This document shows positions 1-64,000 of a stretch of DNA of 64,000 bases, piece by piece. The notes below the pieces were generated by a model. The model made no database searches. It saw only the letters and a list, made by a program, of their open reading frames with translations, and was not told the DNA's origin. The position numbers and the translations under genes were made by a program. The stretch spans positions 62,001-126,000 of the forward strand of contig NZ_JAFEUL010000003.1 in assembly GCF_016901225.1 (NCBI RefSeq). The letters are read 5' to 3'. The stretch is from Actibacterium sp. 188UL27-1 (GTDB lineage: Bacteria; Pseudomonadota; Alphaproteobacteria; Rhodobacterales; Rhodobacteraceae). Position 1 is the stretch's first letter, and every line of letters starts with the position of its first letter.

Positions 1-1
1 T

Positions 2-112
2 GGCGATATCGACCTGATCGCCTGCGACGACCATCCCCACAGCCGGTTCATCAATCAAAAGGTGGAGATTTTCGCCCCATTAGATAGAACGGATATCACA
101 TGCCCGGATTGA
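2..112 (+). CDS. C-terminal end of a truncated protein, possibly OmpA-like
   Basis: An open frame enters from the left edge and ends at TGA 110-112, giving 36 residues that include IACDDHPHSR and NQKVEIFAP. The NQKVEIF stretch resembles the end of OmpA-type peptidoglycan-binding domains (NxRVEI), but too little is present to assign a family. It overlaps the start of the following decayed gene by 13 nt, which suggests the two were once an operon. The function is not recognised beyond this hint. Confidence 0.5.
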   Translation, partial: GDIDLIACDDHPHSRFINQKVEIFAPLDRTDITCPD

Positions 113-1176
113 CAGCAGCGGCCCTTGCCGTTGGCATATGCTTGGCCGGTGGCGCGCTCCACGCCTGAAGTATGCAATGCGGGCAGGACTACACGGTGCA
201 GCGGGGGGATTTTCTCTCCTCAATCGCTGCGGCCGCCTATGGGGAAGCAACCGCCTTCACACAGATCTACCGGGCGAATTCCCGAGCCATCGGGCCGAAC
301 CCTGCGTTGATCCGCGCCGGCATGTCTCTGCGGATCCCCTGCCTGGACGGTGACCTTGTGCCCTCCACCGCAAGTACCGAGACGGTCGGACGGGGCGCAA
401 CGGTGGAAGCGCTGCCAAGCCCGGCCGAAAGCCGCCCTATTCGCGTTTTAGCCGCCACCGATTGGGGGCCGTTCACCAACGAGGAGCAAGACCAAGGCGG
501 CATGCTGACCGACATCATCAATGTCGCCCTCGAACAGGCAGATGGCGATCCCGACTACCAGATCGATTTCGTCAATGATTGGAACGCACATCTGCAGCCG
601 CTGATCAGCGATCATGCCTATGACTTCAGCATCGGTTGATGCGCCCCAACTGCGATCTGGTCGAGCGGTTGGAGGACGAATCGAAATTTCGCTGCAACAA
701 CCTGAACTTCACAGAACCGCTTTATGAACAGGTTCTGGGATATTTCAGCACGGTGGAGGCCGGCACCTTCACCGATCATGCCGCGATGGAAGGTAAATCA
801 TCTGTCGGCCCGCGGGCTATCCCGTGGCCACATTGACAGAGGCTGGCTTGACCGAACCCACAATTACATTGGTCCGCGCCGAAAGCCCGCTGGCCTGTGT
901 TGAAAGCCTGATCAGCGGCGAGTCTGATATTGCCCTTCTGGATATCGACACGGCCACCGGTCACATCGCTGACCTAGACGCCGGGGACAAGATCGTGCTG
1001 AGCGAGGGCCTCAACAGTACCTTGCCCTGCGCGCCGTTATTGCAAAAACCCATCCACAGAGCACCGAACTGGTCGAGGTGATTAATAGTGGCCTGCGGAA
1101 AATGAAGGATTCGGGGCTTTGGTTTGAAATCGTCCGGCGCCACCTGACCGAACACCGGCAAAAGACCCAATCCTGA
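100..1176 (+). pseudogene. Decayed periplasmic protein: LysM-like segment plus family-3 solute-binding domain
   Basis: Joining the frames gives a secreted protein of about 357 residues: signal peptide (MPGLTAAALAVGICLAGG), a LysM-like segment starting CGQDYTVQRGDFLSS, then a bacterial extracellular solute-binding family 3 domain. The domain is recognisable from AATDWGPFT, GYPVATLTEAGL and ESDIALLDIDTATGHIAD. Four lesions are visible. TGA at 166-168 follows the signal peptide. Three apparent one-base deletions lie near 637 (a Trp codon before MRPNCDL), near 800 (before CRPAGYPV) and near 1015 (before YLALRAVIAK). The frame runs 1, 3, 2, 1 and the true end is TGA 1174-1176. No functional product is expected. 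A sequencing artefact is less likely, because four independent lesions fall in one gene while the neighbours are intact. Confidence 0.85.
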
Positions 1177-1302
1177 CCAAGCCGCCCTTTGGGCGCACCG
1201 GAACCTTCAAAGCAAGGCCATGCCATATCCAACCGGCCTGGCCTAATCACTCTGCCGCCAGATCTTTGCTTAAAGCGAAACCGCCATGTTGGTCACCGCA
1301 GC

Positions 1303-1965
1303 CTAGTTGATGAACGGTGCACCATCGCCCCACAGGGCCTGTACGCGCTGATCTCGCCCGCAAGCCTCGCGATATAGCTTGTAAGCCTTAGCCTTGCTGC
1401 GTGGCCCGAACCGGGTGACGATCACCTTGGTGCTTTTGGAATAATCCTGATGGTAGGCCCCCGCCGGGTAAAACGGGCCTGCCTGCCGAATAGGGGTCAC
1501 AACCTTGAGGCCAAGTTGCCTTTGCGCTTTGGTTTTTTCGGCTTCGGCTACCTTAGCCTGATCGGCATTGGTCGCAAAGATCGCAGTGGCATAATGCGCG
1601 CCCCGATCACAGAATTGCCCACCTGCATCCGTTGGATCCACCGAGCGGAAAAACAGGTTGATCACCTGGGCATAGGAAATCTGCGCGGGGTCAAACGTGA
1701 TCTTCACGGCTTCCAAATGGCCGGTACCGCCTTTGCTCACTTGCTTGTAAGTCGGGTTGGCAACGTCGCCGCCGATAAATCCTGATACAGCTTCCGCCAC
1801 GCCTTTAACCTGTTCAAAGTCGTGCTCGACACACCAAAAGCATCCACCAGCCACAATGGCGGTCTCCAAAGGGGCGGCCTCAACACGGGTGCACTCAGCC
1901 ACAATCCCAAACAGGATCGCGATGCTCAAAAGCATGGGTTTGATCTGTTGAAAGGTCCAGGTCAT
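1303..1965 (-). CDS. msrA: Peptide-methionine (S)-S-oxide reductase MsrA, exported
   Basis: MsrA reduces methionine-S-sulfoxide in oxidised proteins. The catalytic motif GGCFWCVEHDFEQ is present, with the nucleophile at Cys42, followed by the usual GGxxxNPTYxxVxxGxTGHxExVxxxFDP pattern. The first 30 residues form a signal peptide (hydrophobic MLLSIAILFGIVAE, then VEAA), so this copy should work in the periplasm. The start at 1965 has AGGGAG about 8 nt upstream. An in-frame upstream ATG at 2025 lacks such a site and would precede the signal peptide. Length is 220 residues, normal for the family plus leader. It is divergent from the aminotransferase gene. Confidence 0.93.
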   Translation of the reverse strand: MTWTFQQIKPMLLSIAILFGIVAECTRVEAAPLETAIVAGGCFWCVEHDFEQVKGVAEAVSGFIGGDVANPTYKQVSKGGTGHLEAVKITFDPAQISYAQVINLFFRSVDPTDAGGQFCDRGAHYATAIFATNADQAKVAEAEKTKAQRQLGLKVVTPIRQAGPFYPAGAYHQDYSKSTKVIVTRFGPRSKAKAYKLYREACGRDQRVQALWGDGAPFIN

Positions 1966-2064
1966 CTGCGTTCTCCCTATCGTTGTCTCTACCCTTGCTG
2001 CGCCGTGTCGACCCATGCAATCCATGTGTCTGTGATCTCACGAACCAGTGACGCAAGGTGAGCG

Positions 2065-2991
2065 ATGGGAACCATGACTGAAACAATCACCACCCATCAG
2101 GCTGATGAAGATACGCGTAATGCTCATATTCAGATCTATGTCGACGGCGTTTTACGCCCTCGCGATCAGGCCATGGTCAGTGTGTATGACAGTGGCTTCA
2201 TGCTGGGCGATGGCATCTGGGAAGGGCTGCGCCTTTATCACGGGCGATGGGCATTTCTGGACGATCATCTTGACCGGCTGTTCGAGGCCGCCAAGGCGAT
2301 CGACCTGGATATCGGTCGCGACCGCGCGGGGGTAACCGCCGCGCTGGAGGAGACGCGCCAAGCCAACGATATGGAAACCGATGCCCATGCCAGGTTGATG
2401 ATCACACGCGGGGTTAAGATCCGGCCGTTTCAGCATCCGTCGCTTAGCCGCTCTGGCCCGACTTTCGTGATCATCATGGAGCATTCCACGCCGTCGCTCC
2501 CCCGCCCGCTTCGCCTGGCCACCGTGCCCCACATCCGTGGGCTGCCCATCAGCCAGGATCCAAAACTGAACAGCCATTCCAAGCTGAACTGCGTCCTTGC
2601 CTGCATCGCTGCCGAGAAGGCCGGCGCCGATGAAGCGCTGATGCTTGATGCCCATGGCTTTGTGAACACGACCAATGCCTGCAACTTTTTCATCGTCAGA
2701 AAGGGCCAGGTTTGGACGTCGACCGGGGATTACTGCATGAACGGCATCACCCGGCAAAAGGTCATCGATCTGTGCCGCGCCGACGGGATCCCGGTTTTTG
2801 AACGTAACTTTTCGTTGGTCGAGACCTACGGCGCGGATGAGGCATTTCTGACGGGCACATTTGGCGCCCAGACCCCCGTGGGGCAGATCGATGGGCGCGT
2901 GATCGGACGCGGTGGGCCAGGGCCAGTGACGCAACATATCCGGCAGTTATATGCGGATCATATGTATGCCGTATGTATGGATTCTGCATAG
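2065..2991 (+). CDS. Class IV PLP-dependent aminotransferase (D-amino-acid/branched-chain type)
   Basis: The 308-residue protein follows the class IV aminotransferase pattern: VYDSGFMLGDGIWEGLR near residue 42, RLMITRG, the PLP lysine candidate in SKLNCVLACIAAEKAG (K173), and FGAQTPVGQIDGR near the end. Start 2065 has AGGTGAG just upstream; Met4 at 2074 is an alternative. Where the family usually has Glu (pattern GxVxEGxxxNxF) this protein reads GFVNTTNACNFF, so the residue that normally contacts the PLP ring nitrogen is Thr202. Substrate cannot be assigned. The gene is one base from the following sulfotransferase-like gene, so the two are probably cotranscribed. Confidence 0.85.
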   Translation: MGTMTETITTHQADEDTRNAHIQIYVDGVLRPRDQAMVSVYDSGFMLGDGIWEGLRLYHGRWAFLDDHLDRLFEAAKAIDLDIGRDRAGVTAALEETRQANDMETDAHARLMITRGVKIRPFQHPSLSRSGPTFVIIMEHSTPSLPRPLRLATVPHIRGLPISQDPKLNSHSKLNCVLACIAAEKAGADEALMLDAHGFVNTTNACNFFIVRKGQVWTSTGDYCMNGITRQKVIDLCRADGIPVFERNFSLVETYGADEAFLTGTFGAQTPVGQIDGRVIGRGGPGPVTQHIRQLYADHMYAVCMDSA

Positions 2992-2992
2992 G

Positions 2993-3718
2993 ATGTGCGC
3001 CCTGAAAATCGCGATGTGGTCCGGTCCGCGGAACCTGTCGACGGCCATGATGTATGCCTTTGCGCAGCGCCCGGATTGTGCCGTGGTAGACGAGCCGTTC
3101 TATGGCGCCTACCTGCACGAAACCGGGCTGGACCACCCGATGAAAGACCAGATTATCGCCGGGATGGAGACCGACGCCGAGGTTGTGGCGGCCCAATGCA
3201 GCCTGGTGGCTCCCACCGCGAAACCCATCTACTATCAAAAGCATATGACCCATCACATGCTGCCATCCTTCCCATTAGGTTGGCTAGCAGATGTGACGAA
3301 TGTCTTCCTGATACGTCATCCCGCCCGAGTCGTGGCCAGCTACCTGGCCAAGCGGGAGAACCCGAAACTGGGAGAGCTTGGATATGTCCAGCAGATTCAG
3401 ATTTACGACCGATGCCTTGCAATGGGGCAAGCGCCCATTGTGATCGACGCGACCTTATTCAGGCGCAACCCACTGGAAAATATGATGAAAATATGTGCAG
3501 CACTCAATCTGGAAAACGCCGAAACCATGCTCAGATGGCGTGCTGGTGGCCATCCGTCTGACGGCATCTGGGCCAAACACTGGTACGGTGCTGTTCATCA
3601 AAGCACCGGTTTCGCCGGTCCCGAAGCTGATTTGCCGGATCTTACCGGCCCGGCTGCGACCCTCGCCAAATCCGCATTACCATTCTACCTAAGCCTATAC
3701 GAAAAAAGGCTATTTTAG
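2993..3718 (+). CDS. Sulfotransferase-like protein
   Basis: The N-terminus ([20 protein letters not shown]) matches the PAPS 5'-phosphosulfate loop region of sulfotransferase-like P-loop proteins, and [15 protein letters not shown] matches the 3'-phosphate-binding motif. Length is 241 residues. Start 2993 follows the aminotransferase stop by one base; a longer frame begins inside the upstream gene and is less likely. Proteins of this type are often paired with class IV aminotransferases in marine bacteria, and the acceptor is unknown. Its stop overlaps the convergent argG stop by 9 nt (3710-3718). Confidence 0.75.
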
Positions 3719-4927
3719 GCGGTGGTCCCGGGCGGCCAGCAGTTTCAGACGCAATGCATTCAACTGAATGAACCCCGCCGCATCCTTCTGGTCATAGGCG
3801 CCCGCATCATCTTCAAATGTGACATGGGCCTCTGAATACAGGCTGTGATCCGACCAGCGCCCCACCGTCCGGGCGCTGCCCTTGTACAATTTCAGGCGGA
3901 CAGATCCTGTCACATGATCTTGTGATTTGTCGATCAGGGCCTGCAACATCTCGCGTTCGGGGCTGAACCAAAACCCGTTATAGATCAGCTCGGCATAACG
4001 CGGCATCAATTCGTCTTTCAGGTGCGCAGCCCCCCGGTCAAGCGTGATGGACTCGATCCCGCGATGGGCCTCCAACAAAAGGGTGCCGCCCGGCGTCTCA
4101 TAGATGCCGCGCGATTTCATGCCCACGAACCGCCCCTCGACAAGATCCAGCCGACCGCATCCGTGCTTGCCCCCGAGTTCATTCAGCTTTGTCAGAAGGT
4201 TAGCGGGGCTCAGAGCCTCACCATCAACGGAGACAGCATCGCCCGTCTCGAACCCAATCTCGACATATTGCGGCAGATCGGGCGCGTCTTCAGGATGAAC
4301 CGTGCGCTGATAGACATAATCGGGCGCGTCCACTGCCGGGTCTTCCAAAACTTTCCCTTCGGACGAGGTATGCAGCAGGTTCGCATCCACGCTGAACGGG
4401 GCCTCGCCCCGCTTGTCTTTGGCGATTGGAATCTGATGTTTTTCAGCGAAATCAATCAGTTTGGTCCGGCTCGAAAGATCCCATTCCCGCCAGGGCGCAA
4501 TCACCTTGATATCGGGATTCAGGGCATAGGCGCTTAACTCAAAGCGCACTTGATCATTGCCCTTACCGGTCGCGCCATGGGCCACGGCATCTGCGCCTTC
4601 GGCGGCCGCAATCTCCACCAAACGCTTTGAAATTAGGGGCCTGGCGATGGAGGTTCCCAAAAGGTATAGCCCTTCATACACCGCGTTTGCGCGGAACATC
4701 GGAAACACGAAATCGCGCACAAACTCTTCCCGCACGTCTTCGATGTAAATGGCGCTCGCGCCCATCATCTCGGCCTTCTTGCGGGCCGGTTCCAACTCCT
4801 CTCCCTGACCAAGATCCGCTGTGAAGGTCACGACCTCGCAGCCATACTCCGTCTGCAACCATTTCAAGATGATGGACGTATCAAGCCCACCGGAATAGGC
4901 CAAAACAACTTTCTTGGGTGCAGACAT
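3710..4927 (-). CDS. argG: Argininosuccinate synthase
   Basis: ArgG joins citrulline and aspartate with ATP to give argininosuccinate, the penultimate step of arginine synthesis, in the cytoplasm. The PP-loop AYSGGLDTS lies at the N-terminus ([14 protein letters not shown]). Further family blocks follow: [23 protein letters not shown] and the C-terminal [12 protein letters not shown]. From the ATG at 4927 the protein is 405 residues, the usual family length. The frame stays open 67 codons further upstream, but that part has no homology pattern and overlaps the divergent ilvA leader. Purine-rich AAAGG lies about 13 nt before the start. Confidence 0.97.
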
Positions 4928-4982
4928 CTCAGGGCGCCTTTCGCAAAAATCGTTCGCCGGGTAGCCCGAATTTATCCGCGGG

Positions 4983-5002
4983 GCAAGGGACGCTGCCCTT
5001 GC
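4983..5002 (+). promoter_or_regulatory. Hairpin in the ilvA leader
   Basis: A perfect 7-bp inverted repeat, GCAAGGG / CCCTTGC with a 6-nt loop, is followed 12 nt later by a run of five T (5014-5018) and then the ilvA ribosome-binding site. It could be an attenuator-like element or simply a chance hairpin. No leader peptide rich in branched-chain residues was seen. Confidence 0.25.
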
Positions 5003-5034
5003 GTGCTCACCTGTTTTTGGGGCAGGGAAGCCGG

Positions 5035-6279
5035 ATGACCGCCTTTGCCGACACCGCCCACGCTGCCACGGCCCGGATGCGGGCGCTGTTTCCCCCAACG
5101 CCGCTGCAGCATAATGCGTTTCTGTCAAACCGATATGGCGCTGATATCTGGTTGAAACGAGAGGATCTGTCGCCGGTACGGTCCTATAAATTACGCGGTG
5201 CTTTCAACGCGATGCGCAAGATGCAGGCCTCCGCTCCCGACATGCAGCTGTTTGTTTGCGCCAGCGCGGGAAATCACGCGCAGGGCGTCGCTTATGTCTG
5301 TCGTCATTTCGGGGTCCGTGGTGTGATATTCATGCCGGTGACGACACCGCAGCAGAAAATCCAGAAGACAAAAACGTTTGGCGGCGACAATATCGAAGTG
5401 CGACTTGTCGGCGACTATTTCGACGACACGTTAGCGGCAGCTCAAGCGTTTTGTGCTGAGGCAGGCGGCTATTTCCTATCTCCGTTCGATGATCCAGATG
5501 TGATCGAGGGTCAAGCCAGCGTCGCCGTTGAGGTGCTGGCCGAATGCCCACGGCCAGACATGGTCATACTGCCGGTCGGCGGGGGAGGTTTGTCATCGGG
5601 GGTGACGCAATTCATGGCCTCCGAAGCTCCGGGGACCAAGATGCGCTATGTCGAGCCGACGGGTGGCGCGAGCTTGACCGCGGCACTGGCATCAGGCAAG
5701 CCAGTTTCTCTGGGAAAAGTCGATACTTTTGTCGATGGCGCAGCGGTGGCCAAAATCGGGCAACGGAATTTCGACATCCTCAAAACGGTTGATCCCGCCC
5801 ATGTGCTATGCGCGCCCGAGAACCGGATTTGTACCAGCATCGTGGAGATGCTGAATGTCGAAGGGATCGTTCTGGAGCCCGCTGGCGCGCTGTCAATTGA
5901 TGTGCTGCCCGAACTTGCAGATCAATTGCGTAGCAAGACGGTGGTTTGTGTCACCTCGGGCGGGAATTTCGATTTCGATCGTCTGCCTGAGGTGAAAGAG
6001 CGTGCGCAGCGGTATCTTGGCCTTAAGAAATATCTCATCCTGAGGTTGCCCCAACGACCTGGTGCTTTGCGCGATTTCCTGGGACTGTTGGGGCCCAATG
6101 ATGACATCACCCGGTTTGAGTATCTTAAGAAATCAGCGCGCAACTTTGGGTCGGTTCTGATGGGCTTGGAGGCGCGGGATGCCGCGGATTTCCCTGAACT
6201 TTTTCGGCGTCTTGCCGAAGCCGGTTTTGTCTTTGACGACATCACCGATGACGAAACCTTGGTCGAATTCGTCATCTGA
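5035..6279 (+). CDS. ilvA: Threonine ammonia-lyase (threonine dehydratase)
   Basis: IlvA is a PLP enzyme that deaminates threonine to 2-oxobutanoate, the entry to isoleucine synthesis. The PLP-lysine motif [11 protein letters not shown] and the phosphate-binding GGGGLSSG are present. Residues from about 330 ([16 protein letters not shown]) to the end form a single ACT-like regulatory domain. The start at 5035 is preceded by GGCAGGGAAGCC; the in-frame extension upstream of it looks non-coding. Length is 414 residues, typical of the shorter bacterial form. The gene is divergent from argG, with a 107-nt shared promoter region. Confidence 0.94.
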
Positions 6280-6288
6280 TAGCCCGTG

Positions 6289-6630
6289 CTAGCTCGCAAT
6301 CTTGATGTCCGCACTGGCGGTGAATTCGGCGCGTGCAAGCTGATAAGATTTGATGACTATGGGTAAATCGATCTGATCGAATTTCTGCTCCATCGCCCTT
6401 ATTTCTCCTATTTGACAATGCTTGGCGAGTTCAGAGAACCCCAAATTCAACGCGCATCCCTTCAGAAAATGAAGGGCTTGCTCAAGGTCATTTTCGCTCA
6501 CTCCATTTTTCAGATCGCGGATCGCTGCATCGGCCTCATCCAGAAAAAGCTCCACGATCTCCGCAAAGCCGTCATTGCCCACTTCATTGCGCAGTTCGTT
6601 AACACGGTCCCAGTCGATCATGTTGTACAT
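6289..6630 (-). CDS. Stand-alone histidine phosphotransfer (Hpt) protein
   Basis: This is a 113-residue all-helical protein with the Hpt core EQALHFLKGCALNLGFSEL. His54 is the predicted phosphorylated residue in the HxLKG motif. Such proteins shuttle phosphoryl groups between hybrid kinases and receivers in the cytoplasm. Met4 (6621) is an equally possible start, and no strong ribosome-binding site separates the two. It is divergent from a receiver-PP2C phosphatase gene, its most likely partner by position. The unlinked hybrid kinase at 51333 is another possible donor; this is inference. Confidence 0.85.
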   Translation of the reverse strand: MYNMIDWDRVNELRNEVGNDGFAEIVELFLDEADAAIRDLKNGVSENDLEQALHFLKGCALNLGFSELAKHCQIGEIRAMEQKFDQIDLPIVIKSYQLARAEFTASADIKIAS

Positions 6631-6783
6631 CCATTCGTTTCGACGGGTTCGGTATAGTGGCCTTGGGTTAAGCTTTTCCTTAATGCCGCAAAATATGTGT
6701 TACAGGAGGCGCGTTTATCGCCTGTTAAAGTCGGTGTGCCAAAGTACGGGTTGGATCAGGCATCAACCACTCCGGAGGAACAT

Positions 6784-8070
6784 GTGAACGCCGGAATAAG
6801 TCCAATGGATGCCACCGAAAGCGATGTTGATCGCGCAAGGTCGCGTTCCGTCCTGATCGTTGACGACAGCCGACTTCAGCGCAAGATCCTGTCCTCACTC
6901 TTGTCGCGCTGGGGGTTTGAAACTTGGGAAGCCGAGTCGGCTGAAGCGGGTCTGGCCATATGTATGTCTGCCTCGCCCGATTTCGTCATCAGTGACTGGA
7001 TGATGCCGGGGATGACCGGACCGGATTTTTGCAAAGCTTTTCGTCAGTTAGAGCGTGAGTCCTACGGCTATTTCCTGCTTTTGACGTCCAAAAGCGAAAA
7101 GGCAGAGATTGCTCTGGGCCTGGATGCCGGTGCCGATGACTTTCTGACCAAACCTGTCAGTTCCGAAGAATTGCGCGCCCGGTTGACCGCAGGTGAGCGG
7201 ATCCTGCGCATGCAGGAGGAGCTTGTGGCGAAGAACAGGCTCGTGACCGAAACGCTCGATAAGATGAATGCGCTATACGACTCGGTTGATCGTGACCTTC
7301 AGGAAGCGCGCAAACTTCAGCAATCCCTGGTGAAAGAGCGGTACCGGTCCTTTGGGGCGTCCGATTTGTCTCTTTTGCTGCGCCCCAGCGGGCATGTTGG
7401 GGGTGATCTGGTCGGATTTTTTCCGATAAGTGCCCGCCGCGTGGCATTGTTCGCCATTGACGTGTCCGGGCATGGTATCGCGTCTGCGTTGATGACCGCG
7501 CGACTGGCCGGCTATCTATCCAGTTCGTCTCCTGATCAGAATGTGGCCCTGATCGAAGGTGAGTTTGGGATTTACGACTCATATCCCCCTGACCAAGTTG
7601 CAAAAATCCTCAACCATTTGACTCTGACCGAAATGGAAACGGAGAACTACTTTACAATGGTTTTCGCGGACCTCGATCTGGTTTCGGGGGAGGTGCAGAT
7701 GGTGCAAGCTGGTCACCCGCATCCGTTGATCCACCGCGCCAATGGCGAGATCGAACATGTTGGCGCAGGTGGGCCACCCATCGGCCTCATCCCCGAGATG
7801 GATTACGATACATTTACCGTTCGACTTTCAGCCGGTGATCGGTTGTGCATTGTCTCCGACGGCGTGACGGAATGCCCCAATGCGGATGGCGAACTGCTGG
7901 ATGATGCGGGCACTGCTGATCTTTTGCGCCGCAATCGCGATGTCAAAGGCACGGCATTCATGGAAGCTTTGACGTGGGATCTGTCGAAATATGCAGGCGA
8001 ACAGGACTTTCCAGACGACATCTCTGCCATCCTGTTCGAGTTTGGCGGCGCTAAAGTGAACGCAGACTGA
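6784..8070 (+). CDS. Response regulator with PP2C/SpoIIE-type phosphatase output
   Basis: Residues about 20-140 are a receiver domain (VLIVDDSRLQRK; phosphoacceptor Asp71 in VISDWMMPGMTG; LTKPVS). A coiled-coil linker follows (about 140-185), then a PP2C/SpoIIE Ser/Thr phosphatase domain with metal-binding motifs GGDLVGFF, IDVSGHG, IVSDGVTE and DDISA. The start is taken as GTG 6784 because GGAGGA (6774-6779) sits directly before it. An upstream frame to 6697 would bypass this site, and the adjacent ATG is followed immediately by a stop. The architecture is that of partner-switch regulators such as RbaY, which dephosphorylate an anti-sigma-factor antagonist. No antagonist or anti-sigma gene is adjacent here. 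Confidence 0.9.
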   Translation: MNAGISPMDATESDVDRARSRSVLIVDDSRLQRKILSSLLSRWGFETWEAESAEAGLAICMSASPDFVISDWMMPGMTGPDFCKAFRQLERESYGYFLLLTSKSEKAEIALGLDAGADDFLTKPVSSEELRARLTAGERILRMQEELVAKNRLVTETLDKMNALYDSVDRDLQEARKLQQSLVKERYRSFGASDLSLLLRPSGHVGGDLVGFFPISARRVALFAIDVSGHGIASALMTARLAGYLSSSSPDQNVALIEGEFGIYDSYPPDQVAKILNHLTLTEMETENYFTMVFADLDLVSGEVQMVQAGHPHPLIHRANGEIEHVGAGGPPIGLIPEMDYDTFTVRLSAGDRLCIVSDGVTECPNADGELLDDAGTADLLRRNRDVKGTAFMEALTWDLSKYAGEQDFPDDISAILFEFGGAKVNAD

Positions 8071-8126
8071 CTCAGCCATGCCGGGACGTTACCCTGATGA
8101 TTGGGGCGCAAACCGAAGGTAGATGC

Positions 8127-8573
8127 CTAAGAACCGCACTGCGCGAGAGCTGATGACAGCGCCGCGCCGGATCCACGCAGGTTAAATGTCCATAACTCAC
8201 CGTTAGACAGGCCAACCGCAAAAGCCATCTGCTCTTTCAGCAAGGTAACCTGTTCTGGCCCGATCTTTGCGCTGATGGCAAAAAATTCGGGGCCGAACCC
8301 AGCGGCTGCTTCCACCTCGCCCTCCAGATCCCGCACGCCCCCTCCACCGATGCTCAGAAACATCGGGTACTCATCGCCGATTTTCACAGCCCATGCGCCC
8401 AAGCTGACGAGCGAAAAGGATGGTGTGTTGCCCTCGCAGGTCAGATAGACACAGGTTTCATCCGCATCATCCGAACAAATGGAGGCATATTCCCGCCCGT
8501 CATGGTCAAACGTACTCCACTGGGCATTGGCGGGCAGCGGGATGAATAGCAGGCTGAGTAGGAAAAGACGCAT
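8127..8573 (-). CDS. Secreted small protein, unknown function (paralogue A)
   Basis: This 148-residue protein has a clear signal peptide (MRLFLLSLLFIPLPANA) and a mature part with four Cys residues (CSDDADETC, LTCEG, AQCGS) that may form disulfides in the periplasm. Its layout parallels the next upstream gene: WSTFDHDGREYASICSDD compares with WRTLDYGGDNNRAGAMSCTND, so the two look like diverged duplicates. The start at 8573 begins the signal peptide and has AGGA about 9 nt upstream; a longer frame to 8693 would overlap the upstream gene. It is probably the last gene of a leuC operon. No known family was recognised. Confidence 0.7.
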   Translation of the reverse strand: MRLFLLSLLFIPLPANAQWSTFDHDGREYASICSDDADETCVYLTCEGNTPSFSLVSLGAWAVKIGDEYPMFLSIGGGGVRDLEGEVEAAAGFGPEFFAISAKIGPEQVTLLKEQMAFAVGLSNGELWTFNLRGSGAALSSALAQCGS

Positions 8574-8634
8574 TAACGGGTATCCTAAGAGATAAGACAG
8601 AGCCATGTCACCCGGGATGGTTCGAAACGCCACT

Positions 8635-9159
8635 CTATTTCGCGCAAAGTTCTGGCATTTGCCCCATCGCGAAACCGATATATCCAGTTTCAAAGGCGGT
8701 TCGACGACCGTCAGGGGGGCTGACGGTTATAGGGCGCTTGGTATCCCCATCCTCTAACTCCGCAAAACTCTCAACAATCCGCGGATCATCTAAGCCTTGT
8801 GCGACGACCACATTGTAGGCCGTGCCCTTGACCGAAACACGTTTCGCCGCCAGCTGAAAGCGCGCCCCATCCGGGAGGTCGATCCGCACCTTGGTACGCC
8901 GCGGTTCGGCCGGATCACGCTGAAGATCGCGCACAAAGCCGAGGTCTGAGAAGGTGAGCTTGGTCTGGCCCCGCCTTTCACAGGCAAAGTGCATGCAGGC
9001 CATGTGCAGGTAATCATTTGTGCATGACATGGCACCAGCACGGTTGTTGTCGCCGCCATAGTCCAAAGTTCGCCATGACTCATAGTCCCGCGCGGCCACT
9101 GAGCCGGCCGGCAATGCGACACCCAATCCGATGGCCAACACCACCGCCAGACGCCGCAC
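8635..9159 (-). CDS. Secreted small protein, unknown function (paralogue B)
   Basis: A 174-residue protein with a signal peptide (MRRLAVVLAIGLGVALPAGS, cleavage near VAA). The mature part is Cys-containing: SCTNDYLHMACMHFACERR near the front and a C-terminal GQMPELCAK. It starts with GTG at 9157-9159, overlapping the leuC stop by one base (TAGTG), which implies translational coupling to leuC although no role in leucine synthesis is evident. It appears related to the downstream gene. I do not recognise a family. Confidence 0.72.
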   Translation of the reverse strand: MRRLAVVLAIGLGVALPAGSVAARDYESWRTLDYGGDNNRAGAMSCTNDYLHMACMHFACERRGQTKLTFSDLGFVRDLQRDPAEPRRTKVRIDLPDGARFQLAAKRVSVKGTAYNVVVAQGLDDPRIVESFAELEDGDTKRPITVSPPDGRRTAFETGYIGFAMGQMPELCAK

Positions 9160-10565
9160 TACATCACCTCACGCACATCTGTGAGCTTGCCGGTAACGGC
9201 GGCGGCGGCAGCCATGGCAGGGCTCATCAGATGGGTGCGTCCGCCGCGGCCTTGGCGCCCTTCGAAGTTGCGGTTGGACGTGGCCGCGCAACGCTCTCCC
9301 GGCTGTAATTGGTCGGGGTTCATGGCCAGGCACATGGAGCACCCGGCGAGGCGCCATTCAAATCCGGCATCCTTGAAGATGCCCGCCAGGCCCTCTTCCT
9401 CTGCCTGGGCGCGGACCAGGCCGGAACCCGGGACGACCATGGCACGCAGGCCATCCTTGATCTTTTTGCCCTTTAGGATGGCGGCGGCAGCGCGCAAATC
9501 CTCGATCCGGCCATTGGTGCAGGACCCGATAAAGACCGTGTCGATGGTCACATCCGACAGGGGCGTGCCTGGAGCGAGGCCCATATAGTCGAGCGAGCGT
9601 TTGGCGGCGTCTACCTTTCCGCCCGTAAAGTCCTCTGGCGCGGGCACTTTTGCGGTGATGGGCAACACATCTTCGGGAGATGTGCCCCAGGTGACAACGG
9701 GGGCGATATCCTCGCCTTTGATCGTGACAACCATGTCCCATGTGGCATCATCGTCGGAATAAAGGGTCTGCCACCAATTGAGCGCTGCCTCCCATTGCGC
9801 ACCTTTCGGCGCATGGGGGCGGCCTTGAACGTAGTCATAGGTTTTCTGGTCTGGCGCGATAAGCCCTGCCCGTGCGCCGCCTTCGATGGCCATGTTGCAA
9901 ACGGTCATGCGGCCTTCCATGGACAGATCGCGGATCGCCTCACCGCAATACTCAATGACATAGCCGGTGCCACCCGCCGTGCCAGTTTTGCCGATGACGG
10001 ACAAGGTGATGTCCTTGGCCGTAACGCCGGGCGCCAGTTTGCCGGTGATCTCCACCTTCATATTCTTGGATTTTTTCTGGATCAGAGTTTGCGTGGCCAG
10101 AACATGTTCGACCTCGGATGTGCCAATGCCGTGGGCCAGCGCACCAAAGGCACCATGGGTGGCGGTGTGGCTGTCGCCGCAGACGATGGTCATGCCGGGC
10201 AAGGTCCATCCCTGTTCGGGGCCGATGATATGCACAATGCCCTGGCGGATATCAGTCACGGGATAATAGTGGATGCCGAAATCTTTGGCGTTCTTGTCCA
10301 GCGCCTCAACCTGGATCCGGCTATCCTCTGTCATGTTATCGGCATTTTCACGGCCCGGTGTGGTGGGGACGTTATGGTCCGGCACGGCGATGGTTTTTTC
10401 TGGTGCGCGTACTTTGCGGCCGGCCATGCGCAGCCCCTCAAAGGCTTGGGGACTGGTGACCTCATGCACCAGATGGCGATCGATATAGAGCAGGCAGGTG
10501 CCGTCATCCGCCTCGTGGGCGACATGGGCATCCCAGATTTTATCGTACAGCGTCTTGGGGGACAT
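9159..10565 (-). CDS. leuC: 3-isopropylmalate dehydratase large subunit
   Basis: LeuC with LeuD forms the [4Fe-4S] isomerase that converts 2-isopropylmalate to 3-isopropylmalate in leucine synthesis. Family signatures are clear: [42 protein letters not shown] (as [15 protein letters not shown] here), and the cluster ligands in IGSCTNGR and GCSMCLAMN. The 468-residue length is standard. LeuD is not adjacent; the genes downstream are the two secreted unknowns. Whether leuD lies elsewhere cannot be seen from this window. Confidence 0.97.
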
Positions 10566-10616
10566 CGGTCCGCTCCCGTTTGTGAATGGATCTAGATCAG
10601 TGGCAGCACGGGACGC

Positions 10617-10730
10617 TCAGGAGCGTGCCAGCACAGACCGGGTCGCGCCGTGGAACCGTTCCGTCAGGCGCGCGCGATCATCCATATCAAGGAAGATAGT
10701 CATACCAGTTGGATACAACGCCCGGCCCAT
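10617..10730 (-). CDS. Possible small protein between leuC and the membrane protein gene
   Basis: The 180-nt gap upstream of leuC holds a 37-codon frame on the leuC strand, beginning MGRALYPTGMTIFLDMDDRA and ending before TGA at 10617-10619. Its residue composition looks coding, but there is no clear ribosome-binding site. It could be a small protein, a leader or chance. Apart from this I see nothing else in 10566-10744. Confidence 0.25.
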   Translation of the reverse strand: MGRALYPTGMTIFLDMDDRARLTERFHGATRSVLARS

Positions 10731-10744
10731 GACGGCAAGATCGG

Positions 10745-11263
10745 CTATCCGAGGCCGGACCGACGCAGCGCGCGCAGTTCCATCGGATCATGGGGGATCG
10801 GTACGGCGTCCAACGCATAGGGGGTGTGACGGTCGAGATGGTGATCCGATGTCCAGACCGAAAGGATCAGGCCCGTAAGCATCAATGCGGCCCCAGACCC
10901 GCCCAGGATCGACGCGGCGCCCGTGGTGATCACGCGGGAGGGGGTTTCGTCCAGCCCCAGAGAGACGATGCTGGCCGTCGCGGCCGAAAGGAAAAGGCTG
11001 GTTAGTGCCCAATGACCAAGGATCATTCCCGCTGCATGAACAAAGTGGCCGGGGCGTTTGACCCATGTCGGCACAAGATTTGGGGCCAGGATCACAACAC
11101 AGACCAGCAGCGCGGCGCCATTCAATAGCAGCGGCCCCTTCAAGGCGGCTCCCTCACGGACTGCCCCAGGCAGACACGTCAGGAAGGCCAGACACAGCAC
11201 CGCAGCGCATCCGGCCTGCAACCGCAGCAAGGTTGCATAGATGAACTGAATGTATGGTCGCAT
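10745..11263 (-). CDS. Integral membrane protein, unknown function
   Basis: This 172-residue protein has about four hydrophobic segments: LQAGCAAVLCLAFLTCL; GPLLLNGAALLVCVVILAP; a mid segment with LGHWALTSLFLSAATASIV; and a Gly/Ala-rich GSGAALMLTGLILSV. A short charged tail follows. The start at 11263 (MRPYIQFIY) is chosen because a GGCAGG-rich stretch precedes it and the frame upstream of it is uncharged filler. It lies upstream of leuC on the same strand with a 179-nt gap. No family recognised. Confidence 0.6.
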   Translation of the reverse strand: MRPYIQFIYATLLRLQAGCAAVLCLAFLTCLPGAVREGAALKGPLLLNGAALLVCVVILAPNLVPTWVKRPGHFVHAAGMILGHWALTSLFLSAATASIVSLGLDETPSRVITTGAASILGGSGAALMLTGLILSVWTSDHHLDRHTPYALDAVPIPHDPMELRALRRSGLG

Positions 11264-11491
11264 GGATATTGCCTGCCTGCCCCCGGTTGACGGGTATTTA
11301 TACACCGCTGAAACAAGACGGATCTGAGGCGGCTCTTGGTCAATTGTGGGTCGCACATGGGGGAAGCTGGGTCACCGTGTGCACCAAAGCGTCGTTTCGC
11401 CCGGCCCAAATGCACGCAGGGATGATCCGATCCCTGACATGAGACGTAACAGCCACGAATGACCATGAAGTTAATATGATTGGAGAGAGTG

Positions 11492-12091
11492 ATGCGCAGT
11501 TCTTACGTGACACTGCATGTCGCCTTGATCGGAGCGATTGCGCTGGCTTTGATGTCCACCATTGCGGGGGCGAACATGTACAAGGGTTACGAAATCCCCA
11601 CCTATTCCGTTCAACAGGCGGATGGGCCTTTTGAGGTGCGGCTTTATGAGCCGCATCTGGTGGCTGAGGTGGCCAAAGGCGGTTCGCGCAACCAGGCTGC
11701 CAGCAGCGGGTTTCGGACATTGGCTAAATTCATCTTTGGTGGAAATTCGGCGGATGAAAGCATCGCCATGACCGCGCCTGTATCACAGATCCCCGGCAAG
11801 AATGGCTGGTTGGTTCGGTTTGCCATGCCAAGCCAGTATGACATGGAAGCGCTGCCCAAACCGATGGATGACACCGTGCGAATCGTTGAGGTGCCAGGGG
11901 ACCGGCAAGCGACGATCCAGTTTTCTGGCCGGTGGAACAGCGCCAAGTTACGCGAAAAGGAACAGGCATTGCGGGCCTGGATGGCCGAGCGGGGACTAAC
12001 GGCGGCCGGATCAGTCCGATACTATTTCTACGATGATCCGTTCACGATGCCGTGGAACCGCCGCAACGAGGTGGCCATTGCCGTAAATTGA
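11492..12091 (+). CDS. SOUL family haem-binding protein, exported
   Basis: A SOUL/HBP-type domain is identifiable from YEIPTYSVQQADGPFEVRLYEPHLVAEV near residue 35, GFRTLAKFIFGGN, IAMTAPVSQIP and the C-terminal YYFYDDPFTMPWNRRNEVAI. Members bind haem or porphyrin; the bacterial role is unclear. An N-terminal signal segment (LIGAIALALMSTIAGA) indicates export. The ATG at 11492 is preceded by GGAGAGAG; a TTG at 11480 is in frame but lacks such a site. It is a single gene with its own promoter region. Confidence 0.88.
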   Translation: MRSSYVTLHVALIGAIALALMSTIAGANMYKGYEIPTYSVQQADGPFEVRLYEPHLVAEVAKGGSRNQAASSGFRTLAKFIFGGNSADESIAMTAPVSQIPGKNGWLVRFAMPSQYDMEALPKPMDDTVRIVEVPGDRQATIQFSGRWNSAKLREKEQALRAWMAERGLTAAGSVRYYFYDDPFTMPWNRRNEVAIAVN

Positions 12092-12135
12092 GTCGAGGTT
12101 GCAAAGCCTTGTGACCTTGCGGGTCGCCATGCCAA

Positions 12136-12156
12136 GCTGAGCCACCTGAGCTCAGC
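12136..12156 (+). terminator. Hairpin between SOUL and mscS genes
   Basis: A perfect 7-bp stem, GCTGAGC / GCTCAGC with a 7-nt loop, lies 45 nt after the SOUL stop and ends one base before the AAGG ribosome-binding site of mscS. There is no U-tract, so it may end the upstream transcript weakly or influence mscS translation. Confidence 0.3.
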
Positions 12157-12168
12157 AAGGCGTGATTT

Positions 12169-13515
12169 TTGGATACCGATCTCAATACACTCGTTGATCT
12201 GATTTTATCCCTGTGGGCTCGGTTCCAAAGCTTGGCCGCCCTGATCCTCAGCCCGCGGCAGTTTACACAGATCGTCTTGGCAGTTGTTTTGCTGGCCGTC
12301 GCCCATCTGTTGGCACTTTGGTTAGAGCCAAAGTTGCAGGCCTGGACCCGTAATCGCGAAGGTTGGGCCAAATGGCGGCTGCGATGGATGGTCGTGATCC
12401 GACAGCGCCTGCGACTAATCCTATTCGTAATTCTGTCGTGGATTGCCGTTGTAGTGGTGCGTCAAATCATTGTCTGGCCATCGGCGCGGTACATTCTGAC
12501 CCTTGTTGCCTCGATCGCGACAGCATGGCTTATCGTGGCCTTGGCCACGCGATTGATCCGAAATCGCTTCATGCAGCGCCTGGTCTCGTGGGGCGCGTGG
12601 ATCTGGGTCACGCTCTACTACGTTGGGTTATTGGACGAAACCTACCAACTGCTCGACACCCTTGCCCTCGAATTTGGTGAATTCAGGCTTTCGGTCTTGC
12701 TGTTGCTGCAGGCTCTTGTGGCCACGGGCGTCTTGCTGACCTTGGCGCGGCTGATCACCCAGACAACATCGACGCGCGTGAGACAGAATGAGGATCTGTC
12801 ACCGTCCATGCAGGTGTTGGTGGTCAAGGTGTTGCAACTGGTGCTGTATGGGGCCGCCTTTTTCATCGGTCTCAAGGCGGTTGGTTTTGACCTGACCGGG
12901 CTTGCTGTCTTGTCAGGCGCCATCGGCGTTGGCCTTGGTTTCGGGTTGCAAAAGGTCGTGTCAAACTTGGTGTCCGGCATCATCATCCTGCTGGATAAGT
13001 CAATCAAACCGGGGGACGTGATCAGCCTGGGAGAGACCTTTGGCTGGATCAACTCGCTGGGGGCGCGCTATGTATCGATCACCACGCGGGACGGCAAAGA
13101 ATACCTGATCCCGAATGAGGATCTGATCACCGGCCAAGTGGTGAACTGGTCCCATTCCAATGATTTCGTGCGGTTGGATATCCATTTCGGGACGGCTTAC
13201 CACAACGATCCCCACAAGGTGCGGGCCATCGCCATTGAAGCCGCGTCCAGCGTGTCGCGCGTTTTGGACGATCGCCGCCCGGTCTGCCATATCGTGGGGT
13301 TCGGCGACAGCTCGGTCGATTACATCCTGCGGTTCTGGATCTCTGACCCGACCGGCGGGCTGACCAATATCCGTGGGGCGGTCTTTCTGGCGCTGTGGGA
13401 TGCGTTTGAGGCAGCGGGCATCTCCATCCCCTTCCCGCAGCGTGAAATCCGCATGTTGGACGAGGCGGGGATGGATCAATCAACTGGCACGGCCTCCAAA
13501 ATGTCACCCGGCTGA
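12169..13515 (+). CDS. Small-conductance mechanosensitive channel family protein (MscS)
   Basis: This inner-membrane channel opens on membrane stretch to release solutes. There are several N-terminal hydrophobic segments, then the MscS core from about residue 240: the pore helix GLAVLSGAIGVGLGFGLQKVVSNLVSG, followed by the beta domain (IKPGDVISLGETFGWI, YVSITTRDGKEYLIPNEDLI). The 448-residue length is that of MscS proteins with extra N-terminal helices. The start appears to be TTG at 12169, eight nt after AAGG; no in-frame ATG fits. Its 3' end overlaps the convergent XRE regulator by 40 nt. Confidence 0.9.
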   Translation: MDTDLNTLVDLILSLWARFQSLAALILSPRQFTQIVLAVVLLAVAHLLALWLEPKLQAWTRNREGWAKWRLRWMVVIRQRLRLILFVILSWIAVVVVRQIIVWPSARYILTLVASIATAWLIVALATRLIRNRFMQRLVSWGAWIWVTLYYVGLLDETYQLLDTLALEFGEFRLSVLLLLQALVATGVLLTLARLITQTTSTRVRQNEDLSPSMQVLVVKVLQLVLYGAAFFIGLKAVGFDLTGLAVLSGAIGVGLGFGLQKVVSNLVSGIIILLDKSIKPGDVISLGETFGWINSLGARYVSITTRDGKEYLIPNEDLITGQVVNWSHSNDFVRLDIHFGTAYHNDPHKVRAIAIEAASSVSRVLDDRRPVCHIVGFGDSSVDYILRFWISDPTGGLTNIRGAVFLALWDAFEAAGISIPFPQREIRMLDEAGMDQSTGTASKMSPG

Positions 13516-13697
13516 CAGTCCAGATAGGTGCAGATCGCGGCCAGGGTCTCAAACCGGATGCCCTTCACCTTGCCAGATTTCAGCAGGCTGATGTTTTGTT
13601 CGGTGATCCCGATGGCAGCGGCCAGATCGCGCCCCCTGACCTTGCGCCGCGCCATCATGACATCAAGTCGCACCTCGATCCGGTGCGGGGCGGTCAT
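13476..13697 (-). CDS. XRE/Cro-type helix-turn-helix regulator
   Basis: A 73-residue DNA-binding protein of the short Cro type: VRGRDLAAAIGITEQNISLLKSGK forms the helix-turn-helix, followed by IRFETLAAICTYLDCQPGDILE. Small regulators of this kind are regularly coupled to DUF2975 membrane proteins, and here its start overlaps the stop of such a gene by 4 nt (13694-13697). The operon probably controls itself. The 3' end runs 40 nt into mscS on the opposite strand. Confidence 0.9.
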   Translation of the reverse strand: MTAPHRIEVRLDVMMARRKVRGRDLAAAIGITEQNISLLKSGKVKGIRFETLAAICTYLDCQPGDILEAVPVD

Positions 13698-14230
13698 ATG
13701 AAGCTCCGGTTTTCATCCGCCATTTCGGCCGCCTGTCCCATTACCCAGCCAACCAGAATCACAACCGTTCCGGCCAGAACCAAGGCAAGATCCGAGTCCT
13801 CGATCCCAATGCTGAGCGTGCGTTCGCCCGATGCGTTGAGCGCGGTCAGGATAAGAATGTCGATGGTGTTCGAGACAAAGCTGAACGCGGCGACAGCAAG
13901 TAAACCTTGGCCGATCCTACGCAGAGCCTGGGCGCAGGCGGGGCTGAGTGTTTCGCCCAAAGCATAGCGCGCCAGGAGCCGGTGTAGATGCCAAAGCGGG
14001 ATCGCCAAAATGGCCAGCCCCACTGAGAAGACGGCGATATAAGCCGCGATCTGCCAGGTCGCAAACGCATGGGGCAGGTTGTAGTCGCTGTACTCTTCAC
14101 GGATGGGAACCGACAGATCCGGGTAAGTCAGCAAGGGGACGATTACAAATAGAGGGAGCGCGTACAGCATTAACAACACCGTGGTGCGCAGAATGCGCGC
14201 AAGCCGCGAGATCCGCCTAGTATTCGACAT
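13694..14230 (-). CDS. DUF2975 membrane protein
   Basis: A 178-residue protein with four hydrophobic segments, at about 15-35, 60-80, 108-128 and 150-170. It shows the DUF2975 layout: LRRIGQGLLAVAAFSFVSNTIDILIL near the middle and a final VLAGTVVILVGWVMGQAAEMADENRSFI. The ending before ENRSFI is characteristic of DUF2975 proteins. Function is unknown; family members travel with an XRE regulator, as here. The AT-rich gap 14231-14282 separates it from a divergent gene and should hold both promoters. Confidence 0.85.
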   Translation of the reverse strand: MSNTRRISRLARILRTTVLLMLYALPLFVIVPLLTYPDLSVPIREEYSDYNLPHAFATWQIAAYIAVFSVGLAILAIPLWHLHRLLARYALGETLSPACAQALRRIGQGLLAVAAFSFVSNTIDILILTALNASGERTLSIGIEDSDLALVLAGTVVILVGWVMGQAAEMADENRSFI

Positions 14231-14282
14231 GAATGTTTATCCTTTACATCGCATTTATTTATTGTTTCACGTTAATTAAATT

Positions 14283-14867
14283 ATGTCAAAGGAGAATCTC
14301 ACGCTTTCGCGTTGTGTCCTGTTGATTGTTGCAATTGGTCTGGCCTTGATCCTAAAGGGATGCGGGGCGGTGGTGCCATCTACCGTGGCGAAGCTGGACC
14401 AGTTTTCGCCCCTGACGGTGGATCCTGCGGGCTTGGAAGTAGCGCTGGATATACCCGATGGACTGGACCTGAGCGCAGGGTCCGAGGTGTTGAGGTTATC
14501 GGCTGTTCAGAAGCTCACCGGTGAACATGCCTCAGCCCAATTCGTGTTGCAGCGGCGTGACCAAATCGCAGGGGCGCCACCGGCGGACGGGCGCATGGCC
14601 TTCTATCGGATTGCACCCGCCGATAGGGCACGCATGCGGGCATTGCAGGCGCGGATCCGGCAGATGGAAATGCAGGATGAGGCGGATCTTGATGGATCGC
14701 TGGGAATTGCCATCGAAGGCTGCATTCGGGGCGCTGGCCCGACTGACGGCGCCCGCGGGTCGATCTGGTTGCGGGTCGAGCCCGATGGGCAGTTCCTGCC
14801 ATTGATCCGTCGGGGTCGTGTCTCGACCCTGTTTGAGGATGAACCATTGGAGCGTTGCGGCATATAA
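14283..14867 (+). CDS. Putative lipoprotein or membrane-anchored protein, unknown function
   Basis: A 194-residue protein with a hydrophobic N-terminus (CVLLIVAIGLALILKGCG). LKGC resembles a lipobox but has Lys at an unusual position, so lipid attachment is uncertain. The rest is soluble, with a charged helix RARMRALQARIRQMEMQDEADLD near residue 120. The ATG at 14283 has no ribosome-binding site upstream; AAAGGAG lies just inside the frame (14288-14294), and no in-frame ATG, GTG or TTG sits at the right distance after it. Start assignment is therefore tentative. No family recognised. Confidence 0.6.
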   Translation: MSKENLTLSRCVLLIVAIGLALILKGCGAVVPSTVAKLDQFSPLTVDPAGLEVALDIPDGLDLSAGSEVLRLSAVQKLTGEHASAQFVLQRRDQIAGAPPADGRMAFYRIAPADRARMRALQARIRQMEMQDEADLDGSLGIAIEGCIRGAGPTDGARGSIWLRVEPDGQFLPLIRRGRVSTLFEDEPLERCGI

Positions 14868-14955
14868 CGTTACAAATCTTGAGATTTGACCGATCCAATG
14901 CTATTTTCCTATCATGCCCAGCGTCGGGGCTGAGCGACGTGCAACCCGGAGGACC

Positions 14956-15015
14956 ATGTCCTGTCTCACTCTGTCCAGGTCGCGCCTGATCGTGCGACGG
15001 CCAGCGCATCGATGA
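14956..15015 (+). CDS. Short upstream ORF coupled to rsfS
   Basis: A strong GGAGGA (14948-14953) precedes an ATG at 14956 that opens a 19-codon frame (MSCLTLSRSRLIVRRPAHR). Its TGA overlaps the rsfS ATG as ATGA. The rsfS frame itself is also open across this stretch, reading LSHSVQVAPDRATASAS. The mini-ORF is therefore either a coupling leader or the sign of a one-base change that detached the ribosome-binding site from an originally longer rsfS. Confidence 0.35.
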   Translation: MSCLTLSRSRLIVRRPAHR

Positions 15016-15386
15016 CGGTGCAGCACAATGCTTTGACCAGCGAGCAGCTGCTTGACCGCATTTTGATCCAATTGAACCAAGATAAAGCCGAAGAGATCGT
15101 GCAGATCGACCTGACCGGTAAATCCGAAATGGGCGACTACATGGTGATCTGTTCGGGCCGATCATCGCGTCAAGTCGCGTCGATCTCACAAAAACTGGTC
15201 GAGACGCTCAAGCAGGAGCATGACCGCAGTTGTAAGATCGAAGGCAAAGATGCAGGCGACTGGGTCTTGATCGATACCGGCGACGTGATTGTCCATGTCT
15301 TCCGCCCGGAAGTGCGCGAGTTTTACCAGCTTGAAAAGATGTGGTTGCCCCAGGGCGCTTCATCCGCGGAGCGTAGCGACGCCTGA
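15012..15386 (+). CDS. rsfS: Ribosomal silencing factor RsfS
   Basis: RsfS binds ribosomal protein uL14 and blocks subunit joining during starvation. The 124-residue protein shows the family core DKAEEIVQIDLTGKSEMGDYMVICSGRSSRQV, then IEGKDAGDWVLIDTGDVIVHVF and YQLEKMW. The first methionine in frame is at 15012, but the frame continues upstream to a CTG at the right spacing from GGAGGA, so the native N-terminus may be longer. Its stop overlaps the rlmH start (TGATG). Confidence 0.95.
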   Translation: MTVQHNALTSEQLLDRILIQLNQDKAEEIVQIDLTGKSEMGDYMVICSGRSSRQVASISQKLVETLKQEHDRSCKIEGKDAGDWVLIDTGDVIVHVFRPEVREFYQLEKMWLPQGASSAERSDA

Positions 15387-15856
15387 TGCAGGTTGGCGTT
15401 TTGGCGGTTGGCCGCTTGCGTGCGGGGCCGAAACGCGACCTAGTGGAGGATTACCTGACCCGGGCCGCACGGTCCGGGCGATCCCTCGGCTTCAGCGCGT
15501 TCGACGTGATTGAGGTAGACGGCCGCAAAGGCGGCGGCATGGCCGCAGAGGCCGTATTGCTACGCAAGACGCGACCCACAGGTAGCGTGATGGTCGCTTT
15601 GGATGAGCGTGGGCGCACCCTGACCTCCCCCAAATTTGCAGATACGCTGGCTGGCTGGCGCGATGCCGGGCACGGCCATGCGACCTTTGTCATTGGCGGT
15701 GCAGATGGTCTGGCGCGAGATTTCGTTGCAGAGGCGGATCAGGTTTTGTCGTTTGGCACCATGGTCTGGCCGCATATGTTGGTGCGGGTGATGCTGGCCG
15801 AGCAGTTATATCGCGCCATGTCCATCCTGGCGGGGGCACCGTACCATCGGATTTAG
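15386..15856 (+). CDS. rlmH: 23S rRNA pseudouridine-1915 N3-methyltransferase
   Basis: RlmH is a SPOUT methyltransferase acting on helix 69 of assembled 70S ribosomes. The knotted SAM site appears as TFVIGGADGL, followed by LSFGTMVWPHMLVRVMLAEQLYRAMSILAGAPYHR, the invariant C-terminus. Length is 156 residues, as expected. The gene is directly coupled to rsfS, the usual order in alphaproteobacteria. It is followed by a 102-nt gap that ends in the gpmI leader (GAAGGGG). Confidence 0.97.
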   Translation: MQVGVLAVGRLRAGPKRDLVEDYLTRAARSGRSLGFSAFDVIEVDGRKGGGMAAEAVLLRKTRPTGSVMVALDERGRTLTSPKFADTLAGWRDAGHGHATFVIGGADGLARDFVAEADQVLSFGTMVWPHMLVRVMLAEQLYRAMSILAGAPYHRI

Positions 15857-15958
15857 AGTTTAGGCCTTTGGCGAGGATATTTGTAGACACATGATGGGGC
15901 AGTGGTTTTGCTTTTGCCCCCGGATCGCTAGAAGGCACAAAGACGAAGGGGATGTTCG

Positions 15959-17473
15959 ATGGCCGGACCTGTTGTTTTGTGCATTCTGGATGGCTGGGGT
16001 CTGAGTGACAGGCCGGAAGGCAACGCGCCGTTGCTGGCCGAAACCCCAGTTTTTGATCATCTGATGGCCGAATATCCCAATGCGACACTCATCACCCATG
16101 GGCCGGATGTCGGATTGCCAAAGGGGCAGATGGGCAATTCGGAGGTCGGGCATACCAATATTGGCGCTGGTCGGGTCGTGGCGATGGATCTTGGGCAGAT
16201 CGACCTGGCGATCGAAGAGGGCACCTTTGCCCACGAGGCGGCATTGGTCGCATTCATTGACCGGATGAAGACATCTGGCGGAGTTGCCCATGTCATGGGT
16301 GTCATCTCTGACGGTGGGGTGCATGGGCATATCGACCACGTGCTGGCCGCCCTGCGGGTTTTGACGGATGCTGGTGTTCCGGTTGCCTTGCATGCGGTGA
16401 CAGATGGGCGTGACGTCGCTCCACGTTCTGCCGATAGCTTCATTGATCGGCTGGCTGACGAAGTGCCGGACGGTGTACGGATTGCCACCGTGTGCGGGCG
16501 ATACTTCGCGATGGACCGCGACAATCGCTGGGATCGGGTCGCACTCGCCCACGCTGCCATGGTGCGCGGCGAGGGTATTCAGGCCGACAGTGCCGCGGCA
16601 GCGGTTCAGGCGGCCTATGCCGATGACAAGAGCGATGAGTTCATCCCCCCCCATGTCATTGGTAATTATACCGGAATGCAGGGTGGCGATGGCTTTTTCT
16701 GCCTCAACTTCCGCGCTGACCGTGCGCGGGAGATCCTTGCGGCCATCTGCGCGCTGGACTTTGATGCCTTTGATCGCAGCCCGGCGCCGGAACTGGCCGC
16801 AAGACTGGGCATGGTCGACTATTCCGAGGCACACAACGCCTATATGACGACGGTCTTTCCTAAGCAGACCATCACCAATACGCTCGGTGCCTGGGTTGCC
16901 GCCCATGGCAAGCGCCAGTTTCGACTTGCCGAGACCGAGAAGTACCCCCATGTTACGTTCTTTCTGAATGGTGGGCGGGAGACACCAGAGAATGGTGAAG
17001 ACCGGTTCATGCCGGCTTCTCCCAAGATTGCAACCTATGATCTGCAGCCTGAAATGTCCGCCACGGAGGTGACGGAGCGGTTCGTTTCTGCGATCGAGAC
17101 AGGGTACGACCTGATCGTCGCGAATTATGCCAACCCGGATATGGTCGGGCATACCGGCGATGTTAAGGCTGCGATGGCGGCCTGCGCCGCCGTGGATCGG
17201 GGGTTGGGGCAGGTGATGAAAGCCTTGAGCGCCGCAGGTGGCGCAATGGTTGTGACCGCGGACCATGGCAATTGTGAGGTTATGATCGACCCTGAGACCG
17301 GCGGTGCGCATACGGCCCATACGCTGAACCCCGTGCCCGTGATCCTGATCGGTGGCCCGCAAGGCGCCACACTTCGCCATGGGCGGCTGGCCGATCTGGC
17401 GCCGACAATCCTGGCCCTGATGGGGCTGGTGCAGCCCGATGAAATGACGGGCCGGTCGCTGATCGGATCATGA
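15959..17473 (+). CDS. gpmI: 2,3-bisphosphoglycerate-independent phosphoglycerate mutase
   Basis: GpmI interconverts 3- and 2-phosphoglycerate through a phosphoserine enzyme with two Mn ions. The nucleophile motif MGNSEVGHTNIGAGR, the metal motif CILDGWG at the start, VTDGRDVAPRSA, and VTADHGNCE with GGAHTAHTLNPVP near the end are all present. The 504 residues match the family. Its stop overlaps the next gene by 4 nt (17470-17473), so the EnvC-like protein is translationally coupled to it. Confidence 0.97.
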   Translation: MAGPVVLCILDGWGLSDRPEGNAPLLAETPVFDHLMAEYPNATLITHGPDVGLPKGQMGNSEVGHTNIGAGRVVAMDLGQIDLAIEEGTFAHEAALVAFIDRMKTSGGVAHVMGVISDGGVHGHIDHVLAALRVLTDAGVPVALHAVTDGRDVAPRSADSFIDRLADEVPDGVRIATVCGRYFAMDRDNRWDRVALAHAAMVRGEGIQADSAAAAVQAAYADDKSDEFIPPHVIGNYTGMQGGDGFFCLNFRADRAREILAAICALDFDAFDRSPAPELAARLGMVDYSEAHNAYMTTVFPKQTITNTLGAWVAAHGKRQFRLAETEKYPHVTFFLNGGRETPENGEDRFMPASPKIATYDLQPEMSATEVTERFVSAIETGYDLIVANYANPDMVGHTGDVKAAMAACAAVDRGLGQVMKALSAAGGAMVVTADHGNCEVMIDPETGGAHTAHTLNPVPVILIGGPQGATLRHGRLADLAPTILALMGLVQPDEMTGRSLIGS

Positions 17474-18492
17474 CCATGTGGCGTTTCGCTGTCCTGATCT
17501 ATGCCGCCATGGCAAGCGCCGGGTTGGCAGACATAGGCAAGCATGACATTGACTCGCTAACGACGGCCATTCGCGGATATGAGAATGAGCAGGCGTCCTT
17601 GGCCGAAAGTCTGGCAAAGGCGCGCGTAGCGGAACAGACCCAAACACTGGTTTTTCAGGCACAGCGGGACGAGATCGCCCGCCTGACGACCATCCTGGCC
17701 ATGATGTCCCGCCAGGGCGACGCGGCACCGTTAGCCCATCCCGGTGGGCCGATCGCGGCTTCGCGGGCCGAGATGTTGCTCGTTGGTCTAAGGCCGGAAC
17801 TAGAGAGACGTGCGACATCGCTAAGGAGCAGCCTTGCAACCCTTATGCAAGCCCGGTCTGCCGTGAAAACTGCGGAAACCGCCATGCAGGATGCCGCATC
17901 AAAGGCCGAGACTGCACGCTCTGATCTGACCGCCGCCATGGCGGCCCGCACAGATATCCCCACGCGATTTCTATCCGACCCAGCCCAGATGGCCGGATTG
18001 CTGGCAGCGACCACGACGCTGGCCGAGTTCAGCGATGGTTTGGGTGCTGCACCAGGCCCGGCCGCGACAGAAATGGCTGAGCTTAAAGGTCGGTTGCCAT
18101 GGCCGGTGGGAGAGCAGGTTGCCCGGACCGCCAAAGAGGGCGCATTGATCCTGAATGTTGCACCGCAGACCCTGGTGACCGCGCCGATGGCTGCGACAAT
18201 CCGCTATGCGGGACCGTTGCTGGATTTGGGGCAGGTGATCGTGTTAGAGCCCGAAGCCGGAACACATCTGATCCTGGCGCGGATGGACAAGGTATATGGA
18301 ACACCGGGAGAAATCGTTGAGGCTGGTGCGCCATTGGGCCTGACAGGGGTATCCAAGCCGAAGGATGCCCATTCCGTGGAACGCGGAGAAGTGAGTGGCG
18401 CCCCGGCGCCGGAAACGCTCTATATAGGGTTAAGAGTTAAACAAACGCCCATGGATCCGGCAGACTGGTTCGCCGGGGCAAAGGACGGATAG
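17470..18492 (+). CDS. EnvC-like murein hydrolase activator, degenerate M23 domain
   Basis: The 340-residue exported protein has a signal peptide ending near GLADI, then a long coiled coil (about 25-170) and a C-terminal LytM/M23-like fold from about 225 (TLVTAPMAATIRYAGPLLDLGQVIVLEPE). The catalytic His residues of active M23 enzymes are missing: the region expected to carry HxH reads LILARMDKV. It should therefore regulate amidases rather than cut peptidoglycan, as EnvC does. It sits between gpmI and ctpA, its standard place in alphaproteobacteria. Met3 (17476) is an alternative start. Confidence 0.88.
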   Translation: MTMWRFAVLIYAAMASAGLADIGKHDIDSLTTAIRGYENEQASLAESLAKARVAEQTQTLVFQAQRDEIARLTTILAMMSRQGDAAPLAHPGGPIAASRAEMLLVGLRPELERRATSLRSSLATLMQARSAVKTAETAMQDAASKAETARSDLTAAMAARTDIPTRFLSDPAQMAGLLAATTTLAEFSDGLGAAPGPAATEMAELKGRLPWPVGEQVARTAKEGALILNVAPQTLVTAPMAATIRYAGPLLDLGQVIVLEPEAGTHLILARMDKVYGTPGEIVEAGAPLGLTGVSKPKDAHSVERGEVSGAPAPETLYIGLRVKQTPMDPADWFAGAKDG

Positions 18493-18499
18493 GAGCAAG

Positions 18500-19837
18500 A
18501 TGAAAAAGTTCGTGATGGCCGCATTGGGAGGCACCCTGGCCGGTGCTGTGATCACCACCCAGGTGGCTGGTCCGTTGATTGCCCAAGAGACGGAGCGCAA
18601 GACCAGCATTTACGAGCAGCTTGATCTGTTTGGCGACATCTTTGAACGGATCCGCGCGCAATATGTCGAAGAGGTCGATGAAAGCGAGCTGATCGAAGCG
18701 GCAATTAACGGAATGCTGACCTCGCTCGACCCCCATTCCAGCTACCTGTCGCCAAAAGATGCCAGCGATATGCGGGTACAGACCCGCGGCGAGTTTGGTG
18801 GGCTGGGGATAGAGGTCACGCAAGAAGAAGGCTTTGTGAAAGTCGTCTCGCCCATCGATGACACACCCGCGGATGAGGCGGGGATCGAAGCTGGCGATTT
18901 CATCACCCATGTCGACGGCGAAAGTGTTCTGGGGCTGACCCTGGATGATGCTGTGGAACTCATGCGCGGCCCCGTGGGCAGCGAAATTGTGATCACCGTG
19001 GTGCGCGAAGGCGCGGATGAACCCTTCGACGTCACCATCATTCGCGACACGATCACCCTGACCGCCGTTCGTACCAGAACCCAAGGCGAAACAGTCGTTT
19101 TGCGGGTGACGACGTTCAACGATCAGACCTTCCCCAACTTGCAATCCGGTCTTGAGAAGGCCGTGGAAGAAGCTGGCGGCATGGAGGCGGTCAACGGCTT
19201 TGTCCTTGATCTGCGCAACAATCCGGGCGGTCTGCTCACGCAAGCCATCAAGGTGTCCGATGCCTTCCTGGAGAAGGGAGAGATCGTTTCGACCCGGGGT
19301 CGCGATCCGCAAGATGGGGATCGCTACAATGCCGAGCCAGGTGATCTGGCTGTTGGCAAACCGATGGTCGTGCTGATCAATGGCGGGTCTGCCTCCGCGT
19401 CCGAGATTGTCGCCGGAGCCTTGCAGGATCATCGCCGTGCGATTGTGGTTGGCGAAAAGAGCTTTGGCAAAGGATCTGTCCAGACGGTGATGCCATTGCG
19501 TGGTGACGGCGCGATGCGCCTGACCACCGCGCGGTATTACACCCCATCGGGCCGCTCGATCCAGGCGCTGGGCGTGTCACCGGACATCGTGGTGGTTCAA
19601 CCCCGCACCAACCTGGAAGCCGAGACCGAGGAAGAGGAGAGCAACCGCCCCAGCCGGTCGGAAGCCGACCTACGCGGCAGCTTGGACAACGACTCGGTCA
19701 GCGAAGATGAACGCCGGATCATTGAGGCTGACCGCAAGAAAGCCGAAGACGCGGCCAAATTGCGCGAAGAGGACTATCAGCTGGCCTACGCCATCGACAT
19801 CCTGAAGGGCCTTTCAGCCATCGACAGCCCGGAATGA
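18500..19837 (+). CDS. ctpA: Carboxy-terminal processing protease, S41 family
   Basis: A 445-residue periplasmic serine protease with an N-terminal export segment (FVMAALGGTLAGAVITT), a PDZ domain at about 90-170 (GGLGIEVTQEEGFVKVVSPIDDTPADEAGI), and an S41 catalytic domain. The Ser of GGSASASEIVAGAL and the Lys of GEKSFGKGSVQ form the catalytic dyad. The charged tail is rich in Glu, Arg and Lys. GGAGCAAG precedes the start. With the adjacent EnvC-like protein it probably trims cell-wall enzymes or their adaptors. Confidence 0.95.
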   Translation: MKKFVMAALGGTLAGAVITTQVAGPLIAQETERKTSIYEQLDLFGDIFERIRAQYVEEVDESELIEAAINGMLTSLDPHSSYLSPKDASDMRVQTRGEFGGLGIEVTQEEGFVKVVSPIDDTPADEAGIEAGDFITHVDGESVLGLTLDDAVELMRGPVGSEIVITVVREGADEPFDVTIIRDTITLTAVRTRTQGETVVLRVTTFNDQTFPNLQSGLEKAVEEAGGMEAVNGFVLDLRNNPGGLLTQAIKVSDAFLEKGEIVSTRGRDPQDGDRYNAEPGDLAVGKPMVVLINGGSASASEIVAGALQDHRRAIVVGEKSFGKGSVQTVMPLRGDGAMRLTTARYYTPSGRSIQALGVSPDIVVVQPRTNLEAETEEEESNRPSRSEADLRGSLDNDSVSEDERRIIEADRKKAEDAAKLREEDYQLAYAIDILKGLSAIDSPE

Positions 19838-19845
19838 TACACCGG

Positions 19846-19870
19846 GCGGGGTCGTGTCACGGCCCCGCTT
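19846..19870 (+). terminator. Strong GC hairpin after ctpA
   Basis: GCGGGGTCGTG pairs with CACGGCCCCGC (one G-U pair), starting 9 nt after the ctpA stop. Only two T follow the stem, so a full intrinsic terminator is uncertain, but the stem is very stable and separates ctpA from rppH. Confidence 0.45.
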
Positions 19871-19893
19871 AGGCCCCTTGTTAGGTTAAATCC

Positions 19894-20370
19894 ATGACGC
19901 ACCATGATCTGCCATACCGGCCCTGCGTGGGCGTGATGCTGTTGAACGCAGATGGCCATGTCTTTGTGGGCCAGCGTTTGGACAGTGACCTCGTTGCCTG
20001 GCAAATGCCGCAAGGGGGTATCGATCCAGGCGAAGATCCCAGGACAGCTGCCCTGCGGGAGTTGGAGGAAGAAACGGGTATTACCTCCAACCTGGTGACA
20101 GTCATGGATGAGACGTCAGATTGGCTGGCCTATGACCTGCCTGACAGCCTGCAAGGTAAATTGTGGGGCGGGCGCTTTCGGGGGCAAAAGCAGCTTTGGG
20201 TCCTGATGCGGTTCGACGGCAGCGACGCTCAAGTCAATATTCAGACCAGCGAACCCGAATTTTCCGATTGGCGCTGGCTGCCACCGGGTGAATTGTCGGC
20301 CAATATCGTGCCGTTCAAGCGTGAGATCTATGAACAGGTTCTTGACGCTTTTCGGGGACACTTTCCATGA
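19894..20370 (+). CDS. rppH: RNA pyrophosphohydrolase RppH (Nudix)
   Basis: RppH removes pyrophosphate from 5' ends of transcripts, starting mRNA decay, and also hydrolyses dinucleoside polyphosphates. The Nudix box is complete: GGIDPGEDPRTAALRELEEETGI. N-terminal YRPCVGVMLLNADGHVFVGQR, LWGGRFRGQKQLW and WLPPGELSANIVPFKR are typical of the RppH subfamily. Length is 158 residues. Its stop overlaps the next gene by 4 nt. Confidence 0.95.
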   Translation: MTHHDLPYRPCVGVMLLNADGHVFVGQRLDSDLVAWQMPQGGIDPGEDPRTAALRELEEETGITSNLVTVMDETSDWLAYDLPDSLQGKLWGGRFRGQKQLWVLMRFDGSDAQVNIQTSEPEFSDWRWLPPGELSANIVPFKREIYEQVLDAFRGHFP

Positions 20371-20852
20371 AACAGGTGTTTGGTTTGATGACAGCGCTGT
20401 TGATCTGTGGTCAGGCTCAGGCACTGAGCTGCATGCGACCCGACCCCGTGGCCAGCTATATCAATGCCTCTGAGGCGTCAGACGTATATTACGTCATTCT
20501 CGGCCAGGTTACCCTGGACGGCCCTGCCCCCGTACGCCCTGACACGGGTACCTTCCATGAAGCCCCGGATTTGACGGCATCGGGTCGCGTCACGGGAAAG
20601 GCGCTGGGGCCCCAGGGCTTTCAGAAATCGGTAAATCTGCGGGTCGATGTTACAAGTATGTGCGCCGGTCCGTGGTGTGGCGACTTTCCGGGCCAGGAAC
20701 GTGCATTGATCTTTGTAAAACAGTCCCAACCGCGCGCTGTCATCCAGATGGATCCCTGTGGCACCCAGTATTTCAGCAAGCCTGCGCCCGAGATGCTGGC
20801 TGACGTTGAAATGTGCCATCGCGGTGGCGCCTGTGAACCAGCGGAATTCTAA
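20367..20852 (+). CDS. Secreted cysteine-containing protein, unknown function
   Basis: A 161-residue protein with a signal peptide (QVFGLMTALLICGQAQA) and six or more Cys in the mature chain (SCMRPDP, SMCAGPWCGDF, DPCGTQYF, EMCHRGGACEP), suggesting a disulfide-stabilised periplasmic protein. It is translationally coupled to rppH through ATGA. No family is recognised and the pairing with rppH gives no functional hint. Confidence 0.75.
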   Translation: MKQVFGLMTALLICGQAQALSCMRPDPVASYINASEASDVYYVILGQVTLDGPAPVRPDTGTFHEAPDLTASGRVTGKALGPQGFQKSVNLRVDVTSMCAGPWCGDFPGQERALIFVKQSQPRAVIQMDPCGTQYFSKPAPEMLADVEMCHRGGACEPAEF

Positions 20853-21090
20853 TCGGCGCGCGAGCCTGTGACCCACCGGAAGTTTTGAGCCCAGCCGCGG
20901 TCGATCGCTGCTTTGAGCCATTGCACCTTGTCGATCCCGTTCATTATTTGTTAACTTGAAGAGCAAGCATAACGCGACGAATTGGTACCTTGCCGATTTG
21001 GTCGTTGAGCCAGCCCTCCCCCCGAAACCAAACGCTAAAGGGTAGGCCGCTCATGCGCGCAGCAGTTGCCATCGACACGTCATCAGCCAT
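20849..21090 (-). other. Two short overlapping open frames in the gap before exbB
   Basis: The 315-nt gap 20853-21167 carries two minus-strand frames: 48 codons at 20944-21090 (starts MADDVSMATAARMSG, then LPFSVWFRGEGWLND) and 31 codons at 20849-20944 (starts MNGIDKVQWLKAAIDRGW). The second start overlaps the first stop (TAATG). The upper frame stays open into the antisense of exbB. The residue pattern looks protein-like, but neither has a clear ribosome-binding site. They may be a gene remnant or chance. The exbB promoter must also lie here. Confidence 0.25.
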
Positions 21091-21167
21091 CTTCCCAGGT
21101 ACTATGGGGCAGGCTTCATCCCAGGAGATCGCCCAATCCGATCCGCGATCCGGGGAAGAGGCATAAT

Positions 21168-21869
21168 ATGCTGGATACTGTCCCCGACGCCCTTGGCGAA
21201 GTCCAGCAGTTCCTGGCGCAAGGCGGTCCGGCGATGTGGGTCATTGCGGGCCTCTCCGTGGTCACAGTTGCCTTGATCCTGTGGAAGCTTTGGCGCCTGT
21301 TAATCCTCGGGGCCTGGGCCGGTGCGCGGGCGCGGGATGCTGTGCGGCTGTGGCGATGCGGCGACGGGGATACCGCATTGTCCGCGGTCGACAGGGCGAG
21401 GGATCTTAGGTCGCGCGTCGTACACAGCGCCTTGACCAGCCTTACCAGCACCGCGGTGCCCGAAGACCATATGCGGGAGGAGACGGAGCGGATTGCCCAG
21501 ATCGAGCTAGCCCGCACCCGCAGCGGTCTGCGTGCCCTTGAACTTATCGCGACAATCGCCCCGCTGATTGGCCTGTTAGGAACCGTGCTTGGCATGATCG
21601 AGGCGTTTCAAGCCTTGCAGGACGCAGGATCCCGCGCTGATCCAGCTGCTTTGGCAGGTGGCATATGGGAGGCGCTTTTGACCACAGCGGCAGGAATGGC
21701 CGTGGCAATCCCGGCCTCTGCTGCGCTGACTTGGTTCGAAAGCATTGCCGATCGCGTGCAGGCCGATATTGAAGATCTGGCCACTCAGATCTTTACCGGA
21801 AGGCATCGCGGTCATCCTCCTCAACATGGGGCCACCCCGCCGGCAGCCTTCACCGCGGTGGCTGAGTAA
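21168..21869 (+). CDS. exbB: TonB-system proton channel ExbB (MotA/TolQ/ExbB family)
   Basis: This 233-residue inner-membrane protein has a first membrane segment at about 20-40 (AMWVIAGLSVVTVALILWKLWRL) and a pair at about 125-200. It carries the family signature LELIATIAPLIGLLGTVLGMIEAFQAL and LLTTAAGMAVAIPASAALTWF. It forms the pentameric stator that uses the proton gradient with ExbD to energise TonB. The start at 21168 has GGGGAAGAGG about 7 nt upstream; a frame to 21066 is open but uncharacteristic. First gene of exbB-exbD-exbD-tonB. Confidence 0.93.
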   Translation: MLDTVPDALGEVQQFLAQGGPAMWVIAGLSVVTVALILWKLWRLLILGAWAGARARDAVRLWRCGDGDTALSAVDRARDLRSRVVHSALTSLTSTAVPEDHMREETERIAQIELARTRSGLRALELIATIAPLIGLLGTVLGMIEAFQALQDAGSRADPAALAGGIWEALLTTAAGMAVAIPASAALTWFESIADRVQADIEDLATQIFTGRHRGHPPQHGATPPAAFTAVAE

Positions 21870-22252
21870 TGCTGCGACTTGGTCCACGCAGGCGTGCACG
21901 CCGCCCCAGTTTGACCCCGATGATCGATGTGGTCTTTCTGCTGCTGGTCTTTTTCATGCTGGCCTCCCGCTTTGGCATCGATACCGTGATGCCGCTGAAC
22001 CTGGCTGGATCCCAGGGTGAGCAAAGAAATCAGGGGCCGCCGCGCCTGATTGATGTTTTATCGGACGGTCTACGGCTGAACGGAGTGGCCGTTGCGGAAC
22101 ATGCCCTGGCGGTCCAGCTTGCCCCATTGGTCGAAACGGAAAGCGATCTGATCGTGATACGGGCCGGGGAGGGTGTGGTTCTCCAACGTCTGGTGGAAAC
22201 GATGGCAATGTTGAAAGCGGCGGGCCACGTGTCATTCGTTATGGTGGAGTAA
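21869..22252 (+). CDS. exbD: ExbD-type biopolymer transport protein, canonical copy
   Basis: A 127-residue protein with one N-terminal membrane helix (PSLTPMIDVVFLLLVFFMLAS) and a periplasmic domain. The essential proton-carrying aspartate of the family is present as Asp20 in TPMIDVVF. It overlaps the exbB stop by one base and is followed 4 nt later by a second exbD-like gene. It should pair with ExbB in the TonB motor. Confidence 0.93.
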   Translation: MLRLGPRRRARRPSLTPMIDVVFLLLVFFMLASRFGIDTVMPLNLAGSQGEQRNQGPPRLIDVLSDGLRLNGVAVAEHALAVQLAPLVETESDLIVIRAGEGVVLQRLVETMAMLKAAGHVSFVMVE

Positions 22253-22256
22253 GGCG

Positions 22257-22646
22257 ATGCGATTGCCCACCAGACCCCGCCGGACCCGGCCGGAAAGCAT
22301 CGTTCCGATGATCAATGTCGTATTCTTGTTGCTGATCTTTTTCCTGATGACGGCAGAGATCGCACCACCGGAACCCTTCCCCGTAGCCTTGCCCACGGCG
22401 GAGCAGGAGGAGCGCGCCGAAGGTGATCTGGTGCTCCATATCTCTGCCGGGGGCGAGGTGGCCTTTGGTGAGCATACCGGTGAGGCAGCGATCGCGGCCG
22501 TGAAAGAGGTTGCGATGGTCCAAGAGGGCACACCGCTTGAACTTCGCGCCGATAACCAGGCCAAAGGGGCTGTGATCGCGGCTCTGTTGACCCAGCTGGG
22601 GCAATTGGGCGTGACACGCGTTGCCCTCGTAACGGCGGCACCATGA
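22257..22646 (+). CDS. Second ExbD-type protein, conserved Asp replaced by Asn
   Basis: A 129-residue paralogue of the preceding protein with the same layout: membrane helix ESIVPMINVVFLLLIFFLMTA, then a periplasmic domain ending in LTQLGQLGVTRVALVT. The position of the proton-carrying Asp is Asn20 (codon AAT 22314-22316). A homodimer of this protein should not conduct protons. It may form a heterodimer with the canonical copy in the ExbB pentamer; that is inference. Its stop overlaps the tonB start by 4 nt. Confidence 0.9.
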   Translation: MRLPTRPRRTRPESIVPMINVVFLLLIFFLMTAEIAPPEPFPVALPTAEQEERAEGDLVLHISAGGEVAFGEHTGEAAIAAVKEVAMVQEGTPLELRADNQAKGAVIAALLTQLGQLGVTRVALVTAAP

Positions 22647-23644
22647 AGTTTGCGCGCATCCTCGAATGGGGCGTCTTTGGCGGATTTGCTCTTTTGATCC
22701 ATCTCGCGCTGTTTCTGCAGGTGCCCTCGGGGGCCCAGGGCGACGCAGGTGCCGGAGGTGATAGTGATGTGAGCCTGCAGGCGATGACACCGCATCTGGC
22801 CGCCATGATTGCCAGTGTCGATCTGGCCGATGAGGTCGAAAAACCGAATGCCGTGACAGCGGACAACGTGGCCCAGGTGGCTTCGGTTCAAGCGACACGT
22901 CCATCGGTCGCCCCGGCCAAGGTTGCGTCCCCCCCGGAAGATCAGGCTGTATCCGCTACAACCTCAGTACCGGTGACCCAATCGCTGAACGTGCCGCAAT
23001 CCGTGGGCGTGGCGCCAGTGGCACCCACGATGCAAGCTGCCCCGGCGGCACAACAGGTGGCGCCTGTCGCACCAACTGACCAGGCCCCGCCAGAGGTCGT
23101 GGCGGCCTTGCCCTCTGATCCGGACAGCAGCGCGCTGTCACCTGAAGTGTCGCGCGTACCACCCCCGCGACCTGACCGGCCCAAAGCGGCGCCAGAGCCC
23201 ACGAACCAGGCCGCGGCACGAGATCCGGCACAACGCCCAAGGGCGGCAGAACCGGATAGAAATCAAGCAACCCGATCCCAAAATCAAAGGCAGGCGGCAG
23301 GCCAGGGGAGCGGGGCCAGGGCCGGGGCCGATAGGTCTGGCACGGCCAGCCTTTCCCGGGCAGAGCGGCGGAACCTCATGGCGCAATGGGGCAGCCAGAT
23401 CCGCACGCGCATTGATCGTCGCAAATCGCGCGCCGTTCGCGCGCGTGGATCGGTGACCGTGAACATTGTGGTGGCGGTGAACGGTCAGCTTGCCGGAGTG
23501 TCGGTGGCGCGCAGTTCGGGAGATCGCACCCTTGACCGTGCGGCAATGCAGGCCGTTCAACGGGCCGGGCGTTTCCCAAAGGCGCCATCTGGCATCAGGG
23601 GGCGCAGCCATAGCTTTAACCTTGCGATCCGGTTCGACGGGTAG
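22643..23644 (+). CDS. tonB: TonB-like energy transducer
   Basis: The 333-residue protein has an N-terminal membrane anchor (GVFGGFALLIHLALFLQVP), a long Pro/Ala/Gln/Glu-rich periplasmic spacer (about 40-240), and a C-terminal TonB domain. That domain reads GSVTVNIVVAVNGQLAGVSVARSSGDRTLDRAAMQAVQRAGRFPKAP. It delivers energy to outer-membrane receptors such as the HmuR-like receptor 9.5 kb away. It is the last gene of the operon and faces the DUF1513 gene across 15 nt. Confidence 0.92.
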   Translation: MKFARILEWGVFGGFALLIHLALFLQVPSGAQGDAGAGGDSDVSLQAMTPHLAAMIASVDLADEVEKPNAVTADNVAQVASVQATRPSVAPAKVASPPEDQAVSATTSVPVTQSLNVPQSVGVAPVAPTMQAAPAAQQVAPVAPTDQAPPEVVAALPSDPDSSALSPEVSRVPPPRPDRPKAAPEPTNQAAARDPAQRPRAAEPDRNQATRSQNQRQAAGQGSGARAGADRSGTASLSRAERRNLMAQWGSQIRTRIDRRKSRAVRARGSVTVNIVVAVNGQLAGVSVARSSGDRTLDRAAMQAVQRAGRFPKAPSGIRGRSHSFNLAIRFDG

Positions 23645-23659
23645 CAGCGCGAGATCACG

Positions 23660-24730
23660 TCACCCGGCGATAGCGATCAGATGATTGTCCCACTGCAGAT
23701 CATGTTCGCGTGTCACCCATGTCGTGGCGATCGGAAACAGAACGCGGCCAAGGCCGGTTGTGAAAGCCAGATCATCGGCTGCGGGAGCCACACCACAGAT
23801 GTCCTGTTCAGTGATGGTGTCTTGGAATTGGCCAGAACGGTCAAAAATCAGCGCCAGACCGCCGCGGGGTCCGGTGACGGCAATCCGGCTATTGCGCGAT
23901 ACTGCGATGCTGCCTGCATAGCCCTGCATGCGCCGCTCATAACCATGTCCGGAGGCGCGAAAAGCGAGGGCCGCGCCACCGTCATGGGTGGCAAGTAATG
24001 GTGGCACATCAGACAGATCCCCCTGCCATTGACAGGCGATGGCGACCCGGCCGTCCCCATGCACCGCAAGATGCCGGATTGAGTTCTTGTGCCACTCCAC
24101 CGGTGGTTCGATTTGATCTGCGACCACCCCGTCCAGCGACAGATAGGTCAGATTGGGGCGCATCGTCGGCAGGTTCAACTTCGTACGGCCGGTATCGGGG
24201 TGAGTTTCTATCCCACCGTTGGCCACGACCATCCGCCGGCCATCAGGCATCAGTTTCAGGTCATGGGGGCCGATGCCGCCGCTGGAAAAGGCGGTGAGGC
24301 GGGCATAATCGCCGGTGCGCCAAACGCCAACCATGCCGCGGGCGTTTTCAAAGTCATTCTCCGCGGTGAACAGAAGCCCGCCATCGGCAGAGAAGGTGCC
24401 GTGACCACTGAAATGATGCCCCCCCGGCGCGGTCAGGCGCGCAATGACCGTGCCGGACGTACAGTTGATCACTAGTGCAAACGTACCGGGTCTGCGGGCA
24501 AAGGCGACGGCAACAGCGTGGTATGGATGGGCCGCGGAGGCATGGCCACGGTTGGGCAGAGGGATCTGGAAAAGTGGCGCGCCGTCATTGCTCAAACCGA
24601 ACAAGGCGTATTTGCCCGATGGCAAGCGCGCAGCCGCCAGATAAGCCGGGTTGCCCAAATCCGCCCAACCGCGCGTCGGGCAGAGCCCGGTTGCCAGCAG
24701 ACCGGCAAGAAAGGACCGCCGATCCGCCAT
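23660..24730 (-). CDS. DUF1513 protein, exported, beta-propeller-like
   Basis: A 356-residue protein with a Tat-like leader (MADRRSFLAGLLATGLCP) and repeated propeller-type strands (GHHFSGHGTFSADGGLLFTAEND, GIGPHDLKLMPDGRRMVVANGG). DUF1513 proteins accompany imelysin and di-haem oxidoreductase genes in iron-related loci; function is unknown. The ATG at 24728-24730 overlaps the imelysin stop by one base; a TTG one codon earlier is possible. Last gene of the minus-strand imelysin operon. Confidence 0.88.
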   Translation of the reverse strand: MADRRSFLAGLLATGLCPTRGWADLGNPAYLAAARLPSGKYALFGLSNDGAPLFQIPLPNRGHASAAHPYHAVAVAFARRPGTFALVINCTSGTVIARLTAPGGHHFSGHGTFSADGGLLFTAENDFENARGMVGVWRTGDYARLTAFSSGGIGPHDLKLMPDGRRMVVANGGIETHPDTGRTKLNLPTMRPNLTYLSLDGVVADQIEPPVEWHKNSIRHLAVHGDGRVAIACQWQGDLSDVPPLLATHDGGAALAFRASGHGYERRMQGYAGSIAVSRNSRIAVTGPRGGLALIFDRSGQFQDTITEQDICGVAPAADDLAFTTGLGRVLFPIATTWVTREHDLQWDNHLIAIAG

Positions 24731-25725
24731 CAATCGCCATCCAGTGAGTTAAAGCCCGTCGCGATACCAAGGCGCGGGCCCAGATCCTCCGCGACTTGTT
24801 GACGGATATCGGTGATCGATTGCTGCAAGACCTCGACCCGAAACCGCCCCTCGGGCGTGGCAACCGTGGCCAGAACCGGATCATCCAGCGCGGTGGCGCG
24901 GTTGATAGCGCGCCCAAAGGCCGCGTCCAGATCGGTATCGCCACCTGACAGAGCCGCTGCCAGATCGCGGGTCGCTGTCAGGGACAGCGTCACATGGTGC
25001 AGGGCCCGACCGGAGCGGCGCGCCTCAGCTCGATTCGGGCGCGGTTTGTCAAATGTGCCCATGGGGCGACCCAGTCGCGTCTCAGCGGTAAACTCCAGCC
25101 CGCTCGACAGGGCGGTAAACATCTGGCGCACCGCCTCATCCGGGCTGCGATACGTGTCATTCGATCCGGCGCCTCGCATCAGGTCGGCATAACCGCCCTC
25201 CCAATCGTCCAAGATCGCGGCAGCAGAAGCGGCTATTCCCTGGGTCAATGTTGTAATGAGCGTGCAGCGATATCCGACAGCCTCGTTTTGTTGAAACTGC
25301 GGATCATAAAGCAGGAGTTCGAGCGCATAAAATCCACGCGCCGCGACTGATACGGTTTGAAAGGCTTCGGGCGATCTGACGACCGGATCTTGATCCCGCA
25401 AAAGTGCTGCGAGCGTTTTGGGGGTGGCCCCGCGCGTATCCGGCCAGAAGGCAAGCGCAAAGGCGCGATCATCTTGTTCTGACGGGCCAAACCGCAGGTG
25501 ACTGACCATGATCCAGGCATCGAAAGCAGCGTGATAGGCCGTGTTCAGGTGCGCATTGCCGGGAGTGCAATCGGCCTGGGCGGCGTCCGCCAACCCCGCA
25601 GTCCTAGCTGCGAGCGCCTGATAGCCCGGAAGGATATGGTCATCGACGATCCCTGCGATATCCGGCGTTTCTGCCCAGGCTGGCATTGCGATCATGATCA
25701 GGATGGCGGCTTTCCAACTGCGCAT
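24730..25725 (-). CDS. Imelysin-family periplasmic protein with altered GxHxxE motif
   Basis: A 331-residue exported helical protein (signal MRSWKAAILIMIAMPAWA) with the imelysin/peptidase M75 layout: LNTAYHAAFDAWIMVSHLRFGP early on, then RGFYALELLLYDPQFQ. The diagnostic GxHxxE motif reads GFYALE, so the His is Tyr. The other imelysin in this operon keeps the motif. Imelysins such as EfeM/EfeO and IrpA are linked to iron uptake rather than proven proteolysis. It sits one base after the di-haem oxidoreductase. Confidence 0.87.
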   Translation of the reverse strand: MRSWKAAILIMIAMPAWAETPDIAGIVDDHILPGYQALAARTAGLADAAQADCTPGNAHLNTAYHAAFDAWIMVSHLRFGPSEQDDRAFALAFWPDTRGATPKTLAALLRDQDPVVRSPEAFQTVSVAARGFYALELLLYDPQFQQNEAVGYRCTLITTLTQGIAASAAAILDDWEGGYADLMRGAGSNDTYRSPDEAVRQMFTALSSGLEFTAETRLGRPMGTFDKPRPNRAEARRSGRALHHVTLSLTATRDLAAALSGGDTDLDAAFGRAINRATALDDPVLATVATPEGRFRVEVLQQSITDIRQQVAEDLGPRLGIATGFNSLDGD

Positions 25726-25726
25726 A

Positions 25727-27259
25727 TCAAAGGCTTTCCAGAAAACGGATGAGGGCTGCGCGGTCGTCTGGCGGCATTGCGATCACTGCGTCACGATGGC
25801 TTTGCGCCTCACCTCCGTGCCACAATACAGCCTCCAGAAGCGATCGTGCCCGACCGTCATGCAGAAAATACGTGTGGCCAGAGACCTGTTCGGTCAGGCC
25901 AATTCCCCACAGCGGTGGTGTGCGCCATTCCGTACCGGTTGCCCGCGCCTCGGGCCGATTATCGGCAAGGCCCGGTCCCATGTCATGCAACAGCAGATCG
26001 GTGTAGGGCCAGATCAATTGAAAGCTTTGTTCAGGTTGATCGTGCAGCCGGTGTGTTACAAATGATGGCGTATGGCACGAGGTGCATCCGGTTGTGTGGA
26101 AAACCTCCTTGCCGCGCAAAACAGTTGGATCCGCCAGATCACGGCGCGCGGGCACACCCAGATTGCGGCTGTAGAACGTCACCAGATCAAGGCCTGCGGC
26201 ATCAACTTCGAACCCGCGATCATCCTGATCCCCGTGCGGCGCCTCTCGACACGCACCTTGGTTTGGCATGCATTCCCCCCATGCTGCGGGGAAAAGAGGC
26301 GTCGAAATCCCGATATCACCCGCAAATGCCCCCGCAGATTGCTCCCGAACGGTGGGGGAACCAGCTTTCAGGCCAAACCGGCCCAGCATAGGTTTATCAT
26401 ATTCCGCCGACCACACGATGTTGTGGCGGCCAGAGATGCCATCGCGGTCAGCATCATCGGGGTCCGCCGCAGCAATGATATCAGCCGCCGGTATGGCCTC
26501 CAGCAGGCCAAGGCCGATCATCTGCGGTGCAACGCGCGGGCTGAGCATCGCATCGGGGTGAAGTGGGCCATAACCCAGATCGGTGGCCGCGTAGGTCGGC
26601 TGCCGCAACCGCGCTGTTTCTCCGCCGGATAACAGGATCTCGGTCTCTTCATAGGTGATCCTCAGACGGTACTCCGACGGGTGACCAGCCACACTGAAAT
26701 CCTGAAGCTGCCTGCCATAGTTCGGATCGGGCAGGGTCGCGAGGTAGCCTTTGATCAGAGTATTGGCATCGGCGGCTGTCCCAGGGATCGAGATGCGCAA
26801 AAACATTGAGATGGAGTTGTCATCAAGCCCTTCAGGCGGATGCCCGCGACCGTCCTTGATATGGCAGCGCTGGCAAGAACGGGCGTTGTAAAGCGGGCCC
26901 AGCCCGTCGGATGCGAGGGTCGAGGACGGCGAGGACACCCACAGCTTGCGAAACAGCCCATTGCCGACCTTAAAGGTCAGTTCATCATCAAAGCCTATGT
27001 TTCCAGAAGGCTGGGAAAAGGCATTGGTATCTGACGTCACACGCACTGTCGCCGCCCCTGCGGACAACCCTTCATAGGCTTGTGGCGCGTTGAATGTGGT
27101 CGCCAGGGCGGTAATAGCTGCGATGCGTGCCGCCTCCTGCTCGGTGCGCGGTATGATATTCAGATGTGGCTCGTCCAGCGGATCGGCAGACGCCGTCGTC
27201 GCGACCACCGCTGCCAGGATTGTGAGGCTGCAGCGTTCCATCCGTGTCCTGGGCGTCAT
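25727..27259 (-). CDS. Di-haem oxidoreductase-like protein (COG3488/DUF1111)
   Basis: A 510-residue exported cytochrome-like protein. Two covalent haem sites are visible: CQRCHIKDGRGHPP near residue 130 and CTSCHTPSF near residue 395. GLGLLEAIPAADI and the C-terminal TPPLWGIGLTEQVSGHTYFLHDGRARSLLEAVLWHGGEA are typical of the family. The partner genes are imelysins, and the set may oxidise or process iron species in the periplasm; this is inference from co-occurrence. AGGG lies about 6 nt before the ATG at 27259. Confidence 0.92.
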   Translation of the reverse strand: MTPRTRMERCSLTILAAVVATTASADPLDEPHLNIIPRTEQEAARIAAITALATTFNAPQAYEGLSAGAATVRVTSDTNAFSQPSGNIGFDDELTFKVGNGLFRKLWVSSPSSTLASDGLGPLYNARSCQRCHIKDGRGHPPEGLDDNSISMFLRISIPGTAADANTLIKGYLATLPDPNYGRQLQDFSVAGHPSEYRLRITYEETEILLSGGETARLRQPTYAATDLGYGPLHPDAMLSPRVAPQMIGLGLLEAIPAADIIAAADPDDADRDGISGRHNIVWSAEYDKPMLGRFGLKAGSPTVREQSAGAFAGDIGISTPLFPAAWGECMPNQGACREAPHGDQDDRGFEVDAAGLDLVTFYSRNLGVPARRDLADPTVLRGKEVFHTTGCTSCHTPSFVTHRLHDQPEQSFQLIWPYTDLLLHDMGPGLADNRPEARATGTEWRTPPLWGIGLTEQVSGHTYFLHDGRARSLLEAVLWHGGEAQSHRDAVIAMPPDDRAALIRFLESL

Positions 27260-27339
27260 TTTGACCCTGGTCCTATCTCAACTGATGCTGGCGTGGCGGA
27301 CCCGTCCGGCCCATGGGCTTGGACGGGGCCGGTTGGGGC

Positions 27340-28611
27340 TTACTGGAAGACGGCGCCCGGGTTATCGAGGCTGTCGGACCCTTCGAACGAGATGCTCTCA
27401 ACGCCAAGGGCTGCGACCACACGCTCAATGCTCCGGGTCTGGTCGATCAGGCCGTCCACACCACCCATAATCAGCGCTTCACCAGCCTCGTTGCCACGTT
27501 CCAGCATTTGATCATAGCTGAACCCTGCCTCGGCGGCGGTCTTGATCCGGCCAAGAGCCATCATTGTAGTGGATAGTTTGTCCTGCATCTCGGCATCCAA
27601 CGCGGGATCCGCCGCCACCGTCAGATCAGATAGGGATGGCCCCGAGATCAGCGATCCATCGATCCGGACATAAGCACCAAGATAGACGTTCTGAATGCCC
27701 ATCCCGTCATAGAAGTGACTGTTATGGGTGTTGTCGGAAAAGCAGTCATGCTCTTCTTCGGGATCGTTCAGCATCAGGCCCAACCGCATGCGTTCGCCAG
27801 CCTGTTCGCCGTAAGACAGGGACCCCATGCCGGTGAGGATCGCGGATATCCCGGCATCCTCATCTTTCGCCAGTTCGGTGCGGGCAGCCCCATCTTCGGC
27901 CCACTGTGCCGCCATCCATTCCAGATCGGTGACCAACAGATCTGTCGCCGCCTTCAAATATTCCGCGCGGCGGTCGCAATTGCCGCCTGTGCAGGCATCC
28001 GCTGCGGCATAATCCGTCCATGGGCGGTTTCCGGCACCCGGTCCGTGGCCGTTCAAATCCTGACCCCACAGCAGAAACTCGATGGCGTGGTAACCGGTGG
28101 CAACGTTTGCTTCGATCCCGTCGGCCTCCTGCAGGGTGTCCTCCAACAGTGCCGGGGTGATCTGGCTTGCATCAACCTTGGCCCCCGACAGGGTGAAAGC
28201 GGAGTTGGCAACCACATTCAGCACCGCCAGATCGTTTTCATCGGAAGGGCCGCCATAGGACGCGTCCACATAGTCGATCAGGCCCTCGTCCAGTGGCCAT
28301 GCATTCACCTTACCCTCCCAATCATCAACGATCGGGTTGCCAAAGCGATAAACCTCTGTCTGTTGATAGGGCACACGGGCGGCGAGCCATGCCTCTTTTG
28401 CCGCTTGCAAGGCCTCTGCCGATGGTTCCGCTATCAGTGCATCCACAGCAGATTGCAGCCGCTGCGCTGTGATCAGGCTATCGGTGTATTTGGCGGCAGC
28501 GATGTTGGCGTAAGTATCGAGCACGGCCGCTTTATCGGTCTCCGCTTGCGCAGATGCCACCGACCCCATCCCAAGCGCAATGGCGCTGATGGCAAGAGTG
28601 AATTGTTTCAT
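27340..28611 (-). CDS. Imelysin-family periplasmic protein (IrpA/EfeO-like)
   Basis: A 423-residue protein with a signal peptide (MKQFTLAISAIALGMGSVASAQA) and an intact imelysin motif GYHAIEFLLWGQDLNG. It also shows WLAARVPYQQTEVYRFGNPIVDDWEGKVNAWPLDE and DCFSDNTHNSHFYDGMGIQNVYLG, both characteristic of IrpA-like imelysins. The start at 28611 begins the signal peptide; AGGGA lies about 11 nt upstream, and earlier in-frame ATGs (28620, 28647) are too close to it or unsupported. First gene of the imelysin, oxidoreductase, imelysin, DUF1513 operon. Confidence 0.92.
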   Translation of the reverse strand: MKQFTLAISAIALGMGSVASAQAETDKAAVLDTYANIAAAKYTDSLITAQRLQSAVDALIAEPSAEALQAAKEAWLAARVPYQQTEVYRFGNPIVDDWEGKVNAWPLDEGLIDYVDASYGGPSDENDLAVLNVVANSAFTLSGAKVDASQITPALLEDTLQEADGIEANVATGYHAIEFLLWGQDLNGHGPGAGNRPWTDYAAADACTGGNCDRRAEYLKAATDLLVTDLEWMAAQWAEDGAARTELAKDEDAGISAILTGMGSLSYGEQAGERMRLGLMLNDPEEEHDCFSDNTHNSHFYDGMGIQNVYLGAYVRIDGSLISGPSLSDLTVAADPALDAEMQDKLSTTMMALGRIKTAAEAGFSYDQMLERGNEAGEALIMGGVDGLIDQTRSIERVVAALGVESISFEGSDSLDNPGAVFQ

Positions 28612-28713
28612 AATGATCATTGTCCCTTTTTCCGACGAGGCACGCATGCCTCGTGGTGACCCCCAAGCGTTGGCTGAGCCGGACAGATCGGTTGGCTACG
28701 CGTCCATAAGGTT

Positions 28714-28726
28714 GAGTAGTTTACTC
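28714..28726. promoter_or_regulatory. Palindrome GAGTA-N3-TACTC upstream of the imelysin operon
   Basis: A perfect 5-bp inverted repeat with a 3-nt spacer lies about 100 nt upstream of the imelysin start in an AT-richer stretch. Its place fits an operator of an iron-responsive regulator, but it does not match a Fur, Irr or RirA consensus that I can name. Confidence 0.3.
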
Positions 28727-28774
28727 GGGAAATGCAACGATATAATTGACTGAAAAAGTCGGCTACTTGACGCA

Positions 28775-28814
28775 TGCCCGATCGGGGACGCGTCTTTCAC
28801 TCTCATATCGGGCA
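28775..28814 (-). terminator. Possible hairpin after the monooxygenase gene
   Basis: TGCCCGAT (28775-28782) and ATCGGGCA (28807-28814) form a perfect 8-bp stem with a 24-nt loop, 22 nt beyond the stop of the ABM-domain gene on the minus strand. The long loop and missing U-tract make terminator function uncertain. Confidence 0.3.
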
Positions 28815-28836
28815 GGCACAACCCGCAAGCGGCGCA

Positions 28837-29148
28837 TCAGGCGATATGCTGGATTGTCGAAAAGCCTTCGAATGTGGGGGCGCCCTCATGCAACTTCATG
28901 GTTGATCCCGCATCCTTGTGGGCCGCGCGAAATGCATCGCTGCGGGTCCAGGCGCGAAATGCCTCTTCCGAGGCCCATACCGTGTGGGAGGCATAGAGAA
29001 TCTTGCCCTCATCCTCCGGCCCTTTCAGCATGTGAAACTCGACAAAACCGTCCATGTCCTTCAGGTGGCTGTCCCGGCCCAGCCACAATGCCTCAAAAGC
29101 TTTGGCATTCTGGGTGGTCACGGTGAAGCGGTTCATCGCGATATACAT
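28837..29148 (-). CDS. Antibiotic-biosynthesis-monooxygenase (ABM) domain protein, possible haem-degrading enzyme
   Basis: A 103-residue dimeric-ferredoxin-fold protein: MYIAMNRFTVTTQNAKAFEALW at the start, then MDGFVEFHMLKGPEDEGKILYASHTVWASEEAFRAW, the pattern of IsdG/HmoB-like monooxygenases. Its position directly after hmuV, in a haem uptake operon, suggests it opens the haem ring in the cytoplasm to free iron. The family also includes unrelated monooxygenases. The ATG at 29148 has GGAG about 7 nt upstream. Confidence 0.82.
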   Translation of the reverse strand: MYIAMNRFTVTTQNAKAFEALWLGRDSHLKDMDGFVEFHMLKGPEDEGKILYASHTVWASEEAFRAWTRSDAFRAAHKDAGSTMKLHEGAPTFEGFSTIQHIA

Positions 29149-29190
29149 AGGGGATCTCCGGCTGTTCGGTATGGGGCGAGGCTGCAAACG

Positions 29191-29994
29191 TCATGACACG
29201 AGCTTGCGGTGGACGGCAATCGTTGCGGCATGCGGCAGGATATAGGTTTTGCCTGGGGCAGGCGGTGTGTTGACCCGAATATCACATCCATAGGCCCGCG
29301 ACAGCCACGTATCGGTCAGAACGTCGGACACGGTACCATCTGCCAGCACCCTGCCGTTTGATAGGATCGCCACCCGATCCGCGTAAAGCGCAGTCAGGTT
29401 GAGGTCATGCATGATCGCCACGACGCCACCGCCGGATTGTGCATACCGCTGAGCGATGTCCATCACGCCCAACTGGTGCCCGATATCCAGACTGGCGACC
29501 GGTTCATCCAGCAGCAGCCATCGTGGGGTGCCGTCCATTACCGGATCCCAGACCTGTGCCAGAACGCGAGCCAGCTGCACGCGCTGTTGTTCGCCGCCCG
29601 AAAGCTCTTGATAGACCCGATTGACATAGCTGCCCAGGCCGACCCGGTGCAGGGCGTGAAGCGCCACGTCATCCCGGCCACCCGATACACCGCTGTGCAG
29701 GCCAATGCGCACGACCTCGATCACTGTGAAGGGGAAGGCCAGAACGGTCGCCTGTGGAAGGACGGCGCGGATCGTCGCCAGCTCCCATGGTGGGTGATCG
29801 GGCAACGCGCGGTCATTAATTGTGATCTGGCCAGTGTATGCCACATCACCGGTCAAGGCACGCAGCAAGGTCGTCTTGCCCGAGCCATTTGGCCCGACAA
29901 TGGCCGTCAGTTCCCCGGCCTTGGCAGAAAACGTGACATCTGACAGGATTGAACGATGGCCCAGATGCACCGAGATATTGTGTGCCATCAGCAT
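29191..29994 (-). CDS. hmuV: Haem ABC transporter ATP-binding protein
   Basis: A 267-residue ABC ATPase. Walker A is GPNGSGKTTL, the signature motif LSGGEQQRVQLAR, Walker B WLLLDEPVASLD and the switch His in AIMHDLNLTALYADR, matching the FecE/HmuV subfamily. It powers haem import through HmuU. The start immediately follows the hmuU stop (TAAATG). Order hmuS-hmuT-hmuU-hmuV is standard. Confidence 0.95.
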   Translation of the reverse strand: MLMAHNISVHLGHRSILSDVTFSAKAGELTAIVGPNGSGKTTLLRALTGDVAYTGQITINDRALPDHPPWELATIRAVLPQATVLAFPFTVIEVVRIGLHSGVSGGRDDVALHALHRVGLGSYVNRVYQELSGGEQQRVQLARVLAQVWDPVMDGTPRWLLLDEPVASLDIGHQLGVMDIAQRYAQSGGGVVAIMHDLNLTALYADRVAILSNGRVLADGTVSDVLTDTWLSRAYGCDIRVNTPPAPGKTYILPHAATIAVHRKLVS

Positions 29995-31065
29995 TTACAG
30001 ATCCACCAACCCGCGCCGACGCAACAGGATCCACAAAAAAACAGGCGCACCCAAAACCGCTGTCACGATCCCGATGGGCAACTCCGCCGGCGCGATGATC
30101 ACCCGGCTGATCACATCGGCTAACAGCAGAAGGCTTGCCCCCAACAACGCGGCATTGATCAAAAGCATGCGGTGGTCGGGCCCCGTGGCCAGGCGCAACA
30201 GGTGCGGCACGACGATCCCGATGAACCCGATCCCGCCAGAGACGGCAACGGCGGATCCCACGGCAGCGGCAACCGTGAGAATGGCAAGGTTCTTCATCCG
30301 CTGTACGGGGATGCCGATGTGACGGGCCGTTGCCTCCCCCAGGGCCAAACCGTTGAGCCCACCCGCCAGGGTCAGGGCGACCGCGATGGCGACAACGATG
30401 ATCGGGGCAGCAACCGTGACCTTGTCCCAAGTCGCACCCGCAAGGGATCCCAGGCCCCAGAATGTCAGGTCCCGCAATTGGCGGTCATCGGCGATGTAAA
30501 CGAGGATGCCCGACAGGGCCCCGGCCAAGGCAGCCAAGGCGATCCCGGCCAACAGCATGGTGGCGACCGACGTGCGGCCATTCCGGGTGGCCACGCGGTA
30601 TAACACGATCGTGGTGGCCCAACCGCCCAGAAAGGCAGCAACAGGCACAAGCTGGTTGCCCACGGCTTGTGCGATCCACATTGGCAGTGCCGCGCCCAGA
30701 ACGATGGCTGTGATCGCCCCCAATCCGGCCCCGGCGCTCACCCCGATCAAACCTGGATCGGCGAGCGGGTTGCGAAAGAGCCCTTGCAAGACAGCCCCCG
30801 AAACCGCTAAAGCCGCGCCGACGCAGATACCCATCACCAGCCGGGGCGCGCGGATTTCCCACAGAACCACCGATGCGGTTTGCGTCGCTCTGCGTCCCGC
30901 TGCGATATCCCCCAAGGCGCGCCAGAGGGACGTGCCGGAGGCGCCGATGGCCAAGCTGCTGACGCTGACCACGATCAACAGGACCGCTAGGCCAACAGCC
31001 ACGACCCGGGCCCGCTGGCTGCGGTCAATGATCTGGACAGCCCGGGTGTCGGCCAGGACGCTCAT
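29995..31065 (-). CDS. hmuU: Haem ABC transporter permease
   Basis: A 356-residue FecCD-family permease with about nine or ten membrane helices. Family motifs are present: SLWRALGDI, the conserved EIRAPRLVMGICVGAALAVSGAVLQGLFRNPLADPGLIGVSAGAGLGAI stretch, and GGIGFIGIVVPHLLRLATGPDHR that contacts the ATPase. It forms the inner-membrane channel for haem. Its ATG abuts the hmuT stop without a gap. Confidence 0.95.
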   Translation of the reverse strand: MSVLADTRAVQIIDRSQRARVVAVGLAVLLIVVSVSSLAIGASGTSLWRALGDIAAGRRATQTASVVLWEIRAPRLVMGICVGAALAVSGAVLQGLFRNPLADPGLIGVSAGAGLGAITAIVLGAALPMWIAQAVGNQLVPVAAFLGGWATTIVLYRVATRNGRTSVATMLLAGIALAALAGALSGILVYIADDRQLRDLTFWGLGSLAGATWDKVTVAAPIIVVAIAVALTLAGGLNGLALGEATARHIGIPVQRMKNLAILTVAAAVGSAVAVSGGIGFIGIVVPHLLRLATGPDHRMLLINAALLGASLLLLADVISRVIIAPAELPIGIVTAVLGAPVFLWILLRRRGLVDL

Positions 31066-31941
31066 CTAGTCGTGCTCGTAAAGCGCTGTGTTCAGATCTG
31101 TCACTGCGTCGGCTGTACGCGGACCAAAGCCAAGCAGATACAGGCCGTTCATGCGCACGACAGAGCCTGTCGCGGCGGCCGGGGTTGTGGCGATGGCAGG
31201 CATGGCGAACAGATCCGCGTCGCCGGTGCTGTGATCGCCGCGGCGGTCCATCATGAGAATGACATCCGGTGCGGCCAGGCTGATCGCTTCATCTGTCATC
31301 GGCTTGTAGCCCTCGAATGCCGAGACGGCGTTGATCCCACCGGCCATACGGATGATGCCGTCCGCTGCCGTATCGGTGCCCGAGGCGAGAATGCGCCCAC
31401 CCTGGGTGCTGAGGATGAACAGCACGCGCTTGCGTTCAGCCATCGCACTGCGTTCGACCGCTGTATTTAACGCGCTGGCGACCTCGTCGGCCAGCTTCTG
31501 GGCCTCGGGCTCCACATCCAAGGCTTGGCCGACCGCGAGGATTTTATCGACCACGCCGGATGCGCTGTAATCATCCTTGATGGTGATGAACGGGATCGAG
31601 GCGGCCTCCAGCAATTCGATCGTCTCAGGCGGTCCCGCCCCCTCTTCGGACAGGATCAGTTTGGGTGCGACGGATAAGACGCCTTCGGGCGAAAGGGCGC
31701 GCATATAGCCCACATCGGGCAACTGGCTGGCATCCGGGGGATAGGTGGAGGTGGTGTCGCGGGCGATCAGTCGGTGTTGCTGATCCAAGGCATAAACGAT
31801 CTCTGTCACAGAGCCACCGATGGACAGGACATCCGCTTCGTCTTCGGTGGTGTCTGTCGCAGCCCAAAGTGCGGCACTCCACAACGCGGTCAGCAGGGCG
31901 AGCAGGATCAGGCTATAGGAGTTGTCACGGCACCGGGTCAC
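31066..31941 (-). CDS. hmuT: Periplasmic haem-binding protein
   Basis: A 291-residue exported class III solute-binding protein: hydrophobic leader LILLALLTALWSAALWAA, then VLSIGGSVTEIVYALDQQHRLIARDTTSTYPPDASQLPDVGYMRALSPEGVLSV, the HmuT/ChuT pattern. It carries haem from the outer-membrane receptor to HmuUV. The start is GTG (31939-31941), overlapping the hmuS stop as GTGA. It lies between hmuS and hmuU in one operon. Confidence 0.93.
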   Translation of the reverse strand: MTRCRDNSYSLILLALLTALWSAALWAATDTTEDEADVLSIGGSVTEIVYALDQQHRLIARDTTSTYPPDASQLPDVGYMRALSPEGVLSVAPKLILSEEGAGPPETIELLEAASIPFITIKDDYSASGVVDKILAVGQALDVEPEAQKLADEVASALNTAVERSAMAERKRVLFILSTQGGRILASGTDTAADGIIRMAGGINAVSAFEGYKPMTDEAISLAAPDVILMMDRRGDHSTGDADLFAMPAIATTPAAATGSVVRMNGLYLLGFGPRTADAVTDLNTALYEHD

Positions 31942-32984
31942 GCGGCTGGCTCCTGTTGCAAGCTGTCCAGTCCGGCGACGATATCAGACCATGCCGCACG
32001 GCTGTCGCGGCCCTCTTTGCTGATCCCGAAAACCTGGAAAATCAGCATACCCTGCGCATCGAAAGCCTCAACCGACAGAGCCGGTCCGCGCTGGGTGGGT
32101 TTTTCGACGGCCCAAACCTCTGCCACATGATCCTGTCGCAAGTGCAGGCTGAACTGGGCATCCATCACGTTTTGCCACGGCCCCATCGGTTTCAAGGTTT
32201 TGATCGGGCCGGTATGGATCTGGATGCAGCCCTTGTTTCCGACAAAGATCATCACCTCGGTCTCGCGCTCCGCCAGCGCCTCCAGCATCTTGGTGATCGA
32301 TGCCGGGCGCACCGGCGTCACAAAGGGCGCACCGGCGATGCGATAGGCCCCCAGCCGGTTCATTTTCAGCTTTGAGGTCAGACGTAGAAATTGATGGGTA
32401 TCGGTCAGGCGTCCCCATTCCTTGCGCAAGATATCCACTTTGGCCGGATCGGATTTCGCGGCTTCAACAGGTTTACGCGGCACGACATCGATCTGTTGGC
32501 TTTGGTCATTGATCGCGAGGGTCGATTTCAGCCGATCCCAGCTGCCCAAATCAGAGTGGTCACGCAGAAAGATTTTGTGAACTGCATCGCCCGCCGCGTC
32601 GAAGATCTGGATGCTCCGGCGCAGACCGGTCTGCGCCTCCTTTTCGACCATGAAGGCATGAACCCAATGGCTGGGAAAGATCCTTAGGTCGATCTGGTCG
32701 GTCAGGACCATCGCGGCATGTGCGCCGGGATGATAATTGTCATACGTCCCGATCTTTTCGTGAACGCAAGCGGCGTTGCGGGTCAGCGCCATGACCTCCC
32801 CCAGATCATGGGCGGCTTCCATCAGGTCATCGGGGTGAGATACGACGCGCTTCGTGCCCTGGCCCACAAAGGCTGCGACCAGTTGCGCTTCCGTCAGACC
32901 GTGTTGTTCGGCCAGGTCACGGTCCCGCATCTTGGGGTTTTTCATGCAAAGCTCGCGGATTTCGCCGGGTGTCAAATCAGCCAT
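31938..32984 (-). CDS. hmuS: Haemin-degrading/haem-trafficking factor HmuS
   Basis: A 348-residue cytoplasmic protein with the two tandem HemS/ChuX domains of the family: LGEVMALTRNAACVHEKIGTYDNYHPGAHAAMVL in the first and MIFVGNKGCIQIHTGPIKTLKPMGPWQNVMD in the second. Members bind incoming haem and pass it on or degrade it. First gene of the minus-strand haem operon. The 202-nt region 32985-33186 separates it from divergent hmuR and should carry both promoters. Confidence 0.95.
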   Translation of the reverse strand: MADLTPGEIRELCMKNPKMRDRDLAEQHGLTEAQLVAAFVGQGTKRVVSHPDDLMEAAHDLGEVMALTRNAACVHEKIGTYDNYHPGAHAAMVLTDQIDLRIFPSHWVHAFMVEKEAQTGLRRSIQIFDAAGDAVHKIFLRDHSDLGSWDRLKSTLAINDQSQQIDVVPRKPVEAAKSDPAKVDILRKEWGRLTDTHQFLRLTSKLKMNRLGAYRIAGAPFVTPVRPASITKMLEALAERETEVMIFVGNKGCIQIHTGPIKTLKPMGPWQNVMDAQFSLHLRQDHVAEVWAVEKPTQRGPALSVEAFDAQGMLIFQVFGISKEGRDSRAAWSDIVAGLDSLQQEPAA

Positions 32985-33061
32985 TGTCGAACCCTGTATT
33001 TTGAGAAGTCATCTGGCTTGCGCCGTCCTGCGGCGTGGCTGATCCGATGGTATTTGTATTG

Positions 33062-33089
33062 TTGACACTTTTACTTGGGTTAATTTATG
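33062..33089 (+). promoter_or_regulatory. Candidate promoter of hmuR
   Basis: TTGACA at 33062-33067 is followed 16 nt later by TTTATG (33084-33089) in an AT-rich stretch, about 100 nt before the hmuR start. It is the best sigma-70-like match in the hmuS/hmuR gap. No clear Fur- or Irr-type palindrome was found beside it. Confidence 0.35.
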
Positions 33090-33186
33090 GACGCAAGAGG
33101 CGCTTTGTCGCCATGGGGAAAACCAGACATCGGAACGCCAGCTTTTTCGCAAGCACCGGTCACTTGATCTGTTTGCGAGGGATGAC

Positions 33187-35256
33187 ATGGATATTTCGGA
33201 CAGGCGCGCTGCGCACAGTCTATTGGCGACCATTTTGATCATGCTTGTTGGCCCGGCGGCCCGGGCGCAAGATCAGGACGGCTTTGACCTGGGGACCATC
33301 ACCATTGGTGAAAGTAAGCGCGAGGTGCAGACCGACACCGCCGCCGCCGTCACGGAAGTCGATCAAGAGGAGATCAACGACCGGCAGGCCGGCACTGTGG
33401 CAGAACTGATCGACTCTGTGCCCGGTGTAAATCTGGTGAACGGGTCAACACCCCAGGGATCGGGTATCAATATCCGCGGTTTCGGGGCCAACAGTACCTT
33501 TGGCACGGATCAGAAGGTGGGAATTGTTGTCGACGGTGCCTTGGTCGGATCCGAAGAGATCTACCGCATCGGGACCCAGCTTTTCACGGACCCGGAATTG
33601 TTCAGATCTGTCCGCGTGTTCCGTGGCACGATCGGCACCTTTGAATACGGCTCAGGCATTATCGGCGGTCTGGTCGAACTGGAAACCAAGGACGCCTCCG
33701 ATTTCACGGACCGAGAGATTGGTTTCCGATTTCGCCAATCCCTGCAATTTGGCAGCAATGGTGACGGCATCACAAGCTCCAGCATTTTTGCCTGGCAGCC
33801 CACGGATGATTTTGAGGTGCTGGGTCAGTTCGTGTGGCGAGAGCAGGACCTTCAAACCGACGGCGCCGGGAATACCATTGGCAACAGCGATTTCCAGCTT
33901 CCCTCTGGCATGGTCAAGGGGACCTACACGTTCGGCACCAATGGGGATCAACGCCTCACCTTCAAATATAGCGAGACAACGGCAAGCGACCGCGATGTTC
34001 AATATGACACCTTCCTGACGACCGATGCGGTCTTTGGAAATGTTGATCGTGACACGGATTCACGTACTGCGGTGCTGCGCTACCAATTCAATCCGGCCGA
34101 CAATGACATGGTCGATCTGGATGTGACCCTGTCCTACGCAGATCAGAGCATCGACCAAGAATACGTGTCCGGCAGTTCGATTTGCGATCGGCCGACCAAT
34201 CCCTGTGGTCTGACCGGTGGTTTTCCGGTGGGCGGGTTTCCAGTGGTGAACGCCGATCAGCAATATGAGACAACCAAGCTCACGGTCCGCAACACCAGCC
34301 TTTTCGCCACGGGGGCGGTAAATCACGAATTGCGGATGGGCGTTGAGTTCATTCGGCGTGAACGGTTGAACGCGGACTCTGCTCCTGGCGGGATCGACAA
34401 TCGCTGGGCGCTGTTTGCCGTCAATGACATGCGCATTGGCGAGGATTGGACGATCACCCCTGCCCTACGCTACGAAAGCTCGCAGATCGAAGGGTCGACA
34501 TCGCCCAATGACGGCACGTTTGACAATGACGCGGTCATGGGTGGTCTGTCTGTTCGATATGCGTTTGGCAATGGCTTTGCCCTCTTTGGAAGTGCGGCCT
34601 ACACCGAAAGCCTGCCGATCATCGATGACCTGGGCAATGCCACCCTGATGACCCAAAGTGAAAAGGCGAGGACACTGGAATTTGGCGGCTCCTACGAGGG
34701 TCAGGATGTGTTCCGCAGCGGCGATACGTTTGCAATCAAGGCTAACATCTACAACACGCGCATCTGGGATGTGACCTCTTACACGGTACCGGGCAATCAA
34801 CAGATCACGGGCGTACCCGCCTCGGTCTATCCCGAGGATATCGAAACCCGCGGGATCGAGCTTGAGGCCTCCTATGCCATGCAGAGCGGATTTTACGTTG
34901 ACCTGAACGCAAACGTGACGCGTGGTACGGAACAGCGGTTGAATGGCAGCACTGCGGATTGGCGCAATATTCCGGCGGATGGGCTGCAATTGACCCTCGG
35001 CCGCCGCTTTGGCGAGGCACTGGACCTAAGCTGGGAGATGGTCGCCGATCAACGCATGACGCGGACCACTGACCCAAGCGCTGGTTTTGCCGTCCATAAC
35101 CTGCGCGCCACCTATCAGCCGCAAGCAGGTGTGTTGGAGGGGTCGGAACTGCGGATTGGCGTCGAAAACCTTTTTGACCGCGAGTATACCCGCCACCTGT
35201 CAACCCGCCCAGCGCCGGGCCGCAACATCAAGGTGACCCTGGCCCGCACCTTTTAA
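33187..35256 (+). CDS. hmuR: TonB-dependent outer-membrane receptor, haem type
   Basis: A 689-residue receptor: signal peptide ending ARA; an N-terminal TonB-contact region; a plug domain (AAVTEVDQEEINDRQAGTVAELIDSVPGVNLVNGS, INIRGFGANSTFG, then VEYGSG-like FEYGSGIIGGLVELETKD); a 22-strand barrel; and a terminal Phe. Gene context (hmuSTUV, tonB) points to haem. The FRAP/NPNL motif used to recognise many haem receptors is not evident: the equivalent region reads AAYTESLPIIDDLGNATL. Haem specificity is thus inferred from position. GAGGG lies 6 nt upstream of the start. Confidence 0.88.
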   Translation: MDISDRRAAHSLLATILIMLVGPAARAQDQDGFDLGTITIGESKREVQTDTAAAVTEVDQEEINDRQAGTVAELIDSVPGVNLVNGSTPQGSGINIRGFGANSTFGTDQKVGIVVDGALVGSEEIYRIGTQLFTDPELFRSVRVFRGTIGTFEYGSGIIGGLVELETKDASDFTDREIGFRFRQSLQFGSNGDGITSSSIFAWQPTDDFEVLGQFVWREQDLQTDGAGNTIGNSDFQLPSGMVKGTYTFGTNGDQRLTFKYSETTASDRDVQYDTFLTTDAVFGNVDRDTDSRTAVLRYQFNPADNDMVDLDVTLSYADQSIDQEYVSGSSICDRPTNPCGLTGGFPVGGFPVVNADQQYETTKLTVRNTSLFATGAVNHELRMGVEFIRRERLNADSAPGGIDNRWALFAVNDMRIGEDWTITPALRYESSQIEGSTSPNDGTFDNDAVMGGLSVRYAFGNGFALFGSAAYTESLPIIDDLGNATLMTQSEKARTLEFGGSYEGQDVFRSGDTFAIKANIYNTRIWDVTSYTVPGNQQITGVPASVYPEDIETRGIELEASYAMQSGFYVDLNANVTRGTEQRLNGSTADWRNIPADGLQLTLGRRFGEALDLSWEMVADQRMTRTTDPSAGFAVHNLRATYQPQAGVLEGSELRIGVENLFDREYTRHLSTRPAPGRNIKVTLARTF

Positions 35257-35312
35257 CCGTCCGGATCCTCTGCCCTTGTCTTTGGTAGGGCAATGGATCG
35301 GGACCATGGCTT

Positions 35313-35335
35313 TTGGTCCGAGGGGACCAACGTTT
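35313..35335 (+). terminator. Hairpin between hmuR and the DUF2062 gene
   Basis: A perfect 7-bp stem TTGGTCC / GGACCAA with a GAGG tetraloop lies 57 nt after the hmuR stop, followed by CGTTT. An overlapping weaker pairing (GGACC at 35301) precedes it. It may serve as terminator for the convergent genes. Confidence 0.5.
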
Positions 35336-35354
35336 CCCCCGAAAGGTCAGATAG

Positions 35355-36002
35355 CTACTCCGCCGCACCGGGCTTCTTGGCTGCGGCGGGCCCCAATCGG
35401 GTTAGCTTGTCCTGCAACATCCCGCGGCGCCTGTTCTGATAAGCCGCAATGATCGGCAGCGACAGATAATAGGCGACCACGCCCGCGATCACACCGGGAG
35501 CCAGACCACCGATCGTGTAGGGCACGAAGACTTCGGTGTAGAAATCCTGCAGGCCCGTCCAATGGGCTTGTTTGGCGGTGAAGACGGCCTTGAAATTGTG
35601 CCACAGATCGGCGCCCGCCTCCAGAAAGCGTTCTCCTACTGTCTTGCCGGTTTCGCGGGCTGGCTTGGTCCCCAAAAGGAAATGCCCCGTTCCAAGCGAT
35701 ATCGCTCCGATCGGAATGATCGTGATCGGGTTGCTGAAAAAGGTCGCCAGAATGGCTGCCAGCACATTGCCGCGCAGGATCTTTGCGATGATCGCCGCAA
35801 CCAGAAAGTGAAGCCCGTATAGTGGGGTAAAAGTGGTGAAGACGCCGATGAAAATGCCGCGCGCAATGCGTTCCGGGCTGTCGGGAAGACGCCGGACGCG
35901 GTGGCGGATATACTGCGCCGCACGTCCCCAGCCGCCACGCGGCCAAAGCGTCTCGATGCACAGCCGCCCCCAGCTCCTTTTATCCCGACGCTTGAAAACC
36001 AA
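35355..36002 (-). CDS. DUF2062 membrane protein
   Basis: A 215-residue protein with a basic N-terminus, then the DUF2062 core: DSPERIARGIFIGVFTTFTPLYGLHFLVAAIIAKILRGN followed by FFSNPITIIPIGAISLGTGHFLLG. A second pair of membrane segments lies near residue 165. It probably sits in the inner membrane; function unknown. It follows the rel gene on the same strand by 20 nt. A parallel open frame (35347-35961) is its shadow. Confidence 0.88.
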   Translation of the reverse strand: MVFKRRDKRSWGRLCIETLWPRGGWGRAAQYIRHRVRRLPDSPERIARGIFIGVFTTFTPLYGLHFLVAAIIAKILRGNVLAAILATFFSNPITIIPIGAISLGTGHFLLGTKPARETGKTVGERFLEAGADLWHNFKAVFTAKQAHWTGLQDFYTEVFVPYTIGGLAPGVIAGVVAYYLSLPIIAAYQNRRRGMLQDKLTRLGPAAAKKPGAAE

Positions 36003-36022
36003 GCAGCTTCACCTCCAACTAG

Positions 36023-38161
<2,139 letters not shown>

Positions 38162-38174
38162 CCTTCGCGGGCGA

Positions 38175-38531
38175 TCAGCCCTGGCCTTGCGCTTCCATCA
38201 GGGCGCGCAGCAGCTTTTCTTCGGACATGTCGTCTGGCTCGGGGCGGTCAGGTTCTGCACCACCCATCAACAAGGCCATGGCGTCGTCTTCAGGCTCATC
38301 AACCTCGATCTGGGTCTGGTTCGCTTCGATCATGCGCTCACGCAGATCATCCGCAAGTTGTGTCTCATCCGCGATCTCGCGCAGGCTCACCACCGGGTTC
38401 TTGTCATTGTCGCGATCCACAGTCAGCGATGCACCGGACGAGATTTCCCGTGCCCGATGGGCAGCCAGCATCACCAATTCAAATCGATTGGGAACCTTGT
38501 CGACGCAGTCTTCAACGGTCACGCGTGCCAT
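38175..38531 (-). CDS. rpoZ: RNA polymerase omega subunit
   Basis: A 118-residue protein with the omega signature [35 protein letters not shown] and a Leu/Asp-rich acidic tail, as in alphaproteobacteria. It stabilises the beta-prime subunit and, with Rel downstream, links to the ppGpp response. The frame of [15 protein letters not shown] completes the domain. It is the first gene of rpoZ-rel-DUF2062. Confidence 0.97.
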
Positions 38532-38570
38532 TCGAAACTCCAGTAAATCCGGGTGTGTAAGGCTGCCCTG

Positions 38571-39194
38571 TTACTCCTCTGTCCCTGTCTTGACAAGGGC
38601 TTGTGCCGAAATGGGCTTGACAGCCGCGACGTCATCCAACGGCAGGGCGCCCAACATCTGTCGTGCCGTTTGGCCGGTGACGGGATGGGCCCAATTCGGT
38701 GCGACATCGCAAAGCGGCACAAGGACAAACGCGCGATCCTGAATGCGCGGATGCGGCAGAATAAGCTGATCAGGTGCGGTATGCGCCTGCAAATCAACGG
38801 AAAGGTCACGCCATTTCGAATAAACATTAGCATCGGGGTATATCTGACCATTATAGTCGATCAGATCCAAATCAAGCGTCCGCGCAGCCCAGCGATTGGT
38901 TCGTTGGCGGTCAAATTCTGCTTCGATCCGGTTCAACTCGCTCAAAAGCGCCGATGCCGATAAGCCTGTCGTGATGACAACAACCGCATTAATATAATCG
39001 GGTCCTGCACCAATCGGCATGCATGGGGTCGAATACAAGCGACTTTCTGCTAAAACTATAAGCGAATCATTATTCAGAGATGTGATTGCGGTATTTATGG
39101 TTGACTTTGGCGATCCGTGTCTTGACGTGACGTTAGACCCTAAGGCGATTATTGCGCATGTGTCGATTCTGTGACATTGCGAGGGTTGCGACAT
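38571..39194 (-). CDS. folK: 6-hydroxymethyl-7,8-dihydropterin pyrophosphokinase
   Basis: FolK transfers pyrophosphate from ATP to the pterin in folate synthesis. Motifs include IIALGSNVTSRHG, the signature RWAARTLDLDLIDYNG, and LPHPRIQDRAFVLVPLCDVAPNW. The 207 residues fit the family with a short N-terminal extension. The first third is less GC-rich than neighbours. It is divergent from the NYN-domain gene; the 93-nt gap holds both promoters. The 39-nt gap to rpoZ suggests cotranscription. Confidence 0.93.
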   Translation of the reverse strand: MSQPSQCHRIDTCAIIALGSNVTSRHGSPKSTINTAITSLNNDSLIVLAESRLYSTPCMPIGAGPDYINAVVVITTGLSASALLSELNRIEAEFDRQRTNRWAARTLDLDLIDYNGQIYPDANVYSKWRDLSVDLQAHTAPDQLILPHPRIQDRAFVLVPLCDVAPNWAHPVTGQTARQMLGALPLDDVAAVKPISAQALVKTGTEE

Positions 39195-39287
39195 CCTGAT
39201 TTTCCCCTAATTCTTAGAAGGCCCTAGGTGGATCGCCTACCCACTCACTCAACGATCCGTTGCGGGCATATATAGAAAGGAAATTTT

Positions 39288-39863
39288 ATGTTCTACCGCG
39301 ACGAACGGCTGGCGCTGTTCATTGATGGATCGAACCTCTACGCGGCAGCTAAATCTCTCGGTTTTGACATCGACTACAAGCTGCTACGGCAGGAATTCAT
39401 GCGCCGGGGAAAGCTGCTGCGCGCCTTCTACTATACAGCGCTGCTTGAAAATGACGACTACTCCCCGATCCGCCCACTCGTGGATTGGCTGCACTATAAC
39501 GGGTTCTCCATGGTGACCAAACCCGCTAAGGAATATGTCGACAGCCAGGGCCGCCGCAAGGTGAAGGGTAACATGGATATCGAACTTTGCGTCGATGCCA
39601 TGGAACTGGCCCCACATGTCGATCATATCGTGCTGTTTTCGGGCGATGGAGATTTTCGCCCGCTGGTTGAAAGCCTGCAGCGCCTTGGGGTGCGCGTGTC
39701 GGTTGTGTCGACCATTCGCAGCCAACCACCGATGATTGCCGATGAGCTGCGCCGCCAGGCGGACAATTTCATCGAACTGGATGAACTGAAAGAGGTCATA
39801 GGCCGCCCCCCGCGTGAGCCGCGACCCGAAGGGATGATGACCGAAGAAATGGCGCGGGAGTAA
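39288..39863 (+). CDS. NYN-domain protein (LabA/DUF88 family), putative ribonuclease
   Basis: A 191-residue PIN-like protein: RLALFIDGSNLYAAAKSLGFDIDY at the start supplies the first acidic residues, KGNMDIELCVDAMEL and VLFSGDGDFRPLVESLQRLGVRV the remaining active-site Asp residues. NYN proteins are predicted metal-dependent ribonucleases; the target is unknown. GAAAGGA precedes the ATG at 39288. Confidence 0.92.
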   Translation: MFYRDERLALFIDGSNLYAAAKSLGFDIDYKLLRQEFMRRGKLLRAFYYTALLENDDYSPIRPLVDWLHYNGFSMVTKPAKEYVDSQGRRKVKGNMDIELCVDAMELAPHVDHIVLFSGDGDFRPLVESLQRLGVRVSVVSTIRSQPPMIADELRRQADNFIELDELKEVIGRPPREPRPEGMMTEEMARE

Positions 39864-39945
39864 TCCCCGCGACCCATTGCGCCACGCGCAGGGCTTTACG
39901 GCCCTCCCACATCATCTTACGTCTTGAGCGACAGGAGAGTTGCCC

Positions 39946-40896
39946 ATGACCAAGCCCCCACTGACCATCCTCATGGCAGCCCCGCGCGGTTTTTGTGCGG
40001 GCGTTGATCGTGCCATTAAGATCGTCGAGATGGCGTTGGAGAAATGGGGCGCCCCTGTCTATGTCCGGCACGAAATCGTGCATAATAAATTCGTGGTGGA
40101 TGGGCTTCGCGACAAAGGCGCCGTCTTCGTCAAGGAACTGTCCGAATGCCCAACAGACAGGCCCGTCGTCTTTTCCGCCCATGGCGTCCCGAAATCAGTG
40201 CCTGCCGAAGCTGCGCAGCGACAGATGCTTTATGTCGATGCGACCTGCCCGTTGGTCTCCAAGGTGCATATTGAGGCGGCCCGCCACGCTGAACGCGGGC
40301 TGCAACTGATCATGATCGGACATGCGGGCCATCCCGAAACCGTCGGAACGATGGGACAATTGCCCGCCGGAGATGTCTTGCTGGTCGAAACGCCTGCTGA
40401 TGTCGCCACGGTCGAGGTGCGCGATCCTGAACGGTTGGCATTTGTAACGCAAACCACGCTCAGTATAGATGACACGGCCGAGGTGGTCGCTGCCCTCCAG
40501 GCGCGCTTTCCTGCCATCGAAGGACCGCACAAAGAAGACATCTGTTATGCCACGACCAACCGGCAGGAGGCGGTCAAGGCGATGGCGCCCCGTGCCGATG
40601 CGATCTTGGTCGTAGGTGCTCCCAACTCCTCCAATTCCAAACGGCTGGTCGAGGTTGGTGCCCGGGCGGGCTGCGGCTATGCCCAACTGGTCCAACGTGC
40701 CACCGATATTGACTGGCGCGCATTGGAGGGGATCGGAACCCTGGGCATCACCGCAGGAGCCTCTGCCCCCGAAGTTCTGGTGAATGAGGTCGTCGATGCC
40801 CTTCGTGATCGCTTCGCCGTGACCATCGAATTGGTGGAGACCGCGGTGGAGAACGTGGAATTCAAGGTGCCCCGCGTCTTGCGCGAACCCGCCTGA
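39946..40896 (+). CDS. ispH: 4-hydroxy-3-methylbut-2-enyl diphosphate reductase
   Basis: IspH is the last enzyme of the MEP isoprenoid pathway and a [4Fe-4S] enzyme. The three cluster Cys are in [24 protein letters not shown] and [24 protein letters not shown] and [10 protein letters not shown] are further signatures. The ATG at 39946 is preceded by AGGAGAG; the in-frame TTG at 39940 is less likely. Length is 316 residues. First of a run of closely packed genes through rnhA. Confidence 0.97.
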
Positions 40897-40901
40897 CCCC
40901 G

Positions 40902-41363
40902 ATGTTTGCTCACCCCGTCCCCCGCGCGGCGCTTTTGTTGGGTGCTGCTGGTGTGCTTCCCTTTCTGTGGGGGCTTGGCACGATGTGGGTGCCCGCGCTG
41001 TTCGAGATTACGATGAACACAATCGGCCCGCGCTTTGTTGGCCCGTTTGTGCTGCTGTCCTATGGCACGGTCATCCTGTGTTTCATGTCGGGGGCGCTTT
41101 GGGGCTTGGTCGCCAAATCAGAGGTCGAACTGGGCCCAATGGGCTACGGCATAGCGGTCGTGCCAGCGTTGTGGGCCTTTTTCTTTGTCGGCAACGGACC
41201 AGTCAGCACCAGCATCAATCTGATCGCCGGTTATGTCGCCGTCTTGGCCATTGACTACCTTTTGTGGTCCAACAAGGTCGCACCGCCGTGGTGGATGGCG
41301 CTGCGCATCCCGCTTACCGTGATTGTGGTTTTGTGCCTCGGCATCGTGGCGGGGACCGGCTGA
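40902..41363 (+). CDS. DUF3429 membrane protein
   Basis: A 153-residue protein with five hydrophobic segments starting VPRAALLLGAAGVLPFLWG and containing GPFVLLSYGTVILCFMSGALWGL and GYVAVLAIDYLLW, the DUF3429 layout. It is likely an inner-membrane protein of unknown function. It starts 5 nt after ispH and its stop overlaps the methyltransferase ATG (TGATG). Confidence 0.85.
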   Translation: MFAHPVPRAALLLGAAGVLPFLWGLGTMWVPALFEITMNTIGPRFVGPFVLLSYGTVILCFMSGALWGLVAKSEVELGPMGYGIAVVPALWAFFFVGNGPVSTSINLIAGYVAVLAIDYLLWSNKVAPPWWMALRIPLTVIVVLCLGIVAGTG

Positions 41364-41953
41364 TGAGCGATGAACAGACACTGGGCGTCTATGATATGCA
41401 GGCCGCCGATTACGCCAAACGCTTTGCCACGGATCGGCCTGACCCGCGGCTCGATGCGTTTCTGGCGGAAATGCCTGCCGGTGCCCATGTCCTTGAATTG
41501 GGATGCGGTCCAGGCCGCACCGCGGCCCGGATGATAGCGGCGGGTTTGACGGTTGATGCCGTCGATGCCTCCGCGGGTATGGCGGCCCAGGCCAAGGCCC
41601 AGTTTGGCGTAACCGTGCGCGTCGCCAGTTTTGATCAGATCGAAGGCACCAAGATATATGATGGCATTTGGGCCAATTTCAGCCTGCTTCACGCCCCCCG
41701 CGCCAAGTTTCCAGGGCATCTGGCAGCCCTTCACACAGCCGCCAAACCGGGCGCGCGCCTGCATATCGGCATGAAACAGGGCACCGGTGAAGGGCGCGAC
41801 AGCCTGGGTCGCCACTATGCCTATTACAGGGAGAATGAGCTGACGGATCTGCTCTCACAGGCCGGGTTCAGCGTCACCAAATCCGACCTTGGGGATGCGA
41901 TGGGAATGGCCGGCGCCCGGGAGCCTTGGATCATTCAGACCGCCTATGCCTGA
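41363..41953 (+). CDS. Class I SAM-dependent methyltransferase
   Basis: A 196-residue Rossmann-fold enzyme. The SAM-binding motif [16 protein letters not shown] and the acidic residue in [10 protein letters not shown] are clear, followed by [15 protein letters not shown]. The substrate is unknown. The ATG at 41363 overlaps the DUF3429 stop; the frame extends upstream but inside the neighbour. It overlaps rnhA by 8 nt. Confidence 0.88.
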
Positions 41954-42395
41954 TCTTTTTGCCTATACTGACGGGGCCTGCAGCGGCAATCCCGGCCCCG
42001 GCGGTTGGGGCGCATTGCTGATTGCCCGCGATGGCGAAACGGTTCTGAAGGAGCGCACCCTTTCGGGCGGTGAGGCCGAAACGACCAACAATCGGATGGA
42101 GCTTTTGGCGGCCATCCACGCATTGGAAAGCCTGACCCGCAACAGCGAGATCACGGTTGTGACCGATAGTGCCTATGTCAAGAACGGCGTCACCCAGTGG
42201 ATCCATGGCTGGAAGCGCAATGGCTGGAGAACCGCCAGCAAAAAGCCCGTCAAGAATGTCGAGCTGTGGCAGCGATTGGATGAGGCGCAGGCCCGCCATC
42301 ACGTCACCTGGGAATGGGTCAAGGGCCATGCGGGCCATCCGGAAAATGAACGCGCCGATGAACTAGCCCGCGCTGGGATGCAGCCATTCAAGTAA
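41946..42395 (+). CDS. rnhA: Ribonuclease HI
   Basis: RNase HI cuts RNA in RNA-DNA hybrids. The four catalytic acids are in [42 protein letters not shown] and [23 protein letters not shown] provides the conserved His. Length is 149 residues. The ATG at 41946 lies inside the methyltransferase end, 8 nt of overlap. Confidence 0.97.
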
Positions 42396-42417
42396 CATCA
42401 ATACAAGGCGCGGGGTC

Positions 42418-42435
42418 GGACGCAGCGTAGCGTCC
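42418..42435 (+). terminator. Hairpin after rnhA
   Basis: GGACGC / GCGTCC pair across a 6-nt loop, 23 nt after the rnhA stop. Flanking CGGGGTC and CCCCG may extend it. No U-tract follows. It probably marks the end of the ispH-rnhA operon. Confidence 0.4.
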
Positions 42436-42523
42436 CCGATTGCCCGGCTGCCATTTGTTTGCCCGCGTGCAGGCGTCTACAGTTTGGGGATATGACATCG
42501 ATCAATCTGTGAGGGGAATTGAT

Positions 42524-43702
42524 ATGGACGAGATCGTCATCCTGAGTGGCGCGCGCACCGCCATCGGCACCTTTGGCGGCGCGCTGTCCGCAGTCTCACC
42601 GATTGAAACCGGTGCCCATGTCGCGCGTGCCGCCCTTGAACGCGCGGGTGTCGAGGGCGGCCAGATCGGCCATGTCGCCTATGGCCATGTGATCAACACC
42701 GAACCGCGCGACATGTATCTCAGCCGTGCCGCCGCGATGGAGGCGGGCGTACCCGACACCACTCCGGCGATGAACGTCAACCGGCTCTGCGGTTCGGGGG
42801 CCCAGGCGCTGGTCAGTGTCATTCAGGCCCTAGCCCTGGGGGATGCGGAATATGGCCTGGCCGGTGGGGCAGAAAGCATGAGCTGTGCGCCCCACGCCGT
42901 GCAAGCCGCGCGGTTCGGCCAAAAGATGGGCGATACCAAGATGGTCGATATGATGATCGGCGCGCTCCATTGCCCGTTCGGGACGGGCCATATGGGCGTC
43001 ACGGCTGAGAATGTCGCCGCCGAGCATCAGATCAGCCGGGAGGCGCAGGATGCCTTTGCGCTGGAAAGCCAGACCCGCGCCGCCGCGGCAATCGCGGAGG
43101 GACGCTTTGCCGACCAGATCATCCCCATCGACGTGCGCCGCAAGCGCGATATGGTCCCCTTTGATACGGATGAACACCCCAAAGCCACCAGTGCCGAAGC
43201 CCTTGCCGGGCTGCGCCCTGCCTTCCGCAAAGAGGGCAGCGTGACAGCAGGCAATGCCAGCGGCATTAATGACGGTGCTGCTGCCTTGGTTCTGGCCCGT
43301 GCCGACGCGGCGGATACGGCTGGCCTGAAACCGCGCGCCCGGATCCTTGGCTATGCCCATGCCGGTGTCCGCCCCGAGGTGATGGGGATCGGGCCCATCC
43401 CCGCCGTTGAACGGTTGCTGGATCGCACAGGTCTGGCCACCGAGGATTTTGGCGTGATCGAGTCGAATGAGGCATTCGCGGCCCAGGCCCTTGCCGTTAA
43501 TCAGGGCCTTGGTCTGGATGGCGCGCGGGTGAACCCCAATGGCGGGGCCATCGCCCTGGGCCACCCCGTTGGCGCGACCGGTGCGATCCTGACGGTAAAA
43601 GCGCTTTATGAATTGGAGCGTTCGGGCGCTGACAAGGCCTTGATCACGATGTGCATCGGCGGCGGCCAGGGCATCGCACTGGCCATCGAACGTCTGCATT
43701 GA
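42524..43702 (+). CDS. Acetyl-CoA C-acetyltransferase (thiolase family)
   Basis: A 392-residue thiolase. The acyl-accepting Cys is in NRLCGSGAQALVS (near residue 88), the His in NPNGGAIALGHPVGATGA and the second Cys in MCIGGGQGIA. The start MDEIVILSGARTAIGTFGGAL at 42524 follows GAGGGGAA; the frame upstream is filler. It condenses two acetyl-CoA or cleaves acetoacetyl-CoA. No phaB is adjacent, so the pathway (polyhydroxybutyrate, ethylmalonyl-CoA or ketone use) cannot be set from here. Confidence 0.93.
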   Translation: MDEIVILSGARTAIGTFGGALSAVSPIETGAHVARAALERAGVEGGQIGHVAYGHVINTEPRDMYLSRAAAMEAGVPDTTPAMNVNRLCGSGAQALVSVIQALALGDAEYGLAGGAESMSCAPHAVQAARFGQKMGDTKMVDMMIGALHCPFGTGHMGVTAENVAAEHQISREAQDAFALESQTRAAAAIAEGRFADQIIPIDVRRKRDMVPFDTDEHPKATSAEALAGLRPAFRKEGSVTAGNASGINDGAAALVLARADAADTAGLKPRARILGYAHAGVRPEVMGIGPIPAVERLLDRTGLATEDFGVIESNEAFAAQALAVNQGLGLDGARVNPNGGAIALGHPVGATGAILTVKALYELERSGADKALITMCIGGGQGIALAIERLH

Positions 43703-43718
43703 CCCAGTCCTGGCCTTT

Positions 43719-45749
43719 CTATCTCAGGCGGATCCGGGCGCGCGCCGCCCGGCCCTGGGCATCGACGACCGACAGGCTCAGATAACCCTCCAGCGGGGCA
43801 TCAATCGATACCTCCCGACGATGCGCCCGGGTCACAAGAGGGGCGCCATTGGCCAGCCAGGTAAAGGGTGGGGTCCCGTCGCGCACTTTCAGGGTCAGGC
43901 TGTCCAACCGCTCCAATTCCGCCCCGTCCGGCGGAAAGGCGAGCTTTGGCCCATCCGACAGGGCCGCCTGATCCTGACGATGCGCAAAGCGCCGCAAGGG
44001 CTGGGGCAATTCGGTATTGTGCACCATCAGGACCGAAGGCGGGGGGCTGGGTAACGGGTCGTGGCGCGCTTTCAGGTGACCGAACGCCTCGAACAGGACG
44101 GGCGCGGCCAGATCACCCCCGAACGCGCCGGGCACCGGGCTGCCATCCGGGCGCCCCAGCCAGACGCCAATCACATGCTGTCCGTCATATCCAATCGCCC
44201 AGGCATCGCGGTGGCCATAGCTGGTGCCGGTCTTGTGGGCGATCACCCTGTGCGCGGCATGGGCGGGTGGCGGCAAACCGGCCAGAATGTTGGTGACCTG
44301 CCACGCCGCCTCGGGCGAGATTACCCGGCGCGTCCCGTCCCCCGCCGCCGCTTTGACATGCAAGACCGGCGCACGCCCCCTATTGGCGGTGCCAGCATAC
44401 AGCTGTGTCAGATCCGTCAGGGTCAGCCCAACACCGCCCAAGGCTACGGCGAGGCCCGGCTTGCCACCGGGGAATACAGGATCGATCCCGGCCCGGGTCA
44501 GGGCAGCTGTCAGGGCAGACGGGCCCAGACGCTCTGTCAACATCACAGCCGGGATGTTCAGCGACAGTTGCAGCGCCTGTCGCACCCGGATCGTCCCCCG
44601 AAACTGACCATCGAAATTCTGCGGTGCGTAGCCGCCAAAGGCAGTTGGCCGATCCTCGATCAATGTCTCGGGATGGGCCAGCCCCTCGTCAAAGGCCAAA
44701 GCGTAGATGAGCGGTTTCAGCGTCGATCCGGGGGACCGGACAGCGCGGGTCATGTCGACCGCGCCCTGCCGCCGGGTCGATCCGATATCGGGGGAGCCGA
44801 TAGAGGCCAGGATCTCTCCGGTTCCGTGATCGGCGACGATCATCGCGGCAGACAGGTTCGGCCCGGCGCGCTCTGCCGCGTCCCGCATCAACCGCTGCAG
44901 TCGGCGTTGCAGTGGCGCGCGCAAGGTTGTGCGATGCACCTGAGCCACCGGGTCTTGTCGGCGCAACCGGTCGGCAACATGGGGGGCCAGTTGCGGCACC
45001 GGGCGGCGGGCCGTGGGCACCGGGCTTAGCATGGCAGATTGCGCGGCCTCGTCCCGGATCACACCAGACCCAGCGACCCGGGCCAAAACACGATCTCGCG
45101 CGGCTTTGGCCGACCCTGCAAACCGGTCGGGCCTTCGGGTTTCGGGGGATTGGGGCAGGGCCACCAGCAAAGCAGCCTCCGCCGGGGTCAGCCGATGGGC
45201 GGGCTTGCCAAACCAGGCACGGGTCGCGGCGCGGACCCCCTCGATATTGCCGCCCATGGGGGCATGGTTCAGATACAGCGTCAGAATCTGATCCTTACGC
45301 AGGCGCCGCTCCAGCGCCAGGGCCACCCGCATCTGGCGCAGCTTGCCATCCCATTGGCCGGTTCCGCTTTCCTCCAGCAACCGCGCGGTCTGCATCGTCA
45401 GGGTGGATCCGCCCGAGATCACCCGCCCGTTCCACACAGCCTGCCACCCGGCGCGCACCATGGCGCGCGGATCAACACCGGTATGGCGGTAAAACCGCTG
45501 GTCTTCATAGGCGATCAACATGTCGATATAGGCCGGGTCGACCTGGTCCAGCGCCGTTTTCAGCCGCCAACGACCATCAGCCACCGTGTAGGCCCGCAGC
45601 AAGTGACCATCGCGATCCAGAACCTCGACCGAGGTTTCAGCCGTCAACGGGGGCAACACCGTCGCATCGATCCAACGATCCGCGGCATCGCGCAGCCCCC
45701 CGGCGACCCCCAGCAGGGCCGCAGCCATCAGAAGCGCCGTGCGCCTCAT
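43719..45749 (-). CDS. pbpC: Penicillin-binding protein 1C
   Basis: A 676-residue bifunctional peptidoglycan enzyme. The GT51 transglycosylase domain has YEDQRFYRHTGVDPRAM and ISGGSTLTMQTARLLEE. The transpeptidase domain has SPGSTLKPLIYA (active Ser), the SLNIPAV triad motif and KTGTSYG. The C-terminal 90 residues are the PBP1C-specific domain (AFPPDGAELERLDS onwards). It is anchored by an N-terminal helix. Its start overlaps the alpha-2-macroglobulin stop by 4 nt, the common yfhM-pbpC pairing. Confidence 0.95.
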   Translation of the reverse strand: MRRTALLMAAALLGVAGGLRDAADRWIDATVLPPLTAETSVEVLDRDGHLLRAYTVADGRWRLKTALDQVDPAYIDMLIAYEDQRFYRHTGVDPRAMVRAGWQAVWNGRVISGGSTLTMQTARLLEESGTGQWDGKLRQMRVALALERRLRKDQILTLYLNHAPMGGNIEGVRAATRAWFGKPAHRLTPAEAALLVALPQSPETRRPDRFAGSAKAARDRVLARVAGSGVIRDEAAQSAMLSPVPTARRPVPQLAPHVADRLRRQDPVAQVHRTTLRAPLQRRLQRLMRDAAERAGPNLSAAMIVADHGTGEILASIGSPDIGSTRRQGAVDMTRAVRSPGSTLKPLIYALAFDEGLAHPETLIEDRPTAFGGYAPQNFDGQFRGTIRVRQALQLSLNIPAVMLTERLGPSALTAALTRAGIDPVFPGGKPGLAVALGGVGLTLTDLTQLYAGTANRGRAPVLHVKAAAGDGTRRVISPEAAWQVTNILAGLPPPAHAAHRVIAHKTGTSYGHRDAWAIGYDGQHVIGVWLGRPDGSPVPGAFGGDLAAPVLFEAFGHLKARHDPLPSPPPSVLMVHNTELPQPLRRFAHRQDQAALSDGPKLAFPPDGAELERLDSLTLKVRDGTPPFTWLANGAPLVTRAHRREVSIDAPLEGYLSLSVVDAQGRAARARIRLR

Positions 45750-48700
45750 GGGGTGATGGTGACCCGGCCCGTATCTGTCTGTGCGCGATATTGCGGGCGG
45801 TACATGTCTTCGACCGATGCGGCGGGATGGTGGTAATCCCCGGCCGAGATCGCGCGGACCACATAGGCCAGCTTGAACGGCTTGTCCGACCGCCAGTCGA
45901 TTGCCGTCAAGAACCGGTCCTGGCGAAACTCCGAATGGCGTGTGGGCGCTGTCTCCAACCAGTCAAACCCTTTCAGGTCACCGCTGCGCAAAAGGCTGGG
46001 ATTGTCGATTTCAAACCCGGCCGGGAGTGGATCATTGACCATCAACCGTGCCTCCGATGCGGCGAAGGGTGTGATCGATAGCACCGTCACCAGCCGTGTC
46101 CCCGCGGGGACAGCAGAGGGATCGACCGGCTCCCCTTGGGTCGTGAAATAGGTTCGATCAATCGCATAGCCGTTGCCGCCTTTAGGTTCGGGGATCGTGG
46201 GCACGCCAAAGGTGGTGAGGGTCAATGTAGCCTCGGTCGCGCTGCCGTTGCGGATATCAAGCGGGGCTGTGTCCGTCTGATCCCGCAACACGGGCACAAG
46301 CGGCCCCTCAACCGGGGCACCATTGATCGTGAACCCACCAGTGGGTGCCGCATCGATCAGCGCATTGGCAGCAAGCAGCGTCCAGACCTGTTCCTGTGTC
46401 GACCGGACCCGCCCGGGGGAAGAGACGCGGGTGATCAGCGCATCGGTGTTCAGCGCGGTCGAGCCTGCCTCGGTTGCCAGGGTCAGCACGGCAGCGGCAT
46501 CGCGCAAATTGGTGCCATAGTCACTACGCCACAATTGGCGGGTTTCATCCCCCATCCGCTGGGCCAGTTGCGCCCCGGCTTGCGCGAACATCGCATCAGC
46601 CCGGCGTTGATCGCCATAAAGGGCAAGGGCTGCGCCAAGCTGGGCACTGGCCAGCGGCGTGGGAAAATCGCGCCGTTTGACGTCTGCATAATAACGCAGG
46701 TCACCCATGGCGGCCTTACCCTCGCGGGCCAGGACCATCAGGGCATAGGCGATATCCTCACCCCCTCGGGCCTCCCCGCCAAAATCGGGGGCGTAGTTCA
46801 CCCGGTTGCTCAGATTGTCGACCGCCGCGGTGAACGCCACATCGGGCACGGTATAACCTTGGGCGCGCGCGCGGCTCAAAAAGTCGGTGACATAAGCATC
46901 CAGCCAGAAATCACCACTGCGTGCGCGCCACAGACCGAACCCGCCAGAGGTGCTTTGCCGTGCCAGAACCCGGGTGACAGATCGGTCGATCCGGGTTTTC
47001 AGGTCATCGCGGTCGCCCAGGCCCATCGCCGTCGCTACCTGATCCATATACAGGAGCGGCATCGCGCGACTGGTCGTCTGTTCGGTACAGCCATAGGGGT
47101 AGCTGTCCAGCGATTGCAGCAGGCCCGGCGCATCGAACGTGCCCATGGGACCCAGCGCAAGGGTTGCCGTGCCCGTGCCCGGATGCATGTCGGCAAAGAT
47201 GTCCTTGCTCAGCGTGAACGTGTCGCCTGCCGCCAGTTTAAAGCGGGACGTGCGCGCGACTTCCGGGTCATTCAGTTGCACAGGCACGGTCACCGTCTTG
47301 GTCAGGACCTTCCCGTCCGGTGTCGTGAGCATGATGTCGGATGTGTAAAGACCCGCCCGGTTGGCGGTAATCGGAACCTCCAGCGTTGCCTTGCCCCGTT
47401 CCGCCAGCGTAACCGTTTCGGAAACAGGGCGAGCCATCAGACCAGACCCCGCCACAGTCAATGCCATATCACCGGCCGGGCCATCGGCATGGACGATTTC
47501 CAGGAGGATCCGGCTTTGATCCCCGGGGGCCAGAAACCGCGGCAGGGAGGCCGTGACGACAACGGGATCGCGTACCAGGACCTCTGTATCGGCATTCCCG
47601 GTGGCTGTATCGCTCCAGGCGACGGCCATCAGCTTGACCGTGCCATTGAAGGCCGGAAGCTCAAACGATGCCCGCGCCATGCCATCCGCGCCCACCGTCA
47701 GGGGACCGGTGAAATAGGCAAGCAATTCCTCCGTCGGGGGCGGGGCCTGAGTGCCCATACCTCGGGTTGCGTCCCCGCCGGACCGGACAGCCCCCATGGC
47801 GCCGTTCATCCCGTCGATCAGCCGCCCATAGATATCGCGCAGCCCCATGCCCAAGCGGCGCTGGCCCAGATAGTGGCCCACGGCATCCGGCGGCTCAAAT
47901 CCGGTCAGGTTCAGGATGCCGACATCCACGGCGGCGAGCGTGACATAGGCCGTCTCCCCAGGTTGCACCCCATCCACCTTAAGCGCGACGTCCAGCGGTT
48001 GCCGGGGCTGCGCCTCGGGCAGAACATCAAAGGTGACATCCAACCGTTTGTCCGGCGCCTCGACCCCGGCATATTGGAGACCAAGGGCGCGGGCCGGGTT
48101 GCGCCCGGCAGCGACGTCCATAGGGCGGATCACGGTTGCCGTCACATAGACACCAGCGCCCCAATCATCGGTCACTGACAGGTCGATCAGGTTCTCCCCC
48201 TCGGCCACCTCGACGGTCGTCATGTCGATCAGCCGGTCAGACATGACAGTGACCAGCGCCTTGCCCGCATAGCGCGGCACCAGCCGCAATTGTGCCGTGT
48301 CGCCCGGGGCATAGCGGGTCTTGTCCAGCGACAATTCCAACGTGTCGGGGGTGGAGGCTGCATCCGCTGCCGCGTACCACCCGGCAGAGAAGCCCACCGA
48401 CGATGCCGTGTAGGGCCCATCGATCCGTTCGACCACCAATTCATAGCTGCCCCAGTCAAGCCCGGCCGTGACCTCGACAGGTTGGCCCACCTGCGCCTCG
48501 CCGTTGGTAATGCGGGTGCGGGTCGTCGTTGGTTCCCAATTCCAGCGACCAGAGTTTGAATACCATTGATAGCGGGTCTCGATGCGATTGACCTGCCATT
48601 TGACGCGCATGTCCCGAGGGGCGCCATCTGCACCCACGCCAATCAAGGTAAAGGCGGCTTCCCCGCCTCCGGGCAAGGTGCCGTCAAAGGCCGGTCTGAT

Positions 48701-51172
48701 CCCGATCAGGGGTTGGGCGGGGGCAAGCGTCCGGGTGATGCTGCGCTCCACCGGGCGGCCCGATCCCTCGGCGACGCGCACCGTCATACGGGCCTCAAAC
48801 GGGCGGATCGCGCTGATCTGCGGCAATTGCACGGCCAGCGTCGCCGCGCCCTTGTCATTCGTCGTAGCCAGACCCAGCACCTCCAGACGTGGGGGAAAGC
48901 TCTCGTCATGGCGGCCAAAGCGATATCCGGGAAAACCATCTAATCCAGCGGCCTGTTGCAACAGCAGATCCCCTTCCACCTTCAGCCCCGCGCCCGGCGC
49001 TCCGAAAAGGTACTGCACATCCACACCCAGCGGCGGTGTGTCACCCACCCGCAGCGTCCCCTCCGGCAGGGACAGGTCGACGTCGATCCGTTCGGGCAGG
49101 AAATCCTCGACCAGTATCTGCCGCGTCGCCAAGGGTGCGGCATCGGGGTCGGTATATGTGCGCAAGGTCCAGGTGCCACGCGGCGCGGCACCGGCAATGG
49201 GCAGGGCAAAGACATGCCCGCCCGCCTTGTCATCGGTTGAGACATGGCGACTGTATTCCACCCCGTCGGGCCGTGTCAGCACAGCGGTCAACGGCACGCC
49301 CACCAGCGCATCGGCCCGGTTGTCCCGCACCAGGGCCGTGGCATATATCGTCTCGCCCGCGCGATAGGCCCCGCGGTCGGTCGCCAGAAAAAGGTCAATC
49401 GGGCCGGATGGTGCACGCCCCTCGACACCCCGATCAGACAGATCGAATTCAGGGTCGGTCATGGACAGGAAAACGATGTCTTCGGTGCCATCCGCAACGG
49501 TCAGCAATCCCGGTGCCGCGCTTCCTTCGCCCAGGGTCAAGGCAGAGCCAAAGACGGCATAGCCCCGATCATCGGTTGTGGCGGTTGCGATCTCCCGGTT
49601 TGCGCGGGACAACAGTGTCACCGTCAGCCCGGCGCGCGGCTCTGCCGATCCAAGACTTCGAACAAAGACATGCAATCCGTCCGTTCCCGCCATGGTGGCA
49701 ACCCCAAGGTCCGAGATGACAAACCATTGCGTCGCCGCCGGTTTGTCATAGGGGTCGGCCCCCGGAACGCGGGCCTGCAGCGCGTAAAGGCCCGCAGGCA
49801 GATCCGTGATCACATCCCCCAGCGGCAGGCGCGTTGTCACATCGGCGTTCAGGTCATTGCCCGTCTCGCCTGTGCCCGACCAGACCTGCTCAGCCAGATT
49901 GCCGGAAAACTGCTGTTCCTGATAGGCTGCCAGTGGCCGTCCGAAAAAGCCGTCTTGCATGACCCGCAGCACGTTGCGTTCACTCACCCGGCGCATGGTC
50001 AGATCGACCTCATCTGTATTGACCGTCACAATGGGCAAAGCCGCATCAAGAGAGCGTGGCAGCACATAGGCCCGACCCGGAAACCGCACGCTTTGCGCCC
50101 GGTCCCGGACATAAAGATTCAGCGCGATATCCTTGGCCAAACCGTCCCCGGCGGCCGATGGCAAGCCTGCCCGAAAGGTCAGGTTGTAGCGCGTGCCGTG
50201 GTTCAGCCCGGCAACACAAATCTCGCGCTGGGTTGCGGTCACCGCAAATTGCTGACCCGGCAGGCGGATATAGGGCGTGTAGTCCAGCGCCTTGTCCAGA
50301 TCTTCGGACAAGACGACACAGATACGCGGGTTGGCAGCATCGCTTTCCACCCGATGCTCGGTAATACGGAACCCGTATTTACCGATTGCGTCATCCAGTC
50401 GGGCATCCGTCGTGGCACTGGGCGCAATCGTCTGTGCCAGCTTCAGCGCCGGGATCATGTCGCGCCCCCGGCCCGCAACTTCAAGCGCGCCGGCGAGGGT
50501 TGTCAGAAGGCGGCCCTGTATCTCGGGCGTATCGGATCGCAGATATCCGTTGATTGCGGCATGAACGGCCCTGTTCCGAAACTCCCGGCGCTTTTGCTGG
50601 TTGCTGCGGGCGTGATTGCTGGCATCGGTCGCGTAATCCAGCCAATGGTTGGCCAGATCGGTGCGGCTGATCACGGCACCGGTCCAGCGCAAGGCGTCCA
50701 GGTGGCGTTTCTCGTCCCGCGCCTGGCTGGCACTGCGCACCATATCCTCTACCGTGGCGACGCCGGGCTGGTGGCGTCGGCCCATCCCCACGGCAAAGGC
50801 GCGCGCGCGTTCCAGATCGGCCGCGGACAGGAAATTCAGCTCGTCGGCCCTTTGATCGGCGCTTTGCAAGATGGCGGGCTGGGTCGCGATGATCTGGGCC
50901 GAAATGGCCCCTTGATACGGCTCCTGCCGGGTCACATCCGATTTGGGAAAACATGCATTCGACCGGGTGTTAAAGGTGAATGCCTTGCAATTGGCATCGC
51001 TCAGACAGGCTTTTTCACACGCTTCCAGGGTGGTGTCGAAAATGTTGCGCAGATCGGCACCATAAAAATCCACATCCCGTGTCACCGCGACCCGTTTTTC
51101 GGGCACCGGCGTGGTCTGCGCCCATAAAGGAAAGGCACCAAGGCAAAGCAGGCCAAGCAAAATTTGCCGCAT
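45746..51172 (-). CDS. Bacterial alpha-2-macroglobulin
   Basis: An 1808-residue periplasmic protease trap. It has a signal peptide (MRQILLGLLCLGAFPLWA), then a PAN/apple-like segment (CEKACLSDANCKAFTFN with further Cys). Several MG domains follow, then the A2M core with the thioester motif YPYGCTEQTTSRAMPL (Cys1362), and an alpha-helical TED domain. A bait-type region lies around VRSGGDATRGMGTQAPPP. The ATG at 51172 has GGAG about 8 nt upstream; the frame extends upstream without support. It covalently traps proteases that cross the outer membrane, while PBP1C, coupled downstream, may repair the wall. Confidence 0.93.
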   Translation of the reverse strand: MRQILLGLLCLGAFPLWAQTTPVPEKRVAVTRDVDFYGADLRNIFDTTLEACEKACLSDANCKAFTFNTRSNACFPKSDVTRQEPYQGAISAQIIATQPAILQSADQRADELNFLSAADLERARAFAVGMGRRHQPGVATVEDMVRSASQARDEKRHLDALRWTGAVISRTDLANHWLDYATDASNHARSNQQKRREFRNRAVHAAINGYLRSDTPEIQGRLLTTLAGALEVAGRGRDMIPALKLAQTIAPSATTDARLDDAIGKYGFRITEHRVESDAANPRICVVLSEDLDKALDYTPYIRLPGQQFAVTATQREICVAGLNHGTRYNLTFRAGLPSAAGDGLAKDIALNLYVRDRAQSVRFPGRAYVLPRSLDAALPIVTVNTDEVDLTMRRVSERNVLRVMQDGFFGRPLAAYQEQQFSGNLAEQVWSGTGETGNDLNADVTTRLPLGDVITDLPAGLYALQARVPGADPYDKPAATQWFVISDLGVATMAGTDGLHVFVRSLGSAEPRAGLTVTLLSRANREIATATTDDRGYAVFGSALTLGEGSAAPGLLTVADGTEDIVFLSMTDPEFDLSDRGVEGRAPSGPIDLFLATDRGAYRAGETIYATALVRDNRADALVGVPLTAVLTRPDGVEYSRHVSTDDKAGGHVFALPIAGAAPRGTWTLRTYTDPDAAPLATRQILVEDFLPERIDVDLSLPEGTLRVGDTPPLGVDVQYLFGAPGAGLKVEGDLLLQQAAGLDGFPGYRFGRHDESFPPRLEVLGLATTNDKGAATLAVQLPQISAIRPFEARMTVRVAEGSGRPVERSITRTLAPAQPLIGIRPAFDGTLPGGGEAAFTLIGVGADGAPRDMRVKWQVNRIETRYQWYSNSGRWNWEPTTTRTRITNGEAQVGQPVEVTAGLDWGSYELVVERIDGPYTASSVGFSAGWYAAADAASTPDTLELSLDKTRYAPGDTAQLRLVPRYAGKALVTVMSDRLIDMTTVEVAEGENLIDLSVTDDWGAGVYVTATVIRPMDVAAGRNPARALGLQYAGVEAPDKRLDVTFDVLPEAQPRQPLDVALKVDGVQPGETAYVTLAAVDVGILNLTGFEPPDAVGHYLGQRRLGMGLRDIYGRLIDGMNGAMGAVRSGGDATRGMGTQAPPPTEELLAYFTGPLTVGADGMARASFELPAFNGTVKLMAVAWSDTATGNADTEVLVRDPVVVTASLPRFLAPGDQSRILLEIVHADGPAGDMALTVAGSGLMARPVSETVTLAERGKATLEVPITANRAGLYTSDIMLTTPDGKVLTKTVTVPVQLNDPEVARTSRFKLAAGDTFTLSKDIFADMHPGTGTATLALGPMGTFDAPGLLQSLDSYPYGCTEQTTSRAMPLLYMDQVATAMGLGDRDDLKTRIDRSVTRVLARQSTSGGFGLWRARSGDFWLDAYVTDFLSRARAQGYTVPDVAFTAAVDNLSNRVNYAPDFGGEARGGEDIAYALMVLAREGKAAMGDLRYYADVKRRDFPTPLASAQLGAALALYGDQRRADAMFAQAGAQLAQRMGDETRQLWRSDYGTNLRDAAAVLTLATEAGSTALNTDALITRVSSPGRVRSTQEQVWTLLAANALIDAAPTGGFTINGAPVEGPLVPVLRDQTDTAPLDIRNGSATEATLTLTTFGVPTIPEPKGGNGYAIDRTYFTTQGEPVDPSAVPAGTRLVTVLSITPFAASEARLMVNDPLPAGFEIDNPSLLRSGDLKGFDWLETAPTRHSEFRQDRFLTAIDWRSDKPFKLAYVVRAISAGDYHHPAASVEDMYRPQYRAQTDTGRVTITP

Positions 51173-51332
51173 GAAATAACTCCGATCTGCTGAATGTGGG
51201 GGCAAGGTGGCATGGTCCCCGCCCGATTGGCAACGATTCCTGCATCCGTCTTTAAGGGCTTGTTCACCCTGTCTTGGCAGTGTGCGGCAAATGTCAGCCC
51301 CACGGCTAAGCCTGTAGAAAACGGACCTCGGT

Positions 51333-54122
51333 ATGAGTTTGACAGACAAGATTGCTTCGGAACGCCGCGCGCGTCTGGCTGCGGAACGTATGCTTGAATT
51401 GAAAAGCAAGGAATTGTTCGAAGCCAATCGCAAGCTGTCTTACCACGCACGCGCCCTGTCCGATCAGGTTGTGGAGCAGCGCCGCGATATCGATACGATC
51501 CGGACGGAAGCCGCCGCGCTCAAAACGCAGAATACCGAAACCAAGGCGCATCTTGCCCAGGCCACACAAGAGGTGACGATCACCAACAAGCGCCTGCTCC
51601 ATTCGATGGAGGCGATCACCGACGGCATCGCGATTTTTGATGCGCAGGATTGTCTGATTTCTGCCAACAGCGCCTGGTTTGCCTTGTTCGACGGTTTGAA
51701 GGACATCGCGCCCGGCATCAGTTACACCGAGGTTCTGAAACTTGGTGTCGAAGAAGGGGTGATCGATCACGCCGGCCTCTCCCGGACCGAATGGATCGAT
51801 CAGATGCTCAGCCGCTGGGACCGGGAGGAGATTGAGGATATGACCCTGCGGTTGTGGGATGGCCGCTATATCACGGTCCATGACCGGCGGGCCGAAACCC
51901 GTGATACCGTCACCCTTGCCATCGACGTCACCGAACAGATGGAGCGGGAGCGCGAATTGGAAGAGGCCCGCCAGAAGGCAGAAACCGCAACCCGCGCAAA
52001 ATCGGCCTTTCTCGCCAATATGAGCCATGAACTGCGCACCCCGATGAACGGTGTGGTCGGCATGGCCGATCTTTTGGCCGAAGGGGAGTTGGACGACGAA
52101 GAACGTCTATACGTCGACACAATCCGCAATTCCGGGGAGGCTCTGTTGGGGATTATCAACGATGTCCTCGACTTCTCAAAACTCGAAGCCGAAAAGATGG
52201 AATTGCGGACCGAATTCTTTGACCTTGAACACCTGATCCACCAGGTTGCGCTGCTTCTTGACCCCACCGTGCAGGACAAGGGGCTGGAACTGGTGGTCGA
52301 TTACGACATCTTCCTGCCCAGCCGGGTCGAGGGGGATCCGGGTCGGTTGCGCCAGGTGCTGACCAATTTGGTGGGCAATGCTGTCAAATTCACCCAAACC
52401 GGACATGTCATTATCCGCGTCGTGGGGGCCACGGATGATGCCACGGGTCAGGCCGATATCCGTATCGTGGTGGAGGATACCGGGATCGGTATCCCGGCGG
52501 ACAAGCTCGACCATGTGTTTGAACAGTTCAACCAAGTCGAAAATGAGCGTAACCGCAAGTTTGATGGCACCGGACTGGGGCTGGCGATCTCCAAGCAGCT
52601 CATCACGCTGATGGAGGGGGAGATCTGGGTCAACTCGGTTCTCCATGAAGGCAGCTCTTTCGGCTTCCGTTTGAACCTGAACATCGACGGGACCGAACCG
52701 CAATTGGATCGCAGCCTGCCCGGGGGAATGGACCGCGTTCTGGTGGTTGATCATCGGGAGCTTGAAGCGTCGATCCTGTGTCGCCGGTTCGATCAATTGG
52801 GTGCGACGGCAACCTTGTGCACTGAAGGGGCCGCCGCGCAGTCGCTTCTGGCCGGGGATACGGCGTTCGACCTGTGTATCGTTGCGCATAAATTGCCGGA
52901 TTGCGATGGCAGTGTTGTGGCGCAAAGCCTCCGGGATTTCGGTGTGACATCCCCGATCTTTTTGGTGACAGAGTCCTCGGCAACCGTGGATCAGGCAGCG
53001 GCTGACGCGCTCGACCTTCAGGTGCGCCGCCGACCGTTCCGGTTGGCCAATCTGCTGGAAACCCTGCCGCAAGAGGTGATCGAGGCGGTCGCGGATGACG
53101 CGGCCCCAGATTTGACCCAGGTCTGGGACGCCGATCTGGAACAAGAACAGGGCAGCAATGTCGACCCCACCGATCCGGTCGATGATCAGACCTCATCTGT
53201 CGCGCATGACCTGAGCGACACCGACAATAGCGCGACCTCCCTTGTTTCTCCGGCCGAGGCAGAGGATAGCACGCCAATGCCGGTCTCCTTCTCGTCACGC
53301 CGTGCCGCACCCAACCCGCCTGAACCCCCGGAAGAGACAACCGCCGAAGCAGCCTTGCCCGTATTCCAGGCGATCCGCCGCGCGCCGCCCGGGGACGAAG
53401 CCACATCTGACAAGCAGGCCGACCCTGCGATAGAGTTACCGAACGTATCGGACCTTGCAGAGCCTGTGCCGGAACAACGCCAATCCGAACGTGCCAGCGT
53501 ACCCGATGACCGGCCCGACGGTGACGTTGAACCGCAACCGGTAGAAGTGCCGCAGCTGGATGAACCCGCGGCTGAAGAAAGCGTTCCTACCCTTGACCGA
53601 TCGGAAGAGATGCCGGTCAGTTCACCCGAACCGGAACCGGCTCAGGTGATCACGGCCGCGGAGGCATCTGTTGCTGCGGCCGCTGCCCCCATGCGGGTTC
53701 TCGCGGCCGAGGATAACCGGACCAATCAGCTGGTCTTTCGCAAGATGATCAAGGCGCTCAACATCGATCTGATGATGGTCGAAAACGGGCGGCTGGCGGT
53801 CGAGGCGTTTCAGACCTTCAGGCCACATCTGATCTTCATGGACATTTCCATGCCAGAGATGGATGGCAAGCAGGCCACCGGCGCCATTCGCCAATTGGAG
53901 GCGGAGGGCATGGCGCCCGCAGATATGGTTCCCGCCCGAGTCCCAATCGTTGCTTTGACGGCCCATGCCATGGCGGGGGATGCCGATGATATCCTGGAGG
54001 CCGGGCTGGATCACTACCTGACCAAGCCCTTGAAAAAAAGCGCGATTACCGGCCACATCCATGATCACCACCCCCGGGGGTTCGCACCGCTTCAGGACGC
54101 CAAGCAGACGACTGCCGCCTAA
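51333..54122 (+). CDS. Hybrid histidine kinase with pseudo-receiver and C-terminal receiver
   Basis: A 929-residue protein without membrane segments. In order: coiled coil (1-95); PAS-like domain (about 95-205, AITDGIAIFDAQDCLISANSAW); HisKA with phosphorylated His232 (NMSHELRTPMNG); HATPase (N box NLVGNAVKF, G boxes VEDTGIGIP and GTGLGLAIS). A first receiver (about 470-590) follows, whose phosphoacceptor position is Ala518 (LCIVAHKLPDCDG). Then come about 190 acidic, Pro-rich linker residues and an intact receiver (Asp837 in FMDISMPEMDG). No cognate regulator is adjacent. It is divergent from the macroglobulin across 160 nt. Confidence 0.93.
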   Translation: MSLTDKIASERRARLAAERMLELKSKELFEANRKLSYHARALSDQVVEQRRDIDTIRTEAAALKTQNTETKAHLAQATQEVTITNKRLLHSMEAITDGIAIFDAQDCLISANSAWFALFDGLKDIAPGISYTEVLKLGVEEGVIDHAGLSRTEWIDQMLSRWDREEIEDMTLRLWDGRYITVHDRRAETRDTVTLAIDVTEQMERERELEEARQKAETATRAKSAFLANMSHELRTPMNGVVGMADLLAEGELDDEERLYVDTIRNSGEALLGIINDVLDFSKLEAEKMELRTEFFDLEHLIHQVALLLDPTVQDKGLELVVDYDIFLPSRVEGDPGRLRQVLTNLVGNAVKFTQTGHVIIRVVGATDDATGQADIRIVVEDTGIGIPADKLDHVFEQFNQVENERNRKFDGTGLGLAISKQLITLMEGEIWVNSVLHEGSSFGFRLNLNIDGTEPQLDRSLPGGMDRVLVVDHRELEASILCRRFDQLGATATLCTEGAAAQSLLAGDTAFDLCIVAHKLPDCDGSVVAQSLRDFGVTSPIFLVTESSATVDQAAADALDLQVRRRPFRLANLLETLPQEVIEAVADDAAPDLTQVWDADLEQEQGSNVDPTDPVDDQTSSVAHDLSDTDNSATSLVSPAEAEDSTPMPVSFSSRRAAPNPPEPPEETTAEAALPVFQAIRRAPPGDEATSDKQADPAIELPNVSDLAEPVPEQRQSERASVPDDRPDGDVEPQPVEVPQLDEPAAEESVPTLDRSEEMPVSSPEPEPAQVITAAEASVAAAAAPMRVLAAEDNRTNQLVFRKMIKALNIDLMMVENGRLAVEAFQTFRPHLIFMDISMPEMDGKQATGAIRQLEAEGMAPADMVPARVPIVALTAHAMAGDADDILEAGLDHYLTKPLKKSAITGHIHDHHPRGFAPLQDAKQTTAA

Positions 54123-54228
54123 TCTTGACCACGTCTGCTGTCCAGACAGGCCTATGCGACCTACTGCTCAGCACACCCAGAACGGATTGGGGGTTGCCTC
54201 TCCCCCCGGTCGTCTTCACCCTTCGCGC

Positions 54229-54687
54229 ATGACGGATCGAGGGTTCAAACCCCGCGCCTTGGGCGAGATTGCCATCAGATGCGCGGGTATGGGCAAGATG
54301 GCCCGCTTTTACGAAGATATCATCGGGTTGGACCGGTTGAGCGGTGCCGACGATGATCCGATTGTGTTTTTCCGGATCGCCGAAGGGTTCGGGGGCCATA
54401 CCGCCGTCCTGGCCCTGTTTTGCAACGCCGCGACGCCTCGCCCCGGCCTGCATCCCACGGCACAAATACCGCCAGAAACCGGGCCGCGGTCCTCCTTGCA
54501 TCACCTGGCGCTAACGGTGCCCCATGCCGAACAGGATGCCGTCATGGCCTGGTATGACCGCCATGACCAACCCTATCGGATCGAAACCTTTGGTTGGGTC
54601 GGCTGGCGCGGGATTTTCACCCAGGATCCCGAAGGCAACACTGTTGAATTGGTGGCCTATCACGCGGCGTTCAAGGATCCGTCCTGA
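54229..54687 (+). CDS. VOC-family (glyoxalase-like) protein
   Basis: A 152-residue single-chain VOC fold: GEIAIRCAGMGKMARFYEDIIGLDRL at the start, HHLALTVPH in the middle and FTQDPEGNTVELVAYH at the end, giving two beta-alpha-beta-beta-beta units. The reaction is unknown. The start at 54229 begins the domain but has no good ribosome-binding site; ATG 54154 (AGG just upstream) is an alternative. It overlaps the convergent yaaA by 28 nt. Confidence 0.82.
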   Translation: MTDRGFKPRALGEIAIRCAGMGKMARFYEDIIGLDRLSGADDDPIVFFRIAEGFGGHTAVLALFCNAATPRPGLHPTAQIPPETGPRSSLHHLALTVPHAEQDAVMAWYDRHDQPYRIETFGWVGWRGIFTQDPEGNTVELVAYHAAFKDPS

Positions 54688-55448
54688 AGCCGCAGGAACA
54701 CCCACCGGTCCCCGTCGCTCATCCCCGGCTGAAACGTGTAACCGCCCGTCGCAAAGCCTTTCAACTCCTCGGGATCGGTCAGCCGATGCTCCACGACGAA
54801 GCGCGCCATCGCACCCCGGGCCTTTTTGGCGGCAAAGCTGATAATCTTTGGCCCACCAGGGCGATCTTCCATGAAGACGGGCGTGATCACGCGCAAGGCC
54901 AAGGCATCCAGATCGACGGCCCCAAAATATTCCTGACTGGCGCAATTCACCAGAACTTCGGCACCGCAATGGGCAGCGGCCTCGTTTAAGCCACGGCTCA
55001 ACTGATCTCCCCAGTAATCATAAAGCGACCCGCCACGCCGGGTCTTGAGCTTGCTGCCCATCTCCAACCGGTAGGGCTGGATCCCGTCGCAGGGGCGCAA
55101 CAACCCATATAGACCAGACAGGATGCGCAGGTGATCTTGCGCCCACCGCATGGCATCGGCATCCAACGTCCCGGCCTCAAGCCCGGCATAGGTATCACCA
55201 GCAAAGGCACGGGCGGCAGGCCGCACCGCCTGCGCTGCGGGGGCATCCGCGAAGTCGCTAAACCGCTCCTGGTTCAGCTTTGCCAGATCGGTGCTGATCC
55301 CCATCAGCTGCTGTAACTTCGGCTTCGATAACTTGCGCGCATAGCCTGCCAGCGCATTCGCGTCACCCAGATAGGCGGGAACCGTCGCCGCGATCTCCGG
55401 CACCTCTGACCAATCCAAACGTTTCGCTGGGGAAATCACCACAAGCAT
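54660..55448 (-). CDS. yaaA: Peroxide stress protein YaaA (DUF328)
   Basis: YaaA limits free iron and DNA damage during peroxide stress and binds unusual DNA structures. The 262-residue protein has the family start MLVVISPAKRLDWSE, then LKTRRGGSLYDYWG, LVNCASQEYFGAV and ISFAAKKARGAMARFVVEHRL. AAAGGAG lies 8-9 nt before the ATG at 55448. It is followed on the other strand by the overlapping VOC gene, and it lies 58 nt downstream of recQ. Confidence 0.94.
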   Translation of the reverse strand: MLVVISPAKRLDWSEVPEIAATVPAYLGDANALAGYARKLSKPKLQQLMGISTDLAKLNQERFSDFADAPAAQAVRPAARAFAGDTYAGLEAGTLDADAMRWAQDHLRILSGLYGLLRPCDGIQPYRLEMGSKLKTRRGGSLYDYWGDQLSRGLNEAAAHCGAEVLVNCASQEYFGAVDLDALALRVITPVFMEDRPGGPKIISFAAKKARGAMARFVVEHRLTDPEELKGFATGGYTFQPGMSDGDRWVFLRLQDGSLNAA

Positions 55449-55506
55449 GGGCACCGCTCCTTTGTTCTTTGGTGGCAATTTAACCGTGCAGCACGGGCCG
55501 TCCAGA

Positions 55507-57594
55507 TCAGGCCGCACCCAAAATGTCCAAAAAGGCAGGCCCAAACCGCGCGGCTTTCTGGTCGTTCATGCCGGGAACGCGGGCCAGATCCTCCACCGAT
55601 CCCGGGCGACGCTCGGCAATGTGGCGCAAAGTGGCGTGGCTACAGCTCAGGTATTTGTCCGTCCCCTCAAGCCCGCGCGCCAGCGACACCTGCGCCTCCG
55701 CCAGCTTGTCAAAAACGGATCCGCTGTCGCGACCGGCCAGCGCACGCCGCGCCGGATGCATATCGGGGACGGGGGCACCGGTGATCACGGTCAGAAAGGC
55801 CTCCCCGAATTTGGCTAGCTTGGTCGCGCCCACACCACCGACCGATGCCATCTGGTCCAGCGTCTGCGGGCGCGTCTCTGCCATTTCGATCAGCGTCCGA
55901 TCGTTAAAGATCATATAGGCAGGCAACCGCGCCTCCTCGGCCAGGGCCCGACGCTTGGCCTTTAACGCGGATAAAAGCGGCGCATCCTCGTCGCTCACCA
56001 GCGCTTTGACGGCCGGGCGGTCCTTGGCACGCTGCACCGTATCGCGGCGCAAGGTGATGCTGGCCTCCCCTTTCAGGATCGGGCGGGCCGCCTGGGTCAT
56101 GCGCAAGGCGCCATGGCGCTCCGGGTCCGGGCGCATCAGGTCATGGCCCATCATCTGGCGGAAGATGGCCTGCCATTGTCGCCGATCATAGTCCTTGCCC
56201 ACACCGAATGTGGGCAAGGTATCATGGCCGCGCTCGCGCACCTTATCCGTCATCTGACCCAACAAAATATCGGTCAGATGGCCCATGCCAAACCACTCCC
56301 CCGTCCGCAGGGCAGCCGACAGGGCCATGCGCACCGGCGTCGTGGCATCAAACGTCTCGGGCGGGCGGTCGCACAGGTCGCAACTGCCGCAGGTCACCTC
56401 CGTTTCCCCGAAATAGGCCAGCAGATTGGCACGACGACAGATCAGCGCTTCGGCCAGGCCCAGCAGGGCGTTCAGCCGGGCGTGATCCGCCGCCTTGCGC
56501 TCATTCGGGGCGATGCCTTCATCGATCTGGCTGCGGCGCAGGCGAATATCCTCGGGGCCATACAGCGTCAGCGTCTCGGCCGGGGCCCCATCGCGACCCG
56601 CGCGCCCGATCTCCTGGTAATAGGCTTCGATGGATTTGGGCAGATCGGCATGGGCCACCCAGCGAATATCGGGTTTGTCCACGCCCATCCCGAACGCGAC
56701 GGTTGCCACCACAATCAACCCATCCTCGGTCTGAAACCGATGCTCCACATGGCGGCGATCGTCAGCTTCCATCCCACCATGGTAATGGCAGGCCGTGTGA
56801 CCATCTTCGCGCAGGGCTTGGGCCAGGGTCTGCGTCTTGGCTCGGGTGCCGCAATAGACGATCCCCGACCGCCCGCGCCGCGCGCCCGCAAAGTCCAGGA
56901 TCTGGCGGCGCGGTGCGTTCTTGGCGACAAAGGTCAGGTGGATGTTGGGCCGGTCAAACCCACGCAGAAAAACCTGCGGCGCGGCGCCATCGAACAGGCG
57001 GGTGATGATCTCTGCCCGGGTTTCCTCATCTGCGGTCGCGGTAAAGGCGGCCAGTTGTACGCCCAATTCGTGGCGTAGCTTGCCGATTTCCAGGTAATCG
57101 GGGCGAAAATCATGGCCCCACTGGCTGACGCAGTGGGCCTCGTCCACCGCGATCAGGCTGACACCGACCCGGCGCAGCATGTTGCGCGTCCCGGCAGAGG
57201 CGAGGCGTTCCGGCGCCATGTAAAGCAGCTTCAGCGCGCCGCGCTCCAGGGCGGCAAAGACCTCGTCGGTTTCCTCGGGCGTGTTGCCAGAGGTCAGCGC
57301 CCCCGCTTTCACACCCGCAGCCCGCAGGGCACGGACCTGATCCCGCATCAGCGCAATCAGCGGCGAGATCACGACCGTCACCCCATCGCGGCAAAGGGCA
57401 GGCAACTGATAACACAGGGATTTTCCGCCACCCGTGGGCATGATGGCCAGGGTGTTCTGGCCCGCCACCACAGCCTCCACAACCTCCCCCTGCCCGGGGC
57501 GGAAGGCGTCGAATCCAAAAACGGACGACAAAAGCGCTGTGGGGTCGGCCATGGCTGGGATGGGTCGGGGGCTGCTATTGGTTGCCTCGCTCAT
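55507..57594 (-). CDS. recQ: ATP-dependent DNA helicase RecQ
   Basis: A 695-residue 3'-5' helicase. Walker A is MPTGGGKSLCYQLPAL, the DEAH box VDEAHCVSQWGHDFRPDYLE, and motif VI GRAGRDG. Four zinc-binding Cys follow (ICRRANLL, then TCGSCDLC), then the winged-helix domain. Two HRDC-like domains lie at the end (MIFNDRTLIEMAETRPQT and LSCSHATLRHIAERRPGS), one more than E. coli RecQ. Met15 (57552) is an alternative start. The role is recombination and replication-fork repair. Confidence 0.95.
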   Translation of the reverse strand: MSEATNSSPRPIPAMADPTALLSSVFGFDAFRPGQGEVVEAVVAGQNTLAIMPTGGGKSLCYQLPALCRDGVTVVISPLIALMRDQVRALRAAGVKAGALTSGNTPEETDEVFAALERGALKLLYMAPERLASAGTRNMLRRVGVSLIAVDEAHCVSQWGHDFRPDYLEIGKLRHELGVQLAAFTATADEETRAEIITRLFDGAAPQVFLRGFDRPNIHLTFVAKNAPRRQILDFAGARRGRSGIVYCGTRAKTQTLAQALREDGHTACHYHGGMEADDRRHVEHRFQTEDGLIVVATVAFGMGVDKPDIRWVAHADLPKSIEAYYQEIGRAGRDGAPAETLTLYGPEDIRLRRSQIDEGIAPNERKAADHARLNALLGLAEALICRRANLLAYFGETEVTCGSCDLCDRPPETFDATTPVRMALSAALRTGEWFGMGHLTDILLGQMTDKVRERGHDTLPTFGVGKDYDRRQWQAIFRQMMGHDLMRPDPERHGALRMTQAARPILKGEASITLRRDTVQRAKDRPAVKALVSDEDAPLLSALKAKRRALAEEARLPAYMIFNDRTLIEMAETRPQTLDQMASVGGVGATKLAKFGEAFLTVITGAPVPDMHPARRALAGRDSGSVFDKLAEAQVSLARGLEGTDKYLSCSHATLRHIAERRPGSVEDLARVPGMNDQKAARFGPAFLDILGAA

Positions 57595-57631
57595 CCCATG
57601 TCAGCCGGATCTAGGCAAGAAGGCCGCGCGC

Positions 57632-57904
57632 CTACCCCGGCAAAATGATATCGCGCAACGCGATCACGGCGACAAATGCCACCAGCGGCGCCAGATCCAG
57701 CGGGCGGGTATCGGGCAGAAACCGGCGGATCGGTTCATAAACCGGCTCCAACAGGCGGTTCAGGCCGGTCCAAAGCTGCGCGACGATGGGTTGATTGTAG
57801 TTAAGTACGCCGAAATTCAGCAGCCAACTCATGATGATATGGGCAATCATGATGAAAAAGACCACGCTGAGAACAAGGTCGAGCAACTGGAAAATCATGA
57901 TCAT
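57632..57904 (-). CDS. YggT family membrane protein
   Basis: A 90-residue protein with two hydrophobic segments (LLDLVLSVVFFIMIAHIIMSWLL and LAPLVAFVAVIALRDIIL) and the YggT motif RLLEPVYEPIRRFLP. The start at 57904 has GGAG about 9 nt upstream; the frame extends to 57958 without support. Function is poorly known, with links to osmotic shock and cell division in other bacteria. It lies 37 nt upstream of recQ. Confidence 0.92.
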   Translation of the reverse strand: MIMIFQLLDLVLSVVFFIMIAHIIMSWLLNFGVLNYNQPIVAQLWTGLNRLLEPVYEPIRRFLPDTRPLDLAPLVAFVAVIALRDIILPG

Positions 57905-57982
57905 GGCGCGCGTCTCCGTCCTAAGGCCCGGTTCAGGTAGGCGCGATCCGGCACCCATGCAACGCCTTTCCGCGAAGTCGCG

Positions 57983-58000
57983 CTTGACGTCGACGTCAAG
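57983..58000. promoter_or_regulatory. Perfect 18-bp palindrome, likely operator
   Basis: CTTGACGTCGACGTCAAG is an exact palindrome in the 128-nt divergent region between yggT and the thioesterase gene, 33 nt before the thioesterase start. It resembles the TTxACGTxxACGTxAA pattern associated with MerR-type regulators of acyl-CoA catabolism such as LiuR (from memory), which would fit a thioesterase target. Confidence 0.5.
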
Positions 58001-58032
58001 TAAGCCGCAAATGCCGCCGGAAGGAGCATCCC

Positions 58033-58563
58033 ATGTATCCCTATATCCGCATGACTGCGCAGATGTTGCGCAACCGAAACGCGCCGCCCCTGCCGTTGGA
58101 TGGGACCCATATCTCGTATCACCGTTGCCTGCCCTGGGACATTGACCCGTTCATGGAGCTGAATAACGGGCGGACTTTAACGCTTTATGATCTGGGGCGC
58201 CTTCCCCTGGCCCTGCGGACGGGCCTTGTTGCCCACCTCAAGCGTCAGCGGTGGTCGCTGACCATGGCGGGCGTTTCCGTTCGGTATCGCCGCCGGATCC
58301 GCACATTCGAACAGTTTGAGATGCGCAGCCGCTGCGTGGGGTGGGACGACAAGTTCTTTTACCTCGATCAGTCCATGTGGGTCAGGGATGTTTGCGCGGG
58401 CCAGGCCCTGTATCGCGCGGCCATCGTGAGCCGTGACGGTATCGTACCGCCTGCCAAGGTGATCGACGGCATGACCGACACGCCGCCAGACCTGACGCTG
58501 CCTTCCTGGGTGCAGGCCTGGATCGACGCGGATGCCGAACGCCCCTGGCCACCCACTGCCTGA
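58033..58563 (+). CDS. Acyl-CoA thioesterase-like protein (hotdog fold)
   Basis: A 176-residue hotdog protein: YHRCLPWDIDPFMELNNGRTLTLYDLGR is the 4HBT_2 signature, followed by AGVSVRYRRRIRTFEQFEMRSRCVGWDDKFFYLDQSMW. It probably hydrolyses acyl-CoA esters; the substrate is unknown. GGAAGGAGC precedes the ATG at 58033. A perfect palindrome lies in its promoter region. Confidence 0.87.
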   Translation: MYPYIRMTAQMLRNRNAPPLPLDGTHISYHRCLPWDIDPFMELNNGRTLTLYDLGRLPLALRTGLVAHLKRQRWSLTMAGVSVRYRRRIRTFEQFEMRSRCVGWDDKFFYLDQSMWVRDVCAGQALYRAAIVSRDGIVPPAKVIDGMTDTPPDLTLPSWVQAWIDADAERPWPPTA

Positions 58564-58634
58564 CCAATCAACGGTTGCGCCCCCACAGGTCCCGGTGCTC
58601 TACAGGTCAGCAGGCGATACCAAAGGGGACAGGC

Positions 58635-60005
58635 ATGGTCGATAAAGCGCTCCGGCGCCGGATCTGGGGCTGGATCATGTTCGATTGGGCCAGCCAGCCC
58701 TATTACACAGTGCTTCTGACCTTTCTCTTTGGTCCGTATTTCGTCACCGTCGCCACGGATGCCTTCTTGCCGGATGCCGCCACGGAAGAAGCGGCCAAGG
58801 CCCAGGCGCAAAGCCTTTGGTCCTTGGGCCAGACGGTCACAGGCCTGACCATTGCCGCTTCCGCCCCGCTGCTGGGCGCCTTTGCTGACACAACGGGGCG
58901 GCGCATGCCCTGGATCATCGTCTTTTCGTTGTTTTTCGTGGCCGGGGCGACCGGACTTTGGTGGCTGACCCCCGATGGCAGCTTCCTGTGGGGGGCGCTC
59001 ATCGCCTTTGGTATCGGCCTGATCGGGGTGGAATTCACGACGATCTTCACCAATGCCATGCTCCCGGATCTGGGCCCGACGAAAGAGATCGGGCGCCTCT
59101 CCGGCAATGGTTACGCTTTGGGCTATGTCGGCGGGGTCCTGTCACTGGTGGTCATGCTGGTGTTCTTTGTGGCGGTCCCGGGCACCACAACAACCATCGC
59201 AGGCCTGGCTCCACTCTTTGGCCTCGATCCCACCCAGAACGAGGGGATGCGGTTCTCCGGCCCCTTCGTCGCCCTCTGGTTCGCCATCTTCATGATCCCG
59301 TTCTTTGTCTGGGTGCGAGAGCCGCGCCGCATCGTCCCGCCGGGCCGGTTCAAGGCCGCGATCAACGGCCTGCTCACCGCCCTGCGCAGCGTCGTGGGCA
59401 ATCGCAGCCTCGCCAGCTACCTGGGCAGTTCCATGCTTTACCGTGACGGGCTGGCCGCACTTTATGGCTTTGGCGGCACCTATGCCGTGCTGGTGCTCGA
59501 CTGGACAACCGTGCAATTGCTGATATTCGGCATCCTTGCGGCCATCGGTGCGGCCCTGTTCGCATGGCTCGGCGGTTTCGCCGATAGCCGCTTTGGCCCC
59601 AAACCGGTGATCATCATCTGCATCCTGATCCTGATCACATCCTGCATCGTGCTGGTGGCCACCACCCCGGACAGCCTGTTCGGCATCCCCCTGGCGGCGG
59701 GCACGTCCCTGCCCAACATCGTTTTCTATATCGTCGGTATCTCCAACGGCGCGGCCGGCGGCGTACTGCAATCGGCCTCCCGGACCATGATGGTCCGCCA
59801 CGCCCATCCCGACCGCCCGACCGAGGCATTCGGCCTTTACGCCCTGTCCGGCAAAGCCACCGCGTTTCTGGGTCCCGCCCTGATCGGATCGGCCACATAT
59901 TTGACCGGATCGGTGCGACTGGGCATCGCGCCCGTCATCTTCCTGTTTCTTTTGGGGCTCGTCTTGTTAATCTGGGTGCGACCGCAGGGAATACGGACAC
60001 CATGA
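58635..60005 (+). CDS. MFS transporter, UMF1 (Atg22-like) family
   Basis: A 456-residue permease with about 12 membrane helices. IWGWIMFDWASQPYYTVLLTFLFGPYF at the start and LLGAFADTTGRRMPWI identify the UMF1 family. The substrate is unknown, possibly amino acids or peptides by analogy with Atg22. The ATG at 58635 follows AAAGGGGACAGG. It overlaps mepA by 4 nt, so both are one operon, which may hint at wall-fragment uptake; this is inference. Confidence 0.88.
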   Translation: MVDKALRRRIWGWIMFDWASQPYYTVLLTFLFGPYFVTVATDAFLPDAATEEAAKAQAQSLWSLGQTVTGLTIAASAPLLGAFADTTGRRMPWIIVFSLFFVAGATGLWWLTPDGSFLWGALIAFGIGLIGVEFTTIFTNAMLPDLGPTKEIGRLSGNGYALGYVGGVLSLVVMLVFFVAVPGTTTTIAGLAPLFGLDPTQNEGMRFSGPFVALWFAIFMIPFFVWVREPRRIVPPGRFKAAINGLLTALRSVVGNRSLASYLGSSMLYRDGLAALYGFGGTYAVLVLDWTTVQLLIFGILAAIGAALFAWLGGFADSRFGPKPVIIICILILITSCIVLVATTPDSLFGIPLAAGTSLPNIVFYIVGISNGAAGGVLQSASRTMMVRHAHPDRPTEAFGLYALSGKATAFLGPALIGSATYLTGSVRLGIAPVIFLFLLGLVLLIWVRPQGIRTP

Positions 60006-60898
60006 TCATGCGTCTTTCTCTCACCCTATGTGCTCTTTTCCTCGCTGCGACCGGCGCCAGCGCCCAGACCAAGGCGAACCAGCTCTTCGGGGCGGAAACC
60101 CGCGCCTCCCAGCAGGAGGCATCCGCCATCGGCACCTATGCCAAGGGATGCGCCGCCGGGTCAGTGCAATTGCCCGAAAGTGGCCCCACATGGCAAGCCA
60201 TGCGCCTGAGCCGGAACCGCAATTGGGGCCACCCCGAAATGATCGCCTATGTCCAAAACCTGTCACGGTTCGCCGCATCCCAACCGGGATGGCAGGGGCT
60301 TTATGTCGGGGATATCTCTCAGCCCCGTGGCGGCCCCATGACCTCGGGCCACCAATCCCATCAAATCGGGCTCGATGCCGATATCTGGATGCTGCCGCCC
60401 AAACGCCTGAACCTCAGCCGGGCGCAGCGGGAGGCGATCAGCTCAATCTCCGTCCGGTCCAAGGATCAGCGCGGCGTCAATCGCAACTACACCCGTGCCC
60501 ATCACGAGATCCTGAAATATGCAGCAAGCGATCCGCGGGTGGACCGCATTTTTGTCACCCCGCCGGTAAAGATAGAGATGTGCAAGATCGCAAAACGCAG
60601 CGACAAATCCTGGCTCCAAAAGATCCGCCCGATTTACGGCCACCACTACCACTTCCACGTCCGGCTGAAATGTCCCAAGGGCGACCGGCGATGCCAGACC
60701 CAGAAGCCCACGGTTGCCCAGCTTTCCGATGGCGGGAATGGTTGCGACGACACACTGCGCTGGTGGGTCACAGATTACCTGAACCCGCCCAAAACAACTG
60801 GAAAACCTGCGAAACCCGCCCCCAAAAAGCGCGGCGCGCGGGATTACGTGATGGCTGACCTGCCCAGACAATGCGACGCTGTCTTACGTTCGCGCTGA
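60002..60898 (+). CDS. mepA: Penicillin-insensitive murein endopeptidase MepA
   Basis: MepA cleaves D,D cross-links between peptidoglycan chains in the periplasm. The 298-residue protein has a signal peptide (LSLTLCALFLAATGASA) and the metal-binding motifs SGHQSHQIGLDADIW and IRPIYGHHYHFHVRLKCP. QLFG near the start is typical. A basic, Pro/Lys-rich tail follows. Met3 (60008) is an alternative start. It overlaps the next gene by 28 nt. Confidence 0.94.
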   Translation: MIMRLSLTLCALFLAATGASAQTKANQLFGAETRASQQEASAIGTYAKGCAAGSVQLPESGPTWQAMRLSRNRNWGHPEMIAYVQNLSRFAASQPGWQGLYVGDISQPRGGPMTSGHQSHQIGLDADIWMLPPKRLNLSRAQREAISSISVRSKDQRGVNRNYTRAHHEILKYAASDPRVDRIFVTPPVKIEMCKIAKRSDKSWLQKIRPIYGHHYHFHVRLKCPKGDRRCQTQKPTVAQLSDGGNGCDDTLRWWVTDYLNPPKTTGKPAKPAPKKRGARDYVMADLPRQCDAVLRSR

Positions 60899-61758
60899 AT
60901 GCCCTGATCCTGATCGGGGCGGTCTGGATCCTGCTGCCCCGCGACCTTCCCGATATGCAAGTCACGGCGCTGACCTGGCCGGTCTCCTGGGCGGGGTTCG
61001 GGGGCTGGTCGGGCCTTGAGATTGCCGATGACGGTAAAACCTTCTGGATCGTCTCCGACAGTGGCACGATCACCCGTGGTACGTTGCAGCGCGAAAACGG
61101 CACGCTCACCGGGGTCAAGGGCCGTCAAGCTGTCTGGATCGACGTCAAGGCGACAGAGGCCGACCCCCAAAAGGACGCCCGCGACGCCGAGAGTCTGGCC
61201 CGGCTGCCCACGGGGCTGCTGTGCATTGGGTTCGAACGAAACCACCGCCTGATCTGTCGGCCTGGTAAGCTCCAGGGGCCCCATCAGACCGTGGACCTGA
61301 CGGGGTTAAAGGATGTTCTGCTCTATAATGGCGGGATCGAGGCGCTGGCCTTCTCCCCCGACGGCGATCTACTGGCCATTCCCGAAGGATCCGTCTTTCG
61401 CCGCGGCCCAGCCCCGCTCTATCAGCGCACCGATGGCGTTTGGCAGGTCATCGCACAGCTCCCCCGGTCGGGCATCTGGCTGCCCGCTGGCGCGGATGTC
61501 GGCCCCGACGGGCACCTGTACCTGCTCGAACACGGCATAATCGGGTATATCTTTACCAGTCGCGTCCGCCGCTTCGACCTTGATGATCCACAAAACCCCG
61601 ACTTGGTCTTCCAATCCCGCGCCGGGCGGTTTGGCAATCTCGAAGGATTGGGGGTCTGGCGCGACACCGACGGCATGATCCGCCTCACCATGATCTCAGA
61701 CGACAATGGTGAAGCGTTCCTCGACACCCAGATCGTCGAGGTTGTCCTGACGAAATGA
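60871..61758 (+). CDS. Phytase-like esterase-type secreted protein
   Basis: A 295-residue protein with an N-terminal membrane or signal segment (FALNALILIGAVWILLP) and a propeller-like body. GGWSGLEIADDGKTFWIVSDSGTITRG and NGGIEALAFSPDGDLLAIPEGS, with FGNLEGLGVW near the end, match the esterase-like activity of phytase family. Catalytic role is unproven. It overlaps mepA by 28 nt, so expression is coupled. Confidence 0.87.
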   Translation: MRRCLTFALNALILIGAVWILLPRDLPDMQVTALTWPVSWAGFGGWSGLEIADDGKTFWIVSDSGTITRGTLQRENGTLTGVKGRQAVWIDVKATEADPQKDARDAESLARLPTGLLCIGFERNHRLICRPGKLQGPHQTVDLTGLKDVLLYNGGIEALAFSPDGDLLAIPEGSVFRRGPAPLYQRTDGVWQVIAQLPRSGIWLPAGADVGPDGHLYLLEHGIIGYIFTSRVRRFDLDDPQNPDLVFQSRAGRFGNLEGLGVWRDTDGMIRLTMISDDNGEAFLDTQIVEVVLTK

Positions 61759-61847
61759 CTTGCCACCGCGCCCCGCGCCCGGTATCGCCTGCCCCTGATT
61801 TTCGCACAAGTCTCCGCAACCTTGTATAAAAACACGGGATACACACC

Positions 61848-62477
61848 ATGACCCGCTCCGCGCTTCCCGGCATCATTGCCATGGCCACCATCGTCGTGGC
61901 CTCCAACATTCTGGTGCAATACCTGCTTGGAAATTGGCTCACCTGGGGGGCGCTGACATATCCGTTGGCCTTTTTGGTGACCGATCTGATGAACCGGATC
62001 TACGGGGCAAAGATTGCGCGCCAGGTCGTTTTGGTCGGCTTTATCGTCGGCGTGTTCTGCAGCCTCGTCGGCACCCAGATCACGGGGGAATTCGGGCCGC
62101 TTGTCGCGCTCCGGGTCGCCTTGGGCTCCGGCCTCGCCTTCCTGACAGCGCAATTGCTGGACGTGTCGATCTTCAACGCCTTTCGCAAGGGGGCATGGTG
62201 GCGGGCGCCGCTGGCCTCTACCCTTGTCGGCTCCACCGTCGATACAGCGATCTTTTTCACCATCGCGTTTTCCGCCACATTCAACGGCCTGGAACCTGGC
62301 AATCTGCCAACCTGGGCGCAGGAGGTCTTGCCCATCCTTGGCGTTGGTCCGGCTGCCCCGCTCTGGGTGTCACTGGCCATCGCGGATCTCGGCGTAAAGA
62401 TCTCGCTGGCACTTTTGGCCCTGATCCCGTTCCGGCTGATTGTGGTCCAAATGGCCGCACCTGCGGAAACCCGTTGA
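61848..62477 (+). CDS. yhhQ: Queuosine precursor transporter YhhQ (VUT family)
   Basis: A 209-residue inner-membrane protein with six helices. AMATIVVASNILVQYLLGNWLTWGALTYPLAFLVTDLMNRIYG carries the family signature with the conserved TYPxxFLxTDxxNxxYG pattern. It imports queuosine precursors (preQ0/preQ1) for tRNA modification. No riboswitch was recognised in the 89-nt upstream gap, which holds TATAAA near 61825 as a possible -10 element. Confidence 0.93.
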   Translation: MTRSALPGIIAMATIVVASNILVQYLLGNWLTWGALTYPLAFLVTDLMNRIYGAKIARQVVLVGFIVGVFCSLVGTQITGEFGPLVALRVALGSGLAFLTAQLLDVSIFNAFRKGAWWRAPLASTLVGSTVDTAIFFTIAFSATFNGLEPGNLPTWAQEVLPILGVGPAAPLWVSLAIADLGVKISLALLALIPFRLIVVQMAAPAETR

Positions 62478-62505
62478 CAGATCGTGGATCTGTGCCACCT
62501 TACAG
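62474..62505 (+). promoter_or_regulatory. Candidate promoter with internal palindrome for the short unit downstream of yhhQ
   Basis: TTGACA (62474-62479) overlaps the yhhQ stop. CTTACA (62499-62504) lies 19 nt downstream. Between them sits the inverted repeat ACAGATC-GTG-GATCTGT (62477-62493). The repeat could be an operator within the spacer or a terminator stem for yhhQ. Confidence 0.35.
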
Positions 62506-62509
62506 TCGA

Positions 62510-62593
62510 ATGAAACAACTGAAAGGAGGTGATCCAGTGTCGAGAGTGAACCTGGAGAGAGGTGTCGGGACAGCAGGAGTGGCAGGCCTCTAA
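62510..62593 (+). CDS. Small ORF with a maximal Shine-Dalgarno sequence inside it
   Basis: An ATG at 62510 opens 27 codons (MKQLKGGDPVSRVNL onward). Inside it, AAAGGAGGTGATCCAG (62522-62537) is complementary to 16 nt of the usual 3' end of 16S rRNA and stands about 7 nt before an in-frame GTG (62537) that would start an 18-residue peptide ending GTAGVAGL. A strong terminator follows at 62662. The product could be the 18- or 27-residue peptide, or the RNA itself could act on ribosomes. No family is recognised. Confidence 0.5.
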   Translation: MKQLKGGDPVSRVNLERGVGTAGVAGL

Positions 62594-62661
62594 GGCAGCC
62601 CTTACGCGGCATCGCCGCCTGTTGACCGCGCGGTCTGACCGACCCGCCTCCAAAGATCTCG

Positions 62662-62691
62662 AAGGGCCGTTCCAACCGGGGCGGCCCTTTT
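62662..62691 (+). terminator. Intrinsic terminator of the short unit
   Basis: AAGGGCCG pairs with CGGCCCTT (8 bp, 12-nt loop) and runs into TTTT (62688-62691). It is the most convincing rho-independent terminator in the window and defines a transcript of roughly 180 nt from the promoter candidate at 62474. Confidence 0.8.
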
Positions 62692-62910
62692 CGTTGCTTT
62701 CGCAAGACGCTTCAGCCGTCAGGCTGCAAAGACCTGCCATTGTCATGCCCCGCATCGGCGATATTTCCTTCCCATCCGCATCTCAACGAAACCACGCTCC
62801 GGTCTCCGCCAAAGACCCGCAACGCCTCGCAGGTCGATCTCGGCTGAGATCCTAGGGTGGCGTTCGGATCACCCCCGGGTAGATCGGGGTATTCACGTCG
62901 CTATGGATAG

Positions 62911-63351
62911 TGACGGATACATTCCGGGTCTCTGAAGGATTATAAAGGTGCAACCAATGAGACCGAGGGCACGCCGGGCGGCGATCTGATGACAGGCTCG
63001 GTCGGGTTTGACCGTTTCCGCTATGATTTCACGCCTAGCGAAAGCGATGCCGACGATCCCGACGCGATCCGCTTTTTTCAGGAGGGCACGGACAAGATCG
63101 CGCTGAACGCAGGCCCGCCCGATCCTGTCTTCCGCAGCATTGATTTGATTGGCGACATGACCTTTGACGATTGCATCGCGCGGGTCGAGATTGCGGGGCT
63201 TGAGGTGGTGGCAATCCGATCTGGCAACATCGTGGCCCGACTCGACGACAACATCCCGGAAATCGATGAAAACTTCGATGGCGAGGCCGATCTCACAATT
63301 GCCTTCACCCAGGATATCACCCTCACCTCCAAAGATTTCCTGCTCTTCCGA
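62911..63351 (+). pseudogene. Remnant of an RTX/serralysin-type C-terminal domain
   Basis: The frame through 62932-63348 reads GATNETEGTPGGDLMTGSVGFDRF, then DPVFRSIDLIGDMTFDD, IAGLEVVAIRSGNIVARLDD and LTIAFTQDITLTSKDFLLF. This is the pattern of the C-terminal beta domain of secreted RTX/M10 proteins. There is no start codon or N-terminal part. A frame jump near 62930 may join it to DTFRVSEG just upstream. After DFLLF, where such proteins end, the frame runs on through CGA into non-homologous sequence. Between the terminator (62691) and this remnant I see only a 6-bp hairpin at 62836-62851. Confidence 0.6.
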
Positions 63352-63392
63352 CGGATCGTCGGTTGTTCAAAAGCAATCGATCTAAGGAACTC

Positions 63393-63415
63393 GGCTGCCC
63401 TCCCGTGGGGCAGCC
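63393..63415 (-). terminator. Hairpin directly after the small minus-strand gene
   Basis: GGCTGCCC / GGGCAGCC form a perfect 8-bp stem with a 7-nt loop. On the minus strand it begins immediately after the TAA of the 49-residue gene. No U-tract follows, so termination efficiency is uncertain. Confidence 0.5.
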
Positions 63416-63565
63416 TTAAAACCACATCAGATTATACAGCCGGACCTGGTCGCGGTGGGCTGCGATCCGCCCCGCCTCCCCCCGTTGCCGCCGGACGTGC
63501 TGTTCGGGATCCTGCCAACGGCCAAGTCTGCGGACCATCAGCGTTGCGGTGTCGTAATATGCCAT
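63416..63565 (-). CDS. Small basic protein (49 residues), divergent from YafY-type regulator
   Basis: An ATG at 63565 preceded by AAGGAGATCGCCC opens 49 codons: MAYYDTATLMVRRLGRWQDP, then an Arg/Gln-rich middle and the ending RLYNLMWF. Good ribosome-binding site, codon choice and a hairpin right after the stop support a real gene. The sequence is basic and probably helical. No family is recognised. It shares a promoter region with the regulator at 63663, which may control it. Confidence 0.7.
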   Translation of the reverse strand: MAYYDTATLMVRRLGRWQDPEQHVRRQRGEAGRIAAHRDQVRLYNLMWF

Positions 63566-63601
63566 GGGCGATCTCCTTTTTGGCAGATCACCACACCCCT
63601 C

Positions 63602-63619
63602 CTGACAGGCTGTTGTCAG
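63602..63619. promoter_or_regulatory. Inverted repeat CTGACA-N6-TGTCAG between divergent genes
   Basis: A perfect 6-bp inverted repeat with a 6-nt spacer lies midway between the 49-residue gene and the YafY-type regulator, with an additional TGTCAG at 63635. It is a good candidate for the binding site of that regulator. Confidence 0.5.
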
Positions 63620-63662
63620 CAGGGCATGCTAAGGTGTCAGGAGCTTGCAGGAGGTCCCACCC

Positions 63663-64000
63663 ATGCGCCGATCCAACCGACTGTTCGAGATCATCCAGAT
63701 GCTGCGCGCCGCGTCGCAGCCCATGACAGCCGACACCCTGGCAGAGGCACTGGAGGTCTCGGTCCGCACCGTGTACCGCGACATCGCCGCGCTCCAGGCC
63801 ATGCGCACCCCGATCGAGGGAGAGGCGGGCCTGGGTTACGTCATGCGCAACGGCTATGACCTGCCCCCCCTCAACTTCGATGATGAAGAGATCGAGGCCC
63901 TCCATGTCGGCCTGCAGATGCTCGCCCGCACCGGCGACAGCGCCTTGCAGCGCGCCGCCACCCGGGTCTGCGAAAAGATCAAGGATCTGCACTGCGCCGC
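63663..64000 (+). CDS. YafY-type HTH/WYL transcriptional regulator, 5' part
   Basis: The first 112 codons of a regulator cut by the window edge. An N-terminal DeoR-like helix-turn-helix is clear: RSNRLFEIIQMLRAASQPMTADTLAEALEVSVRTVYRDIAAL, then a wing GLGYVMRNGYDLPPLNFDDEE. The WYL domain would follow. GCAGGAGG lies about 7 nt before the ATG. Such regulators often control an adjacent divergent gene, here the 49-residue protein. Confidence 0.9.
   Translation, partial: MRRSNRLFEIIQMLRAASQPMTADTLAEALEVSVRTVYRDIAALQAMRTPIEGEAGLGYVMRNGYDLPPLNFDDEEIEALHVGLQMLARTGDSALQRAATRVCEKIKDLHCA

Follow-up and report, generated by a model that had tools for sequence, protein, structure and literature searches.

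A conserved Asp/Asn pair of ExbD proteins beside TonB in Actibacterium and related bacteria: a candidate Ton motor with a single proton site

Rotary models of MotB and ExbD have been described as all moving 36 degrees per proton, with a channel that alternates between two essential Asp residues (PMC12215075). How, then, might a Ton motor work if one of its two ExbD subunits carries Asn at the place of that Asp? The question is raised by a locus in the window (the whole stretch of 64 000 nt that was analysed, from contig NZ_JAFEUL010000003.1 of Actibacterium sp. 188UL27-1), where exbB-exbD1-exbD2-tonB occupy positions 21168-23644, all on the plus strand, with neighbouring genes separated by no more than a few bases or overlapping by as little. 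The features are as follows:

21168..21869, plus strand: exbB, 233 aa, the pentamer subunit (PF01618, MotA_ExbB, 106.1 bits)
21869..22252, plus strand: exbD1, 127 aa, with Asp20 encoded by GAT at 21926-21928; reads PSLTPMIDVVFLLLVFF (PF02472, 57.7 bits)
22257..22646, plus strand: exbD2, 129 aa, with Asn20 encoded by AAT at 22314-22316; reads ESIVPMINVVFLLLIFF (PF02472, 71.4 bits)
22643..23644, plus strand: tonB, 333 aa, overlapping exbD2 by 4 bases (TonB_2, 45.1 bits; TonB_C, 43.5 bits)

Reading of the ORFs and codons bore out exactly the coordinates and residue numbers given in the first-pass annotation, which had placed Asp20 in ExbD1 and Asn20 in ExbD2. Both proteins pass the Pfam cut-off for ExbD (PF02472, 25.4 bits), share 31 % identity over the matched stretch and are encoded in one cluster with exbB and tonB, as is expected of a Ton motor. 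When aligned with solved ExbD chains, residue 20 of each falls in the column of the helix Asp, which we take to be Asp25 in the common E. coli numbering; in an alignment to solved ExbB and TolQ, Thr139 and Thr173 of the window's ExbB correspond to Thr148 and Thr181 of E. coli ExbB. The latter are proton-path residues in E. coli (PMC8599685). Neither ExbD protein reaches the cut-off of the ExbD equivalog TIGR02803 (152.95 bits), with scores of 33.6 bits for ExbD1 and 24.9 bits for ExbD2, and ExbD2 likewise stays under that of the TolR equivalog TIGR02801 (45.1 bits; cut-off 127.3). Since Asn20 stands in the column where the membrane Asp is expected, ExbD2 is, by sequence, a homologue from a non-acidic branch rather than a standard ExbD.

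In its predicted model ExbD2 (mean pLDDT 86.4; 85.5 for the model of ExbD1) has the family's single N-terminal membrane helix, at residues 17-32, and its ExbD/TolR periplasmic domain. With Foldseek, the periplasmic part matched both ExbD and TolR structures, the best match being the ExbD periplasmic domain 8pek (E-value 1.3e-04). The linker that follows the helix is proline-rich (PPEP, residues 37-40), and among 30 aligned proteins Pro40 and Pro46 were invariant in ExbD2 and lacking from ExbD1; Thr16, kept in 30/30 ExbD1 proteins, is mostly Val in ExbD2 (27/30). From this fold, and from the two prolines that set its linker apart from that of ExbD1, it could be argued that ExbD2 is mainly a periplasmic partner that binds TonB or peptidoglycan, with a helix that only packs and an Asp that was free to go. 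We regard this as very improbable, as conservation is much higher in the helix than in the periplasmic part (mean modal-residue frequency of 0.98 over residues 17-31 versus 0.50 over residues 50-125 in the 30 proteins), and the site is fixed on Asn and does not drift. Asn stands in the residue-20 column of 30/30 aligned ExbD2 proteins.

In order to sample homologues without selection on residue 20, we searched 198 genomes of the family with ExbD2 as query. This gave 79 places at E-values up to 1.1e-9, a cut of our own choosing and with the window's genome excluded, all of which were fetched and read. Residue 20 was Asn at 73 of these places and Asp at six. Both genes could be read as an Asp/Asn pair at 71 places, whilst Asp/Asp pairs were found at the six (L257, L269, L270, L280, L285 and L292); at a further one, L238, the gene with Asn is present and its partner is cut by the contig end. 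These unselected places, together with the 30/30 aligned proteins, led us to reject a local mutation, chance or a sequencing error as the origin of Asn20, and the counter-case named in the first-pass annotation, that most homologues might have Asp at residue 20, is not what the close members of the family display. At L268, the remaining one of the 79 places and in a three-contig assembly, the second exbD keeps its Asn helix and has a frameshift in the periplasmic part, which is either a natural knockout or an assembly error.

Below this cut, Asp in the second gene becomes commoner, and ten hand-chosen places just beneath it comprised five Asp/Asn pairs, four Asp/Asp pairs and one single Asp gene. 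Furthermore, of the 198 family genomes, 17 contained a match to a pattern that combines Asp in the second gene with Phe at +4, and all 17 places, when read, proved to be tandem Asp/Asp genes. Second genes with Asp do exist, mostly as one separate subfamily, and as some lineages possess them Asn is not universally required. L323:8949-10553 and L271-L287 belong to this tandem subfamily, whose second genes have Phe at +4. A cytochrome P450 gene and one for a DUF4384 protein are found near the L323 pair, no match to the TonB of the window was seen in that stretch, and the pair perhaps serves another force transducer.

Among 80 named loci, which were partly selected by the motif PMINVVFL, Asn was present in 80/80 and an Asp partner was visible in 78; in the remaining two (L073 and L079) the match lies close to the contig start. 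Genera represented include Phaeobacter, Ruegeria, Roseovarius, Shimia, Leisingera and Sulfitobacter. One record, L108 (JAHVJD010000004.1), is titled Nocardioides marinus, an actinobacterium by name, and contains a roseobacter-like exb operon; it is probably mislabelled or contaminated. A search of the class, with a profile built from Asn proteins, added 29 loci outside the family, from 19 families, with Asn in 29/29 and an Asp partner detected by profile in 27. L145 starts close to the match and its partner was not visible by profile; in L135 the partner is present and frame-shifted. In L135 the ORF of the Asn gene takes in the beginning of the Asp gene as well, and we considered an exbD fusion there; however, the end of the Asp gene runs on in another frame and the assembly is fragmented, making an indel the likelier explanation. 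Nineteen hand-chosen lower-scoring regions yielded seven Asp/Asn pairs, three Asp/Asp pairs and nine single Asp genes. Across 398 genomes of the phylum an Asn pattern matched 26, and a backward control matched none. Twenty-nine of the 30 loci fetched were Asp/Asn pairs, including four (L202-L205) whose genomes fall into three families of other classes; the pattern match L206 contained no ExbD by profile, and one further place was left unfetched. Nothing was found in L230, a region taken without a prior match.

Over all fetched loci, and with pairs treated as duplicates when the last 50 residues of both proteins agreed, there were 253 distinct tandem pairs: 230 Asp/Asn, 22 Asp/Asp and one Asp/Ser, counts that lean towards Asn through partly selected sampling (PMINVVFL in one pattern set, the Asn pattern in another) and that include 17 Asp/Asp loci selected for Asp and Phe. 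The Asp/Asn pairs divide into 143 of PMIN type, 29 of IALIN type, ten of the type found on contig C3 of the window's own genome (described below) and 48 others. An order with Asn first occurred in none of the 253 pairs, and the estimated median gap between the two genes was ∼4 nt (229 pairs, taking the start of the Asn gene as 19 codons before Asn). In the ExbB proteins of the Asp/Asn loci, the matches of Thr148 and Thr181 were Thr in 225/225 distinct sequences (188, 10 and 27 by type). The match of Glu176, at ExbB position 168, is Glu in 151 of the 188 general Asp/Asn loci and Val in 26 of the 27 of the haem-linked IALIN type.

Where the second gene lacks Asp, the residue was Asn in 230 pairs and Ser in one, even though the codons AAC and AAT need only one A-to-G transition to yield Asp (the window has 60 % GC). 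This is not a random set of residues, and we count it in favour of the one-site motor set out below. Moreover, Asn was accompanied by Leu at +4 in 230/230 second genes, and Asp by Phe at +4 in 20/22, most of which had been fetched by the pattern that requires Phe; the other two (L222 and L229) have Ile. Both the near-exclusive choice of Asn and its fixed neighbour could also be read as signs that Asn20 takes part in ion passage, as a link in a relay hydrogen-bonded to water and to the ExbB threonines; each subunit would then work in its own way. Against this, Asn cannot carry a carboxylate proton, and in E. coli the ExbD D25N protein is described as inactive (PMC11658791); we judge a relay improbable.

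The history of the Asn genes was approached with two trees. For the first, 101 rows were sampled and residue 20 was masked, taking 12/133, 7/11, 8/24 and 14/51 pairs of four types and all six Asp/Asp pairs then known. It grouped 41 Asn second genes with four Asp ones (SH-aLRT 98) and set them apart from the first genes, the single genes and two further second genes, those of L222 and L229. The second tree covered 68 second and eight first genes, masked at residues 20 and 24, and requires three or more changes between Asn and Asp; an arrangement that keeps the Asn rows together, as under a single origin of Asn, was not rejected (p-AU 0.091). Support at its root branch is weak (85/72), both trees are limited by the small number of columns, and the single Ser row is in neither. 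Repeated reversion to Asp with Phe at +4 is suggestive only, as most of these rows came from the pattern that requires Phe and the trees are weakly resolved. A fresh duplicate or pseudogene was also considered for ExbD2 and rejected, given the 31 % identity to ExbD1, the separate placement of second genes in the masked tree (bar L222 and L229) and the highly conserved helix.

The organism's own genome bears on which TonB this motor might drive. PF02472 was found at five places, namely the window pair, a second pair on contig C3 and a single Asp gene with a TolR-like motif on contig C52. The pair on C3 (L006:4725-6259) repeats the arrangement, with Asp in its first gene (TPLADVMF) and Asn at the matching column of its second (LAQVNIVL), and it has its own exbB and a sequence very unlike that of the window pair. 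ORFs beside it resemble a phosphatase and a protein kinase when read by eye, and the 512-aa protein that follows has no PF03544 match. PF01618 likewise occurs at five places, three of them beside PF02472 places, and there are three plug-domain receptors (PF07715). The genome's one match to PF03544 is the TonB of the window. Judged from this gene content, the Asp/Asn motor therefore probably powers the TonB-dependent uptake of the organism, barring a substitute in the form of TolQR or of a TonB-like protein from another family.

Candidate clients lie further along the window:

29191..32984, minus strand: hmuV, hmuU, hmuT and hmuS, haem ABC transporter and HemS-type genes (Pfam ABC_tran, FecCD, Peripla_BP_2 and HemS)
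33187..35256, plus strand: TonB-dependent receptor, hmuR-like by place, divergent from the hmu genes and one of the genome's three plug-domain receptors

The hmu names are those that we take to apply, after the cited papers or common usage. The haem ABC transporter genes are a likely client system. Between them and the exb operon, at 23660-28647 and on the strand opposite to exb, lie genes for DUF1513, imelysin, a DHOR di-haem oxidoreductase and a second imelysin. Among the 80 named loci, however, proteins matching the window's HmuR/HmuS were present at 12, as against 56 with matches to its ABC permease or ATPase (HmuU/HmuV). The first-pass annotation had proposed growth on haem as the test of the two genes, a setting that these counts show to be too narrow; an exclusive role in haem uptake was rejected for the same reason, and the PMIN type accompanies iron ABC transporters in general. 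It is the IALIN type that is haem-linked, with HmuS in six of eight fetched stretches of 17-18 kb. On plasmid pP88_b of Phaeobacter inhibens, a receptor, a hypothetical gene, exbB, exbD, exbD and tonB adjoin haem transporter genes, and the pair is Asp/Asn. Roseobacter plasmids that carry exbB-exbD-exbD-tonB include L334 (NZ_CP010727.1), L312 and L313; one such plasmid, of Phaeobacter inhibens, is typed as conjugative.

For expression, the nearest published case is that of Ruegeria TM1040, a genetically tractable strain whose TonB-dependent receptor is its only one, where a ten-gene haem cluster is co-transcribed on each strand, all of its genes rise ∼41- to 201-fold under iron stress, hmuR is required for growth on haem, and exbD1a, named as a duplicate of exbD1, belongs to the co-transcribed haem clusters (PMC5225302). 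That the second gene might not be expressed, the other counter-case of the first-pass annotation, is thereby answered in part: exbD1a, in this one system, is expressed and responds to iron. On whether a second gene is dispensable, no published data were found among the papers listed. In its kinds of genes (hmuR, exbB, exbD1, exbD1a, tonB and a hypothetical), the TM1040 cluster matches the Asp/Asn locus of Phaeobacter inhibens P88, the pair of which is of IALIN type where that of the window is of PMIN type. The available text of the TM1040 paper calls exbD1a a duplicate and does not mention the residue (PMC5225302).

What kind of motor do these genes then specify? In the E. coli ExbBD structure the computed channel reaches one Asp25 (PMC9022066), and in MotB the D22N substitution is treated as a mimic of protonation and changes the structures very little (PMC9389320). 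Together with the conserved Asp/Asn pairs, this makes a one-site ExbD1-ExbD2 dimer in each ExbB pentamer the simplest reading, and we consider it rather probable, on sequence evidence, that exbB-exbD1-exbD2-tonB encode a heteromeric ExbB5-ExbD1-ExbD2 Ton motor with one proton site, in which Asn is a fixed mimic of protonated Asp. Five ExbB subunits would surround one helix of ExbD1 and one of ExbD2. Protons arriving through the periplasmic channel next to the ExbB threonines would be taken up by Asp20 of ExbD1, which would drive the power stroke, whilst Asn20 of ExbD2 would occupy the second site as a neutral, hydrogen-bonding residue. Such a motor would turn, in relative rotation, through 72 degrees rather than 36 for each proton, using half the protons per turn, and its two periplasmic domains would be free to specialise for different tasks. 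We infer the heterodimer, the role as mimic and the step size from the features observed, and an obligate heterodimer with one working site would fit the pairing of the genes, their fixed order and tight spacing, the intact ExbB threonines and the single TonB.

Dimers of ExbD1 with itself and of ExbD2 with itself may arise instead. A mixed pool can be imagined in which proton transport is left to ExbD1 homodimers, and in which homodimers of ExbD2, or mixed dimers, compete for ExbB and thereby tune or idle some of the motors, Asn20 being kept as an idle, non-leaking motor is useful; the small structural effect of MotB D22N implies that an Asn dimer could assemble (PMC9389320). We think this unlikely, for a fixed pair that never has Asn first, is spaced by ∼4 nt and recurs in several divergent types suits an obligate pair better, and the linker and helix of ExbD2 show a conserved pattern of their own. 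Other observations also weigh against the one-site heterodimer, namely the two-Asp alternation at 36 degrees per proton assumed in published models (PMC12215075), the second-gene Asp at 6/79 close places, at 4/10 of the weaker hand-chosen ones and, by pattern, in 17/198 genomes, and the possibility that TolQR or a TonB-like protein outside PF03544 might stand in. The inactivity and lost crosslink of E. coli ExbD D25N (PMC11658791) count on this side too; by analogy they would fit a need for ExbD1, yet they warn that Asn may not be harmless in every setting.

Known systems share parts of this arrangement. The 5:2 ExbB-ExbD-TonB motor of E. coli and Serratia has the same three families, neighbours, ExbB threonines and ExbD/TolR periplasmic fold as the window; in contrast, it contains two identical ExbD proteins with Asp25, where the window has two different proteins, one with Asn. 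No entry with two different ExbD or TolR chains was present in the lists of solved chains. Genes of Xanthomonas called exbD1 and exbD2 recur among the papers listed. In Sphingobium SYK-6, tonB1-exbB1-exbD1-exbD2 similarly combines one exbB, two exbD and an adjacent tonB, but according to its authors Asp25 is conserved in ExbD1, ExbD2 and ExbD3/TolR (PMC8599685). The AglRQS gliding motor of Myxococcus comparably has one MotA-like and two MotB-like subunits, for which heterodimer formation is stated to be unknown; unlike in the window, both MotB-like subunits are predicted to carry the conserved Asp (PMC9389320). Among the titles and abstract openings of the matches listed, we found no description of a conserved Asn-bearing ExbD in the open-licence literature.

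The window thus contains what may be a natural one-Asp motor beside the genome's single PF03544 TonB, which makes the assumption of two-Asp alternation directly testable in marine laboratory bacteria. The pair, kept in many related bacteria, can be used to ask whether both axle proteins must bind protons, and in a motor with two distinguishable axle subunits, which homodimeric motors lack. We would give an even chance to the broader proposal that a whole branch of 5:2 motors, of at least four sequence types and from Alphaproteobacteria and some other Pseudomonadota, are obligate heterodimers with a single proton-binding site, in which alternation between two Asp residues would be unnecessary and the protonation mimic would be fixed in one half of the axle.
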